Origin: Synechococcus sp. WH 8101 | Lineage (GTDB): Bacteria; Cyanobacteriota; Cyanobacteriia; PCC-6307; Cyanobiaceae | Direction of reading: 5' to 3' | Length of the DNA: 64,000 nt | Assembly: GCF_004209775.1 (NCBI RefSeq) | Contig: NZ_CP035914.1 | Coordinates: forward strand, 496,001-560,000 | The notes under the pieces: generated by a model | What the model was told of the DNA's origin: nothing | The model's database searches: none | Seen by the model: the letters and a program-made list of their open reading frames with translations, nothing else | Shown: piece after piece, positions 1 to 64,000 of the stretch | How the letters are laid out: each line of letters starts with the position of its first letter | How positions within the stretch are numbered: the first letter of the stretch is position 1 | Made by a program: the position numbers and the translations under genes

Positions 1-50
1 ACCAAGTCTTGAACCACGGAGCGGTATTGCTGGGCGAGCCGAGGAAACAT
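1..50 (-). CDS. 5' end of an unidentified protein (partial, runs off the window)
   Basis: An ATG at 50 on the minus strand opens a frame that stays open to the window edge, giving MFPRLAQQYRSVVQDL at the start of the product. Only 16 codons are visible, so no family can be assigned. The gene would lie downstream of the DUF2839 gene on the same strand. Another minus-strand ATG lies a little upstream in a different frame, so the reading is tentative. Confidence 0.3.
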   Translation of the reverse strand, partial: MFPRLAQQYRSVVQDL

Positions 51-113
51 GGCGACCACCGAAGAGTCCCATGAATCTTAAATGTTTTCTTCAGAATTCG
101 CGGTTCCGGTCGA

Positions 114-353
114 TCAGGGCATGTCAGCCAGGGTCCACCAGCCCGCGGCTGGGCCGATGAAGCGCACCACCACCCAGAACAGCACCAGCGCACCGATGCC
201 GATCCAGGCGCCGCGGGTGGTCACCGCCATGAACTGGCGGGTCTGCGCTTTGCTGAGGGGGAGCCACGAGACAACCCGTTCCGCCTCTGCAGGGTCAGGG
301 CGCGGACGACGGGGCGGAAGTCCTTGGCTGGCGCGGCGGCGTGCTTCTCCCAT
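114..353 (-). CDS. DUF2839 family small membrane protein
   Basis: A 79-residue protein with the layout of the cyanobacterial DUF2839 family: a basic N-terminus beginning MGEARRRASQGLPPR, then a W-L-P-L-S-K motif near residue 30, then one hydrophobic membrane segment (about residues 48-68, GAWIGIGALVLFWVVVRFIG) and a short tail ending in WWTLADMP. The family is restricted to cyanobacteria and has no assigned function. It sits 40 bp downstream of the helicase-like gene on the same strand. Family assignment rests on the N-terminal motif and the GAWIGIG/FIGPA segment. Confidence 0.85.
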   Translation of the reverse strand: MGEARRRASQGLPPRRPRPDPAEAERVVSWLPLSKAQTRQFMAVTTRGAWIGIGALVLFWVVVRFIGPAAGWWTLADMP

Positions 354-393
354 GCGGTCGCGAAGGGCGGAACAGTCGGAGCCTAGAAGCGAC

Positions 394-1842
394 TCAGTCG
401 GGAAGCAGTCGGTGCAGCGGAGTCCAGGGCTGCAGGGCGGTCAACACGTGTTCGCCCCAGCTGCGCCCCCGCAGTCGACCATCCAGCACCGCCAGCCGGC
501 CTCCACTCCGGCGCAGGGGGGCGACCGCAGGAGCCAGCAGGCTGAGGGCCTCAGGTAGCAGAAGATCACGGAACCAGTCGCGCCCCTGACGTTTCAGTGC
601 TTCGACCCGAGCGGCCGTCAGTGGCGCCTCCAGGCTGGCGATCGGCAGCAGGGCGATGATCAGCTGCTCCGGCGGTGGCAGTTGGGCCTGATGTTGCAGC
701 CACCAGCTCCAACGGCAGCAGATCACGCCATTGGCTTCGGGGGCGGTGGCGGCTTCGATCACCCGACTGCCGAATTCAGAGGCCAGTTCGCTGGTGAGGC
801 GTTGGCGCAGGCGGTTGTCGTCGAGAAGGATCACGGTGAGACCGGCGCGACCGAGAATCAGCCGGCGTGATTGCTCCAGCAGGTGCTGGGCGAACACTTC
901 GGTGTTCGGGAGGGGTTGCCGGCGGGGGGCGAAGAGAGGGAGGGGGTCGCGCAGCGTCGGTTCCCGCAGTCGCACCACCACATCAGCGTCGAAGCCGGCA
1001 TCGTTGAGTTCCGTCTGCAGCGGAGCGGACTCGCCGGCGCTGCTGATCAGGATCGCTGCACGCTGGTTGAGCAGGCCTTGGAGCTGACGCAGCGGTTCGA
1101 GCAGCTGTAGATGCCAGCGCCATTGCAGCAGGCGATGGTCGAGGTCGGCCCAGTAGGCCCAGTGGCTCGGATCCGCCTTCAGCACGTGATCCCATGGAGC
1201 GGGCAGGGGATGGAGCAGGGTCAGAAGATCGCGCAGCGCCTGCAGCTGTCCGCTCTCCAGTCGCACGGTCGCATCCCTGCGCGTGGCCTGGCGAAACACT
1301 TGCCTGCTCAGGCGGTCATGGAGATCCAGCAGGCTGGCATCGGCGTTCGGGTGGGCTTGCCGCAGCCGTTCCCAGTCTTGGCTCTGGAGGGTCAGGGCTA
1401 GCGCCTGGCGCAGTCGGTGGCTGAGTTGATCCGCTTCAGGGATGATCAGCAGGTGATCGTCATGGAGCTGCTCCTGGCGATGGGCCTGCACCAGCTCCTG
1501 CGTGGTGAGCAGCCACAATTGCTCGCCATCCGGTGGTTCCAGACCTTGCCAGCAAGGGAGATGCAGCCCGGCCTCCCGCAACCTGGGACGCTCCACCTGC
1601 AGCAGCCGACGGCGCTGGTCGGCTTCCAGCACCAACACGCAGCGTTGGCGCTGCAGGCAGAGGGGCACCAGCAGACCCAGCCACCAATGCTCTTCACTGC
1701 CGGGTGTCAGCTGGATCAGGGCGCGATCGCCACGCCGCACGCTGCGGGCGATCAGGCGACTCAGGGTGAGGTGATGCGGCCAGGCGACCCGGTCGTGTTG
1801 CAGCAGGGTTTTCAGCTGCTGATGGGCGCGGGCTTCCAGCAT
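394..1842 (-). CDS. helicase-like protein (DinG/XPD-type superfamily II, divergent)
   Basis: A 482-residue protein rich in Leu, Arg and Gln, as is common for GC-rich picocyanobacterial proteins. An acidic pair after a hydrophobic strand (LLIIPEADQL, about residue 130) could be a degenerate Walker B box. The C-terminal third has the strand-rich layout of a helicase C-terminal domain and ends with an arginine-rich G-G-R-L-A-V-L-D-G-R-L-R-G motif, reminiscent of motif VI of DinG/Rad3-type helicases. No intact Walker A GxGKT is visible, so ATPase activity is uncertain. I recognise it as the divergent picocyanobacterial 'possible helicase' next to tyrA; function is inferred. Confidence 0.6.
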   Translation of the reverse strand: MLEARAHQQLKTLLQHDRVAWPHHLTLSRLIARSVRRGDRALIQLTPGSEEHWWLGLLVPLCLQRQRCVLVLEADQRRRLLQVERPRLREAGLHLPCWQGLEPPDGEQLWLLTTQELVQAHRQEQLHDDHLLIIPEADQLSHRLRQALALTLQSQDWERLRQAHPNADASLLDLHDRLSRQVFRQATRRDATVRLESGQLQALRDLLTLLHPLPAPWDHVLKADPSHWAYWADLDHRLLQWRWHLQLLEPLRQLQGLLNQRAAILISSAGESAPLQTELNDAGFDADVVVRLREPTLRDPLPLFAPRRQPLPNTEVFAQHLLEQSRRLILGRAGLTVILLDDNRLRQRLTSELASEFGSRVIEAATAPEANGVICCRWSWWLQHQAQLPPPEQLIIALLPIASLEAPLTAARVEALKRQGRDWFRDLLLPEALSLLAPAVAPLRRSGGRLAVLDGRLRGRSWGEHVLTALQPWTPLHRLLPD

Positions 1843-1900
1843 CCAAGGAGCCTAGGCATCCTCCTGGGGCCGAACGGTTCAGGCTGATCCGTCAACGAAC

Positions 1901-2854
1901 ATGGAACCACCTTGTGGCACAGCGATGCAGCAGCAGGTGGCCGATGTCCCGAAGCTCCCCGCAGCAGTCGGCATCGTGGGCTTGGGCCTGATCGGGGGCT
2001 CTCTCGGGCTGGATCTGCAGGGCCTGGGCTGTCGGGTTGTCGGTCTGGTGCATCGTTCCTCCACGGCTGAACGGGCCTTGGAGCGAGGTCTGGTGCACGA
2101 AGTGAGCACCGATCCGGCGATCCTGCGCGACTGCGAGCTGATCATTCTGGCGTTGCCGATCGAGTCTCTTCTCGATCCCGATCCCGGGCTCGTGGCGGCC
2201 TTGCCGCCGCATGCGGTGGTCACGGATGTGGCCTCAGTCAAGGCACCGGTGCTGGAGGTCTGGCGTCATCGGCATCGCCGTTTCGTGGCCAGCCATCCGA
2301 TGGCGGGCACCGCCGAGTCCGGTGTGGATGCGGGTCTGTCTGGGCTGTTCCGTGGTCGCCCTTGGGTCGCCACGCCAGAGCTGGCCACCGACGCAGAGTC
2401 GCTTGCGCTGGTGGCGCAACTGGCGCGTTCCCTGGGCAGTCACTGGCTCACGGCCACGGCCCCCAGCCATGACCAGGCCGTGGCGCTGATCTCCCATGTG
2501 CCTGTGCTGGTGAGTGCGGCGCTTCTGCGCGCAGTCGGTTCGGAGCGGGATCCGTCCGTGCGGGAGCTGGCTTGCCAGCTCGCGTCGAGTGGCTTTGCCG
2601 ACACCACCCGGGTGGGAGCGGGCAATCCCGCGCTCGGGACCGCGATGGCCGCCCGCAACACCGACGCTGTGCTGCGGGGGCTGGCGGCCTATCGCTGGAG
2701 CCTGGAGCAGCTGGAGGGGGCCATCCTCGCGGGGAACTGGGCGCAGCTGGAGCAGGAACTGGAGCAGACCCGCGCCCTCAGGCCCGCCTTTCTCGAAGCT
2801 GCCGGGGCTGGCCTCAGTGCTTCAGCTCCAGCGGCAGGCCGCGCTGGGCCGTGA
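1901..2854 (+). CDS. tyrA: arogenate/prephenate dehydrogenase
   Basis: This enzyme makes tyrosine by NAD(P)-dependent oxidative decarboxylation of arogenate or prephenate. The N-terminus has a Rossmann dinucleotide-binding motif, GLGLIGGSLG, at about residues 27-36, and the family motif SHPMAGTAESG near residue 130 carries the catalytic His region. The length of up to 317 residues is slightly long; the ATG at 1925 would remove eight N-terminal residues and fits other family members equally well. Cyanobacterial TyrA enzymes usually prefer arogenate and NADP, which is family knowledge rather than something read here. The 3' end overlaps the convergent crtD gene by 41 bp. Confidence 0.9.
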   Translation: MEPPCGTAMQQQVADVPKLPAAVGIVGLGLIGGSLGLDLQGLGCRVVGLVHRSSTAERALERGLVHEVSTDPAILRDCELIILALPIESLLDPDPGLVAALPPHAVVTDVASVKAPVLEVWRHRHRRFVASHPMAGTAESGVDAGLSGLFRGRPWVATPELATDAESLALVAQLARSLGSHWLTATAPSHDQAVALISHVPVLVSAALLRAVGSERDPSVRELACQLASSGFADTTRVGAGNPALGTAMAARNTDAVLRGLAAYRWSLEQLEGAILAGNWAQLEQELEQTRALRPAFLEAAGAGLSASAPAAGRAGP

Positions 2855-4355
2855 GCTGCCGACAGGCCATTAGGGCCGAAAGGCTCACGCCCGCCGTGCC
2901 CTCGCCTGGGTGGATCGCGTCACCGCAGAGCCAGAGATTGGCCATCGGGGTGCGACTCGCCAGGCCGAAGGGACCGAAGCGTGCCGGGCTCTGACCAAGA
3001 CCGCCCACGATGCCTCGGGGGCGACCGGTCCAGAAGGCGAAGGAGCGGGGCGTGGCCAGCTCCTGATGCCGCCACTGCTCCGGGGTGATACCCAGCCAGT
3101 CCTGGAGGGTGGCCACGATCCTGTGTTGCACGTCCTGCTTGCGTTGCCGGTACTCGGGATCGGGCAGGTCGCACCAGTCGTCGGGATCGGTGAACACGCT
3201 GGCAATCAGGGTGGCTTCGCCCTGGGGAGCGCGTCCGTCGCCCTCTCGGCTCACCGACACAAAGAGCGATCCCGGCGTGCTGCCATCGCGCTGGAGATGG
3301 GCGGGGCAGTCGGCCGGGAGCGCCGAACGGGAGACGGCTGCATACAGCACCAGAGCGCCGCTGGGGGCGTTCAAGTGCTCAAGATGGCGCCGATAGGAGG
3401 GGGGCATCGGGTCGCGGCTGTTGCCAGCGGAGACCGCTGGGATCAGGGTGGGCAGGCACTGGGGCGGCAGGCTGCACACCACATCGGCGGCCTCCAGATG
3501 CAGGGTGTCGCCATTGGCGCGTTGCGCTCGCACGTGCCAGGCACCCCGCGCCGGATTGCGCTCCAGGGCCACCACCCGATGACGCAGCAGCAGGCTGCCG
3601 CCATCGCGCTTGATGGCAGCAGCCAACTGATCGCTCAGGGTCTGCATGGAGCCCTGAAGATGCCAGAGCCCCTGGGGCTCCTGGGCCATCTGCAGCACCG
3701 TGGCGCCATACAGAGCCGCCGTGCGCGCCGCCGGCTCCTGGGAGTAGAGACGCAATTGCAGATCGAGAAAGCGACGCAGCCGCTCGTGGTGCTGGCAGCC
3801 ACTGAGTCGCAGCAGATCCGCCACGCTGAGAAGGCTTAGGGGTGCACTGGCGAGGTTGCCGGGCCCGATCGCTCCCAGGGTTTGGAGCAGATCCCAGCCG
3901 GAGCGGATTGGCAGCACCGGATCTTGGCTGGCGAAGGCCCAGTTGCTGCGATGCAGCCGTTCGCAGAGCGCCCAGAAGGGTGCGCTGCCTGGAAAGTGCC
4001 ACTCCCGCTCCTGCTTCCAGCGCTCGGGCTGCCGCCAGAGCCGGATCGGTTCCGTCCCATCGGCCAGGTCCACCACGCAGCCGGGATCGAGCGGTTCGGC
4101 GGCGGGCAAGGCCAGCCCCAGGTGGGCCAGGATTCGCGCATGGCTGCCCCCCGGCTCCAGGCCGGCCACCTGGGTGGCACCCACATCAAAGGTGTAGGGG
4201 CCACGCCGGAAGGTTCCGGCACAGCCGCCGAGTTGGTGATGGGCCTCCAGCAGGGTGACCCGCAGGCCATGGCGAGCCAAGAGCGCTGTGGCGGTAAGAC
4301 CGGCGATTCCGCCGCCGATCACAAGGACGTCTTGCGCTGGCTCCATGGGGGGCAT
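2814..4355 (-). CDS. crtD: C-3',4' desaturase-like carotenoid desaturase (CrtD)
   Basis: A flavin-dependent amine-oxidase-fold desaturase of 513 residues. The FAD/dinucleotide motif GGGIAGLTATALLARHG lies at about residues 14-30, followed by E-A-H-H-Q-L-G-G-C-A-G-T-F, typical of carotenoid desaturases and isomerases. The C-terminal flavin motif LWLCGDAIHPGEGTAGVSLS is intact. Similarity of layout to cyanobacterial CrtD (myxoxanthophyll-type carotenoid synthesis) is the reason for the name. CrtO- or CrtH-type paralogues are the main alternatives. The gene converges on and overlaps tyrA. Confidence 0.8.
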   Translation of the reverse strand: MPPMEPAQDVLVIGGGIAGLTATALLARHGLRVTLLEAHHQLGGCAGTFRRGPYTFDVGATQVAGLEPGGSHARILAHLGLALPAAEPLDPGCVVDLADGTEPIRLWRQPERWKQEREWHFPGSAPFWALCERLHRSNWAFASQDPVLPIRSGWDLLQTLGAIGPGNLASAPLSLLSVADLLRLSGCQHHERLRRFLDLQLRLYSQEPAARTAALYGATVLQMAQEPQGLWHLQGSMQTLSDQLAAAIKRDGGSLLLRHRVVALERNPARGAWHVRAQRANGDTLHLEAADVVCSLPPQCLPTLIPAVSAGNSRDPMPPSYRRHLEHLNAPSGALVLYAAVSRSALPADCPAHLQRDGSTPGSLFVSVSREGDGRAPQGEATLIASVFTDPDDWCDLPDPEYRQRKQDVQHRIVATLQDWLGITPEQWRHQELATPRSFAFWTGRPRGIVGGLGQSPARFGPFGLASRTPMANLWLCGDAIHPGEGTAGVSLSALMACRQLTAQRGLPLELKH

Positions 4356-4381
4356 GCTGGCAGCAGTGGCGGCGGGTTCGG

Positions 4382-5281
4382 GTGCAGGCGGAGTTGGAGC
4401 AACTGCTGGATCGCCAGCCCCAGCTGGCTGCGGGCGCCCGGTTGCAGCGTTGTCAGCCGGTGGGTGGCGGCTGCAGTCAGCAGGCCTATCAGCTGCAGCT
4501 CAGCGATGGGCGCCTGCTGTTCGCCAAAGCCGGTGACCCTTCGATGCTCAAGGCGGAGCAGCGTGGTCTGCAGGCCTTGCATCGTCATCTCGATCCCACC
4601 GACCTGTGGGTGCCGGAGCCTCTGGTGTTCAACGCTGGCGCGTCCGCTCGTGGTTGGTTGCTGCTGTCCTGGCATGGGTTCACCCAGGGCGACCAGGCGA
4701 GGCTCGGTCGCGGTCTGGCTCGCCTGCATCGGCGATCGGCGCAGCAGGGCTCGCTTGAGAAAGGGGCCGGTTGGTTCGGCTGGGCCTGGGATGGCTACAT
4801 CGGCCTGGGCCATCAACCCGGCGGTTGGTGCCAGAGCTGGGGTGAGGCGTTCGTGGAGTTAAGGCTCAGGCCCCAGTTGGAGCAGGCCCAGTCGTGGGGG
4901 CTGGCGCTGGCTGATCTCGACCCGTGGCTCCACGAGCTGCGGGATCGGTTCGATCGGCATGGGCCCGACGCTGCCTTGGTGCACGGCGATCTCTGGGGCG
5001 GGAATGCGGCCGTGTTGGCGGATGGTCGAGGCCTGATTTTCGATCCGGCCTGCTGGTGGGCCGATCGTGAGGTGGATCTGGCAATGACCCAGTGCTTCGG
5101 AGGCTTCTCGCAAGCCTTTTACAACGGTTACCACCAGGAATGGCCCCTGCCACCAGGAGCCAAGCAACGGGTGGAGATTTACAACCTCTATCACTGGCTC
5201 AACCACGCCAACTTGTTTGGTGGTGGCTACAGGCAGCAGTGCCTGCGTTTCCTTGAGCGCCTCTCACCACTGTCGTGGTGA
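4382..5281 (+). CDS. fructosamine kinase family protein
   Basis: A 299-residue kinase-fold protein starting at a GTG. It carries the catalytic-loop motif VHGDLWGGN near residue 200 and the metal-binding strand motif IFDPACWWADREVDLAM, both diagnostic of fructosamine/ketosamine-3-kinases. These enzymes phosphorylate sugar adducts on proteins or small amines, so that the adduct decomposes. The start is 27 bp from the divergent crtD start. Its last codons form the left arm of a 14-bp hairpin that probably ends transcription. Confidence 0.85.
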   Translation: MQAELEQLLDRQPQLAAGARLQRCQPVGGGCSQQAYQLQLSDGRLLFAKAGDPSMLKAEQRGLQALHRHLDPTDLWVPEPLVFNAGASARGWLLLSWHGFTQGDQARLGRGLARLHRRSAQQGSLEKGAGWFGWAWDGYIGLGHQPGGWCQSWGEAFVELRLRPQLEQAQSWGLALADLDPWLHELRDRFDRHGPDAALVHGDLWGGNAAVLADGRGLIFDPACWWADREVDLAMTQCFGGFSQAFYNGYHQEWPLPPGAKQRVEIYNLYHWLNHANLFGGGYRQQCLRFLERLSPLSW

Positions 5282-5288
5282 GAGGCGC
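5257..5288. terminator. perfect 14-bp hairpin between convergent genes
   Basis: The arms at 5257-5270 and 5275-5288 are perfectly complementary around a 4-base loop. The structure straddles the stop codon of the fructosamine kinase gene and faces the convergent CAAD gene. There is no clear T run on either strand, so it may end transcription in both directions through structure alone, or protect 3' ends. Confidence 0.6.
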
Positions 5289-5329
5289 TGGTCGGTGCTC
5301 AAGGAAGCGCGTGGGGGATGGGCTGAAGC

Positions 5330-5716
5330 TCAGCCCAGGTATTCCTGACGCAGAGTCTGGACGCGACTGATCAGAGCCTGACGTTTTTCGCTGGTGGTGA
5401 GGTTCTTCCAGCTCCACTGGCCGACCACCACCACACCGAGCAGCTCCAGCAGGCCGGGCACCACGGGGAGCAGATTGATCGTGTCGAGGATGCCTTTGAT
5501 CAGGATCTGCGCCACGATCACTGCGGCGAAGATGCCCACGATCTTGCCGATGCGACCCACCTTGCTCCAGTCGACCTGATCGAGCGTGGCATTCACTTTG
5601 CCCAGCACTTCGCTGTAGCGCTCACTGAAGTTGACGCCCTCAGCTGCAGTGGCCGTGTCGGTTTCAGGGGTGGCGGTGGACGTCGAGTCCTTCACCGCAG
5701 TGCTGTCCTCGCTCAT
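5330..5716 (-). CDS. CAAD domain-containing membrane protein
   Basis: A 128-residue protein started at the ATG at 5716 (MSEDSTAVKD). It has a Thr/Ser/Ala-rich acidic N-terminal 25 residues, an amphipathic region, and two hydrophobic segments at about residues 58-77 and 82-100, then a W-S-W-K-N-L motif and a basic C-terminus. This is the cyanobacterial CAAD domain (also found appended to some aminoacyl-tRNA synthetases), which anchors proteins to thylakoid membranes; plant relatives are CURT1-like. The upstream extension of the frame lacks this character and was not used. Confidence 0.85.
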   Translation of the reverse strand: MSEDSTAVKDSTSTATPETDTATAAEGVNFSERYSEVLGKVNATLDQVDWSKVGRIGKIVGIFAAVIVAQILIKGILDTINLLPVVPGLLELLGVVVVGQWSWKNLTTSEKRQALISRVQTLRQEYLG

Positions 5717-5735
5717 GAAACGATCACGGGTGGAA

Positions 5736-6251
5736 ATGCCAATCGAGCGTATCGGTCGGCTCTCGGAAATGCCAGAACGGCTGCTCCTCGGTCGTGAATG
5801 CCTGATCGTTCTCAAGCGCACCCTGGCCGCCCCGGCGCCGGAGGAGGGCTGTGCGCTTTTGCTGGGTTTGCCCATCAGCGATGGAGCTTCCCAAAGCAGC
5901 GCCTGGTGGGTGCAGCGGGTGTGGCCCTGCTGCAACGTCTGGAGCCCTGGGCTGACCGCCCTGCCTGAGCCGCCCGATGTCTCCCTCACGCGTCGCCATC
6001 GCTTCGCCCTGGATCCAAGGGAACAGTTGCATGCGCAGCGCTGGGCCCGCGCCCGCGGGCTGCAGGTTCTGGGGACGGCCCATTCCCATCCGCAAGGGGA
6101 GCCGGAGCCGTCACGGCTCGATCTTGGCTGGGCGACGACGCCGAGCCTGATGGTGATCCTGGGTGGCTCGGGAGCGCTGGGGGCGTGGTGGATCGAGGCG
6201 GGTGGGGCATCACCACTGTTGCTCGAACACACTGATGGGGAAGCGAGCTGA
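5736..6251 (+). CDS. MPN/JAMM-domain metalloprotease-like protein
   Basis: About 171 residues from the ATG at 5736 (an ATG at 5715 would overlap the divergent CAAD start). The JAMM zinc motif is intact: an early Glu, then G-T-A-H-S-H-P-Q-G-E-P-E-P-S-R-L-D near residue 110-125, matching HxH followed by Ser and Asp. Prokaryotic relatives cleave C-terminal extensions from ubiquitin-like sulfur carriers. The gene is followed with no gap by the MoeB/rhodanese gene, which adenylates such carriers, so a joint role in sulfur-carrier maturation is likely. Confidence 0.8.
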   Translation: MPIERIGRLSEMPERLLLGRECLIVLKRTLAAPAPEEGCALLLGLPISDGASQSSAWWVQRVWPCCNVWSPGLTALPEPPDVSLTRRHRFALDPREQLHAQRWARARGLQVLGTAHSHPQGEPEPSRLDLGWATTPSLMVILGGSGALGAWWIEAGGASPLLLEHTDGEAS

Positions 6252-7421
6252 GTGTCGATGGTTCCGTTGGATGCTGTGCCCGAAGAGCTCAGTGCCGAAG
6301 AGCGGCAGCGCTATGCGCGCCACCTGAGCCTGCCGGAGCTGGGCCTTGAGGGGCAGAAGCGTCTCCGGAGTGCTTCTGTGTTGTGCGTGGGCACTGGTGG
6401 CCTGGGGTCACCCCTGCTGCTTTACCTCGCCGCCGCAGGTGTGGGGCGGATCGGCGTCGTCGATTTCGATCAGGTGGAGACGTCGAACCTGCAGCGTCAG
6501 GTGATTCATGGCAGCGCCAGCGTTGGCCAGGCCAAAACTCGCTCGGCGGCCAGCCGGCTCCAAGACCTGAACCCCCATGTGCAGGTGGTGGAGCACAACA
6601 CGAGGCTCGATCCGACCAATGCCCTGCAGATCCTGGAGCCCTACGACCTGGTGTGCGATGGCACGGACAACTTCCCCAGTCGCTATCTCATCAACGATGC
6701 CTGTGTGCTGCTCGGCAAGCCTTGCATCTACGGATCGGTGCAGGGCTTTGAGGGTCAGGTGAGCGTGTTCAACCGCACGGCTGACAGTCCGAATTACCGG
6801 GACCTGGTGCCGCAGCCGCCTCCGCCGGGCCTGGTGCCATCGTGCGCCGCCGGTGGCGTGCTGGGCGTGATGCCCGGCTTGATCGGTCTGATCCAGGCCA
6901 CCGAGGCGATCAAGCTGATCGCCGGACTCGGCACCTCCCTCGATGGTCGGGTGCTGTTGGTGGATGCGTTGGCGATGCGATTTCGGGAGTTGACGCTTGC
7001 CCCGTCGCCCACGCGCGAGCCGATTCAACACCTGATTGACTATCAGGCATTCTGCGGCCAGTCCGGATCCGCATTCGCTGAGGAGGAGCAAGTGGAAAGC
7101 GTGTCCGTGCGCGAGCTCAAGGCATTGCTGGATTCAGGCGCCGACCTGCTTCTGATCGATGTGCGCAACCCCGCTGAAGTGGAGGTGGCGGTGATCGAGG
7201 GATCGGAGCATTTCCCCCTCAGCGCCATTGAGAGTGGCGAGGCGATCGAGCCCATCCGCAACCGGGCCAGCGGCCGCAGCCTCTACATCCACTGCAAGCT
7301 GGGAGGCCGCTCAGCTAAGGCAGTGGCACTGCTGGCTGAACACGGCATCGAGGCGATCAATGTCAGCGGCGGCATCGAGGCCTGGTCGTTGGAGGTGGAT
7401 GAAACGGTTCCGCGCTACTGA
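6252..7421 (+). CDS. moeB: MoeB/MoeZ-type adenylyltransferase with C-terminal rhodanese domain
   Basis: A 389-residue fusion starting at a GTG directly after the preceding stop codon. The N-terminal two thirds form an E1-like domain: GTGGLGSPLLLYLAAAGVG at about residues 48-66, the R-Q-V-I-H segment, and the signature L-V-P-S-C-A-A-G-G-V-L-G. The C-terminal rhodanese domain has its active-site loop H-C-K-L-G-G-R-S near residue 352, with the catalytic Cys present. The protein activates C-terminal glycines of small sulfur carriers (MoaD/ThiS type) and supplies sulfur, feeding molybdopterin, thiamine or related cofactors. Which carrier is served cannot be told from here. Confidence 0.9.
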   Translation: MSMVPLDAVPEELSAEERQRYARHLSLPELGLEGQKRLRSASVLCVGTGGLGSPLLLYLAAAGVGRIGVVDFDQVETSNLQRQVIHGSASVGQAKTRSAASRLQDLNPHVQVVEHNTRLDPTNALQILEPYDLVCDGTDNFPSRYLINDACVLLGKPCIYGSVQGFEGQVSVFNRTADSPNYRDLVPQPPPPGLVPSCAAGGVLGVMPGLIGLIQATEAIKLIAGLGTSLDGRVLLVDALAMRFRELTLAPSPTREPIQHLIDYQAFCGQSGSAFAEEEQVESVSVRELKALLDSGADLLLIDVRNPAEVEVAVIEGSEHFPLSAIESGEAIEPIRNRASGRSLYIHCKLGGRSAKAVALLAEHGIEAINVSGGIEAWSLEVDETVPRY

Positions 7422-7460
7422 CGCTCAGCCCATGAAAGCTTCTGGCTTAGCGGATCACCG

Positions 7461-8621
7461 TCAGTAGTCCACGCCGCGCTTGAGATCGACGCCCTGTTCG
7501 GCGTAGTGCTTGTGGCACACCATCTCGGAGTGCACGCTGGCCAGATCGAAATAGGCGGGAGGGTTCTTGCAGCGGCCGGTGATGATCACCTCGGTTTCCG
7601 CTGGTTTGCGCAGCAACGTCTGGAGGATCGGCTCCACCGGCAGCAGTTCCAGATCCACGCTGGGATTCAGTTCATCCAGGATCACCGTTTTGTAGAGCCC
7701 ACTGGCAATCGCAGCCCGAGCGATTTCCCAGGCCCGCTCGGCTTCCACGTAATCGATCGGTTGCTGCTGGCCGCGCCAGACGATCGCATCACGGCCTGAG
7801 CGCAGGTGATCCACCAGGTGGGGGTAGCTCTCACGCAGGGCGGCGATTGCGGCGTCTTCGGTGTAGCCGCTGCCCCCCTTGAGCCACTGCAGGATCAACA
7901 CCCGATGGCTCTTGTCTTGCGAGATGCCGCGGCCGATGGCCTGGAGGGCTTTGCCCAGGGCGCTGGTGGACTTGCCCTTGCCTTCGCCGGTGTAGATCTC
8001 GATGCCGCCCTGGGGAATCATTGCCGTCACGCCGGCCTCTGAGGGCTCGGGGCGCCGGTGGGCCCGCATCTCTGAATGGAGATCCGCCATCTGCACCAGG
8101 GCGCGGGGGGCGGCCCTTCCGGTGACGATGATCTCCATGCCCTCCGGCCGCTCGCGCAGACTCCGCAACACGTCGTCGAGATCGAGTAGGCCCAGCTCCA
8201 GCACCGGGTTGAGCTCATCGAGCACCACCACGGAATAGAGGGCGCTGGCGATCGCTCCCTTGGCGATGTCCCAGCCCCGCTGGGCTTCCTGCCGGTCAAA
8301 GCGGCTCACCTCATCAGCCCCGAAATACTCGCCACGACCGGTGCGCACCTGATCGATCAGATGGGGGAACCCCTGCTGCAGGGCTTCGATTGCCGCATCC
8401 TCGTCGTAGGCCCGGCCTGGCCCTTTCAGGAACCGCAGCAGCAACACCCGGGTGCGGCGTTGTTCGCAGATGCCAAGCCCGATGGTGCGCAGCACCACAC
8501 CCAGAGCGGCCTGGCTTTTGCCCTTGCCCTCCCCGTCATAGACGTGCAGTTGGCCGAGACTACGTTCGCGGCTGTCAGCTGCAGTCACGATGCCGATGGC
8601 TGGTCGTCGATTCCCTGCCAT
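7461..8621 (-). CDS. cobO: CobO/CobA-type corrinoid adenosyltransferase, tandem two-domain form
   Basis: A 386-residue protein made of two homologous ATP:corrinoid adenosyltransferase domains. The first has the P-loop GEGKGKSQ near residue 31 and V-V-L-D-E-L-N-P near residue 131; the second has GEGKGKST near residue 213 and V-I-L-D-E-L-N-P near residue 315. Both retain the H-S-E-M motif near their C-termini. Single-domain relatives are about 180-200 residues, so this is an internal duplication with both nucleotide sites apparently intact. The reaction is adenosylation of cob(I)yrinate or cobalamin. It converges on the MoeB gene, both ending in TACTGA. Confidence 0.85.
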   Translation of the reverse strand: MAGNRRPAIGIVTAADSRERSLGQLHVYDGEGKGKSQAALGVVLRTIGLGICEQRRTRVLLLRFLKGPGRAYDEDAAIEALQQGFPHLIDQVRTGRGEYFGADEVSRFDRQEAQRGWDIAKGAIASALYSVVVLDELNPVLELGLLDLDDVLRSLRERPEGMEIIVTGRAAPRALVQMADLHSEMRAHRRPEPSEAGVTAMIPQGGIEIYTGEGKGKSTSALGKALQAIGRGISQDKSHRVLILQWLKGGSGYTEDAAIAALRESYPHLVDHLRSGRDAIVWRGQQQPIDYVEAERAWEIARAAIASGLYKTVILDELNPSVDLELLPVEPILQTLLRKPAETEVIITGRCKNPPAYFDLASVHSEMVCHKHYAEQGVDLKRGVDY

Positions 8622-8781
8622 GGCCGAAAGATGAGCCCTCGGAGCTTACCGAGCTTGAACCGCGTTGTGGTTGAGCTGGCGGTGATTCTGGCGCGGCGAC
8701 CTTCGTTCGTTTGCTGGTCGCTTGCTGCCGGGCTTTTTTAGCGTGCGCCTACCCGATCAATTCAGGGAGTGGGCCGGTGTG

Positions 8782-9663
8782 ATGGAGGAGACCGCTCGCA
8801 CATTTCGCCAGCTCGAACTGCTGCCTGACGCGTTGCAGAGCCAGCTCGAGCAGCTGCGCGCCTGGCTGCGCTCACAGCAACGGGTGTGTGTGGCCTACTC
8901 CGGCGGGGTGGACAGCAGCCTGGTGGCGGCCATCGCCTGGGAGCAGCTCGGAGCTGGGGCGATCGCGATCACTGGGGTTTCCCCTGCGTTGGCGCCTCAG
9001 TTGCAGGAGGAGGCCCGGCAACAGGCCGCCTGGCTGGGCCTCCGCCATCAGGAGGTGGCCACCAGCGAACTGGAGGATCCTGCCTATACCAGCAACCCGC
9101 CGGAGCGCTGTTTTGCCTGCAAGCGGGAGCTGCACCGTCACTTGGCGGCCATCGCAGCCCAGGCTGGTCAGGCCCAGGTGGTGGATGGGGTGAATCACGA
9201 TGATCTCGGAGACCATCGCCCCGGCATTGAGGCGGCCAGGCAGGCGGGTGTGCGCTCGCCCCTGGCCGAACTGGGACTGAGCAAGCTGGCTGTGCGCCAG
9301 ATCTCCCGCTCGCTTGGATTCCCCTGGTGGGACAAGCCCGCTCAACCGTGCCTGGCGTCACGCTTTGCTTACGGTGATCCGATCGGCGCTGAACGCTTGC
9401 GCCGCGTTGGCGCGGCAGAAGCGTGGTTGCGGGAGCAGGGGTTGGATGACGTGCGCGTGCGCTGCCAAGGGGCGACGGCCAGGATCGAAGTGCCCAGCGA
9501 CCAAATCGAAACGTTGCTGCTCAGGCTCCCTCGCGTTGCCCTGGTGGAACGGTTTCTGGCGCTGGGGTTCACCAGCGTCAGCCTGGATCTTGAAGGTCTC
9601 GTCAGCGGCAAGCTGAACCGTGAGCTCGCCCTGGGGGATCACCAGCAGGTGGCGATCCCCTAG
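8782..9663 (+). CDS. larE: LarE-type ATP-dependent sacrificial sulfur transferase
   Basis: About 293 residues from the ATG at 8782 (MEETARTFRQLEL); an upstream TTG in frame was not preferred. A PP-loop ATPase motif, Y-S-G-G-V-D-S-S-L-V, lies near residue 40. Cysteines stand in R-C-F-A-C-K and in P-C-L-A-S-R, the latter matching the loop where LarE proteins keep a sulfur-donating Cys. LarE converts a pyridinium dicarboxylate precursor to the thio form for the nickel-pincer cofactor of lactate racemase. No larB or larC is in the window, so a different sulfur acceptor is possible. Confidence 0.85.
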   Translation: MEETARTFRQLELLPDALQSQLEQLRAWLRSQQRVCVAYSGGVDSSLVAAIAWEQLGAGAIAITGVSPALAPQLQEEARQQAAWLGLRHQEVATSELEDPAYTSNPPERCFACKRELHRHLAAIAAQAGQAQVVDGVNHDDLGDHRPGIEAARQAGVRSPLAELGLSKLAVRQISRSLGFPWWDKPAQPCLASRFAYGDPIGAERLRRVGAAEAWLREQGLDDVRVRCQGATARIEVPSDQIETLLLRLPRVALVERFLALGFTSVSLDLEGLVSGKLNRELALGDHQQVAIP

Positions 9664-9692
9664 CGAGGCCAGCCGGTCAGGCCGCCTGAGCT

Positions 9693-10181
9693 TCAGGCCG
9701 CCCGGAGCTCGGCCTGGGGATCCCGAGGGGTGTGGGCCACAGCGGCGGGCGTCTCGCGCCTGAAGCTGCGGAGTTGATGGCGACCGGCCCGCAGTTCATC
9801 CCGCAACACAGCGCAGGCTTTCTCGGGCATGGTGTGATCACCGCAGGTGAACACGTCCACTGCCGCGTAGCCACTTTCTGGCCAGGTGTGGATCGAGATG
9901 TGGGATTCAGCCAGAAGAGCCAGTCCCGTCACGCCCTGAGGTTCGAATCGGTGGGTGATCAGGTTGAGGAGTGTGGCACCAGCACGTTTCGCTGCAGTGG
10001 TGATGGTGGTCCTCAGGAAGGCTTCGTCGTCGAGCTTGGAGGCGTCGCAGTCGTAGAGCTCGAGAATGCAGTGCTTGCCCACCATGTCGGTGGCATTGGG
10101 CACGTCGGAACCGGTGGCTGTTGAGGAATCGGCGCCGCCCCATCCCGGGTTGGGATGCAGGCAAGACAGGGTCTGCTCCAT
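9693..10181 (-). CDS. speD: S-adenosylmethionine decarboxylase proenzyme
   Basis: A 162-residue protein of the prokaryotic SpeD class, which makes decarboxylated AdoMet for polyamine synthesis. The self-cleavage site is visible in [13 protein letters not shown], where the Ser after Glu becomes the pyruvoyl group. The conserved F-T-C-G-D-H motif with its Cys follows about 20 residues later. The N-terminal 30 residues are an extension poor in conserved features, so translation may start at the internal ATG before V-G-K-H-C-I-L. Confidence 0.9.
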
Positions 10182-10220
10182 CAGGGTATCGAAAGAAAAC
10201 AGCCACTCATCTTAACGCAG

Positions 10221-11327
10221 TTACATCTCTGACTTCAATAACTCCGCGTTGAGAATCTGGGATCCAGCGCGCCAGTTCCCCTCGAAGGCGTCCAGGTGGG
10301 TGGCGCTGATCAGGCATTGATGCGTGCCGCCCACGGCTTCCAGCAGCGCCAGCTGACGATGGGGATCCAGTTCTGCCAGCACGTCATCGAGTAACAGCAG
10401 TGGCGGTTCCCCCCAGAGCTCCTGCACCAGCTGTAGTTCGGCCAGTTTCAGGGCCAGCACCAGGGTGCGCTGTTGCCCGGCGGACGCGAATCGGCGCGCG
10501 GCGATGCCATCGAGCATCAGGGCGATTTCATCGCGGTGGGGCCCGACGCGACAGCTCCCCAGTCGAGCCTCTTCGGCACGCTGGGCCAGCAGCTGGGCCG
10601 CGATCGCCTGCCGCCAGGGCTCTTCGGCTTCTTCGCCTTCCAGTCGGCTGCCCGCCTCATACCGGAGTTCGAGCGCTTCGTGGCCGTCGCTGAGCTGGTG
10701 CTGCCAGGCCGCCGCCAGGGGTTGCAGCCTCGCCAGGGCCCGGCGCCGGCGCCGATGGATCCGGGTGCTCACCAGGGCCATCTGCTGATCAAAGACCTCC
10801 AGCAGCTGCTCCCGTTCCGGTGTCGCTGTGCTCTGTCGCCGCCAGAGCTGGGCCCGTTGACGCAGCAAGCGGCCATACCGACTGATCAGGTCGCCATAGA
10901 CCGGTTCCAGTTGGAGGACCACCCGATCCAGCCATTGGCGGCGCAGTGCCGGCTCCCCCCGCACCAGCTGCAGGTCGAGGGCGCTGAATCCGACGCAACG
11001 CAGGGGCCCGATGAGATCGAGCTGGCGCTCCAGCACCCGACCGTTCCGACGGGCCTGCCGACCTCCTTTGCGTCGCAGTTCCAGTTCCAGCTGATCCTGC
11101 TCCGCCGCCATGGCCCGGAGCACGGCCCGAGTCTGGTCCCAGTGGATCAGATCCTGATCCTGGCTGGCGCGATGGGAGCGCAGGCTTCCAAGCAGCTCGA
11201 CCGCTTCGAGAAGATTGGATTTCCCCACCCCATTGCGGCCGATCACCAGCAGTCGAGGTGCCTCGATCGTGAGCTGCAGGTGGCCGTAGTTCCGGAACCC
11301 CTGCAGCTCGAGCTGGTGTAGCCGAAT
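10221..11327 (-). CDS. recF: DNA replication and repair protein RecF, probable ATT start
   Basis: The product matches RecF, an SMC-like ATPase loading RecA at gaps. The Walker A motif is [10 protein letters not shown] near residue 31, the signature region is [13 protein letters not shown], and Walker B is [12 protein letters not shown]. The conserved N-terminus [13 protein letters not shown] reads in frame up to 11327, but no ATG, GTG or TTG exists between it and an upstream TAG. The codon in the right place is ATT. A GTG at 11246 would delete the first beta strands and leave the P-loop at the N-terminus, which I consider unlikely. Confidence 0.88.
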
Positions 11328-11411
11328 CGGTCCGGGTGCGACGTGTCGCTAAGGTACAAGGCTTGGGGTGATCTGCGGATGCATCCCCTCTGCAGCGGCA
11401 TCAGCCGATGT

Positions 11412-11485
11412 GGGCATGTAGCTCAGTTGGATAGAGCATCAGATTCCGGTTCTGAGGGTCGGGGGTTCGAGTCCCTCCATGCTCG
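11412..11485 (+). tRNA. tRNA-Arg (CCG)
   Basis: A 74-base cloverleaf: acceptor GGGCATG pairs with CATGCTC, followed by discriminator G. The D arm is AGCTCAGTTGGATAGAGC, the anticodon loop TTCCGGT holds CCG, and the T arm GGGGGTTCGAGTCCCTC is canonical. CCA is not encoded. Confidence 0.95.
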
Positions 11486-11502
11486 TCACAAGGCGTCGCG
11501 AC

Positions 11503-11964
11503 TCAGCGAAGCCACAGTCCCATCGCTCGGATCCCGCCGGGGTCGAGCACGAATCCCTGGTCCTTGAGGGCCTGGAGTGCGGCCGGTGGGGCGGAGATCG
11601 AGATGCTGCAACCCGGCAGGTCCCGCCGCAGGATCGCCAGGGATCGGTGCACCAGCACGGCCATCACCTGCCCTTGACTCTCGCCCGGATGGGCGCAGAG
11701 GTTCCAGAGATTGGCATTCAGGGCTCGATCACTGGTCGCCCGCACAAAGCCGGCGAGCATGTCGTCGTGCTCCCGGCGCACGCTGAGGCACCACAGACTG
11801 CGCTCCAGAGCCGCCATCCAGCGCTCCTCAGGGATGGAGGGTTCGCCGCAGGCCTGGAGCAGGGCGTCGATCGCCCTGGCGGTCGGCTGGCTCTCGGGCT
11901 CCAGCACATAGCCGGGGGGAAGGGCCGGGACGGCCGGTCTGGAGCGAAAGGGAAGCAGCGCCAC
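11503..11964 (-). CDS. GNAT family N-acetyltransferase
   Basis: A 153-residue protein with GNAT-like layout: a strand-helix N-terminus, the central L-W-N-L-C-A-H-P followed by a Q-G-Q-V-M-A-V-L-V-H acetyl-CoA-binding helix region, and a C-terminal A-L-K-D-Q-G-F strand. The pyrophosphate loop is degenerate (G-E-S-Q-G-Q rather than R-x-x-G-x-G/A). It begins one base after the ppc stop on the same strand and is probably the last gene of the trpE-gshA-ppc run. The substrate is unknown. Confidence 0.7.
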   Translation of the reverse strand: MALLPFRSRPAVPALPPGYVLEPESQPTARAIDALLQACGEPSIPEERWMAALERSLWCLSVRREHDDMLAGFVRATSDRALNANLWNLCAHPGESQGQVMAVLVHRSLAILRRDLPGCSISISAPPAALQALKDQGFVLDPGGIRAMGLWLR

Positions 11965-14900
11965 TCAGCCCGTGTTGCGCATGCCGGCGGCGATGCCATT
12001 GATGGTGAGCAGGGCTCCGCGCAACAGCTCACTGCGGCTGTAGGTGCGGCCATCCGGATCGGTGTTGGGTGCTTCGCTCATCGGCGGCTGCCGGTTCTGA
12101 TCCCGCAGTCGGCGTAGTAGCGCCACCTGCAGGAAGCCCAGTGGAACAATCGTGCGGTTGCGCAGGTCCACCGAGAGCTGCAGGGCTGGATCGGCATCGA
12201 GCAGCCGTTCCTGGCCAGTGATGTCGAGCACTAGGCGGCGGGTGAGGCTGTATTCGTCGGCGATCGTGGCGTAAATCCGCTCGAACGCCTCCCGGTGATC
12301 GGCGCTGCCGAGGCTGGTCACATAGTGGCGCGCCAGCTCGAGATCGACCTTGGAGAGGGTCATCTCCACCTTGGAGATCAGCATCCGGAAGAAGGGCCAG
12401 CGCTGGTGCAGCCGGCGAAGGAGTTGCAGTTGTTCCTGGTCGTCGCCCACCTCGTCGGCCAGGGCCGTGCCGACGCCGAACCAGCTGGGCAGAAGAAACC
12501 GGCTCTGGGTCCAGCCGAACACCCAGGGAATGGCCCGCAGGCTGGAGAGATCCTTGGCGCCGCTTTTGCGGCGGGCCGGACGGCTGGAGATCTGCAGCTT
12601 GCTGATCTCTTCGATCGGCGTCACCTGTTGGAAGAAGGCCACCAGATCGGGGTTGTCGTGCACCAGGGCCCGGTAGTGACTGCGGGAGCGGCTGGCGAGA
12701 CGGCTCATCAGGTCGTTCCAGCTCGGTGTGGCGTCCAGCTGGCTGGTGACAAGGCTGTTCTGCACCACGGCGGTGCTCATCGTTTCCAGGTTGTAGAGCG
12801 CCAGCTCCGGCAGGCTGTATTTCGAGGCCAGCACTTCCCCCTGTTCGGTGATCTTGATCCGGCCCTGCAGGGTGCCGCTGGGCTGGGCCAGGATGGCTTG
12901 GTAGGCGGGGCCACCGCCGCGGCCGACCGAACCGCCACGGCCGTGGAACAGACGCAGGGCGATGTCGTGGCGACTGGCGAGATCCTGTAAGGCGATCTGG
13001 GCCTGATGGATCTCCCAGTTGCTGGAGAGGAAACCGGAATCCTTGTTGCTGTCGGAGTACCCGAGCATCAGTTCCTGCAGGGGCTGGGCCTGTTCGCCCA
13101 CCCGTGGCAGCAGTTGCCGGTAGAGCGGGTGCTCGAACAGCTGGCCCATCACCTCCGGGGCCCGCTGCAGATCTTCCACCGTTTCGAACAGGGGCACCAC
13201 CAGGAGATCGGCATGGTGGGCCGCCGGATCGACCAAACCGGCTTCCTTGGCGAGCAGCAGCACCTCCAGCAGATCGGAGACGCTGTGGCTCATGGAAATC
13301 ACATAGGTGCGGCAGATCCGGCTGCCGAACTCTTCCTGGAGGCGATGCAACATCCGGAAGACCGCGATGGTTTCCGCCGTTGCTGCCGACCATTCCACTG
13401 CGGGGGGGATCAGGGGACGGCGGGTCTGCATCTCCTCGAGCAACCACTCCACCCGGGCGGTTTCGTCCATCGCTCCGTAGGCGGTGGGGAGCTTCAGGTA
13501 GCGGGTCAACTCGTCGAGGGCATCGCTGTGGCGTGTGCTCTCCTGACGGATGTCGAGGCTGGCGAGCGAGAACCCGAAGATGTGCACCTGGGTCAGCAGG
13601 GTGTCGAGCGGGTCACAACTGAGCTCGGTGCTCACCAGGCTGTTGCGGATCAGTTCCAGGTCGCTGCGGAATTCGGCCACCGAGCCGTAGTGGAGAGCCT
13701 CGCCAGCGCTGGCATTGGTCGGTTGACAGGGCACCAGGCCCTCCGGTGGTGTGCGCCAACCCGCTTCCGACAACTGCTGATTGCGCTGTTGGGTCAGCCG
13801 GAGCCGCTCCAGCGTGTAGCTGAGCTTGAGCCTGTAGGGCTCCAGCCGGTAGCGAGCCGCTCGCTCTTCATAGACCTCGGGAAAGCGAAGCCGGTCCATT
13901 TCCAGCGACTCCAGCAGCGGCGCGCTCACCTGGCTCCATTGCATGGAGATGCTCAGTTGGTCGCGCAGATCCTGCACGGCTGAGATGTAGCGATCGAGCA
14001 TCAGCTGTCGCTGATAACAGGCCGTTCGCCAGGTGATTTCCGGTGTGACGGAGGGGTTGCCATCCCGATCGGATCCCACCCAAGATCCGAAGGTGCAGAA
14101 GGCTGCGGGCGGCAGCCTCACATCGGGATAGTTCTGAGTGAGTGCCGCCTGGATGCGGCGACGTAACTGGGGCATGGCATCGAACAGCACCTGCTGGAAG
14201 TAGTGCAGGGCGTAATCCACTTCATCCAGCACGCTGGGTTTGAACTGGTGCAGTTCATCGGTGCGCCACCACAACCGGATCTCCTCTTCCAGTTGGCGGC
14301 GAAGGCTCGCCTGATCGCCGCTGGCCATGTCCACCGTGCCCTGCAGCTGCTGCAGCAGGCTGGCCACCCGGCGCTGCTTGTGTCGCACGGTGTGGCGCAC
14401 GATTTCTGTGGGGTGGGCGGTGAACACCAACCGGATGTCGAGGTTCTGCAGCAGGGCTTCTAGCTGGGCCGGGGGCACATTCAGGCGCCGCAGGCGCTCG
14501 AACAGATCCCGGAAGGTGGCTGGTTCCGTCTGGCTGGCGAGGGGCGGTGCAAAGGGATCCACCCCCTCCGATTCAGATGACTCCTGGCAGCGGCTCATGC
14601 TGGCCAGATAGCTGTCTTCCTCGATCCTCTGCTCGAGGATGTTCACCAGTTGGAAATACAGCGAGAAGGCCCGCGCCGCGGCGATGGCCTCCACCAGATC
14701 CATTTCACGGATCAGCTGCACCACCGAATCACTGCTGCTGCTGTCGCCGTCGCCGTCGCCAGCCAGGGGTTCGCTGAGCTGCTTCATCCGCAGCAGTCGC
14801 TCCGCCTGCTCGGGCGGACACTCGCTGCGGAGCACCGTTTCCCAGAGATCCTCCACCAGCTCCAGACGCTGTTGGAGGAGTTGATCGTCTCCATTAGGAC

Positions 14901-14991
14901 GCCGTGACATCCCTCGGGAGTCGCACTCGGAGTTGAGGGCGGATGTCGAAGGCATCGGGAGGGCGCCGTCTGCGGGTCTGGGCATGATCAT
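11965..14991 (-). CDS. ppc: phosphoenolpyruvate carboxylase
   Basis: A 1008-residue enzyme fixing bicarbonate onto PEP to give oxaloacetate, the main anaplerotic route in cyanobacteria. The first catalytic-His motif [11 protein letters not shown] lies near residue 190, [11 protein letters not shown] near residue 640, and the glycine-rich loop [14 protein letters not shown] near residue 680. The C-terminus is M-R-N-T-G, matching the conserved xNTG end. The ATG at 14991 overlaps the gshA stop codon, which suggests translational coupling; a second ATG 12 codons later is possible. Confidence 0.95.
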
Positions 14992-16130
14992 CCCAAAGCG
15001 CCCGTTCCGCTGCTCATCAAGAGCTCTTCAGCGGCCATCGCGGCGATTCCCTCCCGCATCACGTCCCTCAGGCTGGAGCCGCTGCGGATGGCCTTCAGCC
15101 AACGCATCGCCTGATTCCCTTCCTGCAGGAGGGTGTCGATCGGCTGCAGGCGCTGGCGCAGGTTCAGCTCCTCCGCCAGGGGGGTGACGTCGGCCAGCAG
15201 GGCCTGAATCCAGTCGCTGCAGCGGATCGTGCGGCCATCGCGCCAATGCCGGAGTTCGGCCTCCAGGCTCTGCCGGGCGGCTGCCGCCTCATTGGCGTCA
15301 CACAGAGCGGCCAGCTCTCGGGCCGACAGCGCACTGTCGTGGAGTGGATCGAGTCCGGCGGGGTGGCGCAACAGGCTGAGCACCCTCAGTTCCAACAGGG
15401 TGGTGACGGCAAGCAGCAGCTGGGGGTCGGTGATCAGATCGCAGATGCGCAACTCGAGCCGGTTCAGATCGTGGGGACGGTTCGGTCCGTTGGGCCGCAC
15501 GGATGTCCAGAGGTGGCGCACGTTGTGCATCTGACCCAGGGCCATCTGCTCCTCCATCCAGCTCACGTAGTGGCTCTGGTCGCGGAACAGGGGCACCCAC
15601 TCCGGCGTGAGTGGGAACTGCAGCCAGCGTTGCGAATGGGCCGTCATCACCTGCCCTCCGAGGAAGGGCGAACTGGCACTCATCGCCAACCAGAGGGCGG
15701 CTTCACAGCGGATCAGGCGCAGGCTCCGGAACAGGGCCTCCGACTCGGCGATGCCGAGGTTGATGTGGATGCTGGCGGTCACGACCCGAGTGCCATAGAG
15801 GCTTTCGATCAGGTCGTGATAGGCATTCTCTGGATCTGAGCGTTCGAAGCGGTCGGGATCGCCGAGGCTGAGGGTGCTGCCCGGCAGCAGGGTGAGATCC
15901 CGTTGGGCCAACCATTGCCTCAAGCGGCGTCGGGGCGCGATCAGAGCGTGTTCCAGCGGCTCGTAGCGCGCTTCCGGTGCTGTGACGTATTCCAGATTGC
16001 GATGGTCTGGTTCGGTGACGAAATCACCCAGGTCCCGGGCGGCTTCCACGGCAACGCCGACGTTCTCCCCGTCGTTGCGGCCGGTGAACAGCTCCACTTC
16101 AAAGCCCTTGAGCAGCAGGGGGCCGGTCAT
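14988..16130 (-). CDS. gshA: glutamate-cysteine ligase, cyanobacterial type
   Basis: A 380-residue protein of the cyanobacterial gamma-glutamylcysteine synthetase group, the first step of glutathione synthesis. Recognisable motifs include F-E-V-E-L-F near the N-terminus, [10 protein letters not shown] in the middle and the R-L-E-L-R-I-C-D region. Both ends overlap the neighbouring genes by four bases (ATGA type): trpE upstream and ppc downstream. This indicates one transcript. Confidence 0.9.
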
Positions 16131-17656
16131 GGGGTGGGGTCCCCGAGGCAGGCAATCGCGGTGAGCATTCCCCGGGCCTTATTGAGGGTTTCCTGGTATT
16201 CCGCTTCCGGCCTGGAGTCGGCCACTACACCCGCACCGGCCTGCACCTGGATCCGACAGCCCCCGGCGGGATCGGGATGCACCACCATGGTGCGAATCGT
16301 GATCGCGGTGTTGAGCGCGCCGGCCAGGTCCACAGCGCCATAGACCCCGGAATAGGGCCCGCGGGCCTCGGGCTCCAGTGCATGGATCAGTTGCATGGCG
16401 CGGATCTTGGGTGCGCCACTGACGGTGCCGGCGGGGAACGCGGCCATCAGTAGATCCCAGATGTCGTGGTCGTCCGCGAGTCGCCCTTCCACCTCACTCA
16501 CGATGTGCATCACGTGGGAGTAGCGCTCGATCACCATGAGGTCTTTCACGGCAACGCTGCCGGGTCGACAGACCCGGCCGAGATCGTTGCGTCCGAGGTC
16601 CACCAGCATCACGTGTTCGGCCCGTTCTTTTGGATCGGCCAGCAGGTCGGCCTCCAGGGCTCGATCCTCTTGGTCCGTGTCGCCACGGGGTCGGGTACCT
16701 GCGATCGGCCTGAGGCTCGCGCGGATACCCTCCGCGTCGGGTTCGGCCTTGACCATCACCTCCGGGCTGGAGCCGATCAACTGCCAGTCGCCGAAATCAA
16801 AGAAGGCCATGTAGGGCGAAGGGTTCACCATTCGCAGGCTGCGGTAGAGCTCCAGAGGCTTCTGGGGCACCGTCGTTTCAAGCCGCTGACTCAGCACCAG
16901 CTGGAACACGTCGCCGGCGGCAATGTGGTCGCGGCCGCTGCGCACGGCGGCCTCAAAATCGTCCTGATCGCGGTTGCTGCTGGTGGGAGGGAGCCCGCTG
17001 TTGGGTTGCCAGCGAAGGGGGCGCACCGAAGGCAGAGGCGCTGCCATCCGCTCTTCCAGGTGGCGGATCCGCGCTATCGCCCGTTCCCAGGCCTCATCGG
17101 CGCTGGAGGCACTGCCCCTGCCACCGCTGAGATCTCCGTAGGCCACGGCTGTAATCAGACGCTTGGCCTGGTCGATGATCAGGATGCTGTCCATCAGCAT
17201 CCAGAGGCCATCGGGCGGATCGGATGCGGCCGGGGTGTGAATCGGCACCGTCGGCTCGATCCAGCGGATTAGTTCATAGCCCCAGATGCCGTAGAGCTGC
17301 CCCAGCGGTGGCAGGCCGGCGAGGCTGCCAGGGCGGTAAGGCTTCAGTTGGCTGCGCAGGATGTCGAAGGGATTGCCTTCCAAAGACTCCACCGCTCCAT
17401 CGCGCCAATGACGGCTGCATGCCTTACCGCGAGCGGTCAGCGTCCAGAGCGGGTCACAGGCCACCACGCTCCAACGGCCGAGGTGGACACCGCCTTCTAC
17501 GGATTCGAGCAGCACACCTGGAGGTCGGCCCTCTCCCACTTTCAACCACGTGGTGAGAGGCGTTTCCAGGTCGGCGGGCCAACTGTGAGCCACCGGAATG
17601 AAGGTGGCTCCCGCAGCGGCGGCCTCAAGAAAGGAGGCGCGGTCAGGGCTGAGCAT
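16127..17656 (-). CDS. trpE: anthranilate synthase component I
   Basis: A 509-residue chorismate-binding enzyme making anthranilate for tryptophan. The C-terminal chorismate-utilising domain has the motifs I-A-A-G-D-V-F-Q-L-V-L-S-Q-R, P-I-A-G-T-R-P-R-G, E-H-V-M-L-V-D-L-G-R-N-D-L-G-R and A-G-T-V-S-G-A-P-K-I-R-A-M. The N-terminal domain contains L-L-E-S, the Trp feedback site of the family. A close alternative would be PabB, but the length and the LLES motif favour TrpE. It heads the trpE-gshA-ppc run and starts about 36 bp after the psaD stop. Confidence 0.92.
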   Translation of the reverse strand: MLSPDRASFLEAAAAGATFIPVAHSWPADLETPLTTWLKVGEGRPPGVLLESVEGGVHLGRWSVVACDPLWTLTARGKACSRHWRDGAVESLEGNPFDILRSQLKPYRPGSLAGLPPLGQLYGIWGYELIRWIEPTVPIHTPAASDPPDGLWMLMDSILIIDQAKRLITAVAYGDLSGGRGSASSADEAWERAIARIRHLEERMAAPLPSVRPLRWQPNSGLPPTSSNRDQDDFEAAVRSGRDHIAAGDVFQLVLSQRLETTVPQKPLELYRSLRMVNPSPYMAFFDFGDWQLIGSSPEVMVKAEPDAEGIRASLRPIAGTRPRGDTDQEDRALEADLLADPKERAEHVMLVDLGRNDLGRVCRPGSVAVKDLMVIERYSHVMHIVSEVEGRLADDHDIWDLLMAAFPAGTVSGAPKIRAMQLIHALEPEARGPYSGVYGAVDLAGALNTAITIRTMVVHPDPAGGCRIQVQAGAGVVADSRPEAEYQETLNKARGMLTAIACLGDPTP

Positions 17657-17691
17657 GGAGGGATTCTCGCAGCCGACCGCGCTGCTCGACG

Positions 17692-18123
17692 TCAGGCGTC
17701 GAAGGTGTTGCGTCCGCTGAACTTGAGCGTGGAAGGGTCGGGATTGGCGCCGATCCGACGGGGGTTGTGACCCACCATGGTGCGTCCGTCATTCACTTTC
17801 TCAGGGAACACACCATCCTTGGGATGCAGGAATTCGGTGTCTCCACCAGGGAAGATCCGATAAATCTTGTAGTCCTCGATCCGGGGCTTGAACTTGGTGC
17901 GCAATTGGGTGCCGAGGGCGAGGCACTGCTCTTTGCGTGCGAAATACATGAGGTTTTCGCCTTCATGCATCATGGCGGCACCACCGGTGGGCAGTTCGAA
18001 AGCCTGAGCAGAAGCGCTGGTCCAGGTGATGGCGTACTTCTCTTCCGTCTCCGCGGCGTTCAGAAGTCCACCGGTGCTGCCGATGAACTGGGGGAGCTGA
18101 CCGTTCAACGCCGTTGCTGTCAT
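17692..18123 (-). CDS. psaD: photosystem I subunit II (ferredoxin-docking subunit)
   Basis: A 143-residue stromal subunit of photosystem I. The sequence runs from [18 protein letters not shown] through [10 protein letters not shown], the basic [19 protein letters not shown] ferredoxin-docking stretch, and Y-L-H-P-type motif F-L-H-P-K-D-G. The length matches cyanobacterial PsaD (about 140). It is the only photosystem gene in the window. Confidence 0.96.
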
Positions 18124-18217
18124 GGCTGTCCTCGAAAAATCGGCATGCCGTTACGGCTGGAAAGTAGCACCGTGATTCCGGTTGGATCGCCTGTCCCGCA
18201 GCCAAGCTTCACACCCG

Positions 18218-19627
18218 TCAACATTGATTCGAGCCGGCCACCGGGAAGAACACCGTGAGGCCTCGATCCCGTTGTTGCGTCAGCTTGCCACCCAGGCTGG
18301 CGAGCAGGCGACGGGTGGCTCCCTGGCTGAGCTGCAGGCTGCCGGTGTCTGGATTCCAGCTCAGAACGGGGCCGAGTTCGGCGCTGGGCTGCGCCGCGCT
18401 GACGCCGGCACCATCGGGATTGGGATTGTGGCCGCGGATCTGCAGCTTCAAGCGTGCTCCCGCCGCTCGGAGCTGCAGCACCAACCTGCCGCCGTGTTGC
18501 AGGCTGCGACTGCTGCGGTCGATGAGGCCCCCGAGCATCGGTTCCAATCGACCGGGATCACTGAGCACAGCCGGTAGTGCCGGGCTGATGTCGAGCTGAA
18601 GGGCAAGCCCGCGCCGCTCGAGCTGTTGTTCCCAGGCTGGTGCCAGCTGGAGCAGCATCGCGCCGAGGTCGGTGCGGGCCAGGCCTGCCGAGTCCTTCGC
18701 CTGGCGATGGCGCTCGCTGCTCTGCAGTTCAGAGGCATGCAGTTCCGCGGCATGAAAAATCAGGCCGAAGCGGTCGATCTGTTCCGTGCATTCGCTGTCG
18801 ATCTGGCGCAGGCGATCGGTGACGAGATCCGGCAGGTCACGGCGGCGCAGCAGCGATCGAATCAAGGTGCGGATCGTGGCCAGCGGTGTGCGCACCTCAT
18901 GGGTGATCGCCTCCAGCAGGGAGAGTTCGGCCGCTGCACCGGCTTGGGGGGCCGGGGGGGATGAATCGCTCTGAGCTGGTGGGGGGTCGGGCAGGGTCTG
19001 CAGAGTCAGGCTGGGCGCCATCCGGGCCAACCGCTCCGCCACGGCGGGCCAGAAGACGGTTGCGAAGTCGCGGCTGCTCTGCAGGGATCCCAGGCCCTGG
19101 ATGGCGTCACGCAGAGCACTCGCCTGCCCAGGGCTCTCGGCCTGCAGGCGTTGGTCGATGCGTTCCAGCACAGCCGCCAGAGAGGTGGGGTCACTGCGCA
19201 GCAGTAGTTGACGCTGGTGGTCGGGGCCGTGCAGAGCCAGAGCGAGCTGCAGAGACGGGCTGATCACGATCAGCAGGGGGTCGTGGCCATCCTCTGGCTG
19301 CAGCCTGAGCTGTTCCAGCCGCTGGACCGGGGCACGGCCGCCTGCCGGTTCCGGGGCTGCCGCAGGCCCCAGCTGCGGCCAGCCGATGGGATGCGGTGTC
19401 CAGACCCAGCCGGCCATCCTCTGCAGGAGGCTCGGTTCATAGAGGGCGGGGAGGGGAGCGGCGAGCCAGACGCCTCGCCGATCGGCCGGCTGCTTGAGCA
19501 GAGCGTCCTGCACAACCTCCAGGGCTGCCCACCAGAGCCGTCGGGCGCTGGGATCATCACCCCCGCCTGGTGGCACCCCTTCAGCCATCAGGGCTGGGAT
19601 GGTGGTGAGGTGGGGGCGTGCGTTCAC
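18218..19627 (-). CDS. sensor histidine kinase-like protein with degenerate ATPase domain
   Basis: About 469 residues from a GTG at 19627 that overlaps the rodA stop (GTGA); an ATG at 19588 is the alternative. There is no membrane segment. The dimerisation/H-box is well conserved: E-A-I-T-H-E-V-R-T-P-L-A-T-I near residue 240. The ATP-binding part is unusual: where an N-box with Asn is expected the sequence reads G-L-I-D-R-S-S-R-S-L, and the G1 position reads R-G-H-N-P-N-P-D-G-A-G instead of D-x-G-x-G. The phosphoacceptor His is present but ATP binding is doubtful. Its input and partner are unknown; it is co-transcribed with rodA and mrp. Confidence 0.8.
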   Translation of the reverse strand: MNARPHLTTIPALMAEGVPPGGGDDPSARRLWWAALEVVQDALLKQPADRRGVWLAAPLPALYEPSLLQRMAGWVWTPHPIGWPQLGPAAAPEPAGGRAPVQRLEQLRLQPEDGHDPLLIVISPSLQLALALHGPDHQRQLLLRSDPTSLAAVLERIDQRLQAESPGQASALRDAIQGLGSLQSSRDFATVFWPAVAERLARMAPSLTLQTLPDPPPAQSDSSPPAPQAGAAAELSLLEAITHEVRTPLATIRTLIRSLLRRRDLPDLVTDRLRQIDSECTEQIDRFGLIFHAAELHASELQSSERHRQAKDSAGLARTDLGAMLLQLAPAWEQQLERRGLALQLDISPALPAVLSDPGRLEPMLGGLIDRSSRSLQHGGRLVLQLRAAGARLKLQIRGHNPNPDGAGVSAAQPSAELGPVLSWNPDTGSLQLSQGATRRLLASLGGKLTQQRDRGLTVFFPVAGSNQC

Positions 19628-20901
19628 CGGATCAGCCCTTGACGCTCCCGGCGCGCCACCGAGAGGCAAAGGCCCAGGGCGATGAAGTTCACCACCATGG
19701 CGGAGCGCCCGTAGCTCATGAAGGGGAGAGGAATGCCCGTGACCGGGCCAAGGCCGATGGTCATAAAGATGTTCACCACCACCTGGAACATCAGCATGGT
19801 GGCGACGCCGATCACCACCAGGGAGTCGAAATCGGAGCGGGCCCGGTTCGCGACCTGGAGCATCCGAGCCATGAGCAGGGCGAACCCCACCACCACCAGC
19901 ACGGTGCCCAGATACCCCGTCTCCTCCCCCAGGGCACTGAAGATGAAATCGGTGTGCTGCTCGGGGATAAAGCGCAGTTTGGTGAGCTGGCCCTGCAGCA
20001 ATCCCGTGCCGAACAGGCCTCCGGAGCCGATGCCAACCGTGCTCTGCAGCAGGTGGTACCCACCGCCGAGGGGGTCTTTGCTGGGGTCGAGGAACAACAC
20101 CAGCCGATCGCGCTGATAGTCCTTGAGGCCATGCATCCAGAGCCAGGGGGTGATGAAGGCCACGGCCCCTTGGATCGCCAGCACCACCGCCGCCGCGATG
20201 CGTTTCCAGGGAAGGGAGCGAAAGGCGATCACCATCATCAGCGGCACCCAGAGCAGCAGGGCCCAGGGCAGGAGGCCGGCCAACAGGGCTGTGCCCAGGG
20301 GCGCGAGCAACAGCACCAGCCACTCGAAGGGCATGCCCGACCAATAGAGCATCACCAGGAGCAGGGCTCCGAAGACCAGGGAGGTACCCAGATCCGGCTG
20401 GATGAACACCAGCAACCAGGGCAGGGAGATCACGCCCAGGGGGCGAAGCAGATCCACCGGACGTTCCACAGGATGGCGATCAAGCACGGCCGCCAGCAGC
20501 AGGATGGCGGCGAGCTTGGCGAATTCCGAAGGCTGCACATGCACCCCCCCGATACTGATCCAGCGTTGAGCCCCGAGGGCGGAGGTGCCGATCACCCGCA
20601 CGGCGATCAGGCTGATCACCGTGAGCCCGTAGATGGGTGCCAGCAGCGGCTTCAAACGCTCCAGCTTCATGCGCGCCAGCAAGAGCGCCACGCCGATGCC
20701 GAAGGCTGCCGTGATCCAGTGCTGGTACCAGTCGGCATAGGGGGCCTGGCGTTGGGTGCTGGCAATCAGCAGCCCCGCCACGGCCACCAGGGTCAGGGGG
20801 ATGCCCCAAAGCAGGCGCTCCCCGTGGCGTCGCCGACTGCTGAGGCCGGAGGCATCGGCGCGTCGCCGTCTGCGGTTGCCCTGGAGGAAGCCGCTGCCCA
20901 T
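19624..20901 (-). CDS. rodA: rod shape-determining protein RodA (SEDS glycosyltransferase)
   Basis: A 425-residue polytopic protein of the SEDS family, which polymerises lipid II for the elongating cell wall. About ten hydrophobic segments follow a basic cytoplasmic N-terminus. Family motifs include R-W-I-S-I-G-G-V-H-V-Q-P-S-E-F-A-K near residue 130, Q-P-D-L-G-T-S-L-V near residue 178, and near the C-terminus F-M-S-Y-G-R-S. It starts two bases after the mrp stop. Confidence 0.93.
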   Translation of the reverse strand: MGSGFLQGNRRRRRADASGLSSRRRHGERLLWGIPLTLVAVAGLLIASTQRQAPYADWYQHWITAAFGIGVALLLARMKLERLKPLLAPIYGLTVISLIAVRVIGTSALGAQRWISIGGVHVQPSEFAKLAAILLLAAVLDRHPVERPVDLLRPLGVISLPWLLVFIQPDLGTSLVFGALLLVMLYWSGMPFEWLVLLLAPLGTALLAGLLPWALLLWVPLMMVIAFRSLPWKRIAAAVVLAIQGAVAFITPWLWMHGLKDYQRDRLVLFLDPSKDPLGGGYHLLQSTVGIGSGGLFGTGLLQGQLTKLRFIPEQHTDFIFSALGEETGYLGTVLVVVGFALLMARMLQVANRARSDFDSLVVIGVATMLMFQVVVNIFMTIGLGPVTGIPLPFMSYGRSAMVVNFIALGLCLSVARRERQGLIR

Positions 20902-20903
20902 GC

Positions 20904-22004
20904 TCAGTGCGAGACGGTGAGCCGACTCGCCACAGCATCGGCCAGAACCACGAACGCCTGGGCACTGGCGGAATCGGGTTGACTCACGACGATCGGGCGC
21001 CCCTGATCGCCACCGGAGAGCACCGGCATTTCGAGCGGAATCTGGGCCAGCAGTGTGCTGTCGAATTCAGCGGCGAGTTGCTGTCCTCCCCCTTCCCCGA
21101 ACAAGGGATAGCGCCGCTCCGGTTGGTCGGGCGGAATGAAGGCGCTCATGTTCTCCACCACGCCGAGCACGGGGATCTGCATCTGCCGGAACATCGCCAG
21201 GCCGCGGCGGGCATCCTGCAGGGCCACCTGCTGAGGCGTGGTCACGATGATCACGCCGGCCATCGGCACCGCCTGGGCGAGGGAGAGCTGGGCGTCTCCA
21301 GTTCCGGGGGGAAGATCGACCACCAGCACATCCCGCTCACCCCAGCTCACCTGATAGAGGAACTGGCGGATGATGCCATTGAGCATCGGCCCTCTCCAGA
21401 TCACGGGCTGGTCGGGATCGATCAGCAGCCCCATCGACACCATGGCCACGCCACAGCTCTCGATCGGCGTCATGCGTTGCTCGCTGCCGCTGCCACGCAC
21501 CTCGGGCGTCTGCTCCGCTACGCCCAGCATGGTGGGGGCGTTGGGGCCGTAGATGTCGGCGTCAAGCAGCCCGACCCGGTGGCCCTGACGGGCCAGGGCG
21601 CAGGCCAGGTTCACCGCCACGGTGCTTTTGCCCACGCCGCCCTTGCCGCTGCTCACGGCGATCACCTGCTTGACCCCCGGAATCGCTTGCCGTTCGGCCA
21701 TCTGGCCATGGCCGGCCTGTCCGATTGCGCCGGTTTGGGCGGAGGCGCCGGCGGCCTGATGGGGCGGGTTTCCCACCTCAATCTGCACATCCTGGATGCC
21801 GTCGAGCCCCAGCAGACGCTCCCGGCTCTCCTGCACGATCCTGTCGCGTTGGCTCTGCGCGAAGCCAGGGAGATTGAGACGGATCACAGCCCGGGGTGGT
21901 GTGACCCGGATGCGATCGATCCAGCCCAGTTCCACGGCGGAACGTCCGCTGCCCGCATCACGGATCTCCGTCAGCACCGCTGTTGCCTGCTCTGCCGTCG
22001 CCAT
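20904..22004 (-). CDS. mrp: Mrp/NBP35-family iron-sulfur cluster carrier ATPase
   Basis: A 366-residue protein. The N-terminal 90 residues form a MIP18/DUF59-like domain (G-W-I-D-R-I-R-V near residue 26). The central deviant Walker A motif S-S-G-K-G-G-V-G-K-S-T-V-A-V-N lies near residue 116, with L-L-D-A-D-I-Y-G-P-N after it and V-V-D-L-P-P-G-T-G-D-A-Q-L as the switch. V-E-N-M-S-A replaces the C-x-x-C-bearing segment (VENMSxFxCP) of many relatives, so the cluster-binding cysteines of the typical motif are absent, as in several cyanobacterial members. It heads the mrp-rodA-histidine kinase run. Confidence 0.9.
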   Translation of the reverse strand: MATAEQATAVLTEIRDAGSGRSAVELGWIDRIRVTPPRAVIRLNLPGFAQSQRDRIVQESRERLLGLDGIQDVQIEVGNPPHQAAGASAQTGAIGQAGHGQMAERQAIPGVKQVIAVSSGKGGVGKSTVAVNLACALARQGHRVGLLDADIYGPNAPTMLGVAEQTPEVRGSGSEQRMTPIESCGVAMVSMGLLIDPDQPVIWRGPMLNGIIRQFLYQVSWGERDVLVVDLPPGTGDAQLSLAQAVPMAGVIIVTTPQQVALQDARRGLAMFRQMQIPVLGVVENMSAFIPPDQPERRYPLFGEGGGQQLAAEFDSTLLAQIPLEMPVLSGGDQGRPIVVSQPDSASAQAFVVLADAVASRLTVSH

Positions 22005-22113
22005 GGGTCCGCACCGTCGGCGCGGATCCTAGGAGCGAGATCTCATGACAGACCTTCACGCACGCTTGTCGTGAACGCCCGCAGGCTGAAATGGTCATGC
22101 CTGTTCCTGCGGG

Positions 22114-23178
22114 ATGCCGCCCATGGTCCATTCACCCCACCAGCCCGGCAGCGTTCTGACGCCTCCTGCGGGGTCCCGCGACCGGGCCCGGGCTCTCGTG
22201 CTCGGCCTCCAGGATGAAATCTGCGCAGGCCTGGAGCGTCTCGACGGTCTCGGTCGTTTTCAAGAGGAGAGCTGGGAGAGGCCGGAAGGGGGCGGTGGGC
22301 GTTCCCGGGTGATGCGCGAAGGGCGCGTCTTCGAGCAGGGCGGTGTCAACTTCTCTGAAGTCCATGGCCAGGAGCTGCCCCCCTCGATCCTGCGCCAGCG
22401 GCCCGAGGCGAAGGGTCATCCCTGGTTTGCCACTGGCACCTCGATGGTGTTGCATCCGCGCAATCCCTATGTGCCCACGGTGCACCTCAACTACCGCTAC
22501 TTCGAGGCTGGTCCGGTGTGGTGGTTCGGCGGTGGTGCTGATCTCACGCCCTTCTATCCCTTTCTTGACGACGCCCGCCACTTCCATCGGCAACACAAGC
22601 AGGCCTGCGATCAGGTGAGCCCGGATCTCTATCCGGTGTTCAAGCTCTGGTGCGACGAGTATTTCTTCCTGAAGCACCGCGGCGAAACCCGCGGCATCGG
22701 AGGGATTTTTTACGACTACCAAGACGGCAACGGCCAGCTCTACAAGGGTCAGGATCCCGAGGGGCCCGCTGCCGCCATGGCGCAAACGCTTGGCTCCCGC
22801 CCCCTCGCCTGGGACGCCTTGCACGATCTGGCGCGGGCCTGCGGGCAGGCTTTCCTGCCGGCCTATGCCCCGATTGTGGAGAAACGGCATGACCTCCCCT
22901 ATGGCGAGAGGGAGCGTCAGTTCCAGCTCTACCGCCGCGGTCGGTACGTTGAATTCAACCTGGTGTGGGATCGGGGCACGATTTTCGGGTTGCAGACGAA
23001 CGGCCGCACCGAATCGATTCTGATGTCTTTGCCGCCCCTGGCGCGATGGGAATACGGCTACGCCGCTCCGGAAGGGTCGAGGGAAGCGCTGTTGACGGAT
23101 CTGTTCACCCGGCCCCAGAACTGGCTGGAGGATCCGTCTCTGGATGAGCGCTGCCGCCCCCATCAGGCCCTGAACTGA
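22114..23178 (+). CDS. hemF: oxygen-dependent coproporphyrinogen III oxidase
   Basis: A 354-residue enzyme of chlorophyll and haem synthesis that decarboxylates coproporphyrinogen III using oxygen. Conserved stretches include [11 protein letters not shown], the [12 protein letters not shown] motif, [10 protein letters not shown] and [14 protein letters not shown]. It diverges from mrp across about 110 bp. Its 3' end overlaps the convergent amidase gene by 74 bp. Confidence 0.95.
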
Positions 23179-23941
23179 GGGGCGATGGCGCTTCGGGCTC
23201 CAGGCCCATGGCCAGCGCCTCAATGATGCGGCGCGCGATGGTGTCGATCACCGGCTGCCGGGATTGGGGATTCCGGAGACGCTGCTCCAGGTTCCCTTCC
23301 AGCTTGCCGATCTCCAGGATGCTGATGCCTCGCCGCGGTGCTCCGAGGCCGCCGCGAAAGGTCCGTGGATAACGCCCGAACGCCAGGGCCAGGCTTTCGT
23401 CGAGGCGATTGCTGGGTTGATGGAGGGCGGGGATCAGCCCGGAGCCGAAGCCGTCGGGGCCGTAGGCGTCGAAGTGAATCTCCAGGGCATAACCACCTGC
23501 GGCGCTATGGCGACGTCCCACCGACCAGTTGGTGCGGGGATCATTCTCATCTTGGATGGTGAGCGCGTCCGGGGTGTAGGCCCGGATGTTCAGGCCCCGC
23601 TCACGCCCCAGCGCCACGACGGCATCCCGCACCCTGAGATTCCAGAACAGTTCATCGCGCATGCGGGCATCCATCGGCGTGCCGCCATGGAGCCCCACCG
23701 TGGCGCCGGAGGTGCCGGCTCCCTCGATGGCCTGGGAGTCGGCATGGCCTGCCATCACCAGAATGGGTACATCGGTCGGAAGCGGCCTGGTGCCTGTCCA
23801 GTGGGTGCGAAGCGCCACCTGCTCACCGGTGAGCAGGTCGGTGTCGGGGTTTTCCGGCGCTCGGGCTGCCGTCGACAAACCAAGGCTGGCAAGGGCCACA
23901 AGGCCGGCGGTCAGGGCCAGGCTCAGGTCACGGCGCACCAT
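23105..23941 (-). CDS. exported N-acetylmuramoyl-L-alanine amidase-like protein
   Basis: A 278-residue protein with an N-terminal signal peptide: M-V-R-R-D then a hydrophobic stretch to about residue 25 ending in A-R-A. The body has V-M-A-G-H-A-D near residue 62 (first zinc-ligand position in Amidase_3 proteins), a later E-I-H-F-D-A-Y (His/Asp) and [11 protein letters not shown] near the C-terminus, the expected catalytic Glu region. This arrangement fits a zinc amidase cleaving peptidoglycan cross-peptides. The tail is Pro/Ser-rich. Substrate assignment is inferred. Confidence 0.65.
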
Positions 23942-23947
23942 GAGGTG

Positions 23948-24502
23948 TCAGATCGGTGACGACAGCAGGGAGCCGTCGCTAGCCAGCTCGAGCGGACCGG
24001 CCAGATCCAGTTCCAGGGCAATGAGTTCATCGCGATGCGCCCGCAACCGGATCGTGCTGCCGCCGCTCTCGTTGGAGCTCATCAGCCGGATCTCCAGACC
24101 CTCCTGCCGCAGCGCCCGGCGTCGATAGACGAGCCCCGCGAGCGGACCGAGCAGGGCGAGCAGCAGGGGCCACCAGCCCAGGGTCGGCTGGAGCTGGCGC
24201 AGCACCAGGCCCAGACAACCGGCGCCGATCGTGCCCAGGAGAGAGAGCAGCAGGGCGAGCGGCGCACTCGCCGCCACCGTGGCCTGATACCGCAACACCT
24301 GCCGTTCAGCATCGCCGCCTCGCTGCACCCAGCCCCGTTGCTCGAGCCATTGGCTCAGGCCTTCGAGCACCTCCAGGGCCGGCCGCGGTGATTGCACGTC
24401 GACCACTGTGGTGCGGTCCTTGCTGGCAGCCCTGAGGAAAAACACCAGACCGATGGCCAGCAGCAGGGTCAACAGCAGGGTGGAGATCTGGAAGGAGGGC
24501 AT
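23948..24502 (-). CDS. CCB-type cofactor assembly (cytochrome b6 haem c assembly) protein homologue
   Basis: About 184 residues from the ATG at 24502 (MPSFQISTLL). It has an N-terminal membrane segment (residues 5-23), a soluble stretch, then two closely spaced hydrophobic segments (about residues 77-95 and 102-120) followed by R-R-R-A-L-R and a beta-rich domain. This matches proteins annotated in cyanobacteria as cofactor assembly of complex C subunit B, which help attach haem to cytochrome b6. The assignment rests on architecture and recall of the family, not on a catalytic motif. It ends six bases before the amidase start on the same strand. Confidence 0.6.
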   Translation of the reverse strand: MPSFQISTLLLTLLLAIGLVFFLRAASKDRTTVVDVQSPRPALEVLEGLSQWLEQRGWVQRGGDAERQVLRYQATVAASAPLALLLSLLGTIGAGCLGLVLRQLQPTLGWWPLLLALLGPLAGLVYRRRALRQEGLEIRLMSSNESGGSTIRLRAHRDELIALELDLAGPLELASDGSLLSSPI

Positions 24503-24534
24503 CCGCTGATGAAACCGCGCTGGTTTTGTCCGTT

Positions 24535-24957
24535 CTAGTGCGCCACGGGCTGGTCGCTTTCGGCGAGATGGTCGACCAGCCAGCGACGCCATGGCGTCAT
24601 CAAGCGCTCCGCCGGTTCGCGCGCTTCATGTTGCAGGTGGAGCATGCTGCGGGGGCGTCCGCGACTTGGGCAGCGTTTGCTGTAGTGGCCGAGCATGCCC
24701 TGACCGTCGAGAAAGGCGAGGGCTTGGTGCAGCACCGTTTCCGAGAGTCGCAGTTCCGGGTGTTCGTGCTGGAGACGCTGCAGCAGTCCTGAGGGGTAGC
24801 TGTCTTGGCGGAGGAGGCAGTCGAGTACCCAGCACACCGCCAGTTCCAGGTCGAGGAAGCGCGGCGGTGGCTGGTGAAAGTAATGCTCGATATCGGCCAG
24901 GCAGGCGCGGGAGGCTTTGCGATGGGTCTGCACGACGACGCGGATCATTCGTCTCAT
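24535..24957 (-). CDS. PadR/winged-helix-like transcriptional regulator
   Basis: A 140-residue protein with a likely winged-helix core: L-D-L-E-L-A-V-C-W-V-L-D-C-L-L-R-Q-D-S-Y-P-S-G-L-L-Q-R-L as first helices, L-S-E-T-V-L-H-Q-A-L-A-F-L-D-G-Q-G-M-L as recognition helix and G-R-P-R-S-M-L-H-L as wing, close to the PadR pattern. The target is unknown. It diverges from RNase D, separated by about 105 bp that probably contain both promoters. Confidence 0.65.
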   Translation of the reverse strand: MRRMIRVVVQTHRKASRACLADIEHYFHQPPPRFLDLELAVCWVLDCLLRQDSYPSGLLQRLQHEHPELRLSETVLHQALAFLDGQGMLGHYSKRCPSRGRPRSMLHLQHEAREPAERLMTPWRRWLVDHLAESDQPVAH

Positions 24958-25063
24958 TCTGCTCTAACTCGATCTCACTCTGATTTTCAAGTGTGTGGTG
25001 GAAAGTCGCACCACCGAGCGCGTCAGAGTGGGTGTGACCCAGCGTCCTTCTCCGCGCACCCCC

Positions 25064-25705
25064 ATGGCTGACAGCACCGAACCCAGGGATTTCGCCGTTT
25101 TTGATGGCGATCTGGATGCCGCCTGGGCCGATCGTTACGCCAAGGCCAGCCGCCTGGCGGTTGACACCGAAGCGATGGGCCTGGTGCACGGTCGGGATCG
25201 CCTCTGTCTCGTGCAACTCTGCGATGGCGACGACAACGTGTCGTGTGTGCGCATCGGTCTTGGTCAGAGCGAGGCGCCTCGCCTGAAGGCTCTGATGGAA
25301 TCAGCGGCGGTGGAGAAGGTGTTCCATTTCGCCCGTTTTGATGTGGCGGCCCTCGCCAGTGGGCTGGGGATTGCCGTTGATCCGATCTTCTGCACCAAAG
25401 TGGCCTCGCGACTGGCCCGCACCTACAGCCCCAGGCACGGTCTCAAGGAGGTGGTGCTCGAGTTGGTGGGCGTCGAGCTCGATAAGCAGGCCCAGAGCAG
25501 CGACTGGGGCCGTGTGGAGGAGCTCAGTGAGGCTCAGCTGGCCTATGCCGCCAACGATGCGCGTTATCTGTTGCCGGCGCGGGAGCGACTGGAGGTGATG
25601 CTGCGTCGGGAGGGTCGCTGGGAGCTCGCCCAGCGCTGTTTCCGATGCATTCCCGTGATGTCGGAGCTGGATCGTCTGCGCTTCGCGCAGACTTTCGAGC
25701 ACTGA
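25064..25705 (+). CDS. rnd: ribonuclease D family 3'-5' exonuclease
   Basis: A 213-residue DEDDy exonuclease from the ATG at 25064. The three exonuclease motifs are visible: V-D-T-E-A-M-G-L near residue 32, F-H-F-A-R-F-D near residue 88 and Y-A-A-N-D-A-R-Y near residue 165. The C-terminal HRDC domains of enterobacterial RNase D are absent, as is usual in cyanobacteria. It trims 3' ends of tRNA precursors or other small RNAs in known relatives. Confidence 0.85.
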   Translation: MADSTEPRDFAVFDGDLDAAWADRYAKASRLAVDTEAMGLVHGRDRLCLVQLCDGDDNVSCVRIGLGQSEAPRLKALMESAAVEKVFHFARFDVAALASGLGIAVDPIFCTKVASRLARTYSPRHGLKEVVLELVGVELDKQAQSSDWGRVEELSEAQLAYAANDARYLLPARERLEVMLRREGRWELAQRCFRCIPVMSELDRLRFAQTFEH

Positions 25706-25721
25706 TTGGAGCACCGAGTGG

Positions 25722-25991
25722 TCAGTCTTCGAGCATGAAATGCTCGTCTTCAGGGCTCGCCACCAGCAGGGCATCGAGCCCGGAGCCATCTGCGTCCGCT
25801 GGGGTGTCGCGTGCGTTTTGTGCTTCAGCCAGCAGTTGCTTGGCCATCGCTTTGCGGGCCTCCAGATCCCTCACCCCATCGCGGGCGGCAGCGAGTTCCA
25901 CCCGCCGCCGTGCCGAGGCCTGACTGATGCTCAGGCAGCTGGCCAATTCAGCGCAGAGCCGGAGATAGTCATGGTCCTGAATCGCGGCCAT
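25722..25991 (-). CDS. conserved small hypothetical protein
   Basis: An 89-residue protein with helical N-terminus (D-H-D-Y-L-R-L-C-A-E-L-A), then an S-Q-A-S-A-R-R-R-V-E segment that looks like a short helix-turn-helix, a heptad-like helix and an acidic tail ending H-F-M-L-E-D. No function recognised. It overlaps the end of the LpxB-related gene by 23 bp on the same strand, so the two are probably co-transcribed. Confidence 0.6.
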   Translation of the reverse strand: MAAIQDHDYLRLCAELASCLSISQASARRRVELAAARDGVRDLEARKAMAKQLLAEAQNARDTPADADGSGLDALLVASPEDEHFMLED

Positions 25992-27228
25992 GGCGTGCTG
26001 ACGGAGAACGTTCAGTATCCGTGATCAGTTGTTGCTGGATCCGTTGCGCGAGGGCGGCGCTGCCGCCGGGAGGTCCCATGCGCTGACGGCCGACGCGGCC
26101 AAGCTCCTCTCGCAGGCGTGCGCTCTCCAGGAGAGCGGCCAGGTGTTGGCGAAGGTCGGCCGCGTTCCGACACGACCGCACCGCGCCGCCGAGCAGTCGG
26201 CTCTGCCGTGTGGCGAAGGCGCGGGTGAACTGGGGGCCGGGCCCCGGCAGCGAGAGGCTTGGTACGCCCAGCCCCACCAGTTGTTCGGTGGCCGTGCCTG
26301 CGGTGGCCAGTCCCACTTCGGCCCAGCTGGCCCAGTCTTGAAAGCGCCCCCGCCCGAGCAGCAGCAACTGCACCCCGTTCACCCAGCAGGCGCTGGCCCC
26401 CAGGGCGTCGGCGGGGGGAGGGCAGGGGCGGTAGCCGAGGCGGGTGAGCAGGGCGGCCAGGGGTTGTTGTTCCGGCTGGGATCCCGTGGCCATCAGCAGG
26501 GCAATCGGCACCGTGCTCTGCCAGCCCTCCAGGGCTTGGAGCAGCCGTTCGGCATTGCGGAGCGCTTCCGGCATCCGGCTACCGCAGAGCAGCAGGATGC
26601 GCCGACAACGCTCCAGGGCTGCCGGCACAGGCGTCGAACGGAAGCCATCCATCATCGGATTGCCCGGAGCCTCGGCCCTGACGCGATGGCGCTGCAGGCC
26701 TCGGGCTGTGATCCGGTCGCGCATCGCCACCAGACGGCAACGGCGGCTGCGCATCAGGAGCCATTCCCATGGATCCCATTCACTGCCCTTGAGGCGGTGG
26801 TAGCGGTCACTGGGGGAACGCCCGGGGCCGCTGCGCCAGGTGTAGTCGCTTTTCGGTGTTCCCACGAATCCGAAGGGGCGTCCCGCCCCCCAGGCCATCA
26901 GCAAGGGCAACAGATCTCCCACGGCCAGCACCGCATCCACGCGCTTTCGCTCCCGACGCAGGCAGCGCCATTGGCGCCAGCTCAGCAGGGCCAGGCCGGA
27001 GCTGAGATCAGCCAGCAAACCTCGCAGGCTCTGATTGCTGAAGCCGCCGCTCGGCAGCGCCGCAGGCGGACCCACCCTCTCAATCCAACCGGCTTGCTCG
27101 GCGGCTGTGAAGGTGGCCCCGGTGCCCACCATCGGCAGAACCCGCAGCCTCAGGCCTGGGTTGAGGCGATGCAGGGCTTCGAGGATGCGCAGGGCGATCA
27201 GGTCTTCGCCATGGCCATTGCTCAGCAC
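25969..27228 (-). CDS. lipid-A-disaccharide synthase-related glycosyltransferase-like protein
   Basis: About 419 residues. The N-terminus L-S-N-G-H-G-E-D-L-I-A-L-R-I is the hallmark of the LpxB-related cyanobacterial family; the body includes V-G-D-L-L-P-L-L-M-A-W-G and a C-terminal G-T-A-T-E-Q-L-V-G-L-G-V-P nucleotide-sugar-binding pattern. The start is uncertain: the frame is open into the antisense of tRNA-Cys, but the first plausible start codon next to the conserved N-terminus is GTG at 27228. Relatives are thought to act on glycolipids of the envelope or thylakoid; the real substrate is unknown. Confidence 0.75.
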   Translation of the reverse strand: MLSNGHGEDLIALRILEALHRLNPGLRLRVLPMVGTGATFTAAEQAGWIERVGPPAALPSGGFSNQSLRGLLADLSSGLALLSWRQWRCLRRERKRVDAVLAVGDLLPLLMAWGAGRPFGFVGTPKSDYTWRSGPGRSPSDRYHRLKGSEWDPWEWLLMRSRRCRLVAMRDRITARGLQRHRVRAEAPGNPMMDGFRSTPVPAALERCRRILLLCGSRMPEALRNAERLLQALEGWQSTVPIALLMATGSQPEQQPLAALLTRLGYRPCPPPADALGASACWVNGVQLLLLGRGRFQDWASWAEVGLATAGTATEQLVGLGVPSLSLPGPGPQFTRAFATRQSRLLGGAVRSCRNAADLRQHLAALLESARLREELGRVGRQRMGPPGGSAALAQRIQQQLITDTERSPSARHGRDSGP

Positions 27229-27306
27229 CAGCAGGGAGCCGCTGCCCGCAGGGATCCCCGCGCCCTCACTGATACGATCCGCTGATGGGAGCGCGGCTCC
27301 CCGGAT

Positions 27307-27377
27307 GGCGGCATGGCCAAGTGGTAAGGCAGAGGATTGCAAATCCTTTATCCCCAGTTCGAATCTGGGTGCCGCCT
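27307..27377 (+). tRNA. tRNA-Cys (GCA)
   Basis: A 71-base cloverleaf with acceptor GGCGGCA pairing TGCCGCC and U discriminator as expected for Cys. The anticodon loop TTGCAAA gives GCA, and the T loop is GTTCGAATC. It lies between the divergent start region of the LpxB-related gene and a convergent gene. Confidence 0.96.
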
Positions 27378-27529
27378 TTCGTCCGATTGCATCAAGGGGC
27401 TTCTCTGTCGGTGGACTGAGGAAAGATCGCTGCTGCACCGCGGGCCTGGGCAAAAGGAAATCGACAGGCGGGGCTCCGGATTGAACCCGCTGAATCCTGT
27501 CAGATGCATCGCCGCCGCTGCGCCCTCGA

Positions 27530-28027
27530 TCAAAGCGCGGCCACAGCGTGCAGCTTGGCACCGTCCTGGAGCAGGGCTTCGCATTGAAGCTTTCCCCGCT
27601 GGATCTGGCAGCTGCCCTGCACAGGCCAGGCCTGCGGCACCCCCATGGCCAAGCCGATCGGATCGACCCGTCCTTCCGATGCACTCGAGACCTCCCCGCG
27701 CCACTCGCTCGCGCTCAGCTGACAGCGCCCGCCTTCGCAGTGCAGTGGGATGGTCTTGGCGGGGCCGATCACCACAAAGGTGAGTTGGTGGTTGGTGGTG
27801 TCGTCCGGGCCAGAGCCGGTGAAGCGGAGGCTCAGCACGGAGGGGCCGCGGCGGGTCAGTTCCACCAGGCCGCAGGGCCCCTCGTGTCCTTCGGAGAGGG
27901 TATAGCGACAGTTTGAGCTGAACGTTTTGAACCGACCCACCGCCGATAACGGTTTGGCCGCAGCGGCGCCGGGTGCGATCAGGCTGATGGCGAGAACGAG
28001 CAGGGGCAGCAGCCGATCAATAGTCAC
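27530..28027 (-). CDS. hypothetical exported protein
   Basis: About 165 residues from a GTG at 28027, chosen because it overlaps the stop of the upstream Cys-rich gene and begins directly with a signal peptide (M-T-I-D-R-L-L-P-L-L-V-L-A-I-S-L-I-A). A cleavage site after A-A-A-A is likely. The mature protein has four or more cysteines (N-C-R-Y, G-P-C-G, H-C-E-G-G-R-C, S-C-Q, Q-C-E), suggesting disulfides in the periplasm, and a beta-rich composition. No family recognised. Confidence 0.6.
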   Translation of the reverse strand: MTIDRLLPLLVLAISLIAPGAAAAKPLSAVGRFKTFSSNCRYTLSEGHEGPCGLVELTRRGPSVLSLRFTGSGPDDTTNHQLTFVVIGPAKTIPLHCEGGRCQLSASEWRGEVSSASEGRVDPIGLAMGVPQAWPVQGSCQIQRGKLQCEALLQDGAKLHAVAAL

Positions 28028-28187
28028 TGTCGGCGACGCACATGCCAAGGCAACGGATTCCATTGTCCGCCGTGCGGCGGCAGTGTCGGCAGAGGATGGT
28101 CCCATTGGCGCCGCCATCGTCCTGGCGATCCTCCGGGTAGCCAGCCGCTGCCGGGATGGCGTTGGTGGGCGGGGCGTCGGAGGTCAT
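28017..28187 (-). CDS. conserved Cys-rich small protein
   Basis: A 56-residue product from the ATG at 28187 (MTSDAPPTNAIP). The second half, I-L-C-R-H-C-R-R-T-A-D-N-G-I-R-C-L-G-M-C, has a C-x-x-C and a C-x(3)-C pair that could bind a metal, followed by V-A-D-S-D-Y. I recall this C-terminal motif from small uncharacterised picocyanobacterial proteins. Its stop overlaps the GTG start of the exported-protein gene. Confidence 0.6.
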   Translation of the reverse strand: MTSDAPPTNAIPAAAGYPEDRQDDGGANGTILCRHCRRTADNGIRCLGMCVADSDY

Positions 28188-28240
28188 GGCGGGTTCCGCG
28201 TCGATGGCGATCACAGCACAGAACGCGATCATGGCGTTCT

Positions 28241-29215
28241 GTGGCGGTGGCTGGGGTGACGGGAATCGGGTTCGGGACCTGGGCCTGGGGGAATCAATTG
28301 CTCTGGGGCTACCAGCCAGATCGGGACGACCCCTTGCTGGTGGAGACCCTTCAGGTGGCCATTGCCTCTGGGCTGTCGCTGGTGGATACGGCCGATTCCT
28401 ATGGCACCGGCCGCCTCAATGGTCGCAGCGAGTTCTTGCTGGGTCAGGGGCTCGATGGTCTGTCTGCTGAGGAACGCTCCCGCCTCACCGTGGCCACCAA
28501 ACTGGCTCCCTTCCCCTGGCGCCTCGGTCGTCGAGGCTTTGTGCGTGCGTTTCAGGCCAGCCGAGAGCGTCTGCGGGGCCATCTCGATCGGGTGCAGTTG
28601 CACTGGAGCACAGCCCGCTATGCCCCCTGGCAGGAGGGGCCGCTGCTGGCGGGGCTCGCCGATCTGGTGGAGGCGGGCCAGGTGGCGGAACTGGGACTCT
28701 CCAATGTGGGGCCGCGACGTCTGCGACAGATTCATGCCTGTCTGCAGCGCCGCGGCGTCCGCATCAGCAGCGTGCAGGTGCAGATGTCTTTGCTCGCTCC
28801 GGAGCCGATCGCCGCTGACGGTCTGGCGACGGTGTGTCGGGAGCTCGGCATTGCCCTGCTGGCCTACAGCCCTCTGGCACTCGGGGTGTTGACGCTGCCG
28901 CCGGGAGCAGCGATTCCGGCCTGCACGCGCCTGCGTCAGGGCTTGTTTCGTCGCCTCCTCCCAGGTAGCGAGGCGCTGCGGCAAGGCCTGGCTGCGATCG
29001 CGGTGGCCCATGGGGTCAGCCAGGCGCAGGTGGCTCTCAATTGGTGCCGTTCTCACGGCGCGATGCCCTTGCCCGGTGTTCGTCGCCCCGATCAGGCAAG
29101 CGACGTGGCTGCGGCGTTGACCTGGCAGCTGAGCGATCAGGAGCGCGCCAGCCTGGATGAGCTCGCCCTCACCTGCCCGGTTCGCATGCCCGCCAACCCG
29201 TTTCAGAGCGCTTGA
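28241..29215 (+). CDS. aldo/keto reductase
   Basis: A 324-residue TIM-barrel oxidoreductase. The catalytic tetrad region is visible: D-T-A-D-S-Y-G near residue 46 (Asp and Tyr), K-L-A-P-F near residue 87 (Lys), and Q-L-H-W-S near residue 121 (His). The C-terminal NADPH-binding motif P-L-P-G-V-R-R-P-D-Q-A is present. Substrate is unknown. The 3' end overlaps the convergent gene by 13 bp. Confidence 0.88.
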   Translation: MAVAGVTGIGFGTWAWGNQLLWGYQPDRDDPLLVETLQVAIASGLSLVDTADSYGTGRLNGRSEFLLGQGLDGLSAEERSRLTVATKLAPFPWRLGRRGFVRAFQASRERLRGHLDRVQLHWSTARYAPWQEGPLLAGLADLVEAGQVAELGLSNVGPRRLRQIHACLQRRGVRISSVQVQMSLLAPEPIAADGLATVCRELGIALLAYSPLALGVLTLPPGAAIPACTRLRQGLFRRLLPGSEALRQGLAAIAVAHGVSQAQVALNWCRSHGAMPLPGVRRPDQASDVAAALTWQLSDQERASLDELALTCPVRMPANPFQSA

Positions 29216-29841
29216 TCGGCGGGCTCCTCGGGGTCGGGGCTCACCACCACCGGCAAGCTGGCGAGCACCGGTTGCAGTGGCACCACGTTGGTGGCTGAAG
29301 ACGATTCCGGTGCAGGCGGCGCCTCGGCAGGACTGGATTGCTCGCAGGCTGCGAGCGCTTCCTGGAGTAGGGAGTCAAAGGTGGCGCCGGGCAGACGGTG
29401 CCGGGCGATTTCCAGAAACGTGCGGGGCAGGGATTCCGATGCCGCATCGCGGATGGCCGGGTTGTTACGACGTTGCTCCTGTTCGTCGTGAATCGCCCGG
29501 AGGAATCGGTGGGTGACGTCCCGCTTGGTGCAGGCTTTGATCAGGGTGTCGCGATCCCCCGCATCGAGGGAGAGATCGCTCTCCAGTTCGCCGATGCGGC
29601 GCTCCAGGCTGCCGAGCACTTCCTCCGCTTCCTTGCCGATCTGGGTGAGCTGTCCATCGGAGAGATGGGGGATATCGGCCACATACACCTTGCCGTGATC
29701 CTTGAGGGCCAGATAGGTGGGCCGTGGACCGTGGCGATGCAGGGTTGAGCGCTCGTGGGTCTGGCCGACGGGACGCCGGGGGGGCACAGGGCCCGCTGAC
29801 GAGCGGCGTCGGGTGATCCGCTGGGGTTTATCGAAAGACAT
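29203..29841 (-). CDS. conserved cyanobacterial hypothetical protein
   Basis: A 212-residue protein with a basic, disordered N-terminus (residues 1-40), a compact middle starting Y-L-A-L-K-D-H-G-K-V-Y-V-A-D-I-P-H-L-S-D, a charged helical stretch (E-A-E-E-V-L-G-S-L-E-R-R-I-G-E-L) suggestive of a short coiled coil, and a Pro/Ala/Ser-rich C-terminal tail. No catalytic motif or family recognised. It is followed in the same orientation by no close partner. Confidence 0.6.
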   Translation of the reverse strand: MSFDKPQRITRRRSSAGPVPPRRPVGQTHERSTLHRHGPRPTYLALKDHGKVYVADIPHLSDGQLTQIGKEAEEVLGSLERRIGELESDLSLDAGDRDTLIKACTKRDVTHRFLRAIHDEQEQRRNNPAIRDAASESLPRTFLEIARHRLPGATFDSLLQEALAACEQSSPAEAPPAPESSSATNVVPLQPVLASLPVVVSPDPEEPADQAL

Positions 29842-29962
29842 GACTGAGTATGGGAATGTGACGGCACCGCGATCGACAATCAGATCGATCCGCTTGACGC
29901 AAGGGTAGGGATCTCAGGACTGGGTGTGTCCTGGATTACGGAGGATGTTGAAGTCTGACGCA

Positions 29963-31000
29963 TTACGCCGGGAGTCCCAGCACCGGTTCCTTGGCTTGGG
30001 GGGCGGCCGGCACGATCTCGCCGATCAGCCAGGCGGGCAGTCCCTGCTGCTCGCTGATGGCGATGGCCCGTTCGGCATCGGCTTCAGGAAGGACCACGCA
30101 ATAGCCAATGCCCAGGTTGAAGGTGTGCCAGAGGTCCCGCTCCGGGATTGCTCCGTGCTCCTGCAGCCACTGGAACAGATCGGGCCGAGGCCAGCTGGTT
30201 GGAATCACCTTGGCCTGGCACCCGGCGGGCAGGCCCCTGGGCAGGTTTTCGGGGAGTCCGCCGCCAGTGATGTGGGCCATGCCGTGGATGGTCACGCCTT
30301 CCCGCAGCAGGTTGCTCACCAGTTCGCCATACAGAGTGGTGGGGGTGAGCAGCGCTTCGATTAAGGGGCGGTTTTCGGCTCCGAAGCGGGTCGAGGCATC
30401 GGCACCACTGTTCTGGAGCACCCGGCGCACCAGGCTGAAGCCGTTGCTGTGCACACCACTGCTGGCGATGCCCACGATCCTGTCGCCGACGGCGACAGTG
30501 CGGCCGTCGATCATGGCGTCTTCTTCCACCACGGCCACGCAGAAGCCAGCGAGGTCGTAGCGGCCGGCGGGATAGAACCCCGGCATTTCGGCGGTTTCAC
30601 CTCCCAGAAGGGCGCAGCCGCTGCGGCGGCAGCCCTCGGCGATTCCCTCCACCACCGTGGCCATGCAGTCGGGACTGAGGGCGCCGGTGGCCATGTAATC
30701 GAGAAAGAAGAGTGGTGCGGCTCCACAGGTGATCACGTCGTTGACGCACATCGCCACCAAATCGATGCCCACGTTGTGATGGCCTGCATGGTCCTGCGCC
30801 AGCTCCAGCTTGGTGCCGACCCCATCTGTGCCAGACACCAGCAGAGGGCGACGCATCCCGGCCGGTAGCCGGATCACCCCCCCGAAACCACCGAGGCCGC
30901 CGATCACCTCCGGCCGAAAGGTGGCTTCCACGCTGGATCGAATCCTGTCAACGAAGGCCCGTCCGGCCTCGACATCCACACCAGCGCTTTTGTAGTCCAT
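29963..31000 (-). CDS. purM: phosphoribosylformylglycinamidine cyclo-ligase
   Basis: A 345-residue AIR synthetase of purine synthesis, from the ATG at 31000 ([13 protein letters not shown]), which gives the usual family length. Motifs include [10 protein letters not shown] near residue 60, [22 protein letters not shown] and [11 protein letters not shown] longer frame starts 21 codons upstream but lacks family character. Confidence 0.93.
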
Positions 31001-31355
31001 CGATTCGTTTGCGGGCGCCGGGCCCACGGGAGTTGCTTCTGATCCTCTCGCTTCATCGCGCACGCCAACTCGCTGGATCCAGTCAGCCCATCGTCCACTT
31101 CAATGATCAGCCAGGCTTGTGCGTTTCATAAGCCCAGCTCATTTATATGGCGCTCTGGTGGCGTCGCAATCCCCTGTCGCAGCTGGTCATCTGGTCGATC
31201 GGCTCTTCAGATCAGGCCCGGGGCTTGGCTTGGGCTTCGGGGTGCGGCGCTGTGGGGAAGCTCCTTACCGTCAGCTCGACCTTTGAGTGCTCAGGTTGTC
31301 GCCGCGGAAACCTTCGCGGACTGCGTCGTTCCCAAACAGGCGTCAACCGATTGGC
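31001..31355. other. divergent intergenic region, no gene seen
   Basis: The stretch separates the divergent purM and rlpA-like genes. Short frames in it have no conserved character. It presumably holds both promoters; I see no hairpin with a T run and no RNA gene. Confidence 0.5.
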
Positions 31356-31895
31356 ATGCGTTCACCGTTTATCCCCCTTGTTGTTGCAGGCCTCACCACC
31401 GCCGGAGCAGTGGTGTTGCCAGTGTTGGCACGCGAGCTCGAGCCTGAGTCGGTGCGTGAGTCTGTGGATCTGGCGCTGAATTCGGCCATCGAGGCTGAGA
31501 CGCTGCCCGCAGAGTCACTGCCTTCCGAATCACTGCCTGAGGCTGAACCAGTTCCCGCTCCGGTCAAGGCCGAGCCTCCCAAGCCCCCAGCTCCTGCGGT
31601 GGTGTCCGTGAGCACCGGACAGGCCAGTTGGTATGGCCCTGGCTTTTTCGGAAACCGCACCGCCAGTGGGGAAGTCCTGCGCCCTGGCACTCTTACCGCT
31701 GCGCACCGCACCTTGCCCTTTGGCACCAAGGTTCGCGTCACCAATCTGTGGAACGGTCGTTCGGCTGTGGTGCGAATCAACGATCGTGGCCCGTTTCACG
31801 GTGCACGGGTGATCGACCTGGCCCATGGCGCCGCCAATCAGCTCGGACTGGTGGCTAGTGGTGTCGCCAAGGTCAAACTCGAGGTGCTCCGCTGA
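31356..31895 (+). CDS. rlpA: RlpA-like septal/cell-wall protein with double-psi beta-barrel
   Basis: About 179 residues from the ATG at 31356, which opens a signal peptide (M-R-S-P-F-I-P-L-V-V-A-G-L-T-T-A-G). A Glu/Pro/Ala-rich linker follows. The C-terminal double-psi beta-barrel has Q-A-S-W-Y-G-P-G-F-F-G-N-R-T-A-S-G-E, T-A-A-H-R-T-L-P-F-G-T-K-V-R-V and I-N-D-R-G-P-F, the standard RlpA motifs with the catalytic Asp. RlpA relatives cleave denuded glycan strands; the SPOR domain is missing here. The stop lies just before the panC-cmk frame. Confidence 0.88.
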   Translation: MRSPFIPLVVAGLTTAGAVVLPVLARELEPESVRESVDLALNSAIEAETLPAESLPSESLPEAEPVPAPVKAEPPKPPAPAVVSVSTGQASWYGPGFFGNRTASGEVLRPGTLTAAHRTLPFGTKVRVTNLWNGRSAVVRINDRGPFHGARVIDLAHGAANQLGLVASGVAKVKLEVLR

Positions 31896-31939
31896 GCCTT
31901 TCCGTTCTCCGAACGCTGGCGGAGCTGACCTCCTGGCGA

Positions 31940-33442
31940 TTGGCAACTGATCGCACCGTGCATTTCGTGCCCACGATGGGGGCACTCCATCAGGGTCACG
32001 CTCATTTGATTGAACGGGCTGGCCAGTTTGGATCTGGCCCGGTGGATGTGCTGGTCAGCGTGTACGTAAACCCGCTCCAGTTCGGCCCAGGCGAAGACTT
32101 CGCTGACTACCCACGCGATGTCGAGGCGGATGTGCGCCTAGCGGTCTCCGCTGGGGCCGCAGCGGTGTGGTGTCCCGATGACCGACAGATTTACCCGGGG
32201 GGTGTGGCAGAGGCTTTCGGGGTTCAGGTGCCTGCGTCCCTCCAGGCCCATCTCTGTGGGCCGGGCCGTCCTGGTCATTTCGATGGCGTCGCCACCGTGG
32301 TCTGCCGACTGCTGGCCTTGTGCCGGCCACAGGGGCTCGTGCTCGGTGAAAAGGACTGGCAACAGCTGATGATCCTGCGCCAGCTCGTGAAGAGTCTCGG
32401 CCTGCCTGTTCGCATCTTCGGCTGTCCGACGCAGCGCGATGCCGATGGACTGGCCTGCAGTTCGCGCAATCGTTATCTCACTCCGCCGGAACGGGAACGG
32501 GCCACACGGCTTCCTTCACTGCTCAGCAGCGCTGCCCAGGGTGTGCGTGGGGAGCGGCAGGTGGTGGATCCTGGGGCGATCCGCACCGCGCTGGAAGCGG
32601 CGGATCTGACCGTCGAGTATGTAGAGATAGTGGATCCGATCCGCCTGCAGCCGACCCGATCGGATCAGCCCCTGCGTCTGCTGGCGGCGGCCGTGCGTTG
32701 CGGCCGAACCCGTTTGATTGATCACACCTTTCTGATGACCCGTTCGCCCATCGTTGCCATCGACGGCCCGGCAGGTGCCGGCAAGAGCACTGTGACCCGG
32801 GCCTTCGCCGAGCGTCTGGGTCTGCTGTACCTCGACACCGGCGCCATGTATCGGGCGGTGACCTGGTGGGTGCAATCCCAAGGGGTGAACCCAGGCGATG
32901 AGACGGCGGTGCGCCCTCTGCTTGAGGGGCTGGAGCTGGAACTGGATCCCCTGCAGCAGGGTGTGCAGCAGGTGCGGGTGAATGGTCGCGATGTCACCGA
33001 GGCCATCCGCGATCCGCAGGTCACCGCTTCGGTGTCTCTGGTGGCGGCCCATCCTTGTGTGCGCGCCCTGCTCACCAGGCAGCAACAGCGTCTGGGTGAG
33101 CGGGGGGGACTGGTGGCCGAAGGGCGCGACATCGGAACCGCGGTGTTCCCCGACGCCGAGCTGAAGGTGTTTCTCACCGCCTCGCCGGAGGAGCGCGCCC
33201 GGCGCCGGGCTGCGGATCTGGAGGCGCGCGGCCATGCCGTGCCTGCGTTGGCTGAGCTGGAGGCCCAGATCCTTGAGCGGGATCGACTCGACAGCAGCCG
33301 CGCAGTGGCGCCGTTGGTGCAGGCCGAAGATGCCACCGAGCTGATCACCGATGGCATGAGCATCGACGACGTGATCGAAGCGCTGGTGGATCTGTTCCGC
33401 TTCCGGGTGGCTGAGGAGGTCTGGCCTACGCCCGTGGGCTGA
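31940..33442 (+). CDS. panC-cmk: bifunctional pantothenate synthetase / cytidylate kinase
   Basis: A fusion of about 500 residues. The N-terminal half is PanC (pantoate plus beta-alanine to pantothenate): T-M-G-A-L-H-Q-G-H near residue 13 and L-G-E-K-D-W-Q-Q-L. The second half, from about residue 270, is Cmk: I-D-G-P-A-G-A-G-K-S-T-V P-loop, Y-L-D-T-G-A-M-Y-R and A-E-G-R-D-I-G-T-A-V-F-P-D-A. The TTG at 31940 leaves PanC without its usual first strand (L-R-T-L-A-E-L in frame upstream), so translation may begin further upstream, at a non-standard codon overlapping the rlpA stop. It overlaps the convergent phosphatase by 17 bp. Confidence 0.92.
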   Translation: MATDRTVHFVPTMGALHQGHAHLIERAGQFGSGPVDVLVSVYVNPLQFGPGEDFADYPRDVEADVRLAVSAGAAAVWCPDDRQIYPGGVAEAFGVQVPASLQAHLCGPGRPGHFDGVATVVCRLLALCRPQGLVLGEKDWQQLMILRQLVKSLGLPVRIFGCPTQRDADGLACSSRNRYLTPPERERATRLPSLLSSAAQGVRGERQVVDPGAIRTALEAADLTVEYVEIVDPIRLQPTRSDQPLRLLAAAVRCGRTRLIDHTFLMTRSPIVAIDGPAGAGKSTVTRAFAERLGLLYLDTGAMYRAVTWWVQSQGVNPGDETAVRPLLEGLELELDPLQQGVQQVRVNGRDVTEAIRDPQVTASVSLVAAHPCVRALLTRQQQRLGERGGLVAEGRDIGTAVFPDAELKVFLTASPEERARRRAADLEARGHAVPALAELEAQILERDRLDSSRAVAPLVQAEDATELITDGMSIDDVIEALVDLFRFRVAEEVWPTPVG

Positions 33443-33923
33443 GCTCCTCTAGCAGACCCTCACAGGCATCCTCGAGCAGATCGAGCACGTCCTCGAAACC
33501 GTCTTCACCGCCGTAGTAAGGATCCGGCACCTCGCTTAACTGATGACGACGGGCATAACTGAGCATGGGCCGCACCTGGGCTGTGGCCCGTTCGCCCGCT
33601 TCCCGAGCCAGGTTCTGCACCGCCAACAGATTGTCGGCATCCATGGTGAGGATCAGATCAAACTGCTCCAGATCACCGAGATCCAGCTGCCTCGCCCGGC
33701 TGGGCAGGTCAATGCCGCGTCGCTTCGCAGCGGCTTGCATGCGTTGATCGGCCGGCCGGCCCACATGCCAGCCGCCGGTGCCGGCCGAATCCACCAGAAA
33801 GTGGTCGTCCAGATCACGTTGCTTCACGAGGTGGAGAAACACTCCTTCCGCCGCCGGTGAGCGACAGATGTTGCCAAGGCAAACGAACAGCAGGCGCTGC
33901 GGTGGCACGGGAGCGTTGGTCAT
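33426..33923 (-). CDS. low-molecular-weight protein-tyrosine phosphatase
   Basis: A 165-residue phosphatase with the N-terminal C-x5-R loop V-C-L-G-N-I-C-R-S near residue 15 and the general acid motif V-P-D-P-Y-Y-G near residue 132. Its ATG overlaps the cpcF stop by four bases, so it is probably translated with the phycocyanin lyase genes. Whether that link is functional is unknown. An arsenate reductase role is the main alternative for the fold. Confidence 0.88.
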   Translation of the reverse strand: MTNAPVPPQRLLFVCLGNICRSPAAEGVFLHLVKQRDLDDHFLVDSAGTGGWHVGRPADQRMQAAAKRRGIDLPSRARQLDLGDLEQFDLILTMDADNLLAVQNLAREAGERATAQVRPMLSYARRHQLSEVPDPYYGGEDGFEDVLDLLEDACEGLLEELSPRA

Positions 33924-34642
33924 GGTTGCGAAGGGAGTGGGGAGGACATGCTGGGGGAGGAAGGACTTGACGTGGTGGCGAGGCGTTGCAGCGCCAGCCG
34001 AGACCGTTGCCGCACGACGGCAATCTCTTCAGCCTCTGGCTCAGCCAGCCGTTGAAGCACAGCAGGAATTCTCTTCAGGCTTGACGCGGCTCGCTCCGGA
34101 ACTGGGCCGTGCCGTCGTTCCAGGCCCACCACCACGGCATAACGCACCACCCATTCACCATCTTCGCTGCCTTCCTCAAGGCTTCGGATGCAGAGATTGA
34201 ATTGATCTGCGGCCCGATCCGGTTCGGGATTCAGCACCAGATCGCCGAGGCCGCGGGCGGCGGCGCGACGCACGCTGGGGCCCACATCATGCAGCAGGGC
34301 ATCCACCAGCACCTCCAGGCCGCGTTCATCAGCCAAACCCGCCAGGGCTCGCACCGCCCAGGCGCGCGCGCCGTAGTTCCGCGCATCCAGGTTGTTGAGA
34401 ATCGTGGGCACCGCATCGGGGCCGATGGCGACCAGTCCGTCCACGGCGGCCAGGGCGGCTCCGGGGTTGTTGAAGGCCAGCACCTGCATGAGTGATTCGG
34501 CGGCCCCGGGGTGCTGCAAAGCGGCCAGTCGCCGCGTGGCCACGATCAGCCCTTCGCTGCTGCTGGCTTGCTCCAGATCAGCGATGGCGGTATCGAGAGA
34601 CGGTGATGGGGGGCGCATCACGGGGGAGGGGTCCAGCGTCAC
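33920..34642 (-). CDS. cpcF: phycocyanobilin lyase subunit CpcF
   Basis: A 240-residue HEAT-repeat protein. Repeats such as A-A-L-Q-H-P-G-A-A-E-S-L, D-G-L-V-A-I-G-P-D-A-V-P and R-R-A-A-A-R-G-L-G-D-L-V are typical of CpcF. With CpcE it attaches phycocyanobilin to Cys84 of CpcA. It overlaps cpcE by four bases (ATGA) and lies downstream of the last cpcA in the transcription direction. Context and repeat pattern together give the name; an RpcF- or NblB-like role is less likely. Confidence 0.88.
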   Translation of the reverse strand: MTLDPSPVMRPPSPSLDTAIADLEQASSSEGLIVATRRLAALQHPGAAESLMQVLAFNNPGAALAAVDGLVAIGPDAVPTILNNLDARNYGARAWAVRALAGLADERGLEVLVDALLHDVGPSVRRAAARGLGDLVLNPEPDRAADQFNLCIRSLEEGSEDGEWVVRYAVVVGLERRHGPVPERAASSLKRIPAVLQRLAEPEAEEIAVVRQRSRLALQRLATTSSPSSPSMSSPLPSQP

Positions 34643-35496
34643 AGCAGAGCGTCCATGGCATCCAGCAGGGCGATGTCCGCAGCGGGTGTGGGGGGCTCCC
34701 CCATGGGGCTGCGGGGGTGTTCGGCCAGCCCTCTCAGGGCAATCAGCTTGAGGCTGTTTTCGGCCAGCGTCGCCTCGATCGCCGGCAGCGCTGGACGCCA
34801 GCCGACGGCGCCCAGGTCCATCAGGGCGGCGCGGCGCACCTGAAGCTGGGGATGGCGCAGCAGGTCGATCAGGGGCTGGGCCCAGTGGGGATCGTCGCTG
34901 AGCTGCAGCAGAGCGCGGCAGGCGGCGCTGCGGATGAGGGGGCGTTCATGGCTGGTGAATGGGGTCACCACGGCGAGCACCTCGGTGGTGTTGTCGCCGA
35001 TCTCCCCCAGGGCCTCCAACAGGGCTTCGCAGGGTTCCTGCAGGCGGGGGGAGCCGGGAGCAGGAGCTCCGGCCACCGTCGGTCCGCTCGCCAGTCGTCG
35101 GCAGAGTGCCGGCACGGCCTCGCGTGCGCCGATCTCCCCCAGGGCGCGGGCGGCCACCTCCCGCAGGCCATGGTCCTCGTCGTCCAGGGTGGCGAGCAGA
35201 TCGGCAATGGCCGCCTCTGCACGCAACAGACCGAGGGCGCGAGCGGCATTACGGGCCACGGCATTGGCTTCGACGCCGGAATCCAGTTGGCGTGGTTGGC
35301 GTTGTTGCAGGGCCTTGCAAAGAAGGGGGATGGCCTCAGGGTGCTGGCTGCGCATCCGTCCGAGCCACCAGGCGGCGTAATACTGCGCGGAGGAATCGTC
35401 GGTCTGCTTCAGCCTGGCGATCGCTTCGGCTTCATCGATCGGAGCACCTTCTGCGCTGGGGCCTCCATTGTTGGGGCCGGGGCCGGGCTCCCGCAT
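34639..35496 (-). CDS. cpcE: phycocyanobilin lyase subunit CpcE
   Basis: A 285-residue HEAT-repeat protein from the ATG at 35496 (MREPGPGPNNGG). The frame stays open upstream into the T run of the cpcA terminator, where only TTG codons occur, so I rejected that longer start. At least four HEAT-like repeats are visible (A-A-W-W-L-G-R-M-R, A-A-R-A-L-G-L-L-R, E-V-A-A-R-A-L-G-E-I-G, R-S-A-A-C-R-A-L-L-Q-L). CpcE acts with CpcF as lyase/isomerase-type heterodimer on CpcA. The cpcA terminator stands upstream, so expression depends on read-through or a local promoter. Confidence 0.9.
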   Translation of the reverse strand: MREPGPGPNNGGPSAEGAPIDEAEAIARLKQTDDSSAQYYAAWWLGRMRSQHPEAIPLLCKALQQRQPRQLDSGVEANAVARNAARALGLLRAEAAIADLLATLDDEDHGLREVAARALGEIGAREAVPALCRRLASGPTVAGAPAPGSPRLQEPCEALLEALGEIGDNTTEVLAVVTPFTSHERPLIRSAACRALLQLSDDPHWAQPLIDLLRHPQLQVRRAALMDLGAVGWRPALPAIEATLAENSLKLIALRGLAEHPRSPMGEPPTPAADIALLDAMDALL

Positions 35497-35572
35497 GGGC
35501 CGGACTGCATCGACTGGGCTCGATCCTGCCAGAGGCGTTGATGATGGCGAGCTGGATGGAGTGGATGGCAAC

Positions 35573-35598
35573 AAAAAAGCCCCCTCGTTGGAGGGGGC
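35573..35598 (-). terminator. Rho-independent terminator of cpcA, copy 1
   Basis: On the minus strand the hairpin GCCCCCTCCAACGAGGGGGC (35579-35598) is followed by six T. It lies 23 bp past the cpcA stop and ahead of cpcE. The same element recurs in every unit of the array, at intervals of 2,437 bp. Confidence 0.9.
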
Positions 35599-35621
35599 GA
35601 TGAGAAGAAGCGAGAACGCGA

Positions 35622-36110
35622 TCAGACGAGAGCGTTGATGGCGTAGTCGATGTAGTTGTTGGCGATGACGCCGGCGTCGCCGGAGACGCCGTGGTTGGCC
35701 TTGATGTAGTTGAGAGCTTCGACGTACCAGGAGGGGGAGAGTTCGAAAGCGCGGTTGATCTCGTCGAGACCGGCGATCAGGTACTCATCCATGGGGCCGG
35801 TGCCACCAGCCACGAGGCAGTAGGTGACCATGCGGAGGTAGTAGCCGATGTCACGGGCGCACTTCTCTTTGCCGCGAGCGTCAGCTGCGTAGTTGTTGCC
35901 CTGCATCTGGGTGGTGTAGGGGAACTTGTTGTACACAGCCTGAGCAGCGCCGTTCACGAGGGAATCAGCGTTGGCGGTGAGGGCCTTGGCAGCAGCCAGA
36001 GCGTTGGCGGCACGCTCGAAACGACCGAAAGCAGCGTTGATTTCGGTGTTGGAGAGGAAGCGGCCCTGGGAATCAGCGGCGGCGACGGCTTCGGTGAGGG
36101 GGGTCTTCAT
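35622..36110 (-). CDS. cpcA: phycocyanin alpha subunit, copy 1
   Basis: A 162-residue phycobiliprotein with the globin-like fold of the family. Cys84 (in K-E-K-C-A-R-D) is the phycocyanobilin site, with Asp87 beside it; this is the CpcE/CpcF target. It forms alpha-beta dimers with CpcB that stack into hexameric discs of the phycobilisome rod. It follows cpcB by 88 bp with only a weak Shine-Dalgarno match, and ends before a strong terminator. This is the copy next to cpcE, the last of six in the transcription direction. Confidence 0.97.
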
Positions 36111-36198
36111 TGTTGGAAAAGACGAAGGTGTTCTGATGAGAAATCACGGGGTGATGGGCCTTAAACGTCATCACCCAGGGTTGATCGGCGCAGCCGGA

Positions 36199-36717
36199 TC
36201 AGGCGACAGCAGCGGCAGCGCGGTCGAAGTAGGTGCCGATTTCAGACATCAGAGCGGAGCAGTCACCAGCGGTGATGCCGTTCTTGTCGTTGGCGATAGC
36301 GATGGCCGCGTCCTTCATCTTGCGAACGCCTTCAGCCACGGAAGCGCCAGGAACGCCCAGGGCCAGGTAGGTCTCACGCAGGCCATTGAGGCAACGGTCT
36401 TCCAGCACGGAAGCGTCGCCGGTGAAGGCGGCGTAGGTGACGTAGCGGAGGATGATCTCCATGTCGCGCAGGCAGGCAGCCATGCGGCGGTGGGTGTAAG
36501 CGTTACCACCGGGGGCGATCAGGGCGGGCTGCTGAGCGAACAGTTCGCGAGCGGCGTTGGTGACGATGGACGAAGCGTTGGAGGTGATGCGGTTCACGGC
36601 ATCCATACGCTTGTTGCTGTCAGCAACCATGGCAGCCAGAGCATCGATCTGGCCGGCGTTGATGAATTCGCCACGGGCGTCAGCCTGGGCAACAACCTTG
36701 GTGAAGGCGTCGAACAT
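36199..36717 (-). CDS. cpcB: phycocyanin beta subunit, copy 1
   Basis: A 172-residue beta subunit with both chromophore cysteines: Cys82 in M-A-A-C-L-R-D and Cys153 in G-D-C-S-A, and Asn72 (G-G-N-A-Y), the residue methylated in phycobiliproteins. Cys153 is the target of CpcT, encoded at the other end of the locus; the Cys82 lyase is not in this window. A Shine-Dalgarno AGGAGC stands 8 bases ahead of the ATG. Val127 is GTG here. The upstream 260 bp, shared by copies 1-5, hold the promoter. Confidence 0.97.
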
Positions 36718-36869
36718 TGAGAAAGCTCCTGTTCTCGACGAGGGGTCGGGAGTGGTTGGGGGTGAGAGCCAAGACGTGAGGGCTTGGATGCTCGTGTCGA
36801 CGCCATCGCAGTGAGAGCGAAGCGCTGACAGAGATAGTTTGCGTGCTCCTCTTTGGTCTGATGCGCAAC

Positions 36870-36886
36870 CATTAACAAAGGGTCAT
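36870..36886 (-). promoter_or_regulatory. conserved element upstream of cpcB (array type)
   Basis: On the minus strand ATGACCCTTTGTTAAT lies about 155-170 bp ahead of cpcB. A near match, ATGACCTTTTGTTAAA, occurs at a similar distance (about 157-173 bp) ahead of cpcB copy 6 at 49058-49075, although the sequence between is otherwise different. The conservation suggests a binding site or core promoter. The element recurs in copies 2-5 at 2,437-bp steps. Confidence 0.5.
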
Positions 36887-36915
36887 CCGGTTTGTTCGGG
36901 TCTGCGGTGGACCAC

Positions 36916-36951
36916 AAAAAGCCCCCCGTCCTGCCCTTCAGGGCGGGGGGC
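36916..36951 (-). terminator. Rho-independent terminator of cpcC, copy 1
   Basis: On the minus strand a GC-rich hairpin (GCCCCCCGCCCTGAAGGGCAGGACGGGGGGC, arms interrupted by a small bulge) is followed by five T. It separates cpcC from the cpcB promoter, making cpcC and cpcBA separate transcription units within each repeat. It recurs in all five full units. Confidence 0.88.
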
Positions 36952-36980
36952 GTTGGCTGGTGACGGGAGCAGGACAGAGC

Positions 36981-37832
36981 TCAGGTCACGGGCGTCACAC
37001 TGGCAACGCGACCACCCTGGCGATGGATCATCTGCTGGGTTTCCAGCAACTTGTTGAAGGGCACGAAGCGGACCGTGCTGCTGCGCTTGTGCAGGCGGTA
37101 GTTGTTCAGACCGGTGACTTCAATGCGATACATCTTCGCTTTCTGGCCGATTCCTTGCATCATCTGTGTGATGCCCTCGTTGGCCACCTGGGTGGGCTGG
37201 AAGGCGGCGCCGCTGGCCGCCGGACTCACCACCGGAACCGCGCGATTCTGGTGCAGGGCCTTGCCGAGTCGGAATTGGCGGCCGGCCGTGTCGCCCTTGA
37301 CGGAGGCGGCAGCACCGCGTGCCAGTTGCATCAGCCAGGAGAACTGGCGCCCTTCCTGACCAGCGCTGTAGTTCCAGCCGTGCAGGTAGGGCACCACCTC
37401 TTCGCCGAAACGCTCCTGATATTCAGCGCTGTCGATGTAGGCATCGATTTCGGCATCAAAACCCTGCTCCTGCAGGATCGTGAAGTGGTGCAGCATCTCG
37501 GCCTTGTTCTGGGGTGCCCGGCCGAGCAGATGCTTGTGGTTCAGTTCGATGAAGTGATAGGGATTGCAGTTATTGAAGAACTTCTCGCGATACAGCCCGC
37601 TCTTGGCCAAGTTGCGCATCAGTTCGCGCACACTCAGATATCCGTTGCGAAACAAGGATTCAACGCCATCAAGGCGCTCACTGTCCATGATGTATTGGCC
37701 ACCAAAGACTTGCTGATAAGCAGCGCGAAGCACCGCTTCTTTGTCGTTTGAAGATCCTGTGTTCCAGTTTTCACGATTGCGTTCAGCGCGGAAGCGCTCG
37801 ATGCCCAGATAGGCCGCATTTTTCAGAGCCAT
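36981..37832 (-). CDS. cpcC: phycocyanin rod linker CpcC, copy 1
   Basis: A 283-residue rod linker. An N-terminal phycobilisome linker domain (about residues 20-150) includes N-H-K-H-L-L-G-R-A-P-Q-N-K-A-E and Y-H-G-W-N-Y-S-A-like P-Y-L-H-G-W-N-Y-S. After a flexible stretch, the C-terminal CpcD-like domain (about 220-275) has F-R/Y-R-I-E-V-T-G-L-N-N-Y-R-L-H-K-R. I chose the ATG at 37832 (MALKNAAYLGIERF) because the paralogue at 49512-50354 begins at the same point; an ATG 11 codons upstream is also open. CpcC joins phycocyanin hexamers within the rod. Confidence 0.92.
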   Translation of the reverse strand: MALKNAAYLGIERFRAERNRENWNTGSSNDKEAVLRAAYQQVFGGQYIMDSERLDGVESLFRNGYLSVRELMRNLAKSGLYREKFFNNCNPYHFIELNHKHLLGRAPQNKAEMLHHFTILQEQGFDAEIDAYIDSAEYQERFGEEVVPYLHGWNYSAGQEGRQFSWLMQLARGAAASVKGDTAGRQFRLGKALHQNRAVPVVSPAASGAAFQPTQVANEGITQMMQGIGQKAKMYRIEVTGLNNYRLHKRSSTVRFVPFNKLLETQQMIHRQGGRVASVTPVT

Positions 37833-37896
37833 GTGCTTGGGGATTGGTGGGAGTGGAGAGGTCATTGCGATCAGTGAAGCCGGCCCTCGGCTTGCG

Positions 37897-37914
37897 CTGT
37901 CGCAATCACGACAG
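37897..37914. promoter_or_regulatory. inverted repeat upstream of cpcC
   Basis: CTGTCG and CGACAG flank six bases, 65-82 bp ahead of the chosen cpcC start. A further shared element, GTAACGA followed by TTCTGA-A/G-AGG on the minus strand, lies at 37935-37961 and also upstream of the cpcC paralogue near 50455-50471. Both are candidate promoter or operator parts; the array junction falls exactly at the distal edge of GTAACG. Confidence 0.4.
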
Positions 37915-38058
37915 TCTCAATCGATTGTTCGCTGACCTCTCAGAAACTCAGTACTTCGTTACCTGCCAGAGGCGTTGATGATGGCGAGCTGGATGGAGTG
38001 GATGGCAACAAAAAAGCCCCCTCGTTGGAGGGGGCGATGAGAAGAAGCGAGAACGCGA

Positions 38059-38547
38059 TCAGACGAGAGCGTTGATGGCGTAGTCGATGTAGTTGTTGGC
38101 GATGACGCCGGCGTCGCCGGAGACGCCGTGGTTGGCCTTGATGTAGTTGAGAGCTTCGACGTACCAGGAGGGGGAGAGTTCGAAAGCGCGGTTGATCTCG
38201 TCGAGACCGGCGATCAGGTACTCATCCATGGGGCCGGTGCCACCAGCCACGAGGCAGTAGGTGACCATGCGGAGGTAGTAGCCGATGTCACGGGCGCACT
38301 TCTCTTTGCCGCGAGCGTCAGCTGCGTAGTTGTTGCCCTGCATCTGGGTGGTGTAGGGGAACTTGTTGTACACAGCCTGAGCAGCGCCGTTCACGAGGGA
38401 ATCAGCGTTGGCGGTGAGGGCCTTGGCAGCAGCCAGAGCGTTGGCGGCACGCTCGAAACGACCGAAAGCAGCGTTGATTTCGGTGTTGGAGAGGAAGCGG
38501 CCCTGGGAATCAGCGGCGGCGACGGCTTCGGTGAGGGGGGTCTTCAT
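38059..38547 (-). CDS. cpcA: phycocyanin alpha subunit, copy 2
   Basis: The product is identical to copy 1. Downstream the terminator is followed by about 50 bp of cpcE leader, which here abuts the cpcC copy 1 promoter at 37961/37962 rather than cpcE. Confidence 0.96.
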
Positions 38548-38635
38548 TGTTGGAAAAGACGAAGGTGTTCTGATGAGAAATCACGGGGTGATGGGCCTTA
38601 AACGTCATCACCCAGGGTTGATCGGCGCAGCCGGA

Positions 38636-39154
38636 TCAGGCGACAGCAGCGGCAGCGCGGTCGAAGTAGGTGCCGATTTCAGACATCAGAGCGGAGCAGT
38701 CACCAGCGGTGATGCCGTTCTTGTCGTTGGCGATAGCGATGGCCGCGTCCTTCATCTTGCGAACGCCTTCAGCGACGGAAGCGCCAGGAACGCCCAGGGC
38801 CAGGTAGGTCTCACGCAGGCCATTGAGGCAACGGTCTTCCAGCACGGAAGCGTCGCCGGTGAAGGCGGCGTAGGTGACGTAGCGGAGGATGATCTCCATG
38901 TCGCGCAGGCAGGCAGCCATGCGGCGGTGGGTGTAAGCGTTACCACCGGGGGCGATCAGGGCGGGCTGCTGAGCGAACAGTTCGCGAGCGGCGTTGGTGA
39001 CGATGGACGAAGCGTTGGAGGTGATGCGGTTCACGGCATCCATACGCTTGTTGCTGTCAGCAACCATGGCAGCCAGAGCATCGATCTGGCCGGCGTTGAT
39101 GAATTCGCCACGGGCGTCAGCCTGGGCAACAACCTTGGTGAAGGCGTCGAACAT
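38636..39154 (-). CDS. cpcB: phycocyanin beta subunit, copy 2
   Basis: The product is identical to copy 1. Val127 is encoded by GTC (base G at 38774), the B-type state of the alternating site. Confidence 0.96.
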
Positions 39155-39417
39155 TGAGAAAGCTCCTGTTCTCGACGAGGGGTCGGGAGTGGTTGGGGGT
39201 GAGAGCCAAGACGTGAGGGCTTGGATGCTCGTGTCGACGCCATCGCAGTGAGAGCGAAGCGCTGACAGAGATAGTTTGCGTGCTCCTCTTTGGTCTGATG
39301 CGCAACCATTAACAAAGGGTCATCCGGTTTGTTCGGGTCTGCGGTGGACCACAAAAAGCCCCCCGTCCTGCCCTTCAGGGCGGGGGGCGTTGGCTGGTGA
39401 CGGGAGCAGGACAGAGC

Positions 39418-40269
39418 TCAGGTCACGGGCGTCACACTGGCAACGCGACCACCCTGGCGATGGATCATCTGCTGGGTTTCCAGCAACTTGTTGAAGGGCA
39501 CGAAGCGGACCGTGCTGCTGCGCTTGTGCAGGCGGTAGTTGTTCAGACCGGTGACTTCAATGCGATACATCTTCGCTTTCTGGCCGATTCCTTGCATCAT
39601 CTGTGTGATGCCCTCGTTGGCCACCTGGGTGGGCTGGAAGGCGGCGCCGCTGGCCGCCGGACTCACCACCGGAACCGCGCGATTCTGGTGCAGGGCCTTG
39701 CCGAGTCGGAATTGGCGGCCGGCCGTGTCGCCCTTGACGGAGGCGGCAGCACCGCGTGCCAGTTGCATCAGCCAGGAGAACTGGCGCCCTTCCTGACCAG
39801 CGCTGTAGTTCCAGCCGTGCAGGTAGGGCACCACCTCTTCGCCGAAACGCTCCTGATATTCAGCGCTGTCGATGTAGGCATCGATTTCGGCATCAAAACC
39901 CTGCTCCTGCAGGATCGTGAAGTGGTGCAGCATCTCGGCCTTGTTCTGGGGTGCCCGGCCGAGCAGATGCTTGTGGTTCAGTTCGATGAAGTGATAGGGA
40001 TTGCAGTTATTGAAGAACTTCTCGCGATACAGCCCGCTCTTGGCCAAGTTGCGCATCAGTTCGCGCACACTCAGATATCCGTTGCGAAACAAGGATTCAA
40101 CGCCATCAAGGCGCTCACTGTCCATGATGTATTGGCCACCAAAGACTTGCTGATAAGCAGCGCGAAGCACCGCTTCTTTGTCGTTTGAAGATCCTGTGTT
40201 CCAGTTTTCACGATTGCGTTCAGCGCGGAAGCGCTCGATGCCCAGATAGGCCGCATTTTTCAGAGCCAT
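39418..40269 (-). CDS. cpcC: phycocyanin rod linker CpcC, copy 2
   Basis: The sequence is identical to copy 1 over the coding region, with the same upstream sequence and terminator. Confidence 0.92.
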   Translation of the reverse strand: MALKNAAYLGIERFRAERNRENWNTGSSNDKEAVLRAAYQQVFGGQYIMDSERLDGVESLFRNGYLSVRELMRNLAKSGLYREKFFNNCNPYHFIELNHKHLLGRAPQNKAEMLHHFTILQEQGFDAEIDAYIDSAEYQERFGEEVVPYLHGWNYSAGQEGRQFSWLMQLARGAAASVKGDTAGRQFRLGKALHQNRAVPVVSPAASGAAFQPTQVANEGITQMMQGIGQKAKMYRIEVTGLNNYRLHKRSSTVRFVPFNKLLETQQMIHRQGGRVASVTPVT

Positions 40270-40495
40270 GTGCTTGGGGATTGGTGGGAGTGGAGAGGTC
40301 ATTGCGATCAGTGAAGCCGGCCCTCGGCTTGCGCTGTCGCAATCACGACAGTCTCAATCGATTGTTCGCTGACCTCTCAGAAACTCAGTACTTCGTTACC
40401 TGCCAGAGGCGTTGATGATGGCGAGCTGGATGGAGTGGATGGCAACAAAAAAGCCCCCTCGTTGGAGGGGGCGATGAGAAGAAGCGAGAACGCGA

Positions 40496-40984
40496 TCAGA
40501 CGAGAGCGTTGATGGCGTAGTCGATGTAGTTGTTGGCGATGACGCCGGCGTCGCCGGAGACGCCGTGGTTGGCCTTGATGTAGTTGAGAGCTTCGACGTA
40601 CCAGGAGGGGGAGAGTTCGAAAGCGCGGTTGATCTCGTCGAGACCGGCGATCAGGTACTCATCCATGGGGCCGGTGCCACCAGCCACGAGGCAGTAGGTG
40701 ACCATGCGGAGGTAGTAGCCGATGTCACGGGCGCACTTCTCTTTGCCGCGAGCGTCAGCTGCGTAGTTGTTGCCCTGCATCTGGGTGGTGTAGGGGAACT
40801 TGTTGTACACAGCCTGAGCAGCGCCGTTCACGAGGGAATCAGCGTTGGCGGTGAGGGCCTTGGCAGCAGCCAGAGCGTTGGCGGCACGCTCGAAACGACC
40901 GAAAGCAGCGTTGATTTCGGTGTTGGAGAGGAAGCGGCCCTGGGAATCAGCGGCGGCGACGGCTTCGGTGAGGGGGGTCTTCAT
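40496..40984 (-). CDS. cpcA: phycocyanin alpha subunit, copy 3
   Basis: Identical product and flanks to copy 2; Cys84 is retained. Confidence 0.96.
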
Positions 40985-41072
40985 TGTTGGAAAAGACGAA
41001 GGTGTTCTGATGAGAAATCACGGGGTGATGGGCCTTAAACGTCATCACCCAGGGTTGATCGGCGCAGCCGGA

Positions 41073-41591
41073 TCAGGCGACAGCAGCGGCAGCGCGGTCG
41101 AAGTAGGTGCCGATTTCAGACATCAGAGCGGAGCAGTCACCAGCGGTGATGCCGTTCTTGTCGTTGGCGATAGCGATGGCCGCGTCCTTCATCTTGCGAA
41201 CGCCTTCAGCCACGGAAGCGCCAGGAACGCCCAGGGCCAGGTAGGTCTCACGCAGGCCATTGAGGCAACGGTCTTCCAGCACGGAAGCGTCGCCGGTGAA
41301 GGCGGCGTAGGTGACGTAGCGGAGGATGATCTCCATGTCGCGCAGGCAGGCAGCCATGCGGCGGTGGGTGTAAGCGTTACCACCGGGGGCGATCAGGGCG
41401 GGCTGCTGAGCGAACAGTTCGCGAGCGGCGTTGGTGACGATGGACGAAGCGTTGGAGGTGATGCGGTTCACGGCATCCATACGCTTGTTGCTGTCAGCAA
41501 CCATGGCAGCCAGAGCATCGATCTGGCCGGCGTTGATGAATTCGCCACGGGCGTCAGCCTGGGCAACAACCTTGGTGAAGGCGTCGAACAT
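41073..41591 (-). CDS. cpcB: phycocyanin beta subunit, copy 3
   Basis: Identical product; Val127 is GTG (base C at 41211), the A-type state. Confidence 0.96.
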
Positions 41592-41854
41592 TGAGAAAGC
41601 TCCTGTTCTCGACGAGGGGTCGGGAGTGGTTGGGGGTGAGAGCCAAGACGTGAGGGCTTGGATGCTCGTGTCGACGCCATCGCAGTGAGAGCGAAGCGCT
41701 GACAGAGATAGTTTGCGTGCTCCTCTTTGGTCTGATGCGCAACCATTAACAAAGGGTCATCCGGTTTGTTCGGGTCTGCGGTGGACCACAAAAAGCCCCC
41801 CGTCCTGCCCTTCAGGGCGGGGGGCGTTGGCTGGTGACGGGAGCAGGACAGAGC

Positions 41855-42706
41855 TCAGGTCACGGGCGTCACACTGGCAACGCGACCACCCTGGCGATGG
41901 ATCATCTGCTGGGTTTCCAGCAACTTGTTGAAGGGCACGAAGCGGACCGTGCTGCTGCGCTTGTGCAGGCGGTAGTTGTTCAGACCGGTGACTTCAATGC
42001 GATACATCTTCGCTTTCTGGCCGATTCCTTGCATCATCTGTGTGATGCCCTCGTTGGCCACCTGGGTGGGCTGGAAGGCGGCGCCGCTGGCCGCCGGACT
42101 CACCACCGGAACCGCGCGATTCTGGTGCAGGGCCTTGCCGAGTCGGAATTGGCGGCCGGCCGTGTCGCCCTTGACGGAGGCGGCAGCACCGCGTGCCAGT
42201 TGCATCAGCCAGGAGAACTGGCGCCCTTCCTGACCAGCGCTGTAGTTCCAGCCGTGCAGGTAGGGCACCACCTCTTCGCCGAAACGCTCCTGATATTCAG
42301 CGCTGTCGATGTAGGCATCGATTTCGGCATCAAAACCCTGCTCCTGCAGGATCGTGAAGTGGTGCAGCATCTCGGCCTTGTTCTGGGGTGCCCGGCCGAG
42401 CAGATGCTTGTGGTTCAGTTCGATGAAGTGATAGGGATTGCAGTTATTGAAGAACTTCTCGCGATACAGCCCGCTCTTGGCCAAGTTGCGCATCAGTTCG
42501 CGCACACTCAGATATCCGTTGCGAAACAAGGATTCAACGCCATCAAGGCGCTCACTGTCCATGATGTATTGGCCACCAAAGACTTGCTGATAAGCAGCGC
42601 GAAGCACCGCTTCTTTGTCGTTTGAAGATCCTGTGTTCCAGTTTTCACGATTGCGTTCAGCGCGGAAGCGCTCGATGCCCAGATAGGCCGCATTTTTCAG
42701 AGCCAT
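41855..42706 (-). CDS. cpcC: phycocyanin rod linker CpcC, copy 3
   Basis: Identical to the other array copies, including the promoter-side inverted repeat. Confidence 0.92.
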   Translation of the reverse strand: MALKNAAYLGIERFRAERNRENWNTGSSNDKEAVLRAAYQQVFGGQYIMDSERLDGVESLFRNGYLSVRELMRNLAKSGLYREKFFNNCNPYHFIELNHKHLLGRAPQNKAEMLHHFTILQEQGFDAEIDAYIDSAEYQERFGEEVVPYLHGWNYSAGQEGRQFSWLMQLARGAAASVKGDTAGRQFRLGKALHQNRAVPVVSPAASGAAFQPTQVANEGITQMMQGIGQKAKMYRIEVTGLNNYRLHKRSSTVRFVPFNKLLETQQMIHRQGGRVASVTPVT

Positions 42707-42932
42707 GTGCTTGGGGATTGGTGGGAGTGGAGAGGTCATTGCGATCAGTGAAGCCGGCCCTCGGCTTGCGCTGTCGCAATCACGACAGTCTCAATCGATT
42801 GTTCGCTGACCTCTCAGAAACTCAGTACTTCGTTACCTGCCAGAGGCGTTGATGATGGCGAGCTGGATGGAGTGGATGGCAACAAAAAAGCCCCCTCGTT
42901 GGAGGGGGCGATGAGAAGAAGCGAGAACGCGA

Positions 42933-43421
42933 TCAGACGAGAGCGTTGATGGCGTAGTCGATGTAGTTGTTGGCGATGACGCCGGCGTCGCCGGAGACGC
43001 CGTGGTTGGCCTTGATGTAGTTGAGAGCTTCGACGTACCAGGAGGGGGAGAGTTCGAAAGCGCGGTTGATCTCGTCGAGACCGGCGATCAGGTACTCATC
43101 CATGGGGCCGGTGCCACCAGCCACGAGGCAGTAGGTGACCATGCGGAGGTAGTAGCCGATGTCACGGGCGCACTTCTCTTTGCCGCGAGCGTCAGCTGCG
43201 TAGTTGTTGCCCTGCATCTGGGTGGTGTAGGGGAACTTGTTGTACACAGCCTGAGCAGCGCCGTTCACGAGGGAATCAGCGTTGGCGGTGAGGGCCTTGG
43301 CAGCAGCCAGAGCGTTGGCGGCACGCTCGAAACGACCGAAAGCAGCGTTGATTTCGGTGTTGGAGAGGAAGCGGCCCTGGGAATCAGCGGCGGCGACGGC
43401 TTCGGTGAGGGGGGTCTTCAT
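42933..43421 (-). CDS. cpcA: phycocyanin alpha subunit, copy 4
   Basis: Identical product and flanks to copies 2 and 3. Confidence 0.96.
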
Positions 43422-43509
43422 TGTTGGAAAAGACGAAGGTGTTCTGATGAGAAATCACGGGGTGATGGGCCTTAAACGTCATCACCCAGGGTTGATCGGC
43501 GCAGCCGGA

Positions 43510-44028
43510 TCAGGCGACAGCAGCGGCAGCGCGGTCGAAGTAGGTGCCGATTTCAGACATCAGAGCGGAGCAGTCACCAGCGGTGATGCCGTTCTTGTCG
43601 TTGGCGATAGCGATGGCCGCGTCCTTCATCTTGCGAACGCCTTCAGCGACGGAAGCGCCAGGAACGCCCAGGGCCAGGTAGGTCTCACGCAGGCCATTGA
43701 GGCAACGGTCTTCCAGCACGGAAGCGTCGCCGGTGAAGGCGGCGTAGGTGACGTAGCGGAGGATGATCTCCATGTCGCGCAGGCAGGCAGCCATGCGGCG
43801 GTGGGTGTAAGCGTTACCACCGGGGGCGATCAGGGCGGGCTGCTGAGCGAACAGTTCGCGAGCGGCGTTGGTGACGATGGACGAAGCGTTGGAGGTGATG
43901 CGGTTCACGGCATCCATACGCTTGTTGCTGTCAGCAACCATGGCAGCCAGAGCATCGATCTGGCCGGCGTTGATGAATTCGCCACGGGCGTCAGCCTGGG
44001 CAACAACCTTGGTGAAGGCGTCGAACAT
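43510..44028 (-). CDS. cpcB: phycocyanin beta subunit, copy 4
   Basis: Identical product; Val127 is GTC (base G at 43648), the B-type state. Confidence 0.96.
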
Positions 44029-44291
44029 TGAGAAAGCTCCTGTTCTCGACGAGGGGTCGGGAGTGGTTGGGGGTGAGAGCCAAGACGTGAGGGCTTGGAT
44101 GCTCGTGTCGACGCCATCGCAGTGAGAGCGAAGCGCTGACAGAGATAGTTTGCGTGCTCCTCTTTGGTCTGATGCGCAACCATTAACAAAGGGTCATCCG
44201 GTTTGTTCGGGTCTGCGGTGGACCACAAAAAGCCCCCCGTCCTGCCCTTCAGGGCGGGGGGCGTTGGCTGGTGACGGGAGCAGGACAGAGC

Positions 44292-45143
44292 TCAGGTCAC
44301 GGGCGTCACACTGGCAACGCGACCACCCTGGCGATGGATCATCTGCTGGGTTTCCAGCAACTTGTTGAAGGGCACGAAGCGGACCGTGCTGCTGCGCTTG
44401 TGCAGGCGGTAGTTGTTCAGACCGGTGACTTCAATGCGATACATCTTCGCTTTCTGGCCGATTCCTTGCATCATCTGTGTGATGCCCTCGTTGGCCACCT
44501 GGGTGGGCTGGAAGGCGGCGCCGCTGGCCGCCGGACTCACCACCGGAACCGCGCGATTCTGGTGCAGGGCCTTGCCGAGTCGGAATTGGCGGCCGGCCGT
44601 GTCGCCCTTGACGGAGGCGGCAGCACCGCGTGCCAGTTGCATCAGCCAGGAGAACTGGCGCCCTTCCTGACCAGCGCTGTAGTTCCAGCCGTGCAGGTAG
44701 GGCACCACCTCTTCGCCGAAACGCTCCTGATATTCAGCGCTGTCGATGTAGGCATCGATTTCGGCATCAAAACCCTGCTCCTGCAGGATCGTGAAGTGGT
44801 GCAGCATCTCGGCCTTGTTCTGGGGTGCCCGGCCGAGCAGATGCTTGTGGTTCAGTTCGATGAAGTGATAGGGATTGCAGTTATTGAAGAACTTCTCGCG
44901 ATACAGCCCGCTCTTGGCCAAGTTGCGCATCAGTTCGCGCACACTCAGATATCCGTTGCGAAACAAGGATTCAACGCCATCAAGGCGCTCACTGTCCATG
45001 ATGTATTGGCCACCAAAGACTTGCTGATAAGCAGCGCGAAGCACCGCTTCTTTGTCGTTTGAAGATCCTGTGTTCCAGTTTTCACGATTGCGTTCAGCGC
45101 GGAAGCGCTCGATGCCCAGATAGGCCGCATTTTTCAGAGCCAT
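44292..45143 (-). CDS. cpcC: phycocyanin rod linker CpcC, copy 4
   Basis: Identical to the other array copies. Confidence 0.92.
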   Translation of the reverse strand: MALKNAAYLGIERFRAERNRENWNTGSSNDKEAVLRAAYQQVFGGQYIMDSERLDGVESLFRNGYLSVRELMRNLAKSGLYREKFFNNCNPYHFIELNHKHLLGRAPQNKAEMLHHFTILQEQGFDAEIDAYIDSAEYQERFGEEVVPYLHGWNYSAGQEGRQFSWLMQLARGAAASVKGDTAGRQFRLGKALHQNRAVPVVSPAASGAAFQPTQVANEGITQMMQGIGQKAKMYRIEVTGLNNYRLHKRSSTVRFVPFNKLLETQQMIHRQGGRVASVTPVT

Positions 45144-45369
45144 GTGCTTGGGGATTGGTGGGAGTGGAGAGGTCATTGCGATCAGTGAAGCCGGCCCTCG
45201 GCTTGCGCTGTCGCAATCACGACAGTCTCAATCGATTGTTCGCTGACCTCTCAGAAACTCAGTACTTCGTTACCTGCCAGAGGCGTTGATGATGGCGAGC
45301 TGGATGGAGTGGATGGCAACAAAAAAGCCCCCTCGTTGGAGGGGGCGATGAGAAGAAGCGAGAACGCGA

Positions 45370-45858
45370 TCAGACGAGAGCGTTGATGGCGTAGTCGATG
45401 TAGTTGTTGGCGATGACGCCGGCGTCGCCGGAGACGCCGTGGTTGGCCTTGATGTAGTTGAGAGCTTCGACGTACCAGGAGGGGGAGAGTTCGAAAGCGC
45501 GGTTGATCTCGTCGAGACCGGCGATCAGGTACTCATCCATGGGGCCGGTGCCACCAGCCACGAGGCAGTAGGTGACCATGCGGAGGTAGTAGCCGATGTC
45601 ACGGGCGCACTTCTCTTTGCCGCGAGCGTCAGCTGCGTAGTTGTTGCCCTGCATCTGGGTGGTGTAGGGGAACTTGTTGTACACAGCCTGAGCAGCGCCG
45701 TTCACGAGGGAATCAGCGTTGGCGGTGAGGGCCTTGGCAGCAGCCAGAGCGTTGGCGGCACGCTCGAAACGACCGAAAGCAGCGTTGATTTCGGTGTTGG
45801 AGAGGAAGCGGCCCTGGGAATCAGCGGCGGCGACGGCTTCGGTGAGGGGGGTCTTCAT
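45370..45858 (-). CDS. cpcA: phycocyanin alpha subunit, copy 5
   Basis: Identical product and flanks to copies 2-4. Confidence 0.96.
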
Positions 45859-45946
45859 TGTTGGAAAAGACGAAGGTGTTCTGATGAGAAATCACGGGGT
45901 GATGGGCCTTAAACGTCATCACCCAGGGTTGATCGGCGCAGCCGGA

Positions 45947-46465
45947 TCAGGCGACAGCAGCGGCAGCGCGGTCGAAGTAGGTGCCGATTTCAGACATCAG
46001 AGCGGAGCAGTCACCAGCGGTGATGCCGTTCTTGTCGTTGGCGATAGCGATGGCCGCGTCCTTCATCTTGCGAACGCCTTCAGCCACGGAAGCGCCAGGA
46101 ACGCCCAGGGCCAGGTAGGTCTCACGCAGGCCATTGAGGCAACGGTCTTCCAGCACGGAAGCGTCGCCGGTGAAGGCGGCGTAGGTGACGTAGCGGAGGA
46201 TGATCTCCATGTCGCGCAGGCAGGCAGCCATGCGGCGGTGGGTGTAAGCGTTACCACCGGGGGCGATCAGGGCGGGCTGCTGAGCGAACAGTTCGCGAGC
46301 GGCGTTGGTGACGATGGACGAAGCGTTGGAGGTGATGCGGTTCACGGCATCCATACGCTTGTTGCTGTCAGCAACCATGGCAGCCAGAGCATCGATCTGG
46401 CCGGCGTTGATGAATTCGCCACGGGCGTCAGCCTGGGCAACAACCTTGGTGAAGGCGTCGAACAT
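45947..46465 (-). CDS. cpcB: phycocyanin beta subunit, copy 5
   Basis: Identical product; Val127 is GTG (base C at 46085), the A-type state. Confidence 0.96.
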
Positions 46466-46728
46466 TGAGAAAGCTCCTGTTCTCGACGAGGGGTCGGGAG
46501 TGGTTGGGGGTGAGAGCCAAGACGTGAGGGCTTGGATGCTCGTGTCGACGCCATCGCAGTGAGAGCGAAGCGCTGACAGAGATAGTTTGCGTGCTCCTCT
46601 TTGGTCTGATGCGCAACCATTAACAAAGGGTCATCCGGTTTGTTCGGGTCTGCGGTGGACCACAAAAAGCCCCCCGTCCTGCCCTTCAGGGCGGGGGGCG
46701 TTGGCTGGTGACGGGAGCAGGACAGAGC

Positions 46729-47580
46729 TCAGGTCACGGGCGTCACACTGGCAACGCGACCACCCTGGCGATGGATCATCTGCTGGGTTTCCAGCAACTT
46801 GTTGAAGGGCACGAAGCGGACCGTGCTGCTGCGCTTGTGCAGGCGGTAGTTGTTCAGACCGGTGACTTCAATGCGATACATCTTCGCTTTCTGGCCGATT
46901 CCTTGCATCATCTGTGTGATGCCCTCGTTGGCCACCTGGGTGGGCTGGAAGGCGGCGCCGCTGGCCGCCGGACTCACCACCGGAACCGCGCGATTCTGGT
47001 GCAGGGCCTTGCCGAGTCGGAATTGGCGGCCGGCCGTGTCGCCCTTGACGGAGGCGGCAGCACCGCGTGCCAGTTGCATCAGCCAGGAGAACTGGCGCCC
47101 TTCCTGACCAGCGCTGTAGTTCCAGCCGTGCAGGTAGGGCACCACCTCTTCGCCGAAACGCTCCTGATATTCAGCGCTGTCGATGTAGGCATCGATTTCG
47201 GCATCAAAACCCTGCTCCTGCAGGATCGTGAAGTGGTGCAGCATCTCGGCCTTGTTCTGGGGTGCCCGGCCGAGCAGATGCTTGTGGTTCAGTTCGATGA
47301 AGTGATAGGGATTGCAGTTATTGAAGAACTTCTCGCGATACAGCCCGCTCTTGGCCAAGTTGCGCATCAGTTCGCGCACACTCAGATATCCGTTGCGAAA
47401 CAAGGATTCAACGCCATCAAGGCGCTCACTGTCCATGATGTATTGGCCACCAAAGACTTGCTGATAAGCAGCGCGAAGCACCGCTTCTTTGTCGTTTGAA
47501 GATCCTGTGTTCCAGTTTTCACGATTGCGTTCAGCGCGGAAGCGCTCGATGCCCAGATAGGCCGCATTTTTCAGAGCCAT
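46729..47580 (-). CDS. cpcC: phycocyanin rod linker CpcC, copy 5
   Basis: Identical to the other array copies. It is the first array cpcC in the transcription direction, directly downstream of cpcA copy 6. Confidence 0.92.
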   Translation of the reverse strand: MALKNAAYLGIERFRAERNRENWNTGSSNDKEAVLRAAYQQVFGGQYIMDSERLDGVESLFRNGYLSVRELMRNLAKSGLYREKFFNNCNPYHFIELNHKHLLGRAPQNKAEMLHHFTILQEQGFDAEIDAYIDSAEYQERFGEEVVPYLHGWNYSAGQEGRQFSWLMQLARGAAASVKGDTAGRQFRLGKALHQNRAVPVVSPAASGAAFQPTQVANEGITQMMQGIGQKAKMYRIEVTGLNNYRLHKRSSTVRFVPFNKLLETQQMIHRQGGRVASVTPVT

Positions 47581-47806
47581 GTGCTTGGGGATTGGTGGGA
47601 GTGGAGAGGTCATTGCGATCAGTGAAGCCGGCCCTCGGCTTGCGCTGTCGCAATCACGACAGTCTCAATCGATTGTTCGCTGACCTCTCAGAAACTCAGT
47701 ACTTCGTTACCTGCCAGAGGCGTTGATGATGGCGAGCTGGATGGAGTGGATGGCAACAAAAAAGCCCCCTCGTTGGAGGGGGCGATGAGAAGAAGCGAGA
47801 ACGCGA

Positions 47807-48295
47807 TCAGACGAGAGCGTTGATGGCGTAGTCGATGTAGTTGTTGGCGATGACGCCGGCGTCGCCGGAGACGCCGTGGTTGGCCTTGATGTAGTTGAGA
47901 GCTTCGACGTACCAGGAGGGGGAGAGTTCGAAAGCGCGGTTGATCTCGTCGAGACCGGCGATCAGGTACTCATCCATGGGGCCGGTGCCACCAGCCACGA
48001 GGCAGTAGGTGACCATGCGGAGGTAGTAGCCGATGTCACGGGCGCACTTCTCTTTGCCGCGAGCGTCAGCTGCGTAGTTGTTGCCCTGCATCTGGGTGGT
48101 GTAGGGGAACTTGTTGTACACAGCCTGAGCAGCGCCGTTCACGAGGGAATCAGCGTTGGCGGTGAGGGCCTTGGCAGCAGCCAGAGCGTTGGCGGCACGC
48201 TCGAAACGACCGAAAGCAGCGTTGATTTCGGTGTTGGAGAGGAAGCGGCCCTGGGAATCAGCGGCGGCGACGGCTTCGGTGAGGGGGGTCTTCAT
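47807..48295 (-). CDS. cpcA: phycocyanin alpha subunit, copy 6
   Basis: Identical product. First alpha gene in the transcription direction, in the partial unit that lies next to cpcD. Confidence 0.96.
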
Positions 48296-48383
48296 TGTTG
48301 GAAAAGACGAAGGTGTTCTGATGAGAAATCACGGGGTGATGGGCCTTAAACGTCATCACCCAGGGTTGATCGGCGCAGCCGGA

Positions 48384-48902
48384 TCAGGCGACAGCAGCGG
48401 CAGCGCGGTCGAAGTAGGTGCCGATTTCAGACATCAGAGCGGAGCAGTCACCAGCGGTGATGCCGTTCTTGTCGTTGGCGATAGCGATGGCCGCGTCCTT
48501 CATCTTGCGAACGCCTTCAGCGACGGAAGCGCCAGGAACGCCCAGGGCCAGGTAGGTCTCACGCAGGCCATTGAGGCAACGGTCTTCCAGCACGGAAGCG
48601 TCGCCGGTGAAGGCGGCGTAGGTGACGTAGCGGAGGATGATCTCCATGTCGCGCAGGCAGGCAGCCATGCGGCGGTGGGTGTAAGCGTTACCACCGGGGG
48701 CGATCAGGGCGGGCTGCTGAGCGAACAGTTCGCGAGCGGCGTTGGTGACGATGGACGAAGCGTTGGAGGTGATGCGGTTCACGGCATCCATACGCTTGTT
48801 GCTGTCAGCAACCATGGCAGCCAGAGCATCGATCTGGCCGGCGTTGATGAATTCGCCACGGGCGTCAGCCTGGGCAACAACCTTGGTGAAGGCGTCGAAC
48901 AT
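48384..48902 (-). CDS. cpcB: phycocyanin beta subunit, copy 6
   Basis: Identical product; Val127 is GTC (base G at 48522). Only the first 46 bp upstream match the other copies. Beyond 48948 the promoter region is different apart from about 27 bp of imperfect similarity and the TGACC-TTTGTTAA element, so this pair may be regulated differently from copies 1-5. Confidence 0.96.
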
Positions 48903-49057
48903 TGAGAAAGCTCCTGTTCTCGACGAGGGGTCGGGAGTGGTTGGGGGTTGAGAGCCAAGTCGTGAGGGCCTGGATCCCTGGCAGGGAGCGGGATGCCGAT
49001 GGCTACCGCTCGTGCTCGCCGATTATTCTTCAAGAAGATGAGAACCCGGCGCGAGCC

Positions 49058-49075
49058 TTTTAACAAAAGGTCATT
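49058..49075 (-). promoter_or_regulatory. conserved element upstream of cpcB copy 6
   Basis: The minus strand reads AATGACCTTTTGTTAAAA, a near match to the element upstream of the other cpcB copies. It is the longest stretch shared by the two otherwise different cpcB promoter regions beyond the immediate upstream sequence. Confidence 0.5.
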
Positions 49076-49148
49076 CCGTCGCCGATATCCCAGGCCTGGA
49101 GAGTGTTCTGCCTGTTACGGAGTGCGAGGTGTACTTGGCCTTGTCATG

Positions 49149-49174
49149 AAAAAAGCCCCCCGAGATGGGGGGCT
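49149..49174 (-). terminator. Rho-independent terminator of cpcD
   Basis: On the minus strand AGCCCCCCATCTCGGGGGGCT (49154-49174) is followed by a run of T. It lies 21 bp after the cpcD stop and separates the linker operon from cpcB copy 6. Confidence 0.9.
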
Positions 49175-49194
49175 GGAACATCGCGACTGAGGCG

Positions 49195-49473
49195 TCACCC
49201 TTCCGCCTGCTTGCGGGTGCGGCGGGCTGGTTTGGCGGCGGCGCCCTCACCGCCACCATTGGCTCCGAGGTCGCCACCGCTGACGCTGACCTCTTCGATC
49301 CGGCCCCCCAGGCGCTGGATCATGCGCATGGTTTCGTTCATGCGGGTGTAAGGAACCTGCATCACGGTGTCGGCCGTGCGGATGAAGTCGTTGTTGGCGA
49401 TGCCGGTGACCTTGAAGGTGACCTGGCGACTGGAGGCGAAGCCCGAGGAGCGACTGCCGGCAGAGACTTTCAT
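49195..49473 (-). CDS. cpcD: rod-capping linker CpcD
   Basis: A 92-residue protein with a single CpcD domain: F-K-V-T-G-I-A-N-N-D-F-I-R-T-A-D near residue 20 and V-P-Y-T-R-M-N-E-T-M-R-M-I-Q-R-L-G-G-R-I near residue 40. The C-terminal 25 residues are Gly/Ala/Lys-rich (G-G-G-E-G-A-A-A-K-P-A-R-R-T-R-K-Q). CpcD caps the distal end of phycocyanin rods and so limits their length. It starts 38 bp after the linker gene on the same strand. Only one copy is present, against six cpcBA pairs. Confidence 0.88.
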   Translation of the reverse strand: MKVSAGSRSSGFASSRQVTFKVTGIANNDFIRTADTVMQVPYTRMNETMRMIQRLGGRIEEVSVSGGDLGANGGGEGAAAKPARRTRKQAEG

Positions 49474-49511
49474 GGCTTGGATGGTGAGAGGAAACAGCTG
49501 ACCCTGAAATG

Positions 49512-50354
49512 TCAGTTCACGGTGGTGATGCTGGCGATCCGGCCGCCCTCGCGCTGAATTTGGCGCTGGGTGTCGAGCAGTTTGCTGAAGGGCACGAAAC
49601 GCACGCGGTTGCTGCGCTTGTGGAGGCGGTAGTTGTTCAGACCGGTGATTTCGATCCGGAAGGTGCGCCCCTCTTCGGCGGCGCCCACGCCCTGGCGAGT
49701 CACGCCATCGGTGCCCACCTTGCGGAACACATTGCCCTTGGCATTGGGGCTGACCACCGGCACGGGGGCTTCCGCATGCACTGAAGGGTTAAGGCGCGAC
49801 TGGTTCTTGCAGATGTCACCCTTCACCGAAGCGGCTACGCCGCGGCTCAGTTGCAGCATGTAGGAGAACTGCAGACCCTGCTGGCCGGCGCTGTAGTTCC
49901 AGCCGTGCAGGTAGGGCACCACCTCTTCACCGAAACGCTCCTGATATTCGGCACTGTCGATGTAGGAATCGATTTCGGCATCAAAACCCTGCTCCTGTAG
50001 GATCGTGAAGTGGTGCAGCATCTCGGCCTTGTTTTGGGGTGCCCGGCCAAGCAGATGCTTGTGGTTCAGCTCAATGAACCGATAGGGGTTGGAATTTTCA
50101 AAGAAGCGCTTGCGATACAGACCACTCTTCGCCAGTTGACGCACAAACTCGCGGGTGCTCAGGTAGCCGCGGCGGAACAGGGATTCCGGGCCTTCCAGGC
50201 GATCACTGCTCAGGATGTACTGATAGCCGAAGACCTGTTGATAGGCAGCCCGGATCAGGGCGGCGCGATCATTCTCTGAGCTGTTGGTCCAGTTTTCCTG
50301 GGCGGGCTGCGTGTAGCGCTCGATTCCCAGGTAGGACGCGTTGGCGAGTGTCAT
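49512..50354 (-). CDS. cpcC: phycocyanin rod linker, CpcC paralogue
   Basis: A 280-residue rod linker with the same two-domain plan as the array CpcC: N-terminal linker domain and C-terminal CpcD-like domain (F-R-I-E-I-T-G-L-N-N-Y-R-L-H-K-R). Start chosen at the ATG at 50354 (MTLANASYLGIERY); the frame is open for 111 codons upstream without linker character. Coding residues around N-H-K-H-L-L-G-R to H-G-W-N-Y-S-A-G-Q are nearly identical to the array copies, whereas both ends differ. It is probably the core-proximal or distal rod linker, paired with cpcD; which of the two cannot be told. Confidence 0.9.
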   Translation of the reverse strand: MTLANASYLGIERYTQPAQENWTNSSENDRAALIRAAYQQVFGYQYILSSDRLEGPESLFRRGYLSTREFVRQLAKSGLYRKRFFENSNPYRFIELNHKHLLGRAPQNKAEMLHHFTILQEQGFDAEIDSYIDSAEYQERFGEEVVPYLHGWNYSAGQQGLQFSYMLQLSRGVAASVKGDICKNQSRLNPSVHAEAPVPVVSPNAKGNVFRKVGTDGVTRQGVGAAEEGRTFRIEITGLNNYRLHKRSNRVRFVPFSKLLDTQRQIQREGGRIASITTVN

Positions 50355-50555
50355 TGGCACGGGGTGACGAAGCTTGGTTGAGGCAATGGCCTGCCTCAGG
50401 CTCAAGACATGTTCGATCTGGATCCTATGGAGAGAGTCGATGACAGATCCAAGCCTTTCAGAATCGTTACAAGACCAGGGCTGGCGCTGGTGTGCGGCAG
50501 GACTGGTCTGTGCCTGAATCGCCGATACCATCCGGCGTAACACCCACCTGTGGCA

Positions 50556-50945
50556 ATGGACGCCCTGCAAGGTCAGCAGCTGTTTCAAAGCCGCCTCTGT
50601 CAACAACTGAGCTTGCTCACGGCCGTGAGTGAGTCGTTGACCGAACGGATGCTGCAGGTGGAGTTCCGTCTTCAGGAGCTTGAGCAACAGATGCAGCGGC
50701 TCGAGGCGCCGGAGGCATCCGACTGGGAGGGTGCGGCCGCGCTACTCAGCGCCACCGAATCACGACTCAGCCGGCTTGAACGGCGACTTGGCTCGTCTGT
50801 TGTGGAGCCGCAGGCTCCGGTCTGGGACGAATCTGATCCTTTCCCGGAAGAGGAGAGCCAGGAATTCCCCGTTGATGCCATCCCTGCCGATGACATGCAT
50901 CTCAATGGGGAAGAGGAGCAGGGGCTGCTGGTGGAGATGCCTTAA
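50556..50945 (+). CDS. conserved hypothetical coiled-coil protein
   Basis: About 129 residues from the ATG at 50556; a GTG two codons earlier is also possible. Residues 15-50 form a Gln/Leu/Glu-rich heptad region (L-T-E-R-M-L-Q-V-E-F-R-L-Q-E-L-E-Q-Q-M), a second helix S-A-T-E-S-R-L-S-R-L-E-R-R-L follows, and the C-terminal 45 residues are strongly acidic. Function unknown; it diverges from the linker operon and converges on cpcT. Confidence 0.65.
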   Translation: MDALQGQQLFQSRLCQQLSLLTAVSESLTERMLQVEFRLQELEQQMQRLEAPEASDWEGAAALLSATESRLSRLERRLGSSVVEPQAPVWDESDPFPEEESQEFPVDAIPADDMHLNGEEEQGLLVEMP

Positions 50946-50968
50946 GCCGTTGGCGTGAGGCTTCCGCC

Positions 50969-51562
50969 TTATTCCAGGTTCCAGTGGCTCGGGATGTCGC
51001 TGGAGTAGTCGTCCACGCGGCGGAACTGAAACGGTCCCGCCAGTGATCCCCAGACCTGTTCATGGGTCTGAGGGTCGTGGCCGCGGTCGATCGTGCTCAT
51101 GCCGGCGGCGTCGATCTCGAACTGGCTCACCAGGTAGGTGGTGCGTCCCTTGCGTTCCACCATGCAGTGGCAGCCAGGTTCCACCTCGCCACTGAAGCCA
51201 TCCCCCTTCGGGCTCACCACATAGGTGCACCCTTCGAGCAGTTGCAGATCGTCGCTGCCGATGGCGGTCAGCTGGTGTGGATTCAGGGTGGCGCCCCAGA
51301 AGCGCTGCGCATCCGTGAGCGAGTGGTTGCGCACGTGCAGGGCGTCCCCCTCCTGGCGCGCTTCGAGCACCCGGATCCGGTAGGGCTCGGCCGGGGCAAG
51401 GGCGTAAGCCTGCTCAAGCAGGAGCATGCCCGCCTCCAGGTGCGGCAAGGGGCGCACCGTCACGTTGATGTGGGCGTAGAGCGGTGGATTCTCGAAGGCC
51501 TGTGCCTCGTTGGTGAAGCTCCCACAGAGCAGGCGCACCAGACGATTCAGAGGAGCAGACAT
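50969..51562 (-). CDS. cpcT: phycobilin lyase CpcT (CpcB Cys153 site)
   Basis: A 197-residue protein of the CpcT/CpeT family. Motifs include L-C-G-S-F-T-N-E-A-Q-A near residue 12, Y-R-I-R-V-L near residue 58, L-E-G-C-T-Y-V-V and the C-terminal G-P-F-Q-F-R-R. CpcT attaches phycocyanobilin to Cys153 (Cys155 in standard numbering) of CpcB. Position beside the phycocyanin genes and the absence of phycoerythrin genes favour CpcT over CpeT. Confidence 0.88.
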   Translation of the reverse strand: MSAPLNRLVRLLCGSFTNEAQAFENPPLYAHINVTVRPLPHLEAGMLLLEQAYALAPAEPYRIRVLEARQEGDALHVRNHSLTDAQRFWGATLNPHQLTAIGSDDLQLLEGCTYVVSPKGDGFSGEVEPGCHCMVERKGRTTYLVSQFEIDAAGMSTIDRGHDPQTHEQVWGSLAGPFQFRRVDDYSSDIPSHWNLE

Positions 51563-51566
51563 GGCG

Positions 51567-51797
51567 TCAGAGATTGAGAAGTCTCAGGCGGAATTCGGCC
51601 ACCTGGCGGGCCAGATCCGATGAGCTTTCCATGAAGGGATGCCCCTCCAGGCTGCTCATGACGGAAGCGAGTCGGGTCGTCACATCCTGATCGCCATCGA
51701 CGTTGACACTGCGCTTCCAGGCCTCGTCAAAGGCCATGGCGAAGCTGTCGGCGTTGTTGAACTGACGGGTGTCGTTGAGCTCTCCGAACTGAGGCAT
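51567..51797 (-). CDS. small conserved hypothetical protein upstream of cpcT
   Basis: A 76-residue acidic protein (M-P-Q-F-G-E-L-N-D-T-R-Q-F-N-N-A-D-S-F), predicted mostly helical. It ends five bases before the cpcT start, so the two are likely co-transcribed. No family recognised. Its start is 16 bp from the end of the integrated element, so the promoter of this pair may lie within or across the element's left end. Confidence 0.6.
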   Translation of the reverse strand: MPQFGELNDTRQFNNADSFAMAFDEAWKRSVNVDGDQDVTTRLASVMSSLEGHPFMESSSDLARQVAEFRLRLLNL

Positions 51798-51812
51798 GGG
51801 AGAGAAAAAGGC

Positions 51813-51838
51813 ATGCCAGGACCCAGATTTGAACTGGG
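51813..51838. other. attL: duplicated 3' end of tRNA-Phe
   Basis: 26 bp identical to 59180-59205, covering the T arm and acceptor end of tRNA-Phe. The rest of the tRNA is absent here, so this is the displaced copy created by integration. Confidence 0.9.
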
Positions 51839-51924
51839 TTCAAGACGCCGAAAACCGCCCCAAAACACCATATTCAGTGGGTTTAGCGCCGAGCAAGACC
51901 CCATATACAGGGGTGATGTGACAA

Positions 51925-52003
51925 CTCACCTACCGCTCACCTACCATTGAGGTTTGTGATGGTTGGTGCCAAGGTCCGCCTGGTGTCGGTCATTGGTAGG
52001 TGA
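51925..52003. promoter_or_regulatory. putative integrase arm-type sites, left end
   Basis: CTCACCTACC occurs twice in direct repeat at 51925-51934 and 51936-51945 (11-bp period), and inverted as GGTAGGTGA at 51995-52003. The same motifs in the same pairing occur near the right end. The spacing is typical of arm sites bound by tyrosine recombinases or their directionality factors. Confidence 0.7.
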
Positions 52004-52012
52004 ATCCTAGGG

Positions 52013-53404
52013 ATGCCCAGACCCCTGCCCGAAGACTGGAAGACCCTCAACGTGGCGAGGCATCTCGGTCTAAAGGGGGCGTATCCACAGGACCTCCGCC
52101 TAAAGAGGGTCTCCAGGACCAAAAACCTTGTTGCCCAGTTCCTGCCCCCCATAGAGGACGATCCCCGTCCCAATGGCGGTAGAAGCAAAGGTGGCAAGCG
52201 ACTCGCCATCTCGGCGTCCATGGGCACGGACGACCCTTGGGAGGCAGGCAAGAGAGCGATTGCCTGGGTCCAAGAGAAGCAACGTGAAAACCGTCAAATA
52301 ATATCCACTCACCAGATAGAGAGAGAGTTTTTGCTGGAGAGGTATTGGGAACAATGGTTTAGCAGGGAGGTAGAAAAGACTCGTCGAAATCCTGGCAAGT
52401 GGAGGGAGAAAAAGTTGCTGTGGGAGGGCAACGAATATGGAATCAAGCATCAACCCTGGGCAAGCAAACCGCTTGACGAAATCACCGCTGGTGATATGGA
52501 AGATTATTGGGCAGTTTTGGATGCCAGAAGAGACCTTTCAAAAGGTGTCACAATGTCTGGACAGAAAGAGCAACTTCGGGCGCTTCTCAATCACTTGTTC
52601 AAGGAAGCAAGGCGAACTACACCAGAGAGATATTCGTCCCTTCGACTTCTTGAGTTTCCTCCTGTCTCAAGACAAAAAAGAGCACCAAATCACATTCCCA
52701 GTGCTGGGTGGACCCTTTTGATGAAAACCCTTGTCGACCTGACAGAGGGTGCTGTCCTTAAGGACCTCAGCAAGGTCGAATACGAGACCCTGCCTTGGAC
52801 CTCAAGGAATAAAAAGAACATTAGGAACTACGTAGATTTATACGATGCTCTTCAATTCCAATGGTATTTTTATCTCCGAGCGGAGGATATGTCTCGCCTA
52901 CGAAGCGAGTGGTTCAAGGACGAAGGCGATAATATCTACTGCTTTCTTGAAGACACGAAGGGGAATCGAGAGCAAAAGTCAACCAGGGCGTTTCGACCTC
53001 AGCACTACATGACGATTAAGCGAATTTTAAAGAGGCGACCAAATGGTTATTTAATTTTGCCATGGGTTGACCGCCAGCAACATAGAGAGGCGGAAAGCAA
53101 TTGCCTTGAAACTCTCAATGGTTTACTGAAAGACGCTGTATCAATCTGCCTGCCAGATTTTAACTTGGGCAAAAAACCATGGACTTGCATGAGGCATACC
53201 TCATTACGCTTGACGCTTGAGGAAGTGCCATTACTTGGAACTGACCGGTGGATTCATCAGTTTGCCGAAAATGCTCACACTAGCGCCAAGATGCTTAGAG
53301 AAACATATCTACGTTTTATTGATAGAGATAATCTTATTGAGCAGGTTAAAGACCAATTCACGCCAAGCGAGTGGCAAATGGTCAAAAGAGTTCAGTCTGA
53401 TTGA
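52013..53404 (+). CDS. int: tyrosine recombinase/integrase
   Basis: A 463-residue integrase. The first 130 residues are basic, with K-R-L-A-I-S-A-S-M-G-type strand regions, likely the arm-binding domain. A core-binding helical region follows, then the catalytic domain from about residue 280. Catalytic residues visible are Arg in A-E-D-M-S-R-L-R, the H-x-x-x-R region M-R-H-T-S-L-R-L-T-L, a second His in N-A-H-T-S-A-K-M, and the Tyr nucleophile in L-R-E-T-Y-L-R-F near the C-terminus. Its position beside attL is that expected for the enzyme that inserted the element into tRNA-Phe. The 5' third is GC-richer than the rest. Confidence 0.9.
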   Translation: MPRPLPEDWKTLNVARHLGLKGAYPQDLRLKRVSRTKNLVAQFLPPIEDDPRPNGGRSKGGKRLAISASMGTDDPWEAGKRAIAWVQEKQRENRQIISTHQIEREFLLERYWEQWFSREVEKTRRNPGKWREKKLLWEGNEYGIKHQPWASKPLDEITAGDMEDYWAVLDARRDLSKGVTMSGQKEQLRALLNHLFKEARRTTPERYSSLRLLEFPPVSRQKRAPNHIPSAGWTLLMKTLVDLTEGAVLKDLSKVEYETLPWTSRNKKNIRNYVDLYDALQFQWYFYLRAEDMSRLRSEWFKDEGDNIYCFLEDTKGNREQKSTRAFRPQHYMTIKRILKRRPNGYLILPWVDRQQHREAESNCLETLNGLLKDAVSICLPDFNLGKKPWTCMRHTSLRLTLEEVPLLGTDRWIHQFAENAHTSAKMLRETYLRFIDRDNLIEQVKDQFTPSEWQMVKRVQSD

Positions 53405-53492
53405 TTTTTCTAATAGCAAATCAACTTGACTGGGCAAGAGCGCTGAAGTCGAGTATTCTGTCCTGATTCAAACGGACGTATCAAAATAGGAC

Positions 53493-54149
53493 ATGAGGCG
53501 TTATTTGCTCTACCTCCGTGTCTCATCTCAAGACCAAGGACGTAGCGGTCTTGGTCTTGAGGCACAGCAGCGGGACATCGACCTGTTTCTGGAGAACTAC
53601 GCCGACACCCCCTACGAGGTCATCGAGCGGTTTGTGGAAATCCAGAGCGGGAAGGACGACGACCGCCCCCTTTTGGATACCGCTATCACCATGGCGAAGA
53701 ATCAAGGTGCCGTGCTCGTTGTGAGCAAGTTGGATCGCCTGTCCAGGCGGGTCTCCTTCATTGCCACACTGATGGAGGACAAGTCGCTGGAGTTCAAGGT
53801 TGCCCAGATGCCCTTTGCTGATAAGTTCCAACTCCATATCTATGCCTGCCTGGCGGAGCAGGAACGGGACTTCATATCTCAACGAACCAAGGCAGCACTG
53901 GCAGCAGCAAAGGCAAGAGGCACAAAACTGGGTGCTCCCGTAATTCACCTGGAGAAACTGGCGAAAGCACGGTCTGAAAAGGCGACAGCAGATGCCAGCA
54001 AAGTTGCTTCGGTCATCATGCCCCTGAAACGACAGGGGGCATCCTTAAGACAGATTTGTGATGCTCTCAACCACAGCGGTGTCAAAACCCAGAGGGGAGG
54101 GAAGTTTCACCCTTCGCTCGTCTCCAGGATGCTCAAGCGTATTCAGTGA
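53493..54149 (+). CDS. serine recombinase (resolvase/invertase family)
   Basis: A 218-residue small serine recombinase. The catalytic motif Y-L-R-V-S-S-Q-D-Q-G-R-S-G-L-G-L-E-A-Q lies near residue 10, with the nucleophilic Ser after R-V. K-L-D-R-L-S-R-R and A-E-Q-E-R-D-F-I-S-Q-R-T-K-A-A-L mark the catalytic core and helix E. The C-terminus has a Hin-like helix-turn-helix (G-A-S-L-R-Q-I-C-D-A-L-N-H-S-G-V). Its substrate site is unknown; with an integrase already present it may resolve multimers or invert a segment. A good AGGA ribosome site precedes the ATG. Confidence 0.9.
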   Translation: MRRYLLYLRVSSQDQGRSGLGLEAQQRDIDLFLENYADTPYEVIERFVEIQSGKDDDRPLLDTAITMAKNQGAVLVVSKLDRLSRRVSFIATLMEDKSLEFKVAQMPFADKFQLHIYACLAEQERDFISQRTKAALAAAKARGTKLGAPVIHLEKLAKARSEKATADASKVASVIMPLKRQGASLRQICDALNHSGVKTQRGGKFHPSLVSRMLKRIQ

Positions 54150-54673
54150 GGACTCGATCCGTATTTTCGCTGGTAGTTGAGCGCTTTTCTCTTTTGCTCG
54201 GCAAGGCGGTATGCCTGACGACGCTTCTCTTTCTCGCTCAGGAGATGCTCTTTCGCCTTTTGTGGCAATGGACAGTTCCAACCGCCACCACAAAGTTGCC
54301 CAGCGTCCCATCTTTCTTGGGCATATCCTTCAGCAACGTCAACGCCTTGAGATTTTGCCAAGAACTTGAAGGTGGTTAAAGTCGTGTCACAAGCACAGCA
54401 GTGAAACACATATCCTTCATTCCCGCCAACAGTCAAATACGCTGGTTTGTAGGATTCGTATTTCTGCTTCTTCTGTGCCCTCCAGGAGGAGCAGAAAGGG
54501 CACTTCCCCTTCCAACCATGCCTATCCCCTTTGAGTTGCTCCTGACCCGTTAGAGCGTCTTGTAGATGCCTCTCATCAATCGCTTGAATCCTGGCGAGCA
54601 TCTGCGGTGTCTTGATGACCTCTAAAGAGTTTTTGTTGTGACAACGGGAATATCTGTAATTTTTTGCTGGCAT
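54143..54673 (-). CDS. primase-like zinc-ribbon protein
   Basis: A 176-residue protein. Cys58 and Cys61 (K-C-P-F-C) pair with Cys92/93 and Cys95 (F-H-C-C-A-C) about 31 residues later, followed by T-F-K-F-L-A-K-S-Q-G. This is the layout of the zinc-binding N-terminal domain of DnaG/phage primases (CHC2 type). No TOPRIM or polymerase domain follows, so it is either a stand-alone nucleic-acid-binding protein or a truncated primase. The basic C-terminal helix (K-E-K-R-R-Q-A-Y-R-L-A-E-Q-K-R-K) could contact DNA. It overlaps the recombinase gene by 7 bp, convergently. Confidence 0.7.
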   Translation of the reverse strand: MPAKNYRYSRCHNKNSLEVIKTPQMLARIQAIDERHLQDALTGQEQLKGDRHGWKGKCPFCSSWRAQKKQKYESYKPAYLTVGGNEGYVFHCCACDTTLTTFKFLAKSQGVDVAEGYAQERWDAGQLCGGGWNCPLPQKAKEHLLSEKEKRRQAYRLAEQKRKALNYQRKYGSSPH

Positions 54674-55147
54674 ATTACTGATTCAACTTAGAGGACTATT
54701 TTATATCTTTCTTGCTGATATGTCAAATGTTACGGAATGCTAACACAAAGAGGGATGGTGAGGTATTTTGTATAAATAACAGAGGTAGAGATGATAACCA
54801 CTTAAAGAGTTATCTTTAAGACCCATTAGGGAACTCAAGAATCCTTTGGGTCACCACAAGAATTACACCAGAAAAACAATCAAGAGCAACCTCTTCAATC
54901 ATCAATTAAAATAATCAAGAGTAATCAAATAAAAATCTACTTGAGGAAAACAACAGAAGAATACTCAAGAGAAGCATAGGAAGAAATACTCAATAGAAAA
55001 TCAAAAAGAAATACTCTTCGGTTGTGGTCTTAGGTTTCAGCAACAGAAGAACATCAATTCAACTTAAGATAAAAACTATATAAATAACTACAGATAATCA
55101 ATAGAGATTCTATTGGATTATTCAGTAAACCATATCAAAAGAAACAT
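54674..55147. promoter_or_regulatory. AT-rich control region with recurring TCAAGAG/TCAATAG motifs
   Basis: No credible gene. The motif (A/C)TCAA(G/T)AG occurs at about 54880, 54914, 54963, 54992 and 55097, with a partial match at 54834 and an inverted form (CTTGAGG) at 54941, at irregular intervals of 29-49 bp in the core. CAACAGAAGAA occurs near 54951 and 55041. TATAAATAAC occurs at 54771-54780 and 55079-55088; the second stands 60 bp ahead of the small-gene operon and may be its -10 region. It could be an operator field, a replication origin, or both. Confidence 0.5.
54801..54820. repeat. perfect 8-4-8 inverted repeat
   Basis: CTTAAAGA, GTTA, TCTTTAAG: two perfectly complementary 8-base arms in the AT-rich control region. 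Too AT-rich for a strong terminator; a dimeric repressor site is more plausible, for example for the ribbon-helix-helix proteins encoded downstream. Confidence 0.6.
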
Positions 55148-55321
55148 ATGAATGAAACTCAAGGTAAAACTATTAGCATTTACTTTAGCGATTACGAGAT
55201 TCCTTTATTAAAAAAGTTTGATGAGTTATGTCAACAAACATATTCAACAAAATCTGGATGGGTAAAAAGAAGAATTAGCGAAGAACTACGCCAAAGAAAA
55301 CTACAAGGAGAAAAACTATGA
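55148..55321 (+). CDS. probable ribbon-helix-helix small protein 1
   Basis: A 57-residue product starting MNETQGKTISIYFSDYE. A beta-strand-like stretch (T-I-S-I-Y-F), helix (P-L-L-K-K-F-D-E-L-C), turn and second helix (K-S-G-W-V-K-R-R-I-S-E-E-L-R) match the ribbon-helix-helix plan of CopG/Arc-type repressors. Its TGA overlaps the next ATG (ATGA). The assignment comes from pattern only. It would be the first gene of a four-gene operon and could autoregulate it through the inverted repeat upstream. Confidence 0.65.
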   Translation: MNETQGKTISIYFSDYEIPLLKKFDELCQQTYSTKSGWVKRRISEELRQRKLQGEKL

Positions 55322-55464
55322 AAACATTGAAAATGGATAACCTTACTTATTCAATGCTTGAAGAGTTATCCAAAAAACATAATACCAAGATGGATATGAT
55401 GTTCACAGAAATGATAACCAGAGCATTTATGGAATTCAAGAGAACAGGAAAGAAAGTGTTATGA
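55318..55464 (+). CDS. probable ribbon-helix-helix small protein 2
   Basis: A 48-residue product, M-K-T-L-K-M-D-N-L-T-Y-S-M-L-E-E-L-S-K-K-H, again with a short strand followed by two helices. AAGGAG stands 8 bases ahead of the ATG. It overlaps both neighbours by four bases, which suggests fixed stoichiometry with the first protein. It is too short for any firm family call. Confidence 0.6.
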   Translation: MKTLKMDNLTYSMLEELSKKHNTKMDMMFTEMITRAFMEFKRTGKKVL

Positions 55465-56117
55465 CAAATAATAATAAAAGAAAAAAGACAAAACAAAATA
55501 AGAAAACCTCCACCAATACTGCCACGACAAATACATTCACTGGTGGAGAACAACAACAAGATGATTCCAAGTTGATTTATGTTGGTGGGTTAGTCGGATT
55601 TGATGAATCAGCAGTCAAACCAAAATGGACCTTGAAGCAATTTAGAGAAAAAGCAAAAGATACTTTACTCAACACAAATCGAGATATGCTGTATGAATCT
55701 CCATCATTACCACTCCAAGAGATTCTTCAAGAACTCTTAGAAGAAGAAGTTGAAGAAATCCTCAGCAAAGAATGGGTTTCGTTGCCAGAAACTTTTGAAT
55801 TATTACTGGAAGAGAATACGTTTTACATCTACAGAACCGATACGAATGCTGTTTTGGCACGGGGAGTTCGTGGATTTGAAAATGCCAAGAAGCGTGCCAA
55901 CGAACTCAGGAAGTCAAATAAACTCAAATGGAACCAAGTAAAGTTCAAATCTGAACGACGGAGAAGTGATTTTGGCGTCAGCAATTCTGGCAAAACATAC
56001 ACAGATTCATCTGGCAACCGAACAAAAGTCCAATACGCCAGAAACTACAACCCATCAAAGCGAAGACATTTTCGTGGTGGTATCAATAGTGATGGCACGT
56101 CGTTTGATATTGATTAA
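55461..56117 (+). CDS. unknown protein with basic low-complexity N-terminus
   Basis: A 218-residue protein. Residues 1-35 are Lys/Asn/Thr-rich and probably disordered. An acidic helical stretch (E-I-L-Q-E-L-L-E-E-E-V-E-E-I-L) near residue 85-105 precedes a compact region with F-Y-I-Y-R-T-D-T-N-A-V-L-A-R-G-V. The C-terminal 70 residues are Arg/Ser/Asn-rich, ending in R-N-Y-N-P-S-K-R-R-H-F-R-G-G. Basic ends around a folded core suggest nucleic-acid binding. No family recognised. It overlaps the gene before it by four bases. Confidence 0.65.
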   Translation: MTNNNKRKKTKQNKKTSTNTATTNTFTGGEQQQDDSKLIYVGGLVGFDESAVKPKWTLKQFREKAKDTLLNTNRDMLYESPSLPLQEILQELLEEEVEEILSKEWVSLPETFELLLEENTFYIYRTDTNAVLARGVRGFENAKKRANELRKSNKLKWNQVKFKSERRRSDFGVSNSGKTYTDSSGNRTKVQYARNYNPSKRRHFRGGINSDGTSFDID

Positions 56118-56134
56118 AACAAAGGAGAAAACTA

Positions 56135-56350
56135 ATGACAGTAAATATACGAGAAAGGAATCAACAACTGGTAGATTACTTAATCAAAGAGAGAGACAAA
56201 ATTGAAAAATCATCCGATTTCAGGATTGACCCAGATTTACGAGCAACCTATCAGTTCATCACTGAGAGGATTTCTCAACTCAAAATGGAGCAATTCAAAG
56301 AGAAATACGAGGTTTTTGAGGAGCAACTCAGCAAGGTGTTAAATCTTTGA
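56135..56350 (+). CDS. unknown small helical protein
   Basis: A 71-residue charged protein, mostly helix by composition (R-N-Q-Q-L-V-D-Y-L-I-K-E-R-D-K-I, then I-S-Q-L-K-M-E-Q-F-K-E-K-Y-E-V-F-E-E-Q-L). AAAGGAG lies 8 bases ahead of the ATG, 17 bp after the preceding stop, so it belongs to the same operon. Function unknown. Confidence 0.6.
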   Translation: MTVNIRERNQQLVDYLIKERDKIEKSSDFRIDPDLRATYQFITERISQLKMEQFKEKYEVFEEQLSKVLNL

Positions 56351-56370
56351 GAATCAAATAGCATTTGTTT

Positions 56371-56544
56371 TTAGCAATCCAACAGTTCCAACAATCTTCC
56401 AGCATCATCAACTAAACGGTGACGCTTTTTTGTTGTCTTGACACGATTCATGGCAACACGATAAGCGTCCACTTGGTTCTGCTTGGTCTGATAGTGATGC
56501 CAGTTACCGTTTTGGTCTTGCCATTCAATGTTGATGCTTGCCAC
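56371..56544 (-). CDS. possible 57-residue unknown protein
   Basis: A frame from a GTG at 56544 encodes M-A-S-I-N-I-E-W-Q-D-Q-N-G-N-W-H-H-Y-Q-T and later R-V-K-T-T-K-K-R-H-R-L-V-D-D-A-G-R-L-L-E-L-L-D. The balanced composition looks like a genuine small protein: a strand-rich start and a basic helical end. No good ribosome-binding site is visible, which lowers confidence. It converges on the preceding operon with a 20-bp gap and could follow the methyltransferase gene as the last gene of its transcript. Confidence 0.45.
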   Translation of the reverse strand: MASINIEWQDQNGNWHHYQTKQNQVDAYRVAMNRVKTTKKRHRLVDDAGRLLELLDC

Positions 56545-56556
56545 ACAGGTATATGC

Positions 56557-57306
56557 TTACAACTTTTTGGCAATATAGAAACCATATCCATAGTATTGAT
56601 GAAAAGTACTGAATAGTTCCATCTCCTTCTCTTCTGAGTCGACGATTTCCCTCGCCATCTCCGAGTGTTCGTTATGTCGTAGGAATTCAGAAAATCTTGA
56701 CCTCATAGGAGCATAGTAGTTCTCCTCCCAGCATTTCTTGGGTAATGGGAAATATCCCATAATGGAAAATCCATTACTCTCCAGGATGCCCATTTTCTCG
56801 CTGGCAGTTGCTATTTCTGGGTATTCCAGATTCCAGTAGTCCTCAAGTTCTTTTGGGCGCTCTTTGGAAAACCAGGTTATCTCGGATACCGCCAGTATTC
56901 CATTGGGTTTTAGAAAGTCACGAAGGTACGAAATACCTTTGCCAAATCCCATATTGTAGATAGAACCCTCTCCCCAGATAACATCAAATTCCTCTTTGGC
57001 AAAAGGCAGGTCTTCCATGGGGCAATTACGAGTTCTTATCTTTGAGTCCAGTCCTTTTTCATTTGATTTATGGATAACTTCCACTAAGAACTCGTCAAAG
57101 ATATCTATTCCCGTAACTTGGCAGTCAAGGCGTGATGCCAGAGCAATAGTGGACGCTCCAGTTCCACAACCAACATCAAGAACATTGAGACTTCCTGCTG
57201 TGTCAAGTCCTGAAAGTTTGATGGCAAGTTCGGTCTCGGAGTCTCCGCCAGGTCCCTGCCTGTAACCTTTTTTATGTAAATCAATAAGTAATTGATAATC
57301 TTCCAT
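56557..57306 (-). CDS. class I SAM-dependent methyltransferase
   Basis: A 249-residue methyltransferase. Motif I, L-N-V-L-D-V-G-C-G-T-G-A-S-T-I-A-L-A, lies near residue 39-56, the acidic ribose-binding G-I-D-I-F-D near residue 72, and motif IV-like F-D-V-I-W-G-E-G-S near residue 108. The C-terminal half is helical with many aromatic residues. The fold covers small-molecule, lipid and protein methylases; no DNA-methylase NPPY or DPPY motif is seen, so a restriction-modification role is unlikely. It is probably cargo of the element. Confidence 0.85.
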   Translation of the reverse strand: MEDYQLLIDLHKKGYRQGPGGDSETELAIKLSGLDTAGSLNVLDVGCGTGASTIALASRLDCQVTGIDIFDEFLVEVIHKSNEKGLDSKIRTRNCPMEDLPFAKEEFDVIWGEGSIYNMGFGKGISYLRDFLKPNGILAVSEITWFSKERPKELEDYWNLEYPEIATASEKMGILESNGFSIMGYFPLPKKCWEENYYAPMRSRFSEFLRHNEHSEMAREIVDSEEKEMELFSTFHQYYGYGFYIAKKL

Positions 57307-57339
57307 TGTGATTTTAGGGTGTTTTCAATCTTACTTATC

Positions 57340-57585
57340 TTACCCCCACAACTCCAACCCAAGACCCGCCAACGCTGCCGCCCTCCTCAAGCAGGATGAA
57401 GCAGCAACCTCAGCGGCAGGTGCTTGGGACCTGGATTCCAGCGGTTCCGAAGCAACTGCTGAGTAGTGGAGCAGATCGCCATCAGCGGTCGGAATGGTCA
57501 AACGACCAGTGACCACCACAGCACCACCAACCTCTTGAACCGATTGAACCTCCCAGCACCAACCAGGAGCACGGTGGTGGAAGTG
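57340..57585 (-). pseudogene. remnant resembling a phage Rad52-like single-strand annealing protein
   Basis: An open frame without a proper start, bounded upstream by TAG at 57586-57588. It reads G-W-C-W-E-V-Q-S-V-Q-E-V-G-G-A-V-V-V-T-G, then A-A-E-V-A-A-S-S-C-L-R-R-A-A-A-L-A-G-L-G-L-E-L-W-G before TAA. The pattern W-x-E-V, V-V-V-x-G-R-L-T and the A-S-x-L-R-R-A-A-A-x-x-G-L-G-L end resembles Rad52/Erf-type annealing proteins of phages. The N-terminal half is missing or frameshifted, and the stretch is GC-richer than its neighbours. The assignment is by eye and needs a profile search. Confidence 0.4.
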
Positions 57586-57700
57586 CTAGGCGATAGTGTT
57601 CCAGGAGCAGTAGGTTAGCGTGACTCCACTTAATTGCGGCAATAGCGATACACCCTGAATCGAAAAACAAAGTCTATAGACTGGACTGTAAATTCATTGA

Positions 57701-58063
57701 TTATTGTGCCAGGCAATATCGATTGTGAAATGCTTCTGCCAACGAATCTTTCTCGATGGGTGCCCATTTGCCCTTCCATCGCCGAAGAGAAAGGCGGCAA
57801 TTCACAGCATATTCAATGTTTGCACGCACTTCTCCGCGACTGCTGATTCGATATCCAGAAATTTCTACGATGCTTCCACTGCGAGTTTTTAGTTTTGAAT
57901 AGAAGTCTTTCCCTTGCCCGAAGCGACCTTCATATGAATAACCAGCAGGAATGGACTCGGTTTCTACAGGTCTGGAGAGTTGATGCTGGTGCTTAGCGCA
58001 CCTTGAGACGAAAAAACCACTGGCAATTGCGATACTCGTAATCAAGATATGACCGACTTTCAT
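57701..58063 (-). CDS. hypothetical membrane-anchored or exported protein
   Basis: A 120-residue protein with one hydrophobic N-terminal segment (H-I-L-I-T-S-I-A-I-A-S-G-F-F-V) followed by R-C-A-K, which does not fit a lipobox well. The rest is polar and strand-like, with Cys in V-N-C-R-L and Y-C-L-A. Its ATG overlaps the stop of the upstream membrane protein gene (ATGA). Function unknown. Confidence 0.6.
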   Translation of the reverse strand: MKVGHILITSIAIASGFFVSRCAKHQHQLSRPVETESIPAGYSYEGRFGQGKDFYSKLKTRSGSIVEISGYRISSRGEVRANIEYAVNCRLSLRRWKGKWAPIEKDSLAEAFHNRYCLAQ

Positions 58064-58428
58064 GGCAATCTTGAACCGTCTTTATTTAATTGTATTCGGT
58101 CTTCTCGGTCTTTATCGAGCGAATGCTGAGGTGCCGTGAATCCTACGATAATTCCACCAATGACGAACCAGTTGAGCATTGCCTGAATCCCAATCAGAGT
58201 CAATGCTCCATACAGAACCGCGATAAGCAGGCATTGAGCGAGTAATCCAGAGATAAACTCCCTTGACTTAAAAGTGCCTAAAGTTCTCAGCATCCCAATG
58301 ATAGTTGGAATGCCTAGCATGAACATGCCAAATAAAAACCATAGAATCGCAAAAGCAAGTGCTTGTGCGATTCCATATCTTGCTAGTGCGCGAGAAAAAC
58401 CTAAAACAAGAATCAGGTAACCAACCAT
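58060..58428 (-). CDS. hypothetical polytopic membrane protein
   Basis: A 122-residue protein with about four hydrophobic segments (residues 1-15, 22-45, 62-80 and 83-100) and a charged cytoplasmic-looking tail (D-K-D-R-E-D-R-I-Q-L-N-K-D). Linked by a four-base overlap to the next gene, so the pair probably works together at the membrane. No family recognised. Confidence 0.6.
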   Translation of the reverse strand: MVGYLILVLGFSRALARYGIAQALAFAILWFLFGMFMLGIPTIIGMLRTLGTFKSREFISGLLAQCLLIAVLYGALTLIGIQAMLNWFVIGGIIVGFTAPQHSLDKDREDRIQLNKDGSRLP

Positions 58429-58445
58429 TTGCCACCATGCTCAAC

Positions 58446-58736
58446 TTATAATTTTGAATTATAAGCGTTTCGTTGAAATCTATCGGCATCAACCGCAACC
58501 TCGATGCCCACTGCACGGGCAATGGAACCACTATGCCCACGACCCTTGCGAATCAGATCCAGTCCCTCCCCAGCGGACATGTTCTCAATGGTGCTGAAAT
58601 CAGGCGGCAGCACCTCCAGGAGCAGGTCACCCAACTCAGTGGGGTCTGTGATGGCGGTGGTGGGCACCGAATCGGTCACGGCGACTGTTCCAGTGCTCCC
58701 ATTGTCCTGTGAGGCGGTTTTGGTGTCCTCCCTCAC
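58446..58736 (-). CDS. hypothetical protein
   Basis: A 96-residue protein with a Thr/Ser/Val-rich N-terminus, then L-G-D-L-L-L-E-V-L-P-P-D-F and a basic C-terminal part. GC content is host-like, unlike the two genes that follow it. An inverted repeat ATGCC-GATTT-GGCAT at 58757-58771 stands just upstream and could be its operator. Function unknown. Confidence 0.5.
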   Translation of the reverse strand: MREDTKTASQDNGSTGTVAVTDSVPTTAITDPTELGDLLLEVLPPDFSTIENMSAGEGLDLIRKGRGHSGSIARAVGIEVAVDADRFQRNAYNSKL

Positions 58737-59179
58737 TTGAGGGATAGGTTGGTTTTATGCCGATTTGGCATGAAACTGTGCTCTAGAGCGAAGTCACGAA
58801 ACTTAATACTCCTCTGGTGTCGAAGGGTCACGGCACGCCTCATATTGCTTGCCCTAATTGCCTCAGGTGCTCTTGGGCGGTCGCCTCGGGTGGAAGCGCT
58901 GCCTTAGGGGGTCTGGACTATGGGAAGACCTGGGCGAAAGGAGCATTTGCCCCATGGACACGTGCCTTTCATCAAGTGGTTTCCCGATGGGGGGGGTAGG
59001 TGACTTCTGGGTCCTGTGAGCACCACCCAATGGGGCGCTGATTCACCTACCGCTCGCCTACCGCTCTTCGCCGCCTGGATTCTTGGTTGGTCCCAAGGCG
59101 AGACCTGTATTTAGCGTTGTTTTTGGCGTTTGGGTAGGGGTTTGACGCTAGGCGTGGCGCCTGTCGTCTCATATGGGAA
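58737..59179. other. right end of the element, no gene seen
   Basis: A GC-rich stretch without a credible gene. Its distal part holds the right-hand integrase motifs: GGTAGGTGA at 58995-59003, TCACCTACC at 59043-59051 and TCGCCTACC at 59054-59062. The last two keep the same 11-bp period as the left pair. Confidence 0.65.
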
Positions 59180-59205
59180 ATGCCAGGACCCAGATTTGAA
59201 CTGGG
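59180..59205. other. attR: 3' end of the intact tRNA-Phe
   Basis: 26 bp identical to 51813-51838. The crossover point must lie within this identity block, since the tRNA gene remains functional after insertion. Confidence 0.9.
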
Positions 59206-59253
59206 GACACGGCGATTTTCAGTCGCCTGCTCTACCAACTGAGCTATCCCGGC
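59181..59253 (-). tRNA. tRNA-Phe (GAA)
   Basis: A 73-base cloverleaf on the minus strand: acceptor GCCGGGA pairs with TCCTGGC (one G-T pair), discriminator A. Anticodon loop CTGAAAA gives GAA; the T arm is CCCAGTTCAAATCTGGG. It serves as integration site of the adjacent element. Confidence 0.96.
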
Positions 59254-59942
59254 GCGTCGTCTGCGCGACAACCAGATCTTAAATCACGACGTTCCGAGCT
59301 CGTGCTCCGGCGCGGCGTTCTTGCCAGGCACACCAGGCCAGCTACGGGCAGGTTCGCCCTGGTGAGTGCCGCCTGGGCGGCAACGGCTGTGGCACCGGTG
59401 GTGAGGATGTCATCGACGATCCAGACTCTTCCGGTCGACCGACCGACGTCTGCCGCGACGGGGGCGACGGCGTGAAACGCCTCTTGTTGGTTGCTCTGGC
59501 GTTGATGCGCGTTCAGGTGGTGTTGCCCCAGGCCGGGCCGACGGCGTTGCAGCAGCTCCAGGGTGGGGCGGTTCAGGCCCTGGCAGAGCAGAGCCGGCAG
59601 CGGATTGGCCCGACTGGTGTGTTTCCAGCTGGGGATGGGCACCAGCAGGGCATCGCTGGGAAGGTGGTCGCGGAGGTTGGCGCAAAGCGCAGCGAGGGTC
59701 TTGGCGTCGCGGCTGCGGCGCAGTTGGAGCAGCACCTGGCGCAGTGCACCGCTGTAGAGCCCGGCGGCGACCCAGGTCAGGGGAGCCCGTCCATGCAGCA
59801 GCTGGCTGCGGAGTCCCAGGCGGCGGTTGCAGGCGTCACAGGGGCGCTGCTCGTCCTGATCGTCGGTGAGCGGTTGGGTGCAGAGGGGGCAGCTGGGCTG
59901 ATGAAGCAGGGTCTTGAGGCACGACGACAGGGCGGTGAGCAC
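59244..59942 (-). CDS. comF: ComF-family phosphoribosyltransferase-like protein
   Basis: About 232 residues from a GTG at 59942. An N-terminal zinc-finger-like part has C-P-L-C-T-Q-P-L and, about 18 residues later, C-D-A-C-N-R-R. The C-terminal phosphoribosyltransferase signature V-W-I-V-D-D-I-L-T-T-G-A-T-A is intact. ComF relatives take part in DNA uptake. The stop codon lies inside the first bases of the tRNA-Phe gene on the same strand, a 10-bp overlap. Confidence 0.82.
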   Translation of the reverse strand: MLTALSSCLKTLLHQPSCPLCTQPLTDDQDEQRPCDACNRRLGLRSQLLHGRAPLTWVAAGLYSGALRQVLLQLRRSRDAKTLAALCANLRDHLPSDALLVPIPSWKHTSRANPLPALLCQGLNRPTLELLQRRRPGLGQHHLNAHQRQSNQQEAFHAVAPVAADVGRSTGRVWIVDDILTTGATAVAAQAALTRANLPVAGLVCLARTPRRSTSSERRDLRSGCRADDAPG

Positions 59943-59961
59943 GGCAACGGGGACGCTGCCT

Positions 59962-60237
59962 TCAGGATTCCCCGCTGGCCATGGAGCGCAGCATCGCCAC
60001 CAAGGTGCGGTGCGCATCCTCGCTGTCGCTCAACTCGTGATCAAAACGGATTTCCAGCTTGGCCCCATCCACCTCCAGCTCCATCGCATCCGGACGCACG
60101 GCGAGCATGGTGGCAGCTTGCGGTTCAGCGACACCTCCGTAGTGCCGGGCGTACTGGAGGACGGCCTCGGCGTGATCGGCATTCATGTGGCGACAGATGC
60201 GATCGCTGACGCTAGGGGTGAGGGGATCGGCGGCCAT
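59962..60237 (-). CDS. DUF2470 domain protein
   Basis: A 91-residue protein beginning with R-I-C-R-H-M-N-A-D-H-A-E-A-V-L-Q-Y-A-R, the helix with paired His typical of the DUF2470 domain also found at the C-terminus of haem-binding HugZ-like proteins. The rest, L-E-V-D-G-A-K-L-E-I-R-F-D-H-E-L, matches the strand part. A haem- or flavin-related role is possible but not shown. Confidence 0.85.
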   Translation of the reverse strand: MAADPLTPSVSDRICRHMNADHAEAVLQYARHYGGVAEPQAATMLAVRPDAMELEVDGAKLEIRFDHELSDSEDAHRTLVAMLRSMASGES

Positions 60238-60258
60238 GGAGGTGGAAAGAGGGAGTCG

Positions 60259-60381
60259 TCAACCGAAGCGCTGCCACAGCAGCAGAGCCAACCGGATGCC
60301 ACTGAAGGTCACGTATCCGGCCAGAACCAGAAACAGCCCAACGGCCAGGGCATCGCGGAGTTTGGCAGGCACCTGAAGCAC
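60259..60381 (-). CDS. possible 40-residue single-span membrane protein
   Basis: A frame from GTG at 60381 encodes M-L-Q-V-P-A-K-L-R-D-A-L-A-V-G-L-F-L-V-L-A, a membrane helix (residues 11-33), and ends L-L-L-W-Q-R-F-G. Charged residues flank the hydrophobic stretch as in small thylakoid subunits. It fits neatly between the FGGY kinase and DUF2470 genes on the same strand, 8 bp after the former. No specific subunit is recognised. Confidence 0.5.
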   Translation of the reverse strand: MLQVPAKLRDALAVGLFLVLAGYVTFSGIRLALLLWQRFG

Positions 60382-60389
60382 TCGTGAAC

Positions 60390-61664
60390 TCAGGATTCTG
60401 CCCCGGATCCAGCTCGTTTGGCGCCTGGCTTCAGAGCCTGTAGGGCGAGTCGGGCCACCCCCGCTGCCGGAGGGGCATGACAGGTGAGGATCGGGCGGCC
60501 CAGCATCCGTTCACGGATCCGGCGCCACTGGGGGTTGCGGGCCCCACCCCCGAGCGTGATCAGCCGCCGGGGCTCGGGGGCACCCAGTTGACCAAGCCGT
60601 TGCCAGCCCTGGGCTTCAATTCGCGTCAACCCCTCGAGCAACCCGTGCAAATAGAGGGCGTCACTCACCGGTCGCGGGGTAAGCACCGGCTCCAGAGTCG
60701 GATCATCCACAGGAAAGCGTTCCCCCCGGCCCGGCAGTGGACGAAACTCCAGGCCACTGCTCTGGTTGGGATCGATCTGTCGGCTCAGGGCGGCGAGGTC
60801 GATGTCGCCGAACAGTGACTGCAGCACGGCGCCGCCGGCATTGGAAGCCCCTCCGCAGAGCCAGCGCCCGCCGACCCGATGATTGGTCACTCCCGGTGCG
60901 TTGAGGGGGGCGTCCACGAACCGTTTGAGCACGATGGTGCTGCCGAGAACGGTGATGCCCTCATCGACGGCTGGGTTGGCGGTCAACACCGCTGCATTGG
61001 CGTCGGTGGTGCCGGCCACCACCTGCACCGACTCTGGACAGCCCAGGGCACGGGCGATCTGCGGCGCGATGCGGCCAAGAACACTCCCACTGGCCTCAAT
61101 CTCAGGCAGGGCCTCGGCCCAGGCCTGGTCGTGGAAGGTCGCAGGCCATTCGCCGCGCTCCAGATCCCAACCCAAGCGCAGGTTGTTGCCTTCTTCGCCG
61201 AAGCGCCAGTGTTGGAGCAGCCATCCGGTGATCCAATCGGCCTGATGGCGCAGCAGGAGATGGGATTCTCTGTGGTTGCCCAGCAGCCTTAGGGCCCGGG
61301 CCAGGCTGCCACTGGCGCTTCCGGCAGGATGTTCCGGTGCGATCAGGCGGCGGAGAGTCTCCACCTGCTCCGGGCAGCTCTGCTGATAGGAGAGTGCAGG
61401 CCCTAAGGGGGTGCCATCCCGGCGGCAGGCGAGCAGAGTTCCCGATGTGCCGTCGACGGCGATGGCGGCCAGGCCGGCGCGGCGATGCCGGGGGATGGCC
61501 CGGATCAGGTCAGAGCAGGCCTGACGCCAGGCGACGGGATCGGTGAAATCGCCTGGATAGGGGGTGGCTTCGCTATGGACGAGCTCACCTTCAACACTGA
61601 GAACGGCCACCCGAACACCACTGGTGCCCAGATCGATGCCGAGCACGGTGGTGTCGGGTGGCAC
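60390..61664 (-). CDS. FGGY-family sugar kinase (ribulose/xylulose kinase-like)
   Basis: A 424-residue kinase. The N-terminal phosphate motif L-G-I-D-L-G-T-S-G-V-R-V lies near residue 8, A-I-A-V-D-G-T-S-G-T-L-L near residue 66 carries the catalytic Asp region, and the adenosine motif L-I-T-L-G-G-G-A-R-N-P-Q-W lies near residue 370. It is shorter than standard xylulokinases (about 480-500), as are the cyanobacterial putative sugar kinases that act on D-ribulose. Substrate is inferred. It starts 10 bp after metK. Confidence 0.85.
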   Translation of the reverse strand: MPPDTTVLGIDLGTSGVRVAVLSVEGELVHSEATPYPGDFTDPVAWRQACSDLIRAIPRHRRAGLAAIAVDGTSGTLLACRRDGTPLGPALSYQQSCPEQVETLRRLIAPEHPAGSASGSLARALRLLGNHRESHLLLRHQADWITGWLLQHWRFGEEGNNLRLGWDLERGEWPATFHDQAWAEALPEIEASGSVLGRIAPQIARALGCPESVQVVAGTTDANAAVLTANPAVDEGITVLGSTIVLKRFVDAPLNAPGVTNHRVGGRWLCGGASNAGGAVLQSLFGDIDLAALSRQIDPNQSSGLEFRPLPGRGERFPVDDPTLEPVLTPRPVSDALYLHGLLEGLTRIEAQGWQRLGQLGAPEPRRLITLGGGARNPQWRRIRERMLGRPILTCHAPPAAGVARLALQALKPGAKRAGSGAES

Positions 61665-61673
61665 TGGCGGCTA

Positions 61674-62933
61674 TCAGAGGCTGCTGCCTTGTTGCAGCCG
61701 GGAGGCTTCTGCCTGCAGGAGGGTGGCGGCTTTATCCGCCACATCCTCCCAGGGAAGCTTGAGGTCGGGGCGGCCGAAGTGGCCATAGGCCGCGGTATCG
61801 CGATAGAAACGGCCTCCGTTCAACGCCGGCATCTCCCGGAGCTTGAACTGTTCGATGATGGCGCCGGGGCGCAGATCGAAGTGCTGATTCACCAGTTCGG
61901 TGAGCTCGGCGTTCGATACCTTGCCGGTGCCGAAAGCATCGACAAGAATCGATACCGGCTTGGCGACGCCGATGGCGTAGCTCAGCTGCACTTCAGCTCG
62001 CTTGGCCAGACCGGCGGCCACCAGGCACTTAGCGACGTAGCGGGCGGCGTAGGCCGCCGAACGATCCACTTTGGTGGGATCTTTGCCGGAGAATGCACCA
62101 CCGCCATGGCGGGCGTAGCCGCCGTAGGTGTCCACGATGATCTTGCGACCGGTTAGACCCGCATCCCCCTGAGGGCCTCCCACCACAAACTTCCCAGTGG
62201 GATTGACCAGATAGCGGGTGCTGTCTTTGCTGGGGCGCAGGGGGAGGTCGGCTGTCGCCGGTTCCACCACATGGGTCCAGAGATCGTCGCTGATTTTCTG
62301 GCGCACCTCCTGCTCACCACTCATGCCGGCCACCTCGGCGGTGTGCTGGGTGGAGATCAGGATGGTGTCGATCGCCACGGGCTTGTCGTTCTCATACACG
62401 ACACTCACCTGCGTCTTGCCATCCGGCAGCAGGTAATCAAGGCTGCCGTTGTGGCGCACTTCGGCCAGGCGACGCGAGAGCCGGTGGGCGAGGCTGATCG
62501 GCAGGGGCATCAGCTCCGGCGTTTCGTCGCAGGCGTAGCCAAACATGATGCCCTGATCGCCGGCCCCCACCTTGTCGAGGGGATCGCCGGCGTGATCATC
62601 GGCCTCATCCACGCCCTGGGCAATGTCGGGCGATTGCTGATCCAGGGCCACCAGCACCGCGCAGCTGTTGGCATCGAAACCGCCGGCCCGGGCACCGCTG
62701 TAGCCGATGTCGCGGATCACATCCCTCACTAGATGAATGAAATCCACCTGAGCCTTGGAGGTGACTTCACCCGTGATCATGCAGAGACCGGTGTTGACCA
62801 CGGTTTCGCAGGCCACCCGGCTGGCACTGTCCTGGGCGAGCAGCGCGTCGAGCACGGCATCGCTGACCTGATCACAGATCTTGTCGGGATGGCCTTCGGT
62901 GACGGATTCGGAGGTGAAGACGTAACGGCTCAT
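61674..62933 (-). CDS. metK: S-adenosylmethionine synthase
   Basis: A 419-residue enzyme making AdoMet from methionine and ATP. Conserved stretches include [16 protein letters not shown] near the start, the [11 protein letters not shown] loop near residue 126, and [16 protein letters not shown]-loop near residue 281. All three are intact and the length is normal for cyanobacteria. Confidence 0.96.
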
Positions 62934-62972
62934 GAGTTGCAGTAGCTGCGGCGACTGTAGGGGGAAGTGTTT

Positions 62973-63743
62973 TCACGTCAAACACTCCACCTGGAGCTCG
63001 CGCCAGTGTTGAATCAGATGCTGGTGGCCGGTGAGGCGAGGTGGTTGCTGCCATCCAGCCACGTAGCCGAGAGTCACCGCCACGCCGGCCTCCCGTGCCA
63101 TGTGCAGATCGGAATCAGCGTCGCCGATCAGGGCACAACGCCGGTGGTCAAGCTGCATCTGCTTGCAGAGGCGATGCACCGCGGCGGGATCCGGCTTGCA
63201 GGGAGTGTCGTCGGCGCTCCAGATGGCGCTCACCAGGGGGTGGAGACCATGATTGTCCAGAAACCGCTCGATTCCCTGGCGCGAATCGTTGCTGATCACC
63301 GCACAGCGAACGCCCGCTGCCTGCAAGGCGTGGAGGACGCGATCGGCCTCTGGCAGCAGCGGGCTGGGCTGCTCGGCGAGGGCCTGATCAGCGAGCTGAA
63401 AGCAGGCGTCGGCCAGTCGCAAGGCCTGGGGCCAGGAGGGTTCCAGCTGGGTAACGGTGGCAGCTGTGGCGATGAGGTTGTGCTGGCGTGAGGCCACGGC
63501 CAGCAGGCCAGTAGGGGAGACCCCGGCGGCACTGATGCCATAGAGCCGTTGCAGTTGATCCACCAGCTGCTCGCAAACGCCGGCGGAGTGACCGGCCTGG
63601 CGGAATACCGTGGCAGCCGCTTGAAGTCGCTGCCGACCGAGGCCGATCAGGTGGGGTTCGCTATGAGACAGGGTGCCGTCCTTGTCGAACAGCACCCCGT
63701 CAACGTCGGCCAGGGTGATGCCGTTGAGCAGCAACCGGGCCAT
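62973..63743 (-). CDS. HAD-superfamily hydrolase (phosphoglycolate phosphatase-like)
   Basis: A 256-residue HAD phosphatase. Motif I, V-L-F-D-K-D-G-T-L, lies near residue 17; motif II is C-A-V-I-S-N-D; motif III Lys is in D-D-T-P-C-K-P-D-P-A; motif IV is A-L-I-G-D-A-D-S-D. The cap domain lies between residues 30 and 140, the Gph/C1-cap layout. Substrate cannot be told; it might be 2-phosphoglycolate of photorespiration. Confidence 0.82.
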   Translation of the reverse strand: MARLLLNGITLADVDGVLFDKDGTLSHSEPHLIGLGRQRLQAAATVFRQAGHSAGVCEQLVDQLQRLYGISAAGVSPTGLLAVASRQHNLIATAATVTQLEPSWPQALRLADACFQLADQALAEQPSPLLPEADRVLHALQAAGVRCAVISNDSRQGIERFLDNHGLHPLVSAIWSADDTPCKPDPAAVHRLCKQMQLDHRRCALIGDADSDLHMAREAGVAVTLGYVAGWQQPPRLTGHQHLIQHWRELQVECLT

Positions 63744-63765
63744 GAATGGAAGGCTGGACCGTTGA

Positions 63766-64000
63766 TCAGCCCATCATGCCGTAGCCATCGTCGCCTTCCT
63801 CGGCCTGCTCCAGCAGCATCTGCTTGTAGCGGGCTGCCATCTCCTCGGCCTTTTCGAACACCTTCTGGGGATCGGTGAGCATGTCGCCCGGTTCCGGTTC
63901 GAGTGCCTTGGTAGAGAGGGAAATCCGACCCCGCTCGGCATCGAGGTCGATGATCATCACCTTCATCTGATCATTCACATTGAGCACCGAGTGCGGCGTT
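63766..64000 (-). CDS. rpsA: 30S ribosomal protein S1, C-terminal part (runs off the window)
   Basis: The visible 77 residues include the end of an S1 OB-fold repeat (V-M-I-I-D-L-D-A-E-R-G-R-I-S-L-S-T-K-A-L-E) and an acidic C-terminus, A-E-E-M-A-A-R-Y-K-Q-M-L-L-E-Q, ending G-Y-G-M-M-G. This tail is typical of cyanobacterial S1. The N-terminal part lies beyond 64000. Confidence 0.85.
   Translation of the reverse strand, partial: TPHSVLNVNDQMKVMIIDLDAERGRISLSTKALEPEPGDMLTDPQKVFEKAEEMAARYKQMLLEQAEEGDDGYGMMG

Follow-up and report, generated by a model that had tools for sequence, protein, structure and literature searches.

Gene content of the operon and its recurrence in related islands

In the window (the whole 64-kb stretch of Synechococcus sp. 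WH 8101 DNA that was analysed) the genes A57, B48, C218 and D71 form an operon, divergent from which lies the gene for a ZBD protein (Table 1). The four ORFs, the sizes of their products and the two ATGA overlaps, at the A57/B48 and B48/C218 junctions, were exactly as given in an earlier note on this DNA. All four start with ATG in the ORF table, and AAGGAGAAAAACT and AAGGAGAAAACTA lie upstream of B48 and D71, respectively. The four ORFs are genuine genes. The overlaps are more than chance, since a four-base overlap between an RHH-like and a B-like gene recurred in other loci, giving nine in all (window, L017, L023, L027, L028, L029, L065, L066 and L075); among these, B of L027 and L029, and also A of L029, were recognised by eye and not by profiles, and the overlaps of L027, L029 and L066 were taken from ORF tables, being absent from the automatic list of A/B gaps (in which L023 was entered with an upstream start). 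In L071 and L072 A and B are separated by a 6-bp gap, and in the remaining loci with a ZBD gene B was more distant or not found. The B/C overlap was present in five loci (window, L023, L024, L027 and L065, with B of L024 assigned by eye).

No homologue of these proteins had been recognised earlier; this no longer holds, as relatives of each of the four occur in islands of related genomes. A57 homologues were found in 7 of 119 relatives and C218 relatives in 9 of 197 related genomes (own genome counted in both cases; only the N half in G034), and a collection of 84,980 species held C218 relatives at 7 loci, with titles naming Vulcanococcus, Synechococcus or Cyanobium. L023, from another genus of the same family, has A57, B48 and the C218 N half in the same order (54%, 39% and 33% identity, respectively, over the matched parts), and this order is also kept in L065, from the same genus. 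None of the four proteins had a convincing match in direct searches of Pfam, PHROGs or NCBIfam (best E 0.009).

Table 1. Features of the island in the window (positions are those of the window)
Feature	Position	Strand	Basis
Left attachment core, 26 bp, copies tRNA-Phe 3' end	51813..51838		Direct repeat; BLAST against empty site L038
Tyrosine-recombinase-like integrase, 463 aa	52013..53404	+	Motifs assigned only by inspection; homologues
Small serine recombinase, 218 aa	53493..54149	+	Pfam Resolvase, 1.6e-24
ZBD protein, 176 aa	54143..54673	-	phrog_47 DNA primase, cyanophage ZBD HMM, family profiles
Sigma-70-like promoter TTGACA-17-TAAAAT, into ZBD gene	54698..54726	-	Consensus match only
TATAAATA, T4-type late-promoter core, distal	54771..54778	+	Motif scan
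Inverted repeat of the earlier note, 8-bp arms, 4-bp spacer	54801..54820		Matched by 16 of 200 shuffles
Four HTCAAGA repeats, possible iterons	54834..54970	+	4 against 0.71 expected, 1 of 200 shuffles; motif picked after looking at the region
TATAAATA, proximal, starts 69 bp ahead of A57 start	55079..55086	+	Motif scan
Inverted repeat CAATAGA-GAT-TCTATTG, possible operator	55099..55115		Repeat search
A57, RHH-like, 57 aa	55148..55321	+	AlphaFold2 model, alignment
B48, RHH-like by sequence pattern, 48 aa	55318..55464	+	Alignment
C218, 218 aa, island-type N half and C domain	55461..56117	+	Homologues, locus comparison
D71, small conserved protein, 71 aa	56135..56350	+	Homologues in L020, L021 and L022
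E57, small ORF recurring in these islands	56371..56544	-	Homologues
SAM methyltransferase, cargo	56557..57306	-	Pfam Methyltransf_25, 6e-16
Cargo ORFs of 120, 122 and 96 aa	57701..58736	-	First two: pair in L021
Right attachment core, at tRNA-Phe 3' end	59180..59205		Direct repeat, empty-site comparison
tRNA-Phe (GAA), intact	59181..59253	-	tRNA call

An integrative island at tRNA-Phe

The operon is part of a 7,367-bp integrative island in the 3' end of tRNA-Phe. The extent of the island follows from the 26-bp repeats at both ends together with a sister genome (G018), in which the flanks (96.7% and 96.3% identical) join at a single copy of the core, at the tRNA-Phe end. One trait of phage satellites, site-specific integration with an empty site in a relative, is thus present. 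The 463-aa integrase had no match in Pfam, PHROG or NCBIfam at E<=1, and its homologues include proteins of L075 (2e-101) and L076 (2e-125), both of which also carry a ZBD ORF.

Several observations were made on the cargo. The methyltransferase matches PADLOC mad2 (2e-19), probably just through the shared SAM-methyltransferase domain. The adjacent ORFs of 120 and 122 aa (57701-58428) share 62-63% identity with a pair in L021, which lies approximately 2-4 kb from the module there and was read as travelling cargo, and E57-type proteins are found in many such islands, either adjoining C or elsewhere. By eye, a 59-aa ORF on the minus strand (57340-57519), itself without a match, resembles the C-terminal end of proteins of approximately 136-139 aa encoded beside the islands L014, L016, L017 and L026; the L026 protein has weak single-strand annealing matches (phrog_3290, 0.0045; SSAP_Sak, 0.006).

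Predicted folds of A57, B48 and C218

The assignment of A57 and B48 as ribbon-helix-helix (RHH) proteins, made earlier from the sequence, is likely but unproven. In its favour, the AlphaFold2 model of A57 (mean pLDDT 88.6) has helices at residues 15-30 and 35-52, in the order of an RHH monomer, preceded by an N-terminal stretch without assigned structure (the strand is unassigned in the monomer), and the family consensus is RHH-like on inspection. Against it, a Foldseek search with the model gave no PDB match, so that the RHH fold of A57 stays a prediction, and Pfam gave no convincing match: its RHH models matched none of the 17 members of the A alignment and one of 13 in the B alignment (RHH_4, E 0.041), which was not the B48 of the window. 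NCBIfam gave a below-threshold NikR match for A57 (E 0.096), PDB searches with the A, B and C profiles returned nothing convincing, and comparison of the A with the B profile gave a probability of 20%.

The C218 model was confident only at residues 119-166, a beta-beta-alpha-beta arrangement. Foldseek matches of this model (best E 0.84) were not adopted, and neither were its VIA matches, of which ribosomal-protein folds were at the top (Z<=3.9) and which included the anti-CRISPR AcrIC9 (Z 3.5) and I-TevI (Z 2.6).

A half-primase related to cyanophage gp61

The ZBD protein can be described as a half-primase, consisting of the zinc ribbon, helicase-docking region and linker of a gp61-type primase, with no catalytic domain. 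Profile comparisons show, at the level of sequence, homology between the ZBD family and the zinc-binding N-terminal part of gp61 of T4-like cyanophages. A profile of ten island ZBDs searched against the PDB matched T4 gp61 at 3e-5, in residues 18-115 only, and hhalign of the island profile with cyanophage and T4 gp61 gave a probability of 98.3% (E 2.3e-14, 98 columns). Out of 366 matches at E<=10 (best E 1e-4) that the ZBD protein of L026 produced against 50,697 phage records, 351 were to phages named Synechococcus (275), Cyanophage (58) or Prochlorococcus (18), and 15 to others; 19 of the best 20 of the 366 were annotated as primase and one as hypothetical. In tblastn searches of 18 loci, the gp61 ZBD of S-RIM14 found the ZBD ORF in 14 (E 4e-14 to 0.008) and missed it in the window, L020, L022 and L030 at E<=1, the ZBD of T4 reached only E 0.04, and the catalytic TOPRIM/RNA-polymerase domain and HIM2 of S-RIM14 and T4 had no match at the ZBD ORFs of the 18 loci. 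The ZBD of the window is itself a weak direct match to phage primase, with an E-value of 3.2e-4 to phrog_47 DNA primase, a sub-threshold Pfam match to the CHC2 zinc finger and no match among phage records at E<=0.1.

The affinity to cyanophages was assessed by scoring with two HMMs, one built from six ZBDs, of which five come from cyanophages and one from a marine virus, and the other from five other T4-like ZBDs; the freshwater cyanophage BUCT-ZZ01, which was placed among the other T4-like phages in the tree, was excluded from the former. The cyanophage HMM scored higher for 23 of 24 island ZBD proteins, the exception being L065 (31.2 against 31.6), and for the window the scores were 18.7 bits (filters off) and 12.4 bits, respectively. 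With default filters, 25 of the 4,430 ORFs of 32 loci were listed by the cyanophage HMM, all of them island ZBD ORFs, and the ZBDs of the window, L020 and L030 were absent from this list. A single origin of the island ZBDs was not adopted; a branch of the tree has the islands on one side, with support of just 50/49. The top score with the cyanophage HMM (88 bits) was that of a ZBD-only ORF at L078:5341-5778, which has Arg at the position of T4 Arg51 (see below), is followed by an RHH-type ORF on its own strand and is perhaps a recent capture.

In T4, gp61 docks on gp41 through HIM1 (Ile74-Lys97), located behind the zinc ribbon, and makes a second contact through HIM2 at its C terminus, while Arg51 holds the 5' triphosphate of the primer (PMC10359460). 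Residues were compared in an alignment of 30 sequences, comprising 18 island proteins (from 18 of 28 ZBD loci) and 12 primases. The four zinc-ribbon cysteines were present in all 18 island proteins, that of the window included, and profile alignments extended through approximately gp61 residue 104, covering a HIM1-homologous segment that aligned in the window and most members, and poorly in L071, L076 and L078. At the Arg51 column, which adjoins an insertion in the island proteins and the reading of which therefore depends on the alignment, Arg was found in all 12 primases and in 2 of the 18 island proteins, the others having Ala (7), Lys (4), Ser (3), Trp (1) or Gly (1). Compared with T4 gp61 as described in PMC10359460, the island proteins thus share the C4 zinc ribbon, HIM1 region and linker, and differ in being without the catalytic domain and HIM2 and in having mostly lost Arg51. 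As the docking part is kept and the parts that make primers are lost, a role as helicase adaptor or decoy is favoured, and we infer that the ZBD protein may act as one of these.

The same pattern would be expected of an anti-phage defence, in which a half-primase decoy would cap gp41 and block lagging-strand priming, A and B would serve only as regulators and the island would move by other means. The viral collections searched hold no trace of the island and the cargo methyltransferase has its mad2 match, as such a function would predict; on the other hand, ZBD, A, B and C had no PADLOC match at E<=0.01 (D71 reached only 0.009), and the recurrent operon together with the TATAAATA boxes described below suggests more than a lone poison. 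We regard a purely defensive island as unlikely, although still worth serious attention.

Distribution and architecture of the module

Among the 28 ZBD loci (one of them a duplicate, L030 being the same as L020, and L019 lying near a contig end), a divergent RHH-like gene was located at most 600 bp from the ZBD gene in 22 (21 of 27 without the duplicate). The C domain lies directly behind the ZBD gene, on the same strand, in 7 of the 28 loci, whereas in the window, L024 and L027 it lies behind the B-like gene instead; in L023 and L065 that position is occupied by a 115-aa C218-like protein without the C domain. C218 accordingly unites two parts found apart in other loci, and this hints that the operon and the ZBD protein may work together.

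Matches to the ZBD profile were found in 21 of 197 relatives (own genome included), all of the same family and in frames of at most 236 aa; this number includes the source loci of the profile and one match of only 27 positions (G077). In 386 genomes across the phylum, ZBD matches were found in 11, nine of them in the same family, and the two from outside were weak (5e-4 and 8e-4) and located in frames of 626-634 aa, and are therefore not ZBD-only ORFs. The C family was found in 6 of the 386 genomes, and these too belong to the same family. Within that family, genome G467 (contigs C2, C11, C35 and C53) has four ZBD matches, and the host genome carries two more ZBD-RHH-B modules, at G000:C1:629095-629301 (L071) and G000:C1:51727-51933 (L072). 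Neither the viral contigs nor the phage records searched yielded a copy of the island module, and a near-identity search of plasmids gave no match; there was thus no sign of transfer in virions.

The region between the ZBD gene and A57

The sequence TATAAATA corresponds to the core of T4-type late promoters, the late promoter of cyanomyovirus S-PM2 being given as NATAAATA (PMC2984593). It occurs exactly twice in the window, both times between the ZBD gene and A57 and on the operon strand, against 0.03 expected, and against 0.05 in shuffles of its AT-rich intergenic sequence (1 of 1,000 as high). Across 19 intergenic regions (14 analysed first and five held out), 11 boxes were counted on the operon strand against 0.62 expected (none of 1,000 shuffles as high) and none on the other strand, counts which are not independent because of near-copies among the regions (L015/L025, 95%; L016/L026, 80%; L071/L072, 96%), de-duplication at 65% leaving three loci. 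Nine of the 19 regions had a box and ten had none; nine of the 11 boxes came from the first 14, and the strand bias held over all 19.

The position of the motif was less constant. TAAATA was found at -20 to -40 in 8 of the first 14 loci and in none of the five held-out intergenics or the five held-out A-gene upstreams. Total TAAATA counts in the held-out set were 3 against 1.75 expected (intergenics) and 1 against 0.73 (A-gene upstreams), and those of the reverse motif TATTTA were 0 against 1.25 and 3 against 0.15, respectively, the last being an enrichment. For comparison, TAAATA at -20 to -40 preceded none of 331 control ORFs of at least 150 aa (none of the 78 with AT-rich upstreams) and, as a raw count, 9 of 51 CDS starts of phage P-SSM2.

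These data bear on whether a phage is involved at all. In an ordinary mobile element, captured ZBD and RHH proteins would act as a regulator or replication accessory together with host proteins, and TATAAATA would be a host -10 element. Sigma-70-like sites were indeed present on the operon strand in 14 of the 19 intergenics, one box (L022) has TTGACA 17 bp ahead of it in the manner of a host promoter, the proximal spacing was absent from the held-out loci, the searches of viral collections gave no sign of transfer in virions, and A and B resemble small regulators. Nevertheless, the operon strand of the window's intergenic region is without a sigma-70-like site, 23 of 24 ZBDs score higher with the cyanophage type than with other T4-like ZBDs, and the helicase bound by HIM1 in T4 is encoded by the phage. 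An element of this kind, independent of phages, is in our judgement improbable, at about the level given to the defensive island.

The same region contains the inverted repeat at which the earlier note had proposed that an RHH heterodimer might exert plasmid-like maintenance or copy control. The repeat exists, but is near chance, since one as good turned up in 16 of 200 shuffled versions of this AT-rich sequence. Although the RHH-like pattern of A and B and the HTCAAGA repeats would suit such a function, the island lies in the chromosome, has an integrase and an intact tRNA site, and gave no plasmid match by near-identity; the proposal therefore gains little and is very unlikely to be correct.

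Two tandem short-loop hairpins (for example, TTGCCGAAGGCAATGTCCGAAGGACATT) were seen by eye between the ZBD and RHH genes in L014, L015, L016, L017, L018, L025, L026 and L028. Their stems are altered yet still pair, and so are seemingly conserved, possibly as an origin or an RNA element.

A possible satellite of T4-like cyanomyoviruses

T4-like cyanophages rank among the chief killers of Synechococcus and Prochlorococcus. The explanation that we prefer, with a probability that we would put only slightly short of even, is that a satellite exploiting T4-like cyanomyoviruses uses the module as its phage-responsive switch; the neighbour derived from a primase and the TATAAATA boxes lend circumstantial support to the helper-phage-responsive switch that had been among the earlier suggestions. 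Under such a scheme the half-primase, perhaps made from the host-type promoter, would dock on the gp41 helicase of the invading phage and steer or occupy its primosome. The late sigma factor of the phage would then turn on or boost the A-B-C-D operon at TATAAATA, A and B would bind, as RHH proteins, to repeats or palindromes between the two transcription units, and C would tie island DNA to the half-primase. Docking on gp41, late-sigma control, regulation by RHH proteins and the adaptor role of C, as well as the choice between satellite and defence, are inferred from sequence comparison and models. Taken together, the data suggest that the island is a built-in parasite of, or a defence against, T4-like cyanophages. 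The wider generalisation, of a family of picocyanobacterial satellites (or anti-phage islands) that specifically target T4-like cyanomyoviruses by means of a catalytically empty half-primase on gp41 and an RHH/adaptor operon fired by the late sigma factor, is tentative and, in this full form, rather doubtful.

If the satellite reading is true, a fair share of host genomes (21 of 197, by ZBD matches) would carry an island that mimics a cyanophage primase, and satellites of cyanomyoviruses would become testable in culture. It would also provide a minimal tool to block or redirect a T4-type primosome.

Relation to known elements

In its site and small serine recombinase, the island fits the description of a mobile element found in marine picocyanobacteria, which carries a novel tyrosine integrase, inserts at tRNA-Phe or tRNA-Cys and often has such a serine recombinase (PMC10187409, preprint). 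Both have the tRNA-Phe site and a variable cargo, both carry a small serine recombinase close to the integrase, and their hosts are related; unlike the island, that element is presented, in the parts of the preprint that deal with it, with no conserved module, phage-primase relative or helper. Its integrases are stated in the same preprint to be distinct from those of tycheposons (Hackl 2023) and VEIMEs (Eppley 2022), islands or elements of marine bacteria proposed to be phage satellites (cited in PMC10803314 and PMC11389934).

Among other satellites, PICMI is similarly small, with few genes and some ATGA overlaps, and the model that defines it calls for AlpA, a fis site and a DUF3987/DUF5906 primase (PMC10803314); Pfam scans of 13 island ORFs revealed neither AlpA nor a DUF3987/DUF5906 primase. 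PLE, a satellite of the lytic phage ICP1, depends on replication proteins of a virulent phage, combining a factor of its own with helper machinery (PMC7145576), and the island would, by our reading, have a comparable dependence. The factors differ, PLE using a RepA_N initiator at iterons (PMC7145576) and the island a primase-derived half-protein, and the island, if indeed a satellite, would answer in one system how a satellite engages the replisome of a lytic helper, a question open for PLE. No printed account of a ZBD-only phage-primase mimic was present among the matches listed from open-licence PMC full text. Provisionally, therefore, the ZBD-only primase mimic appears to be new, set within an island type, and beside phage satellites, that are already known.
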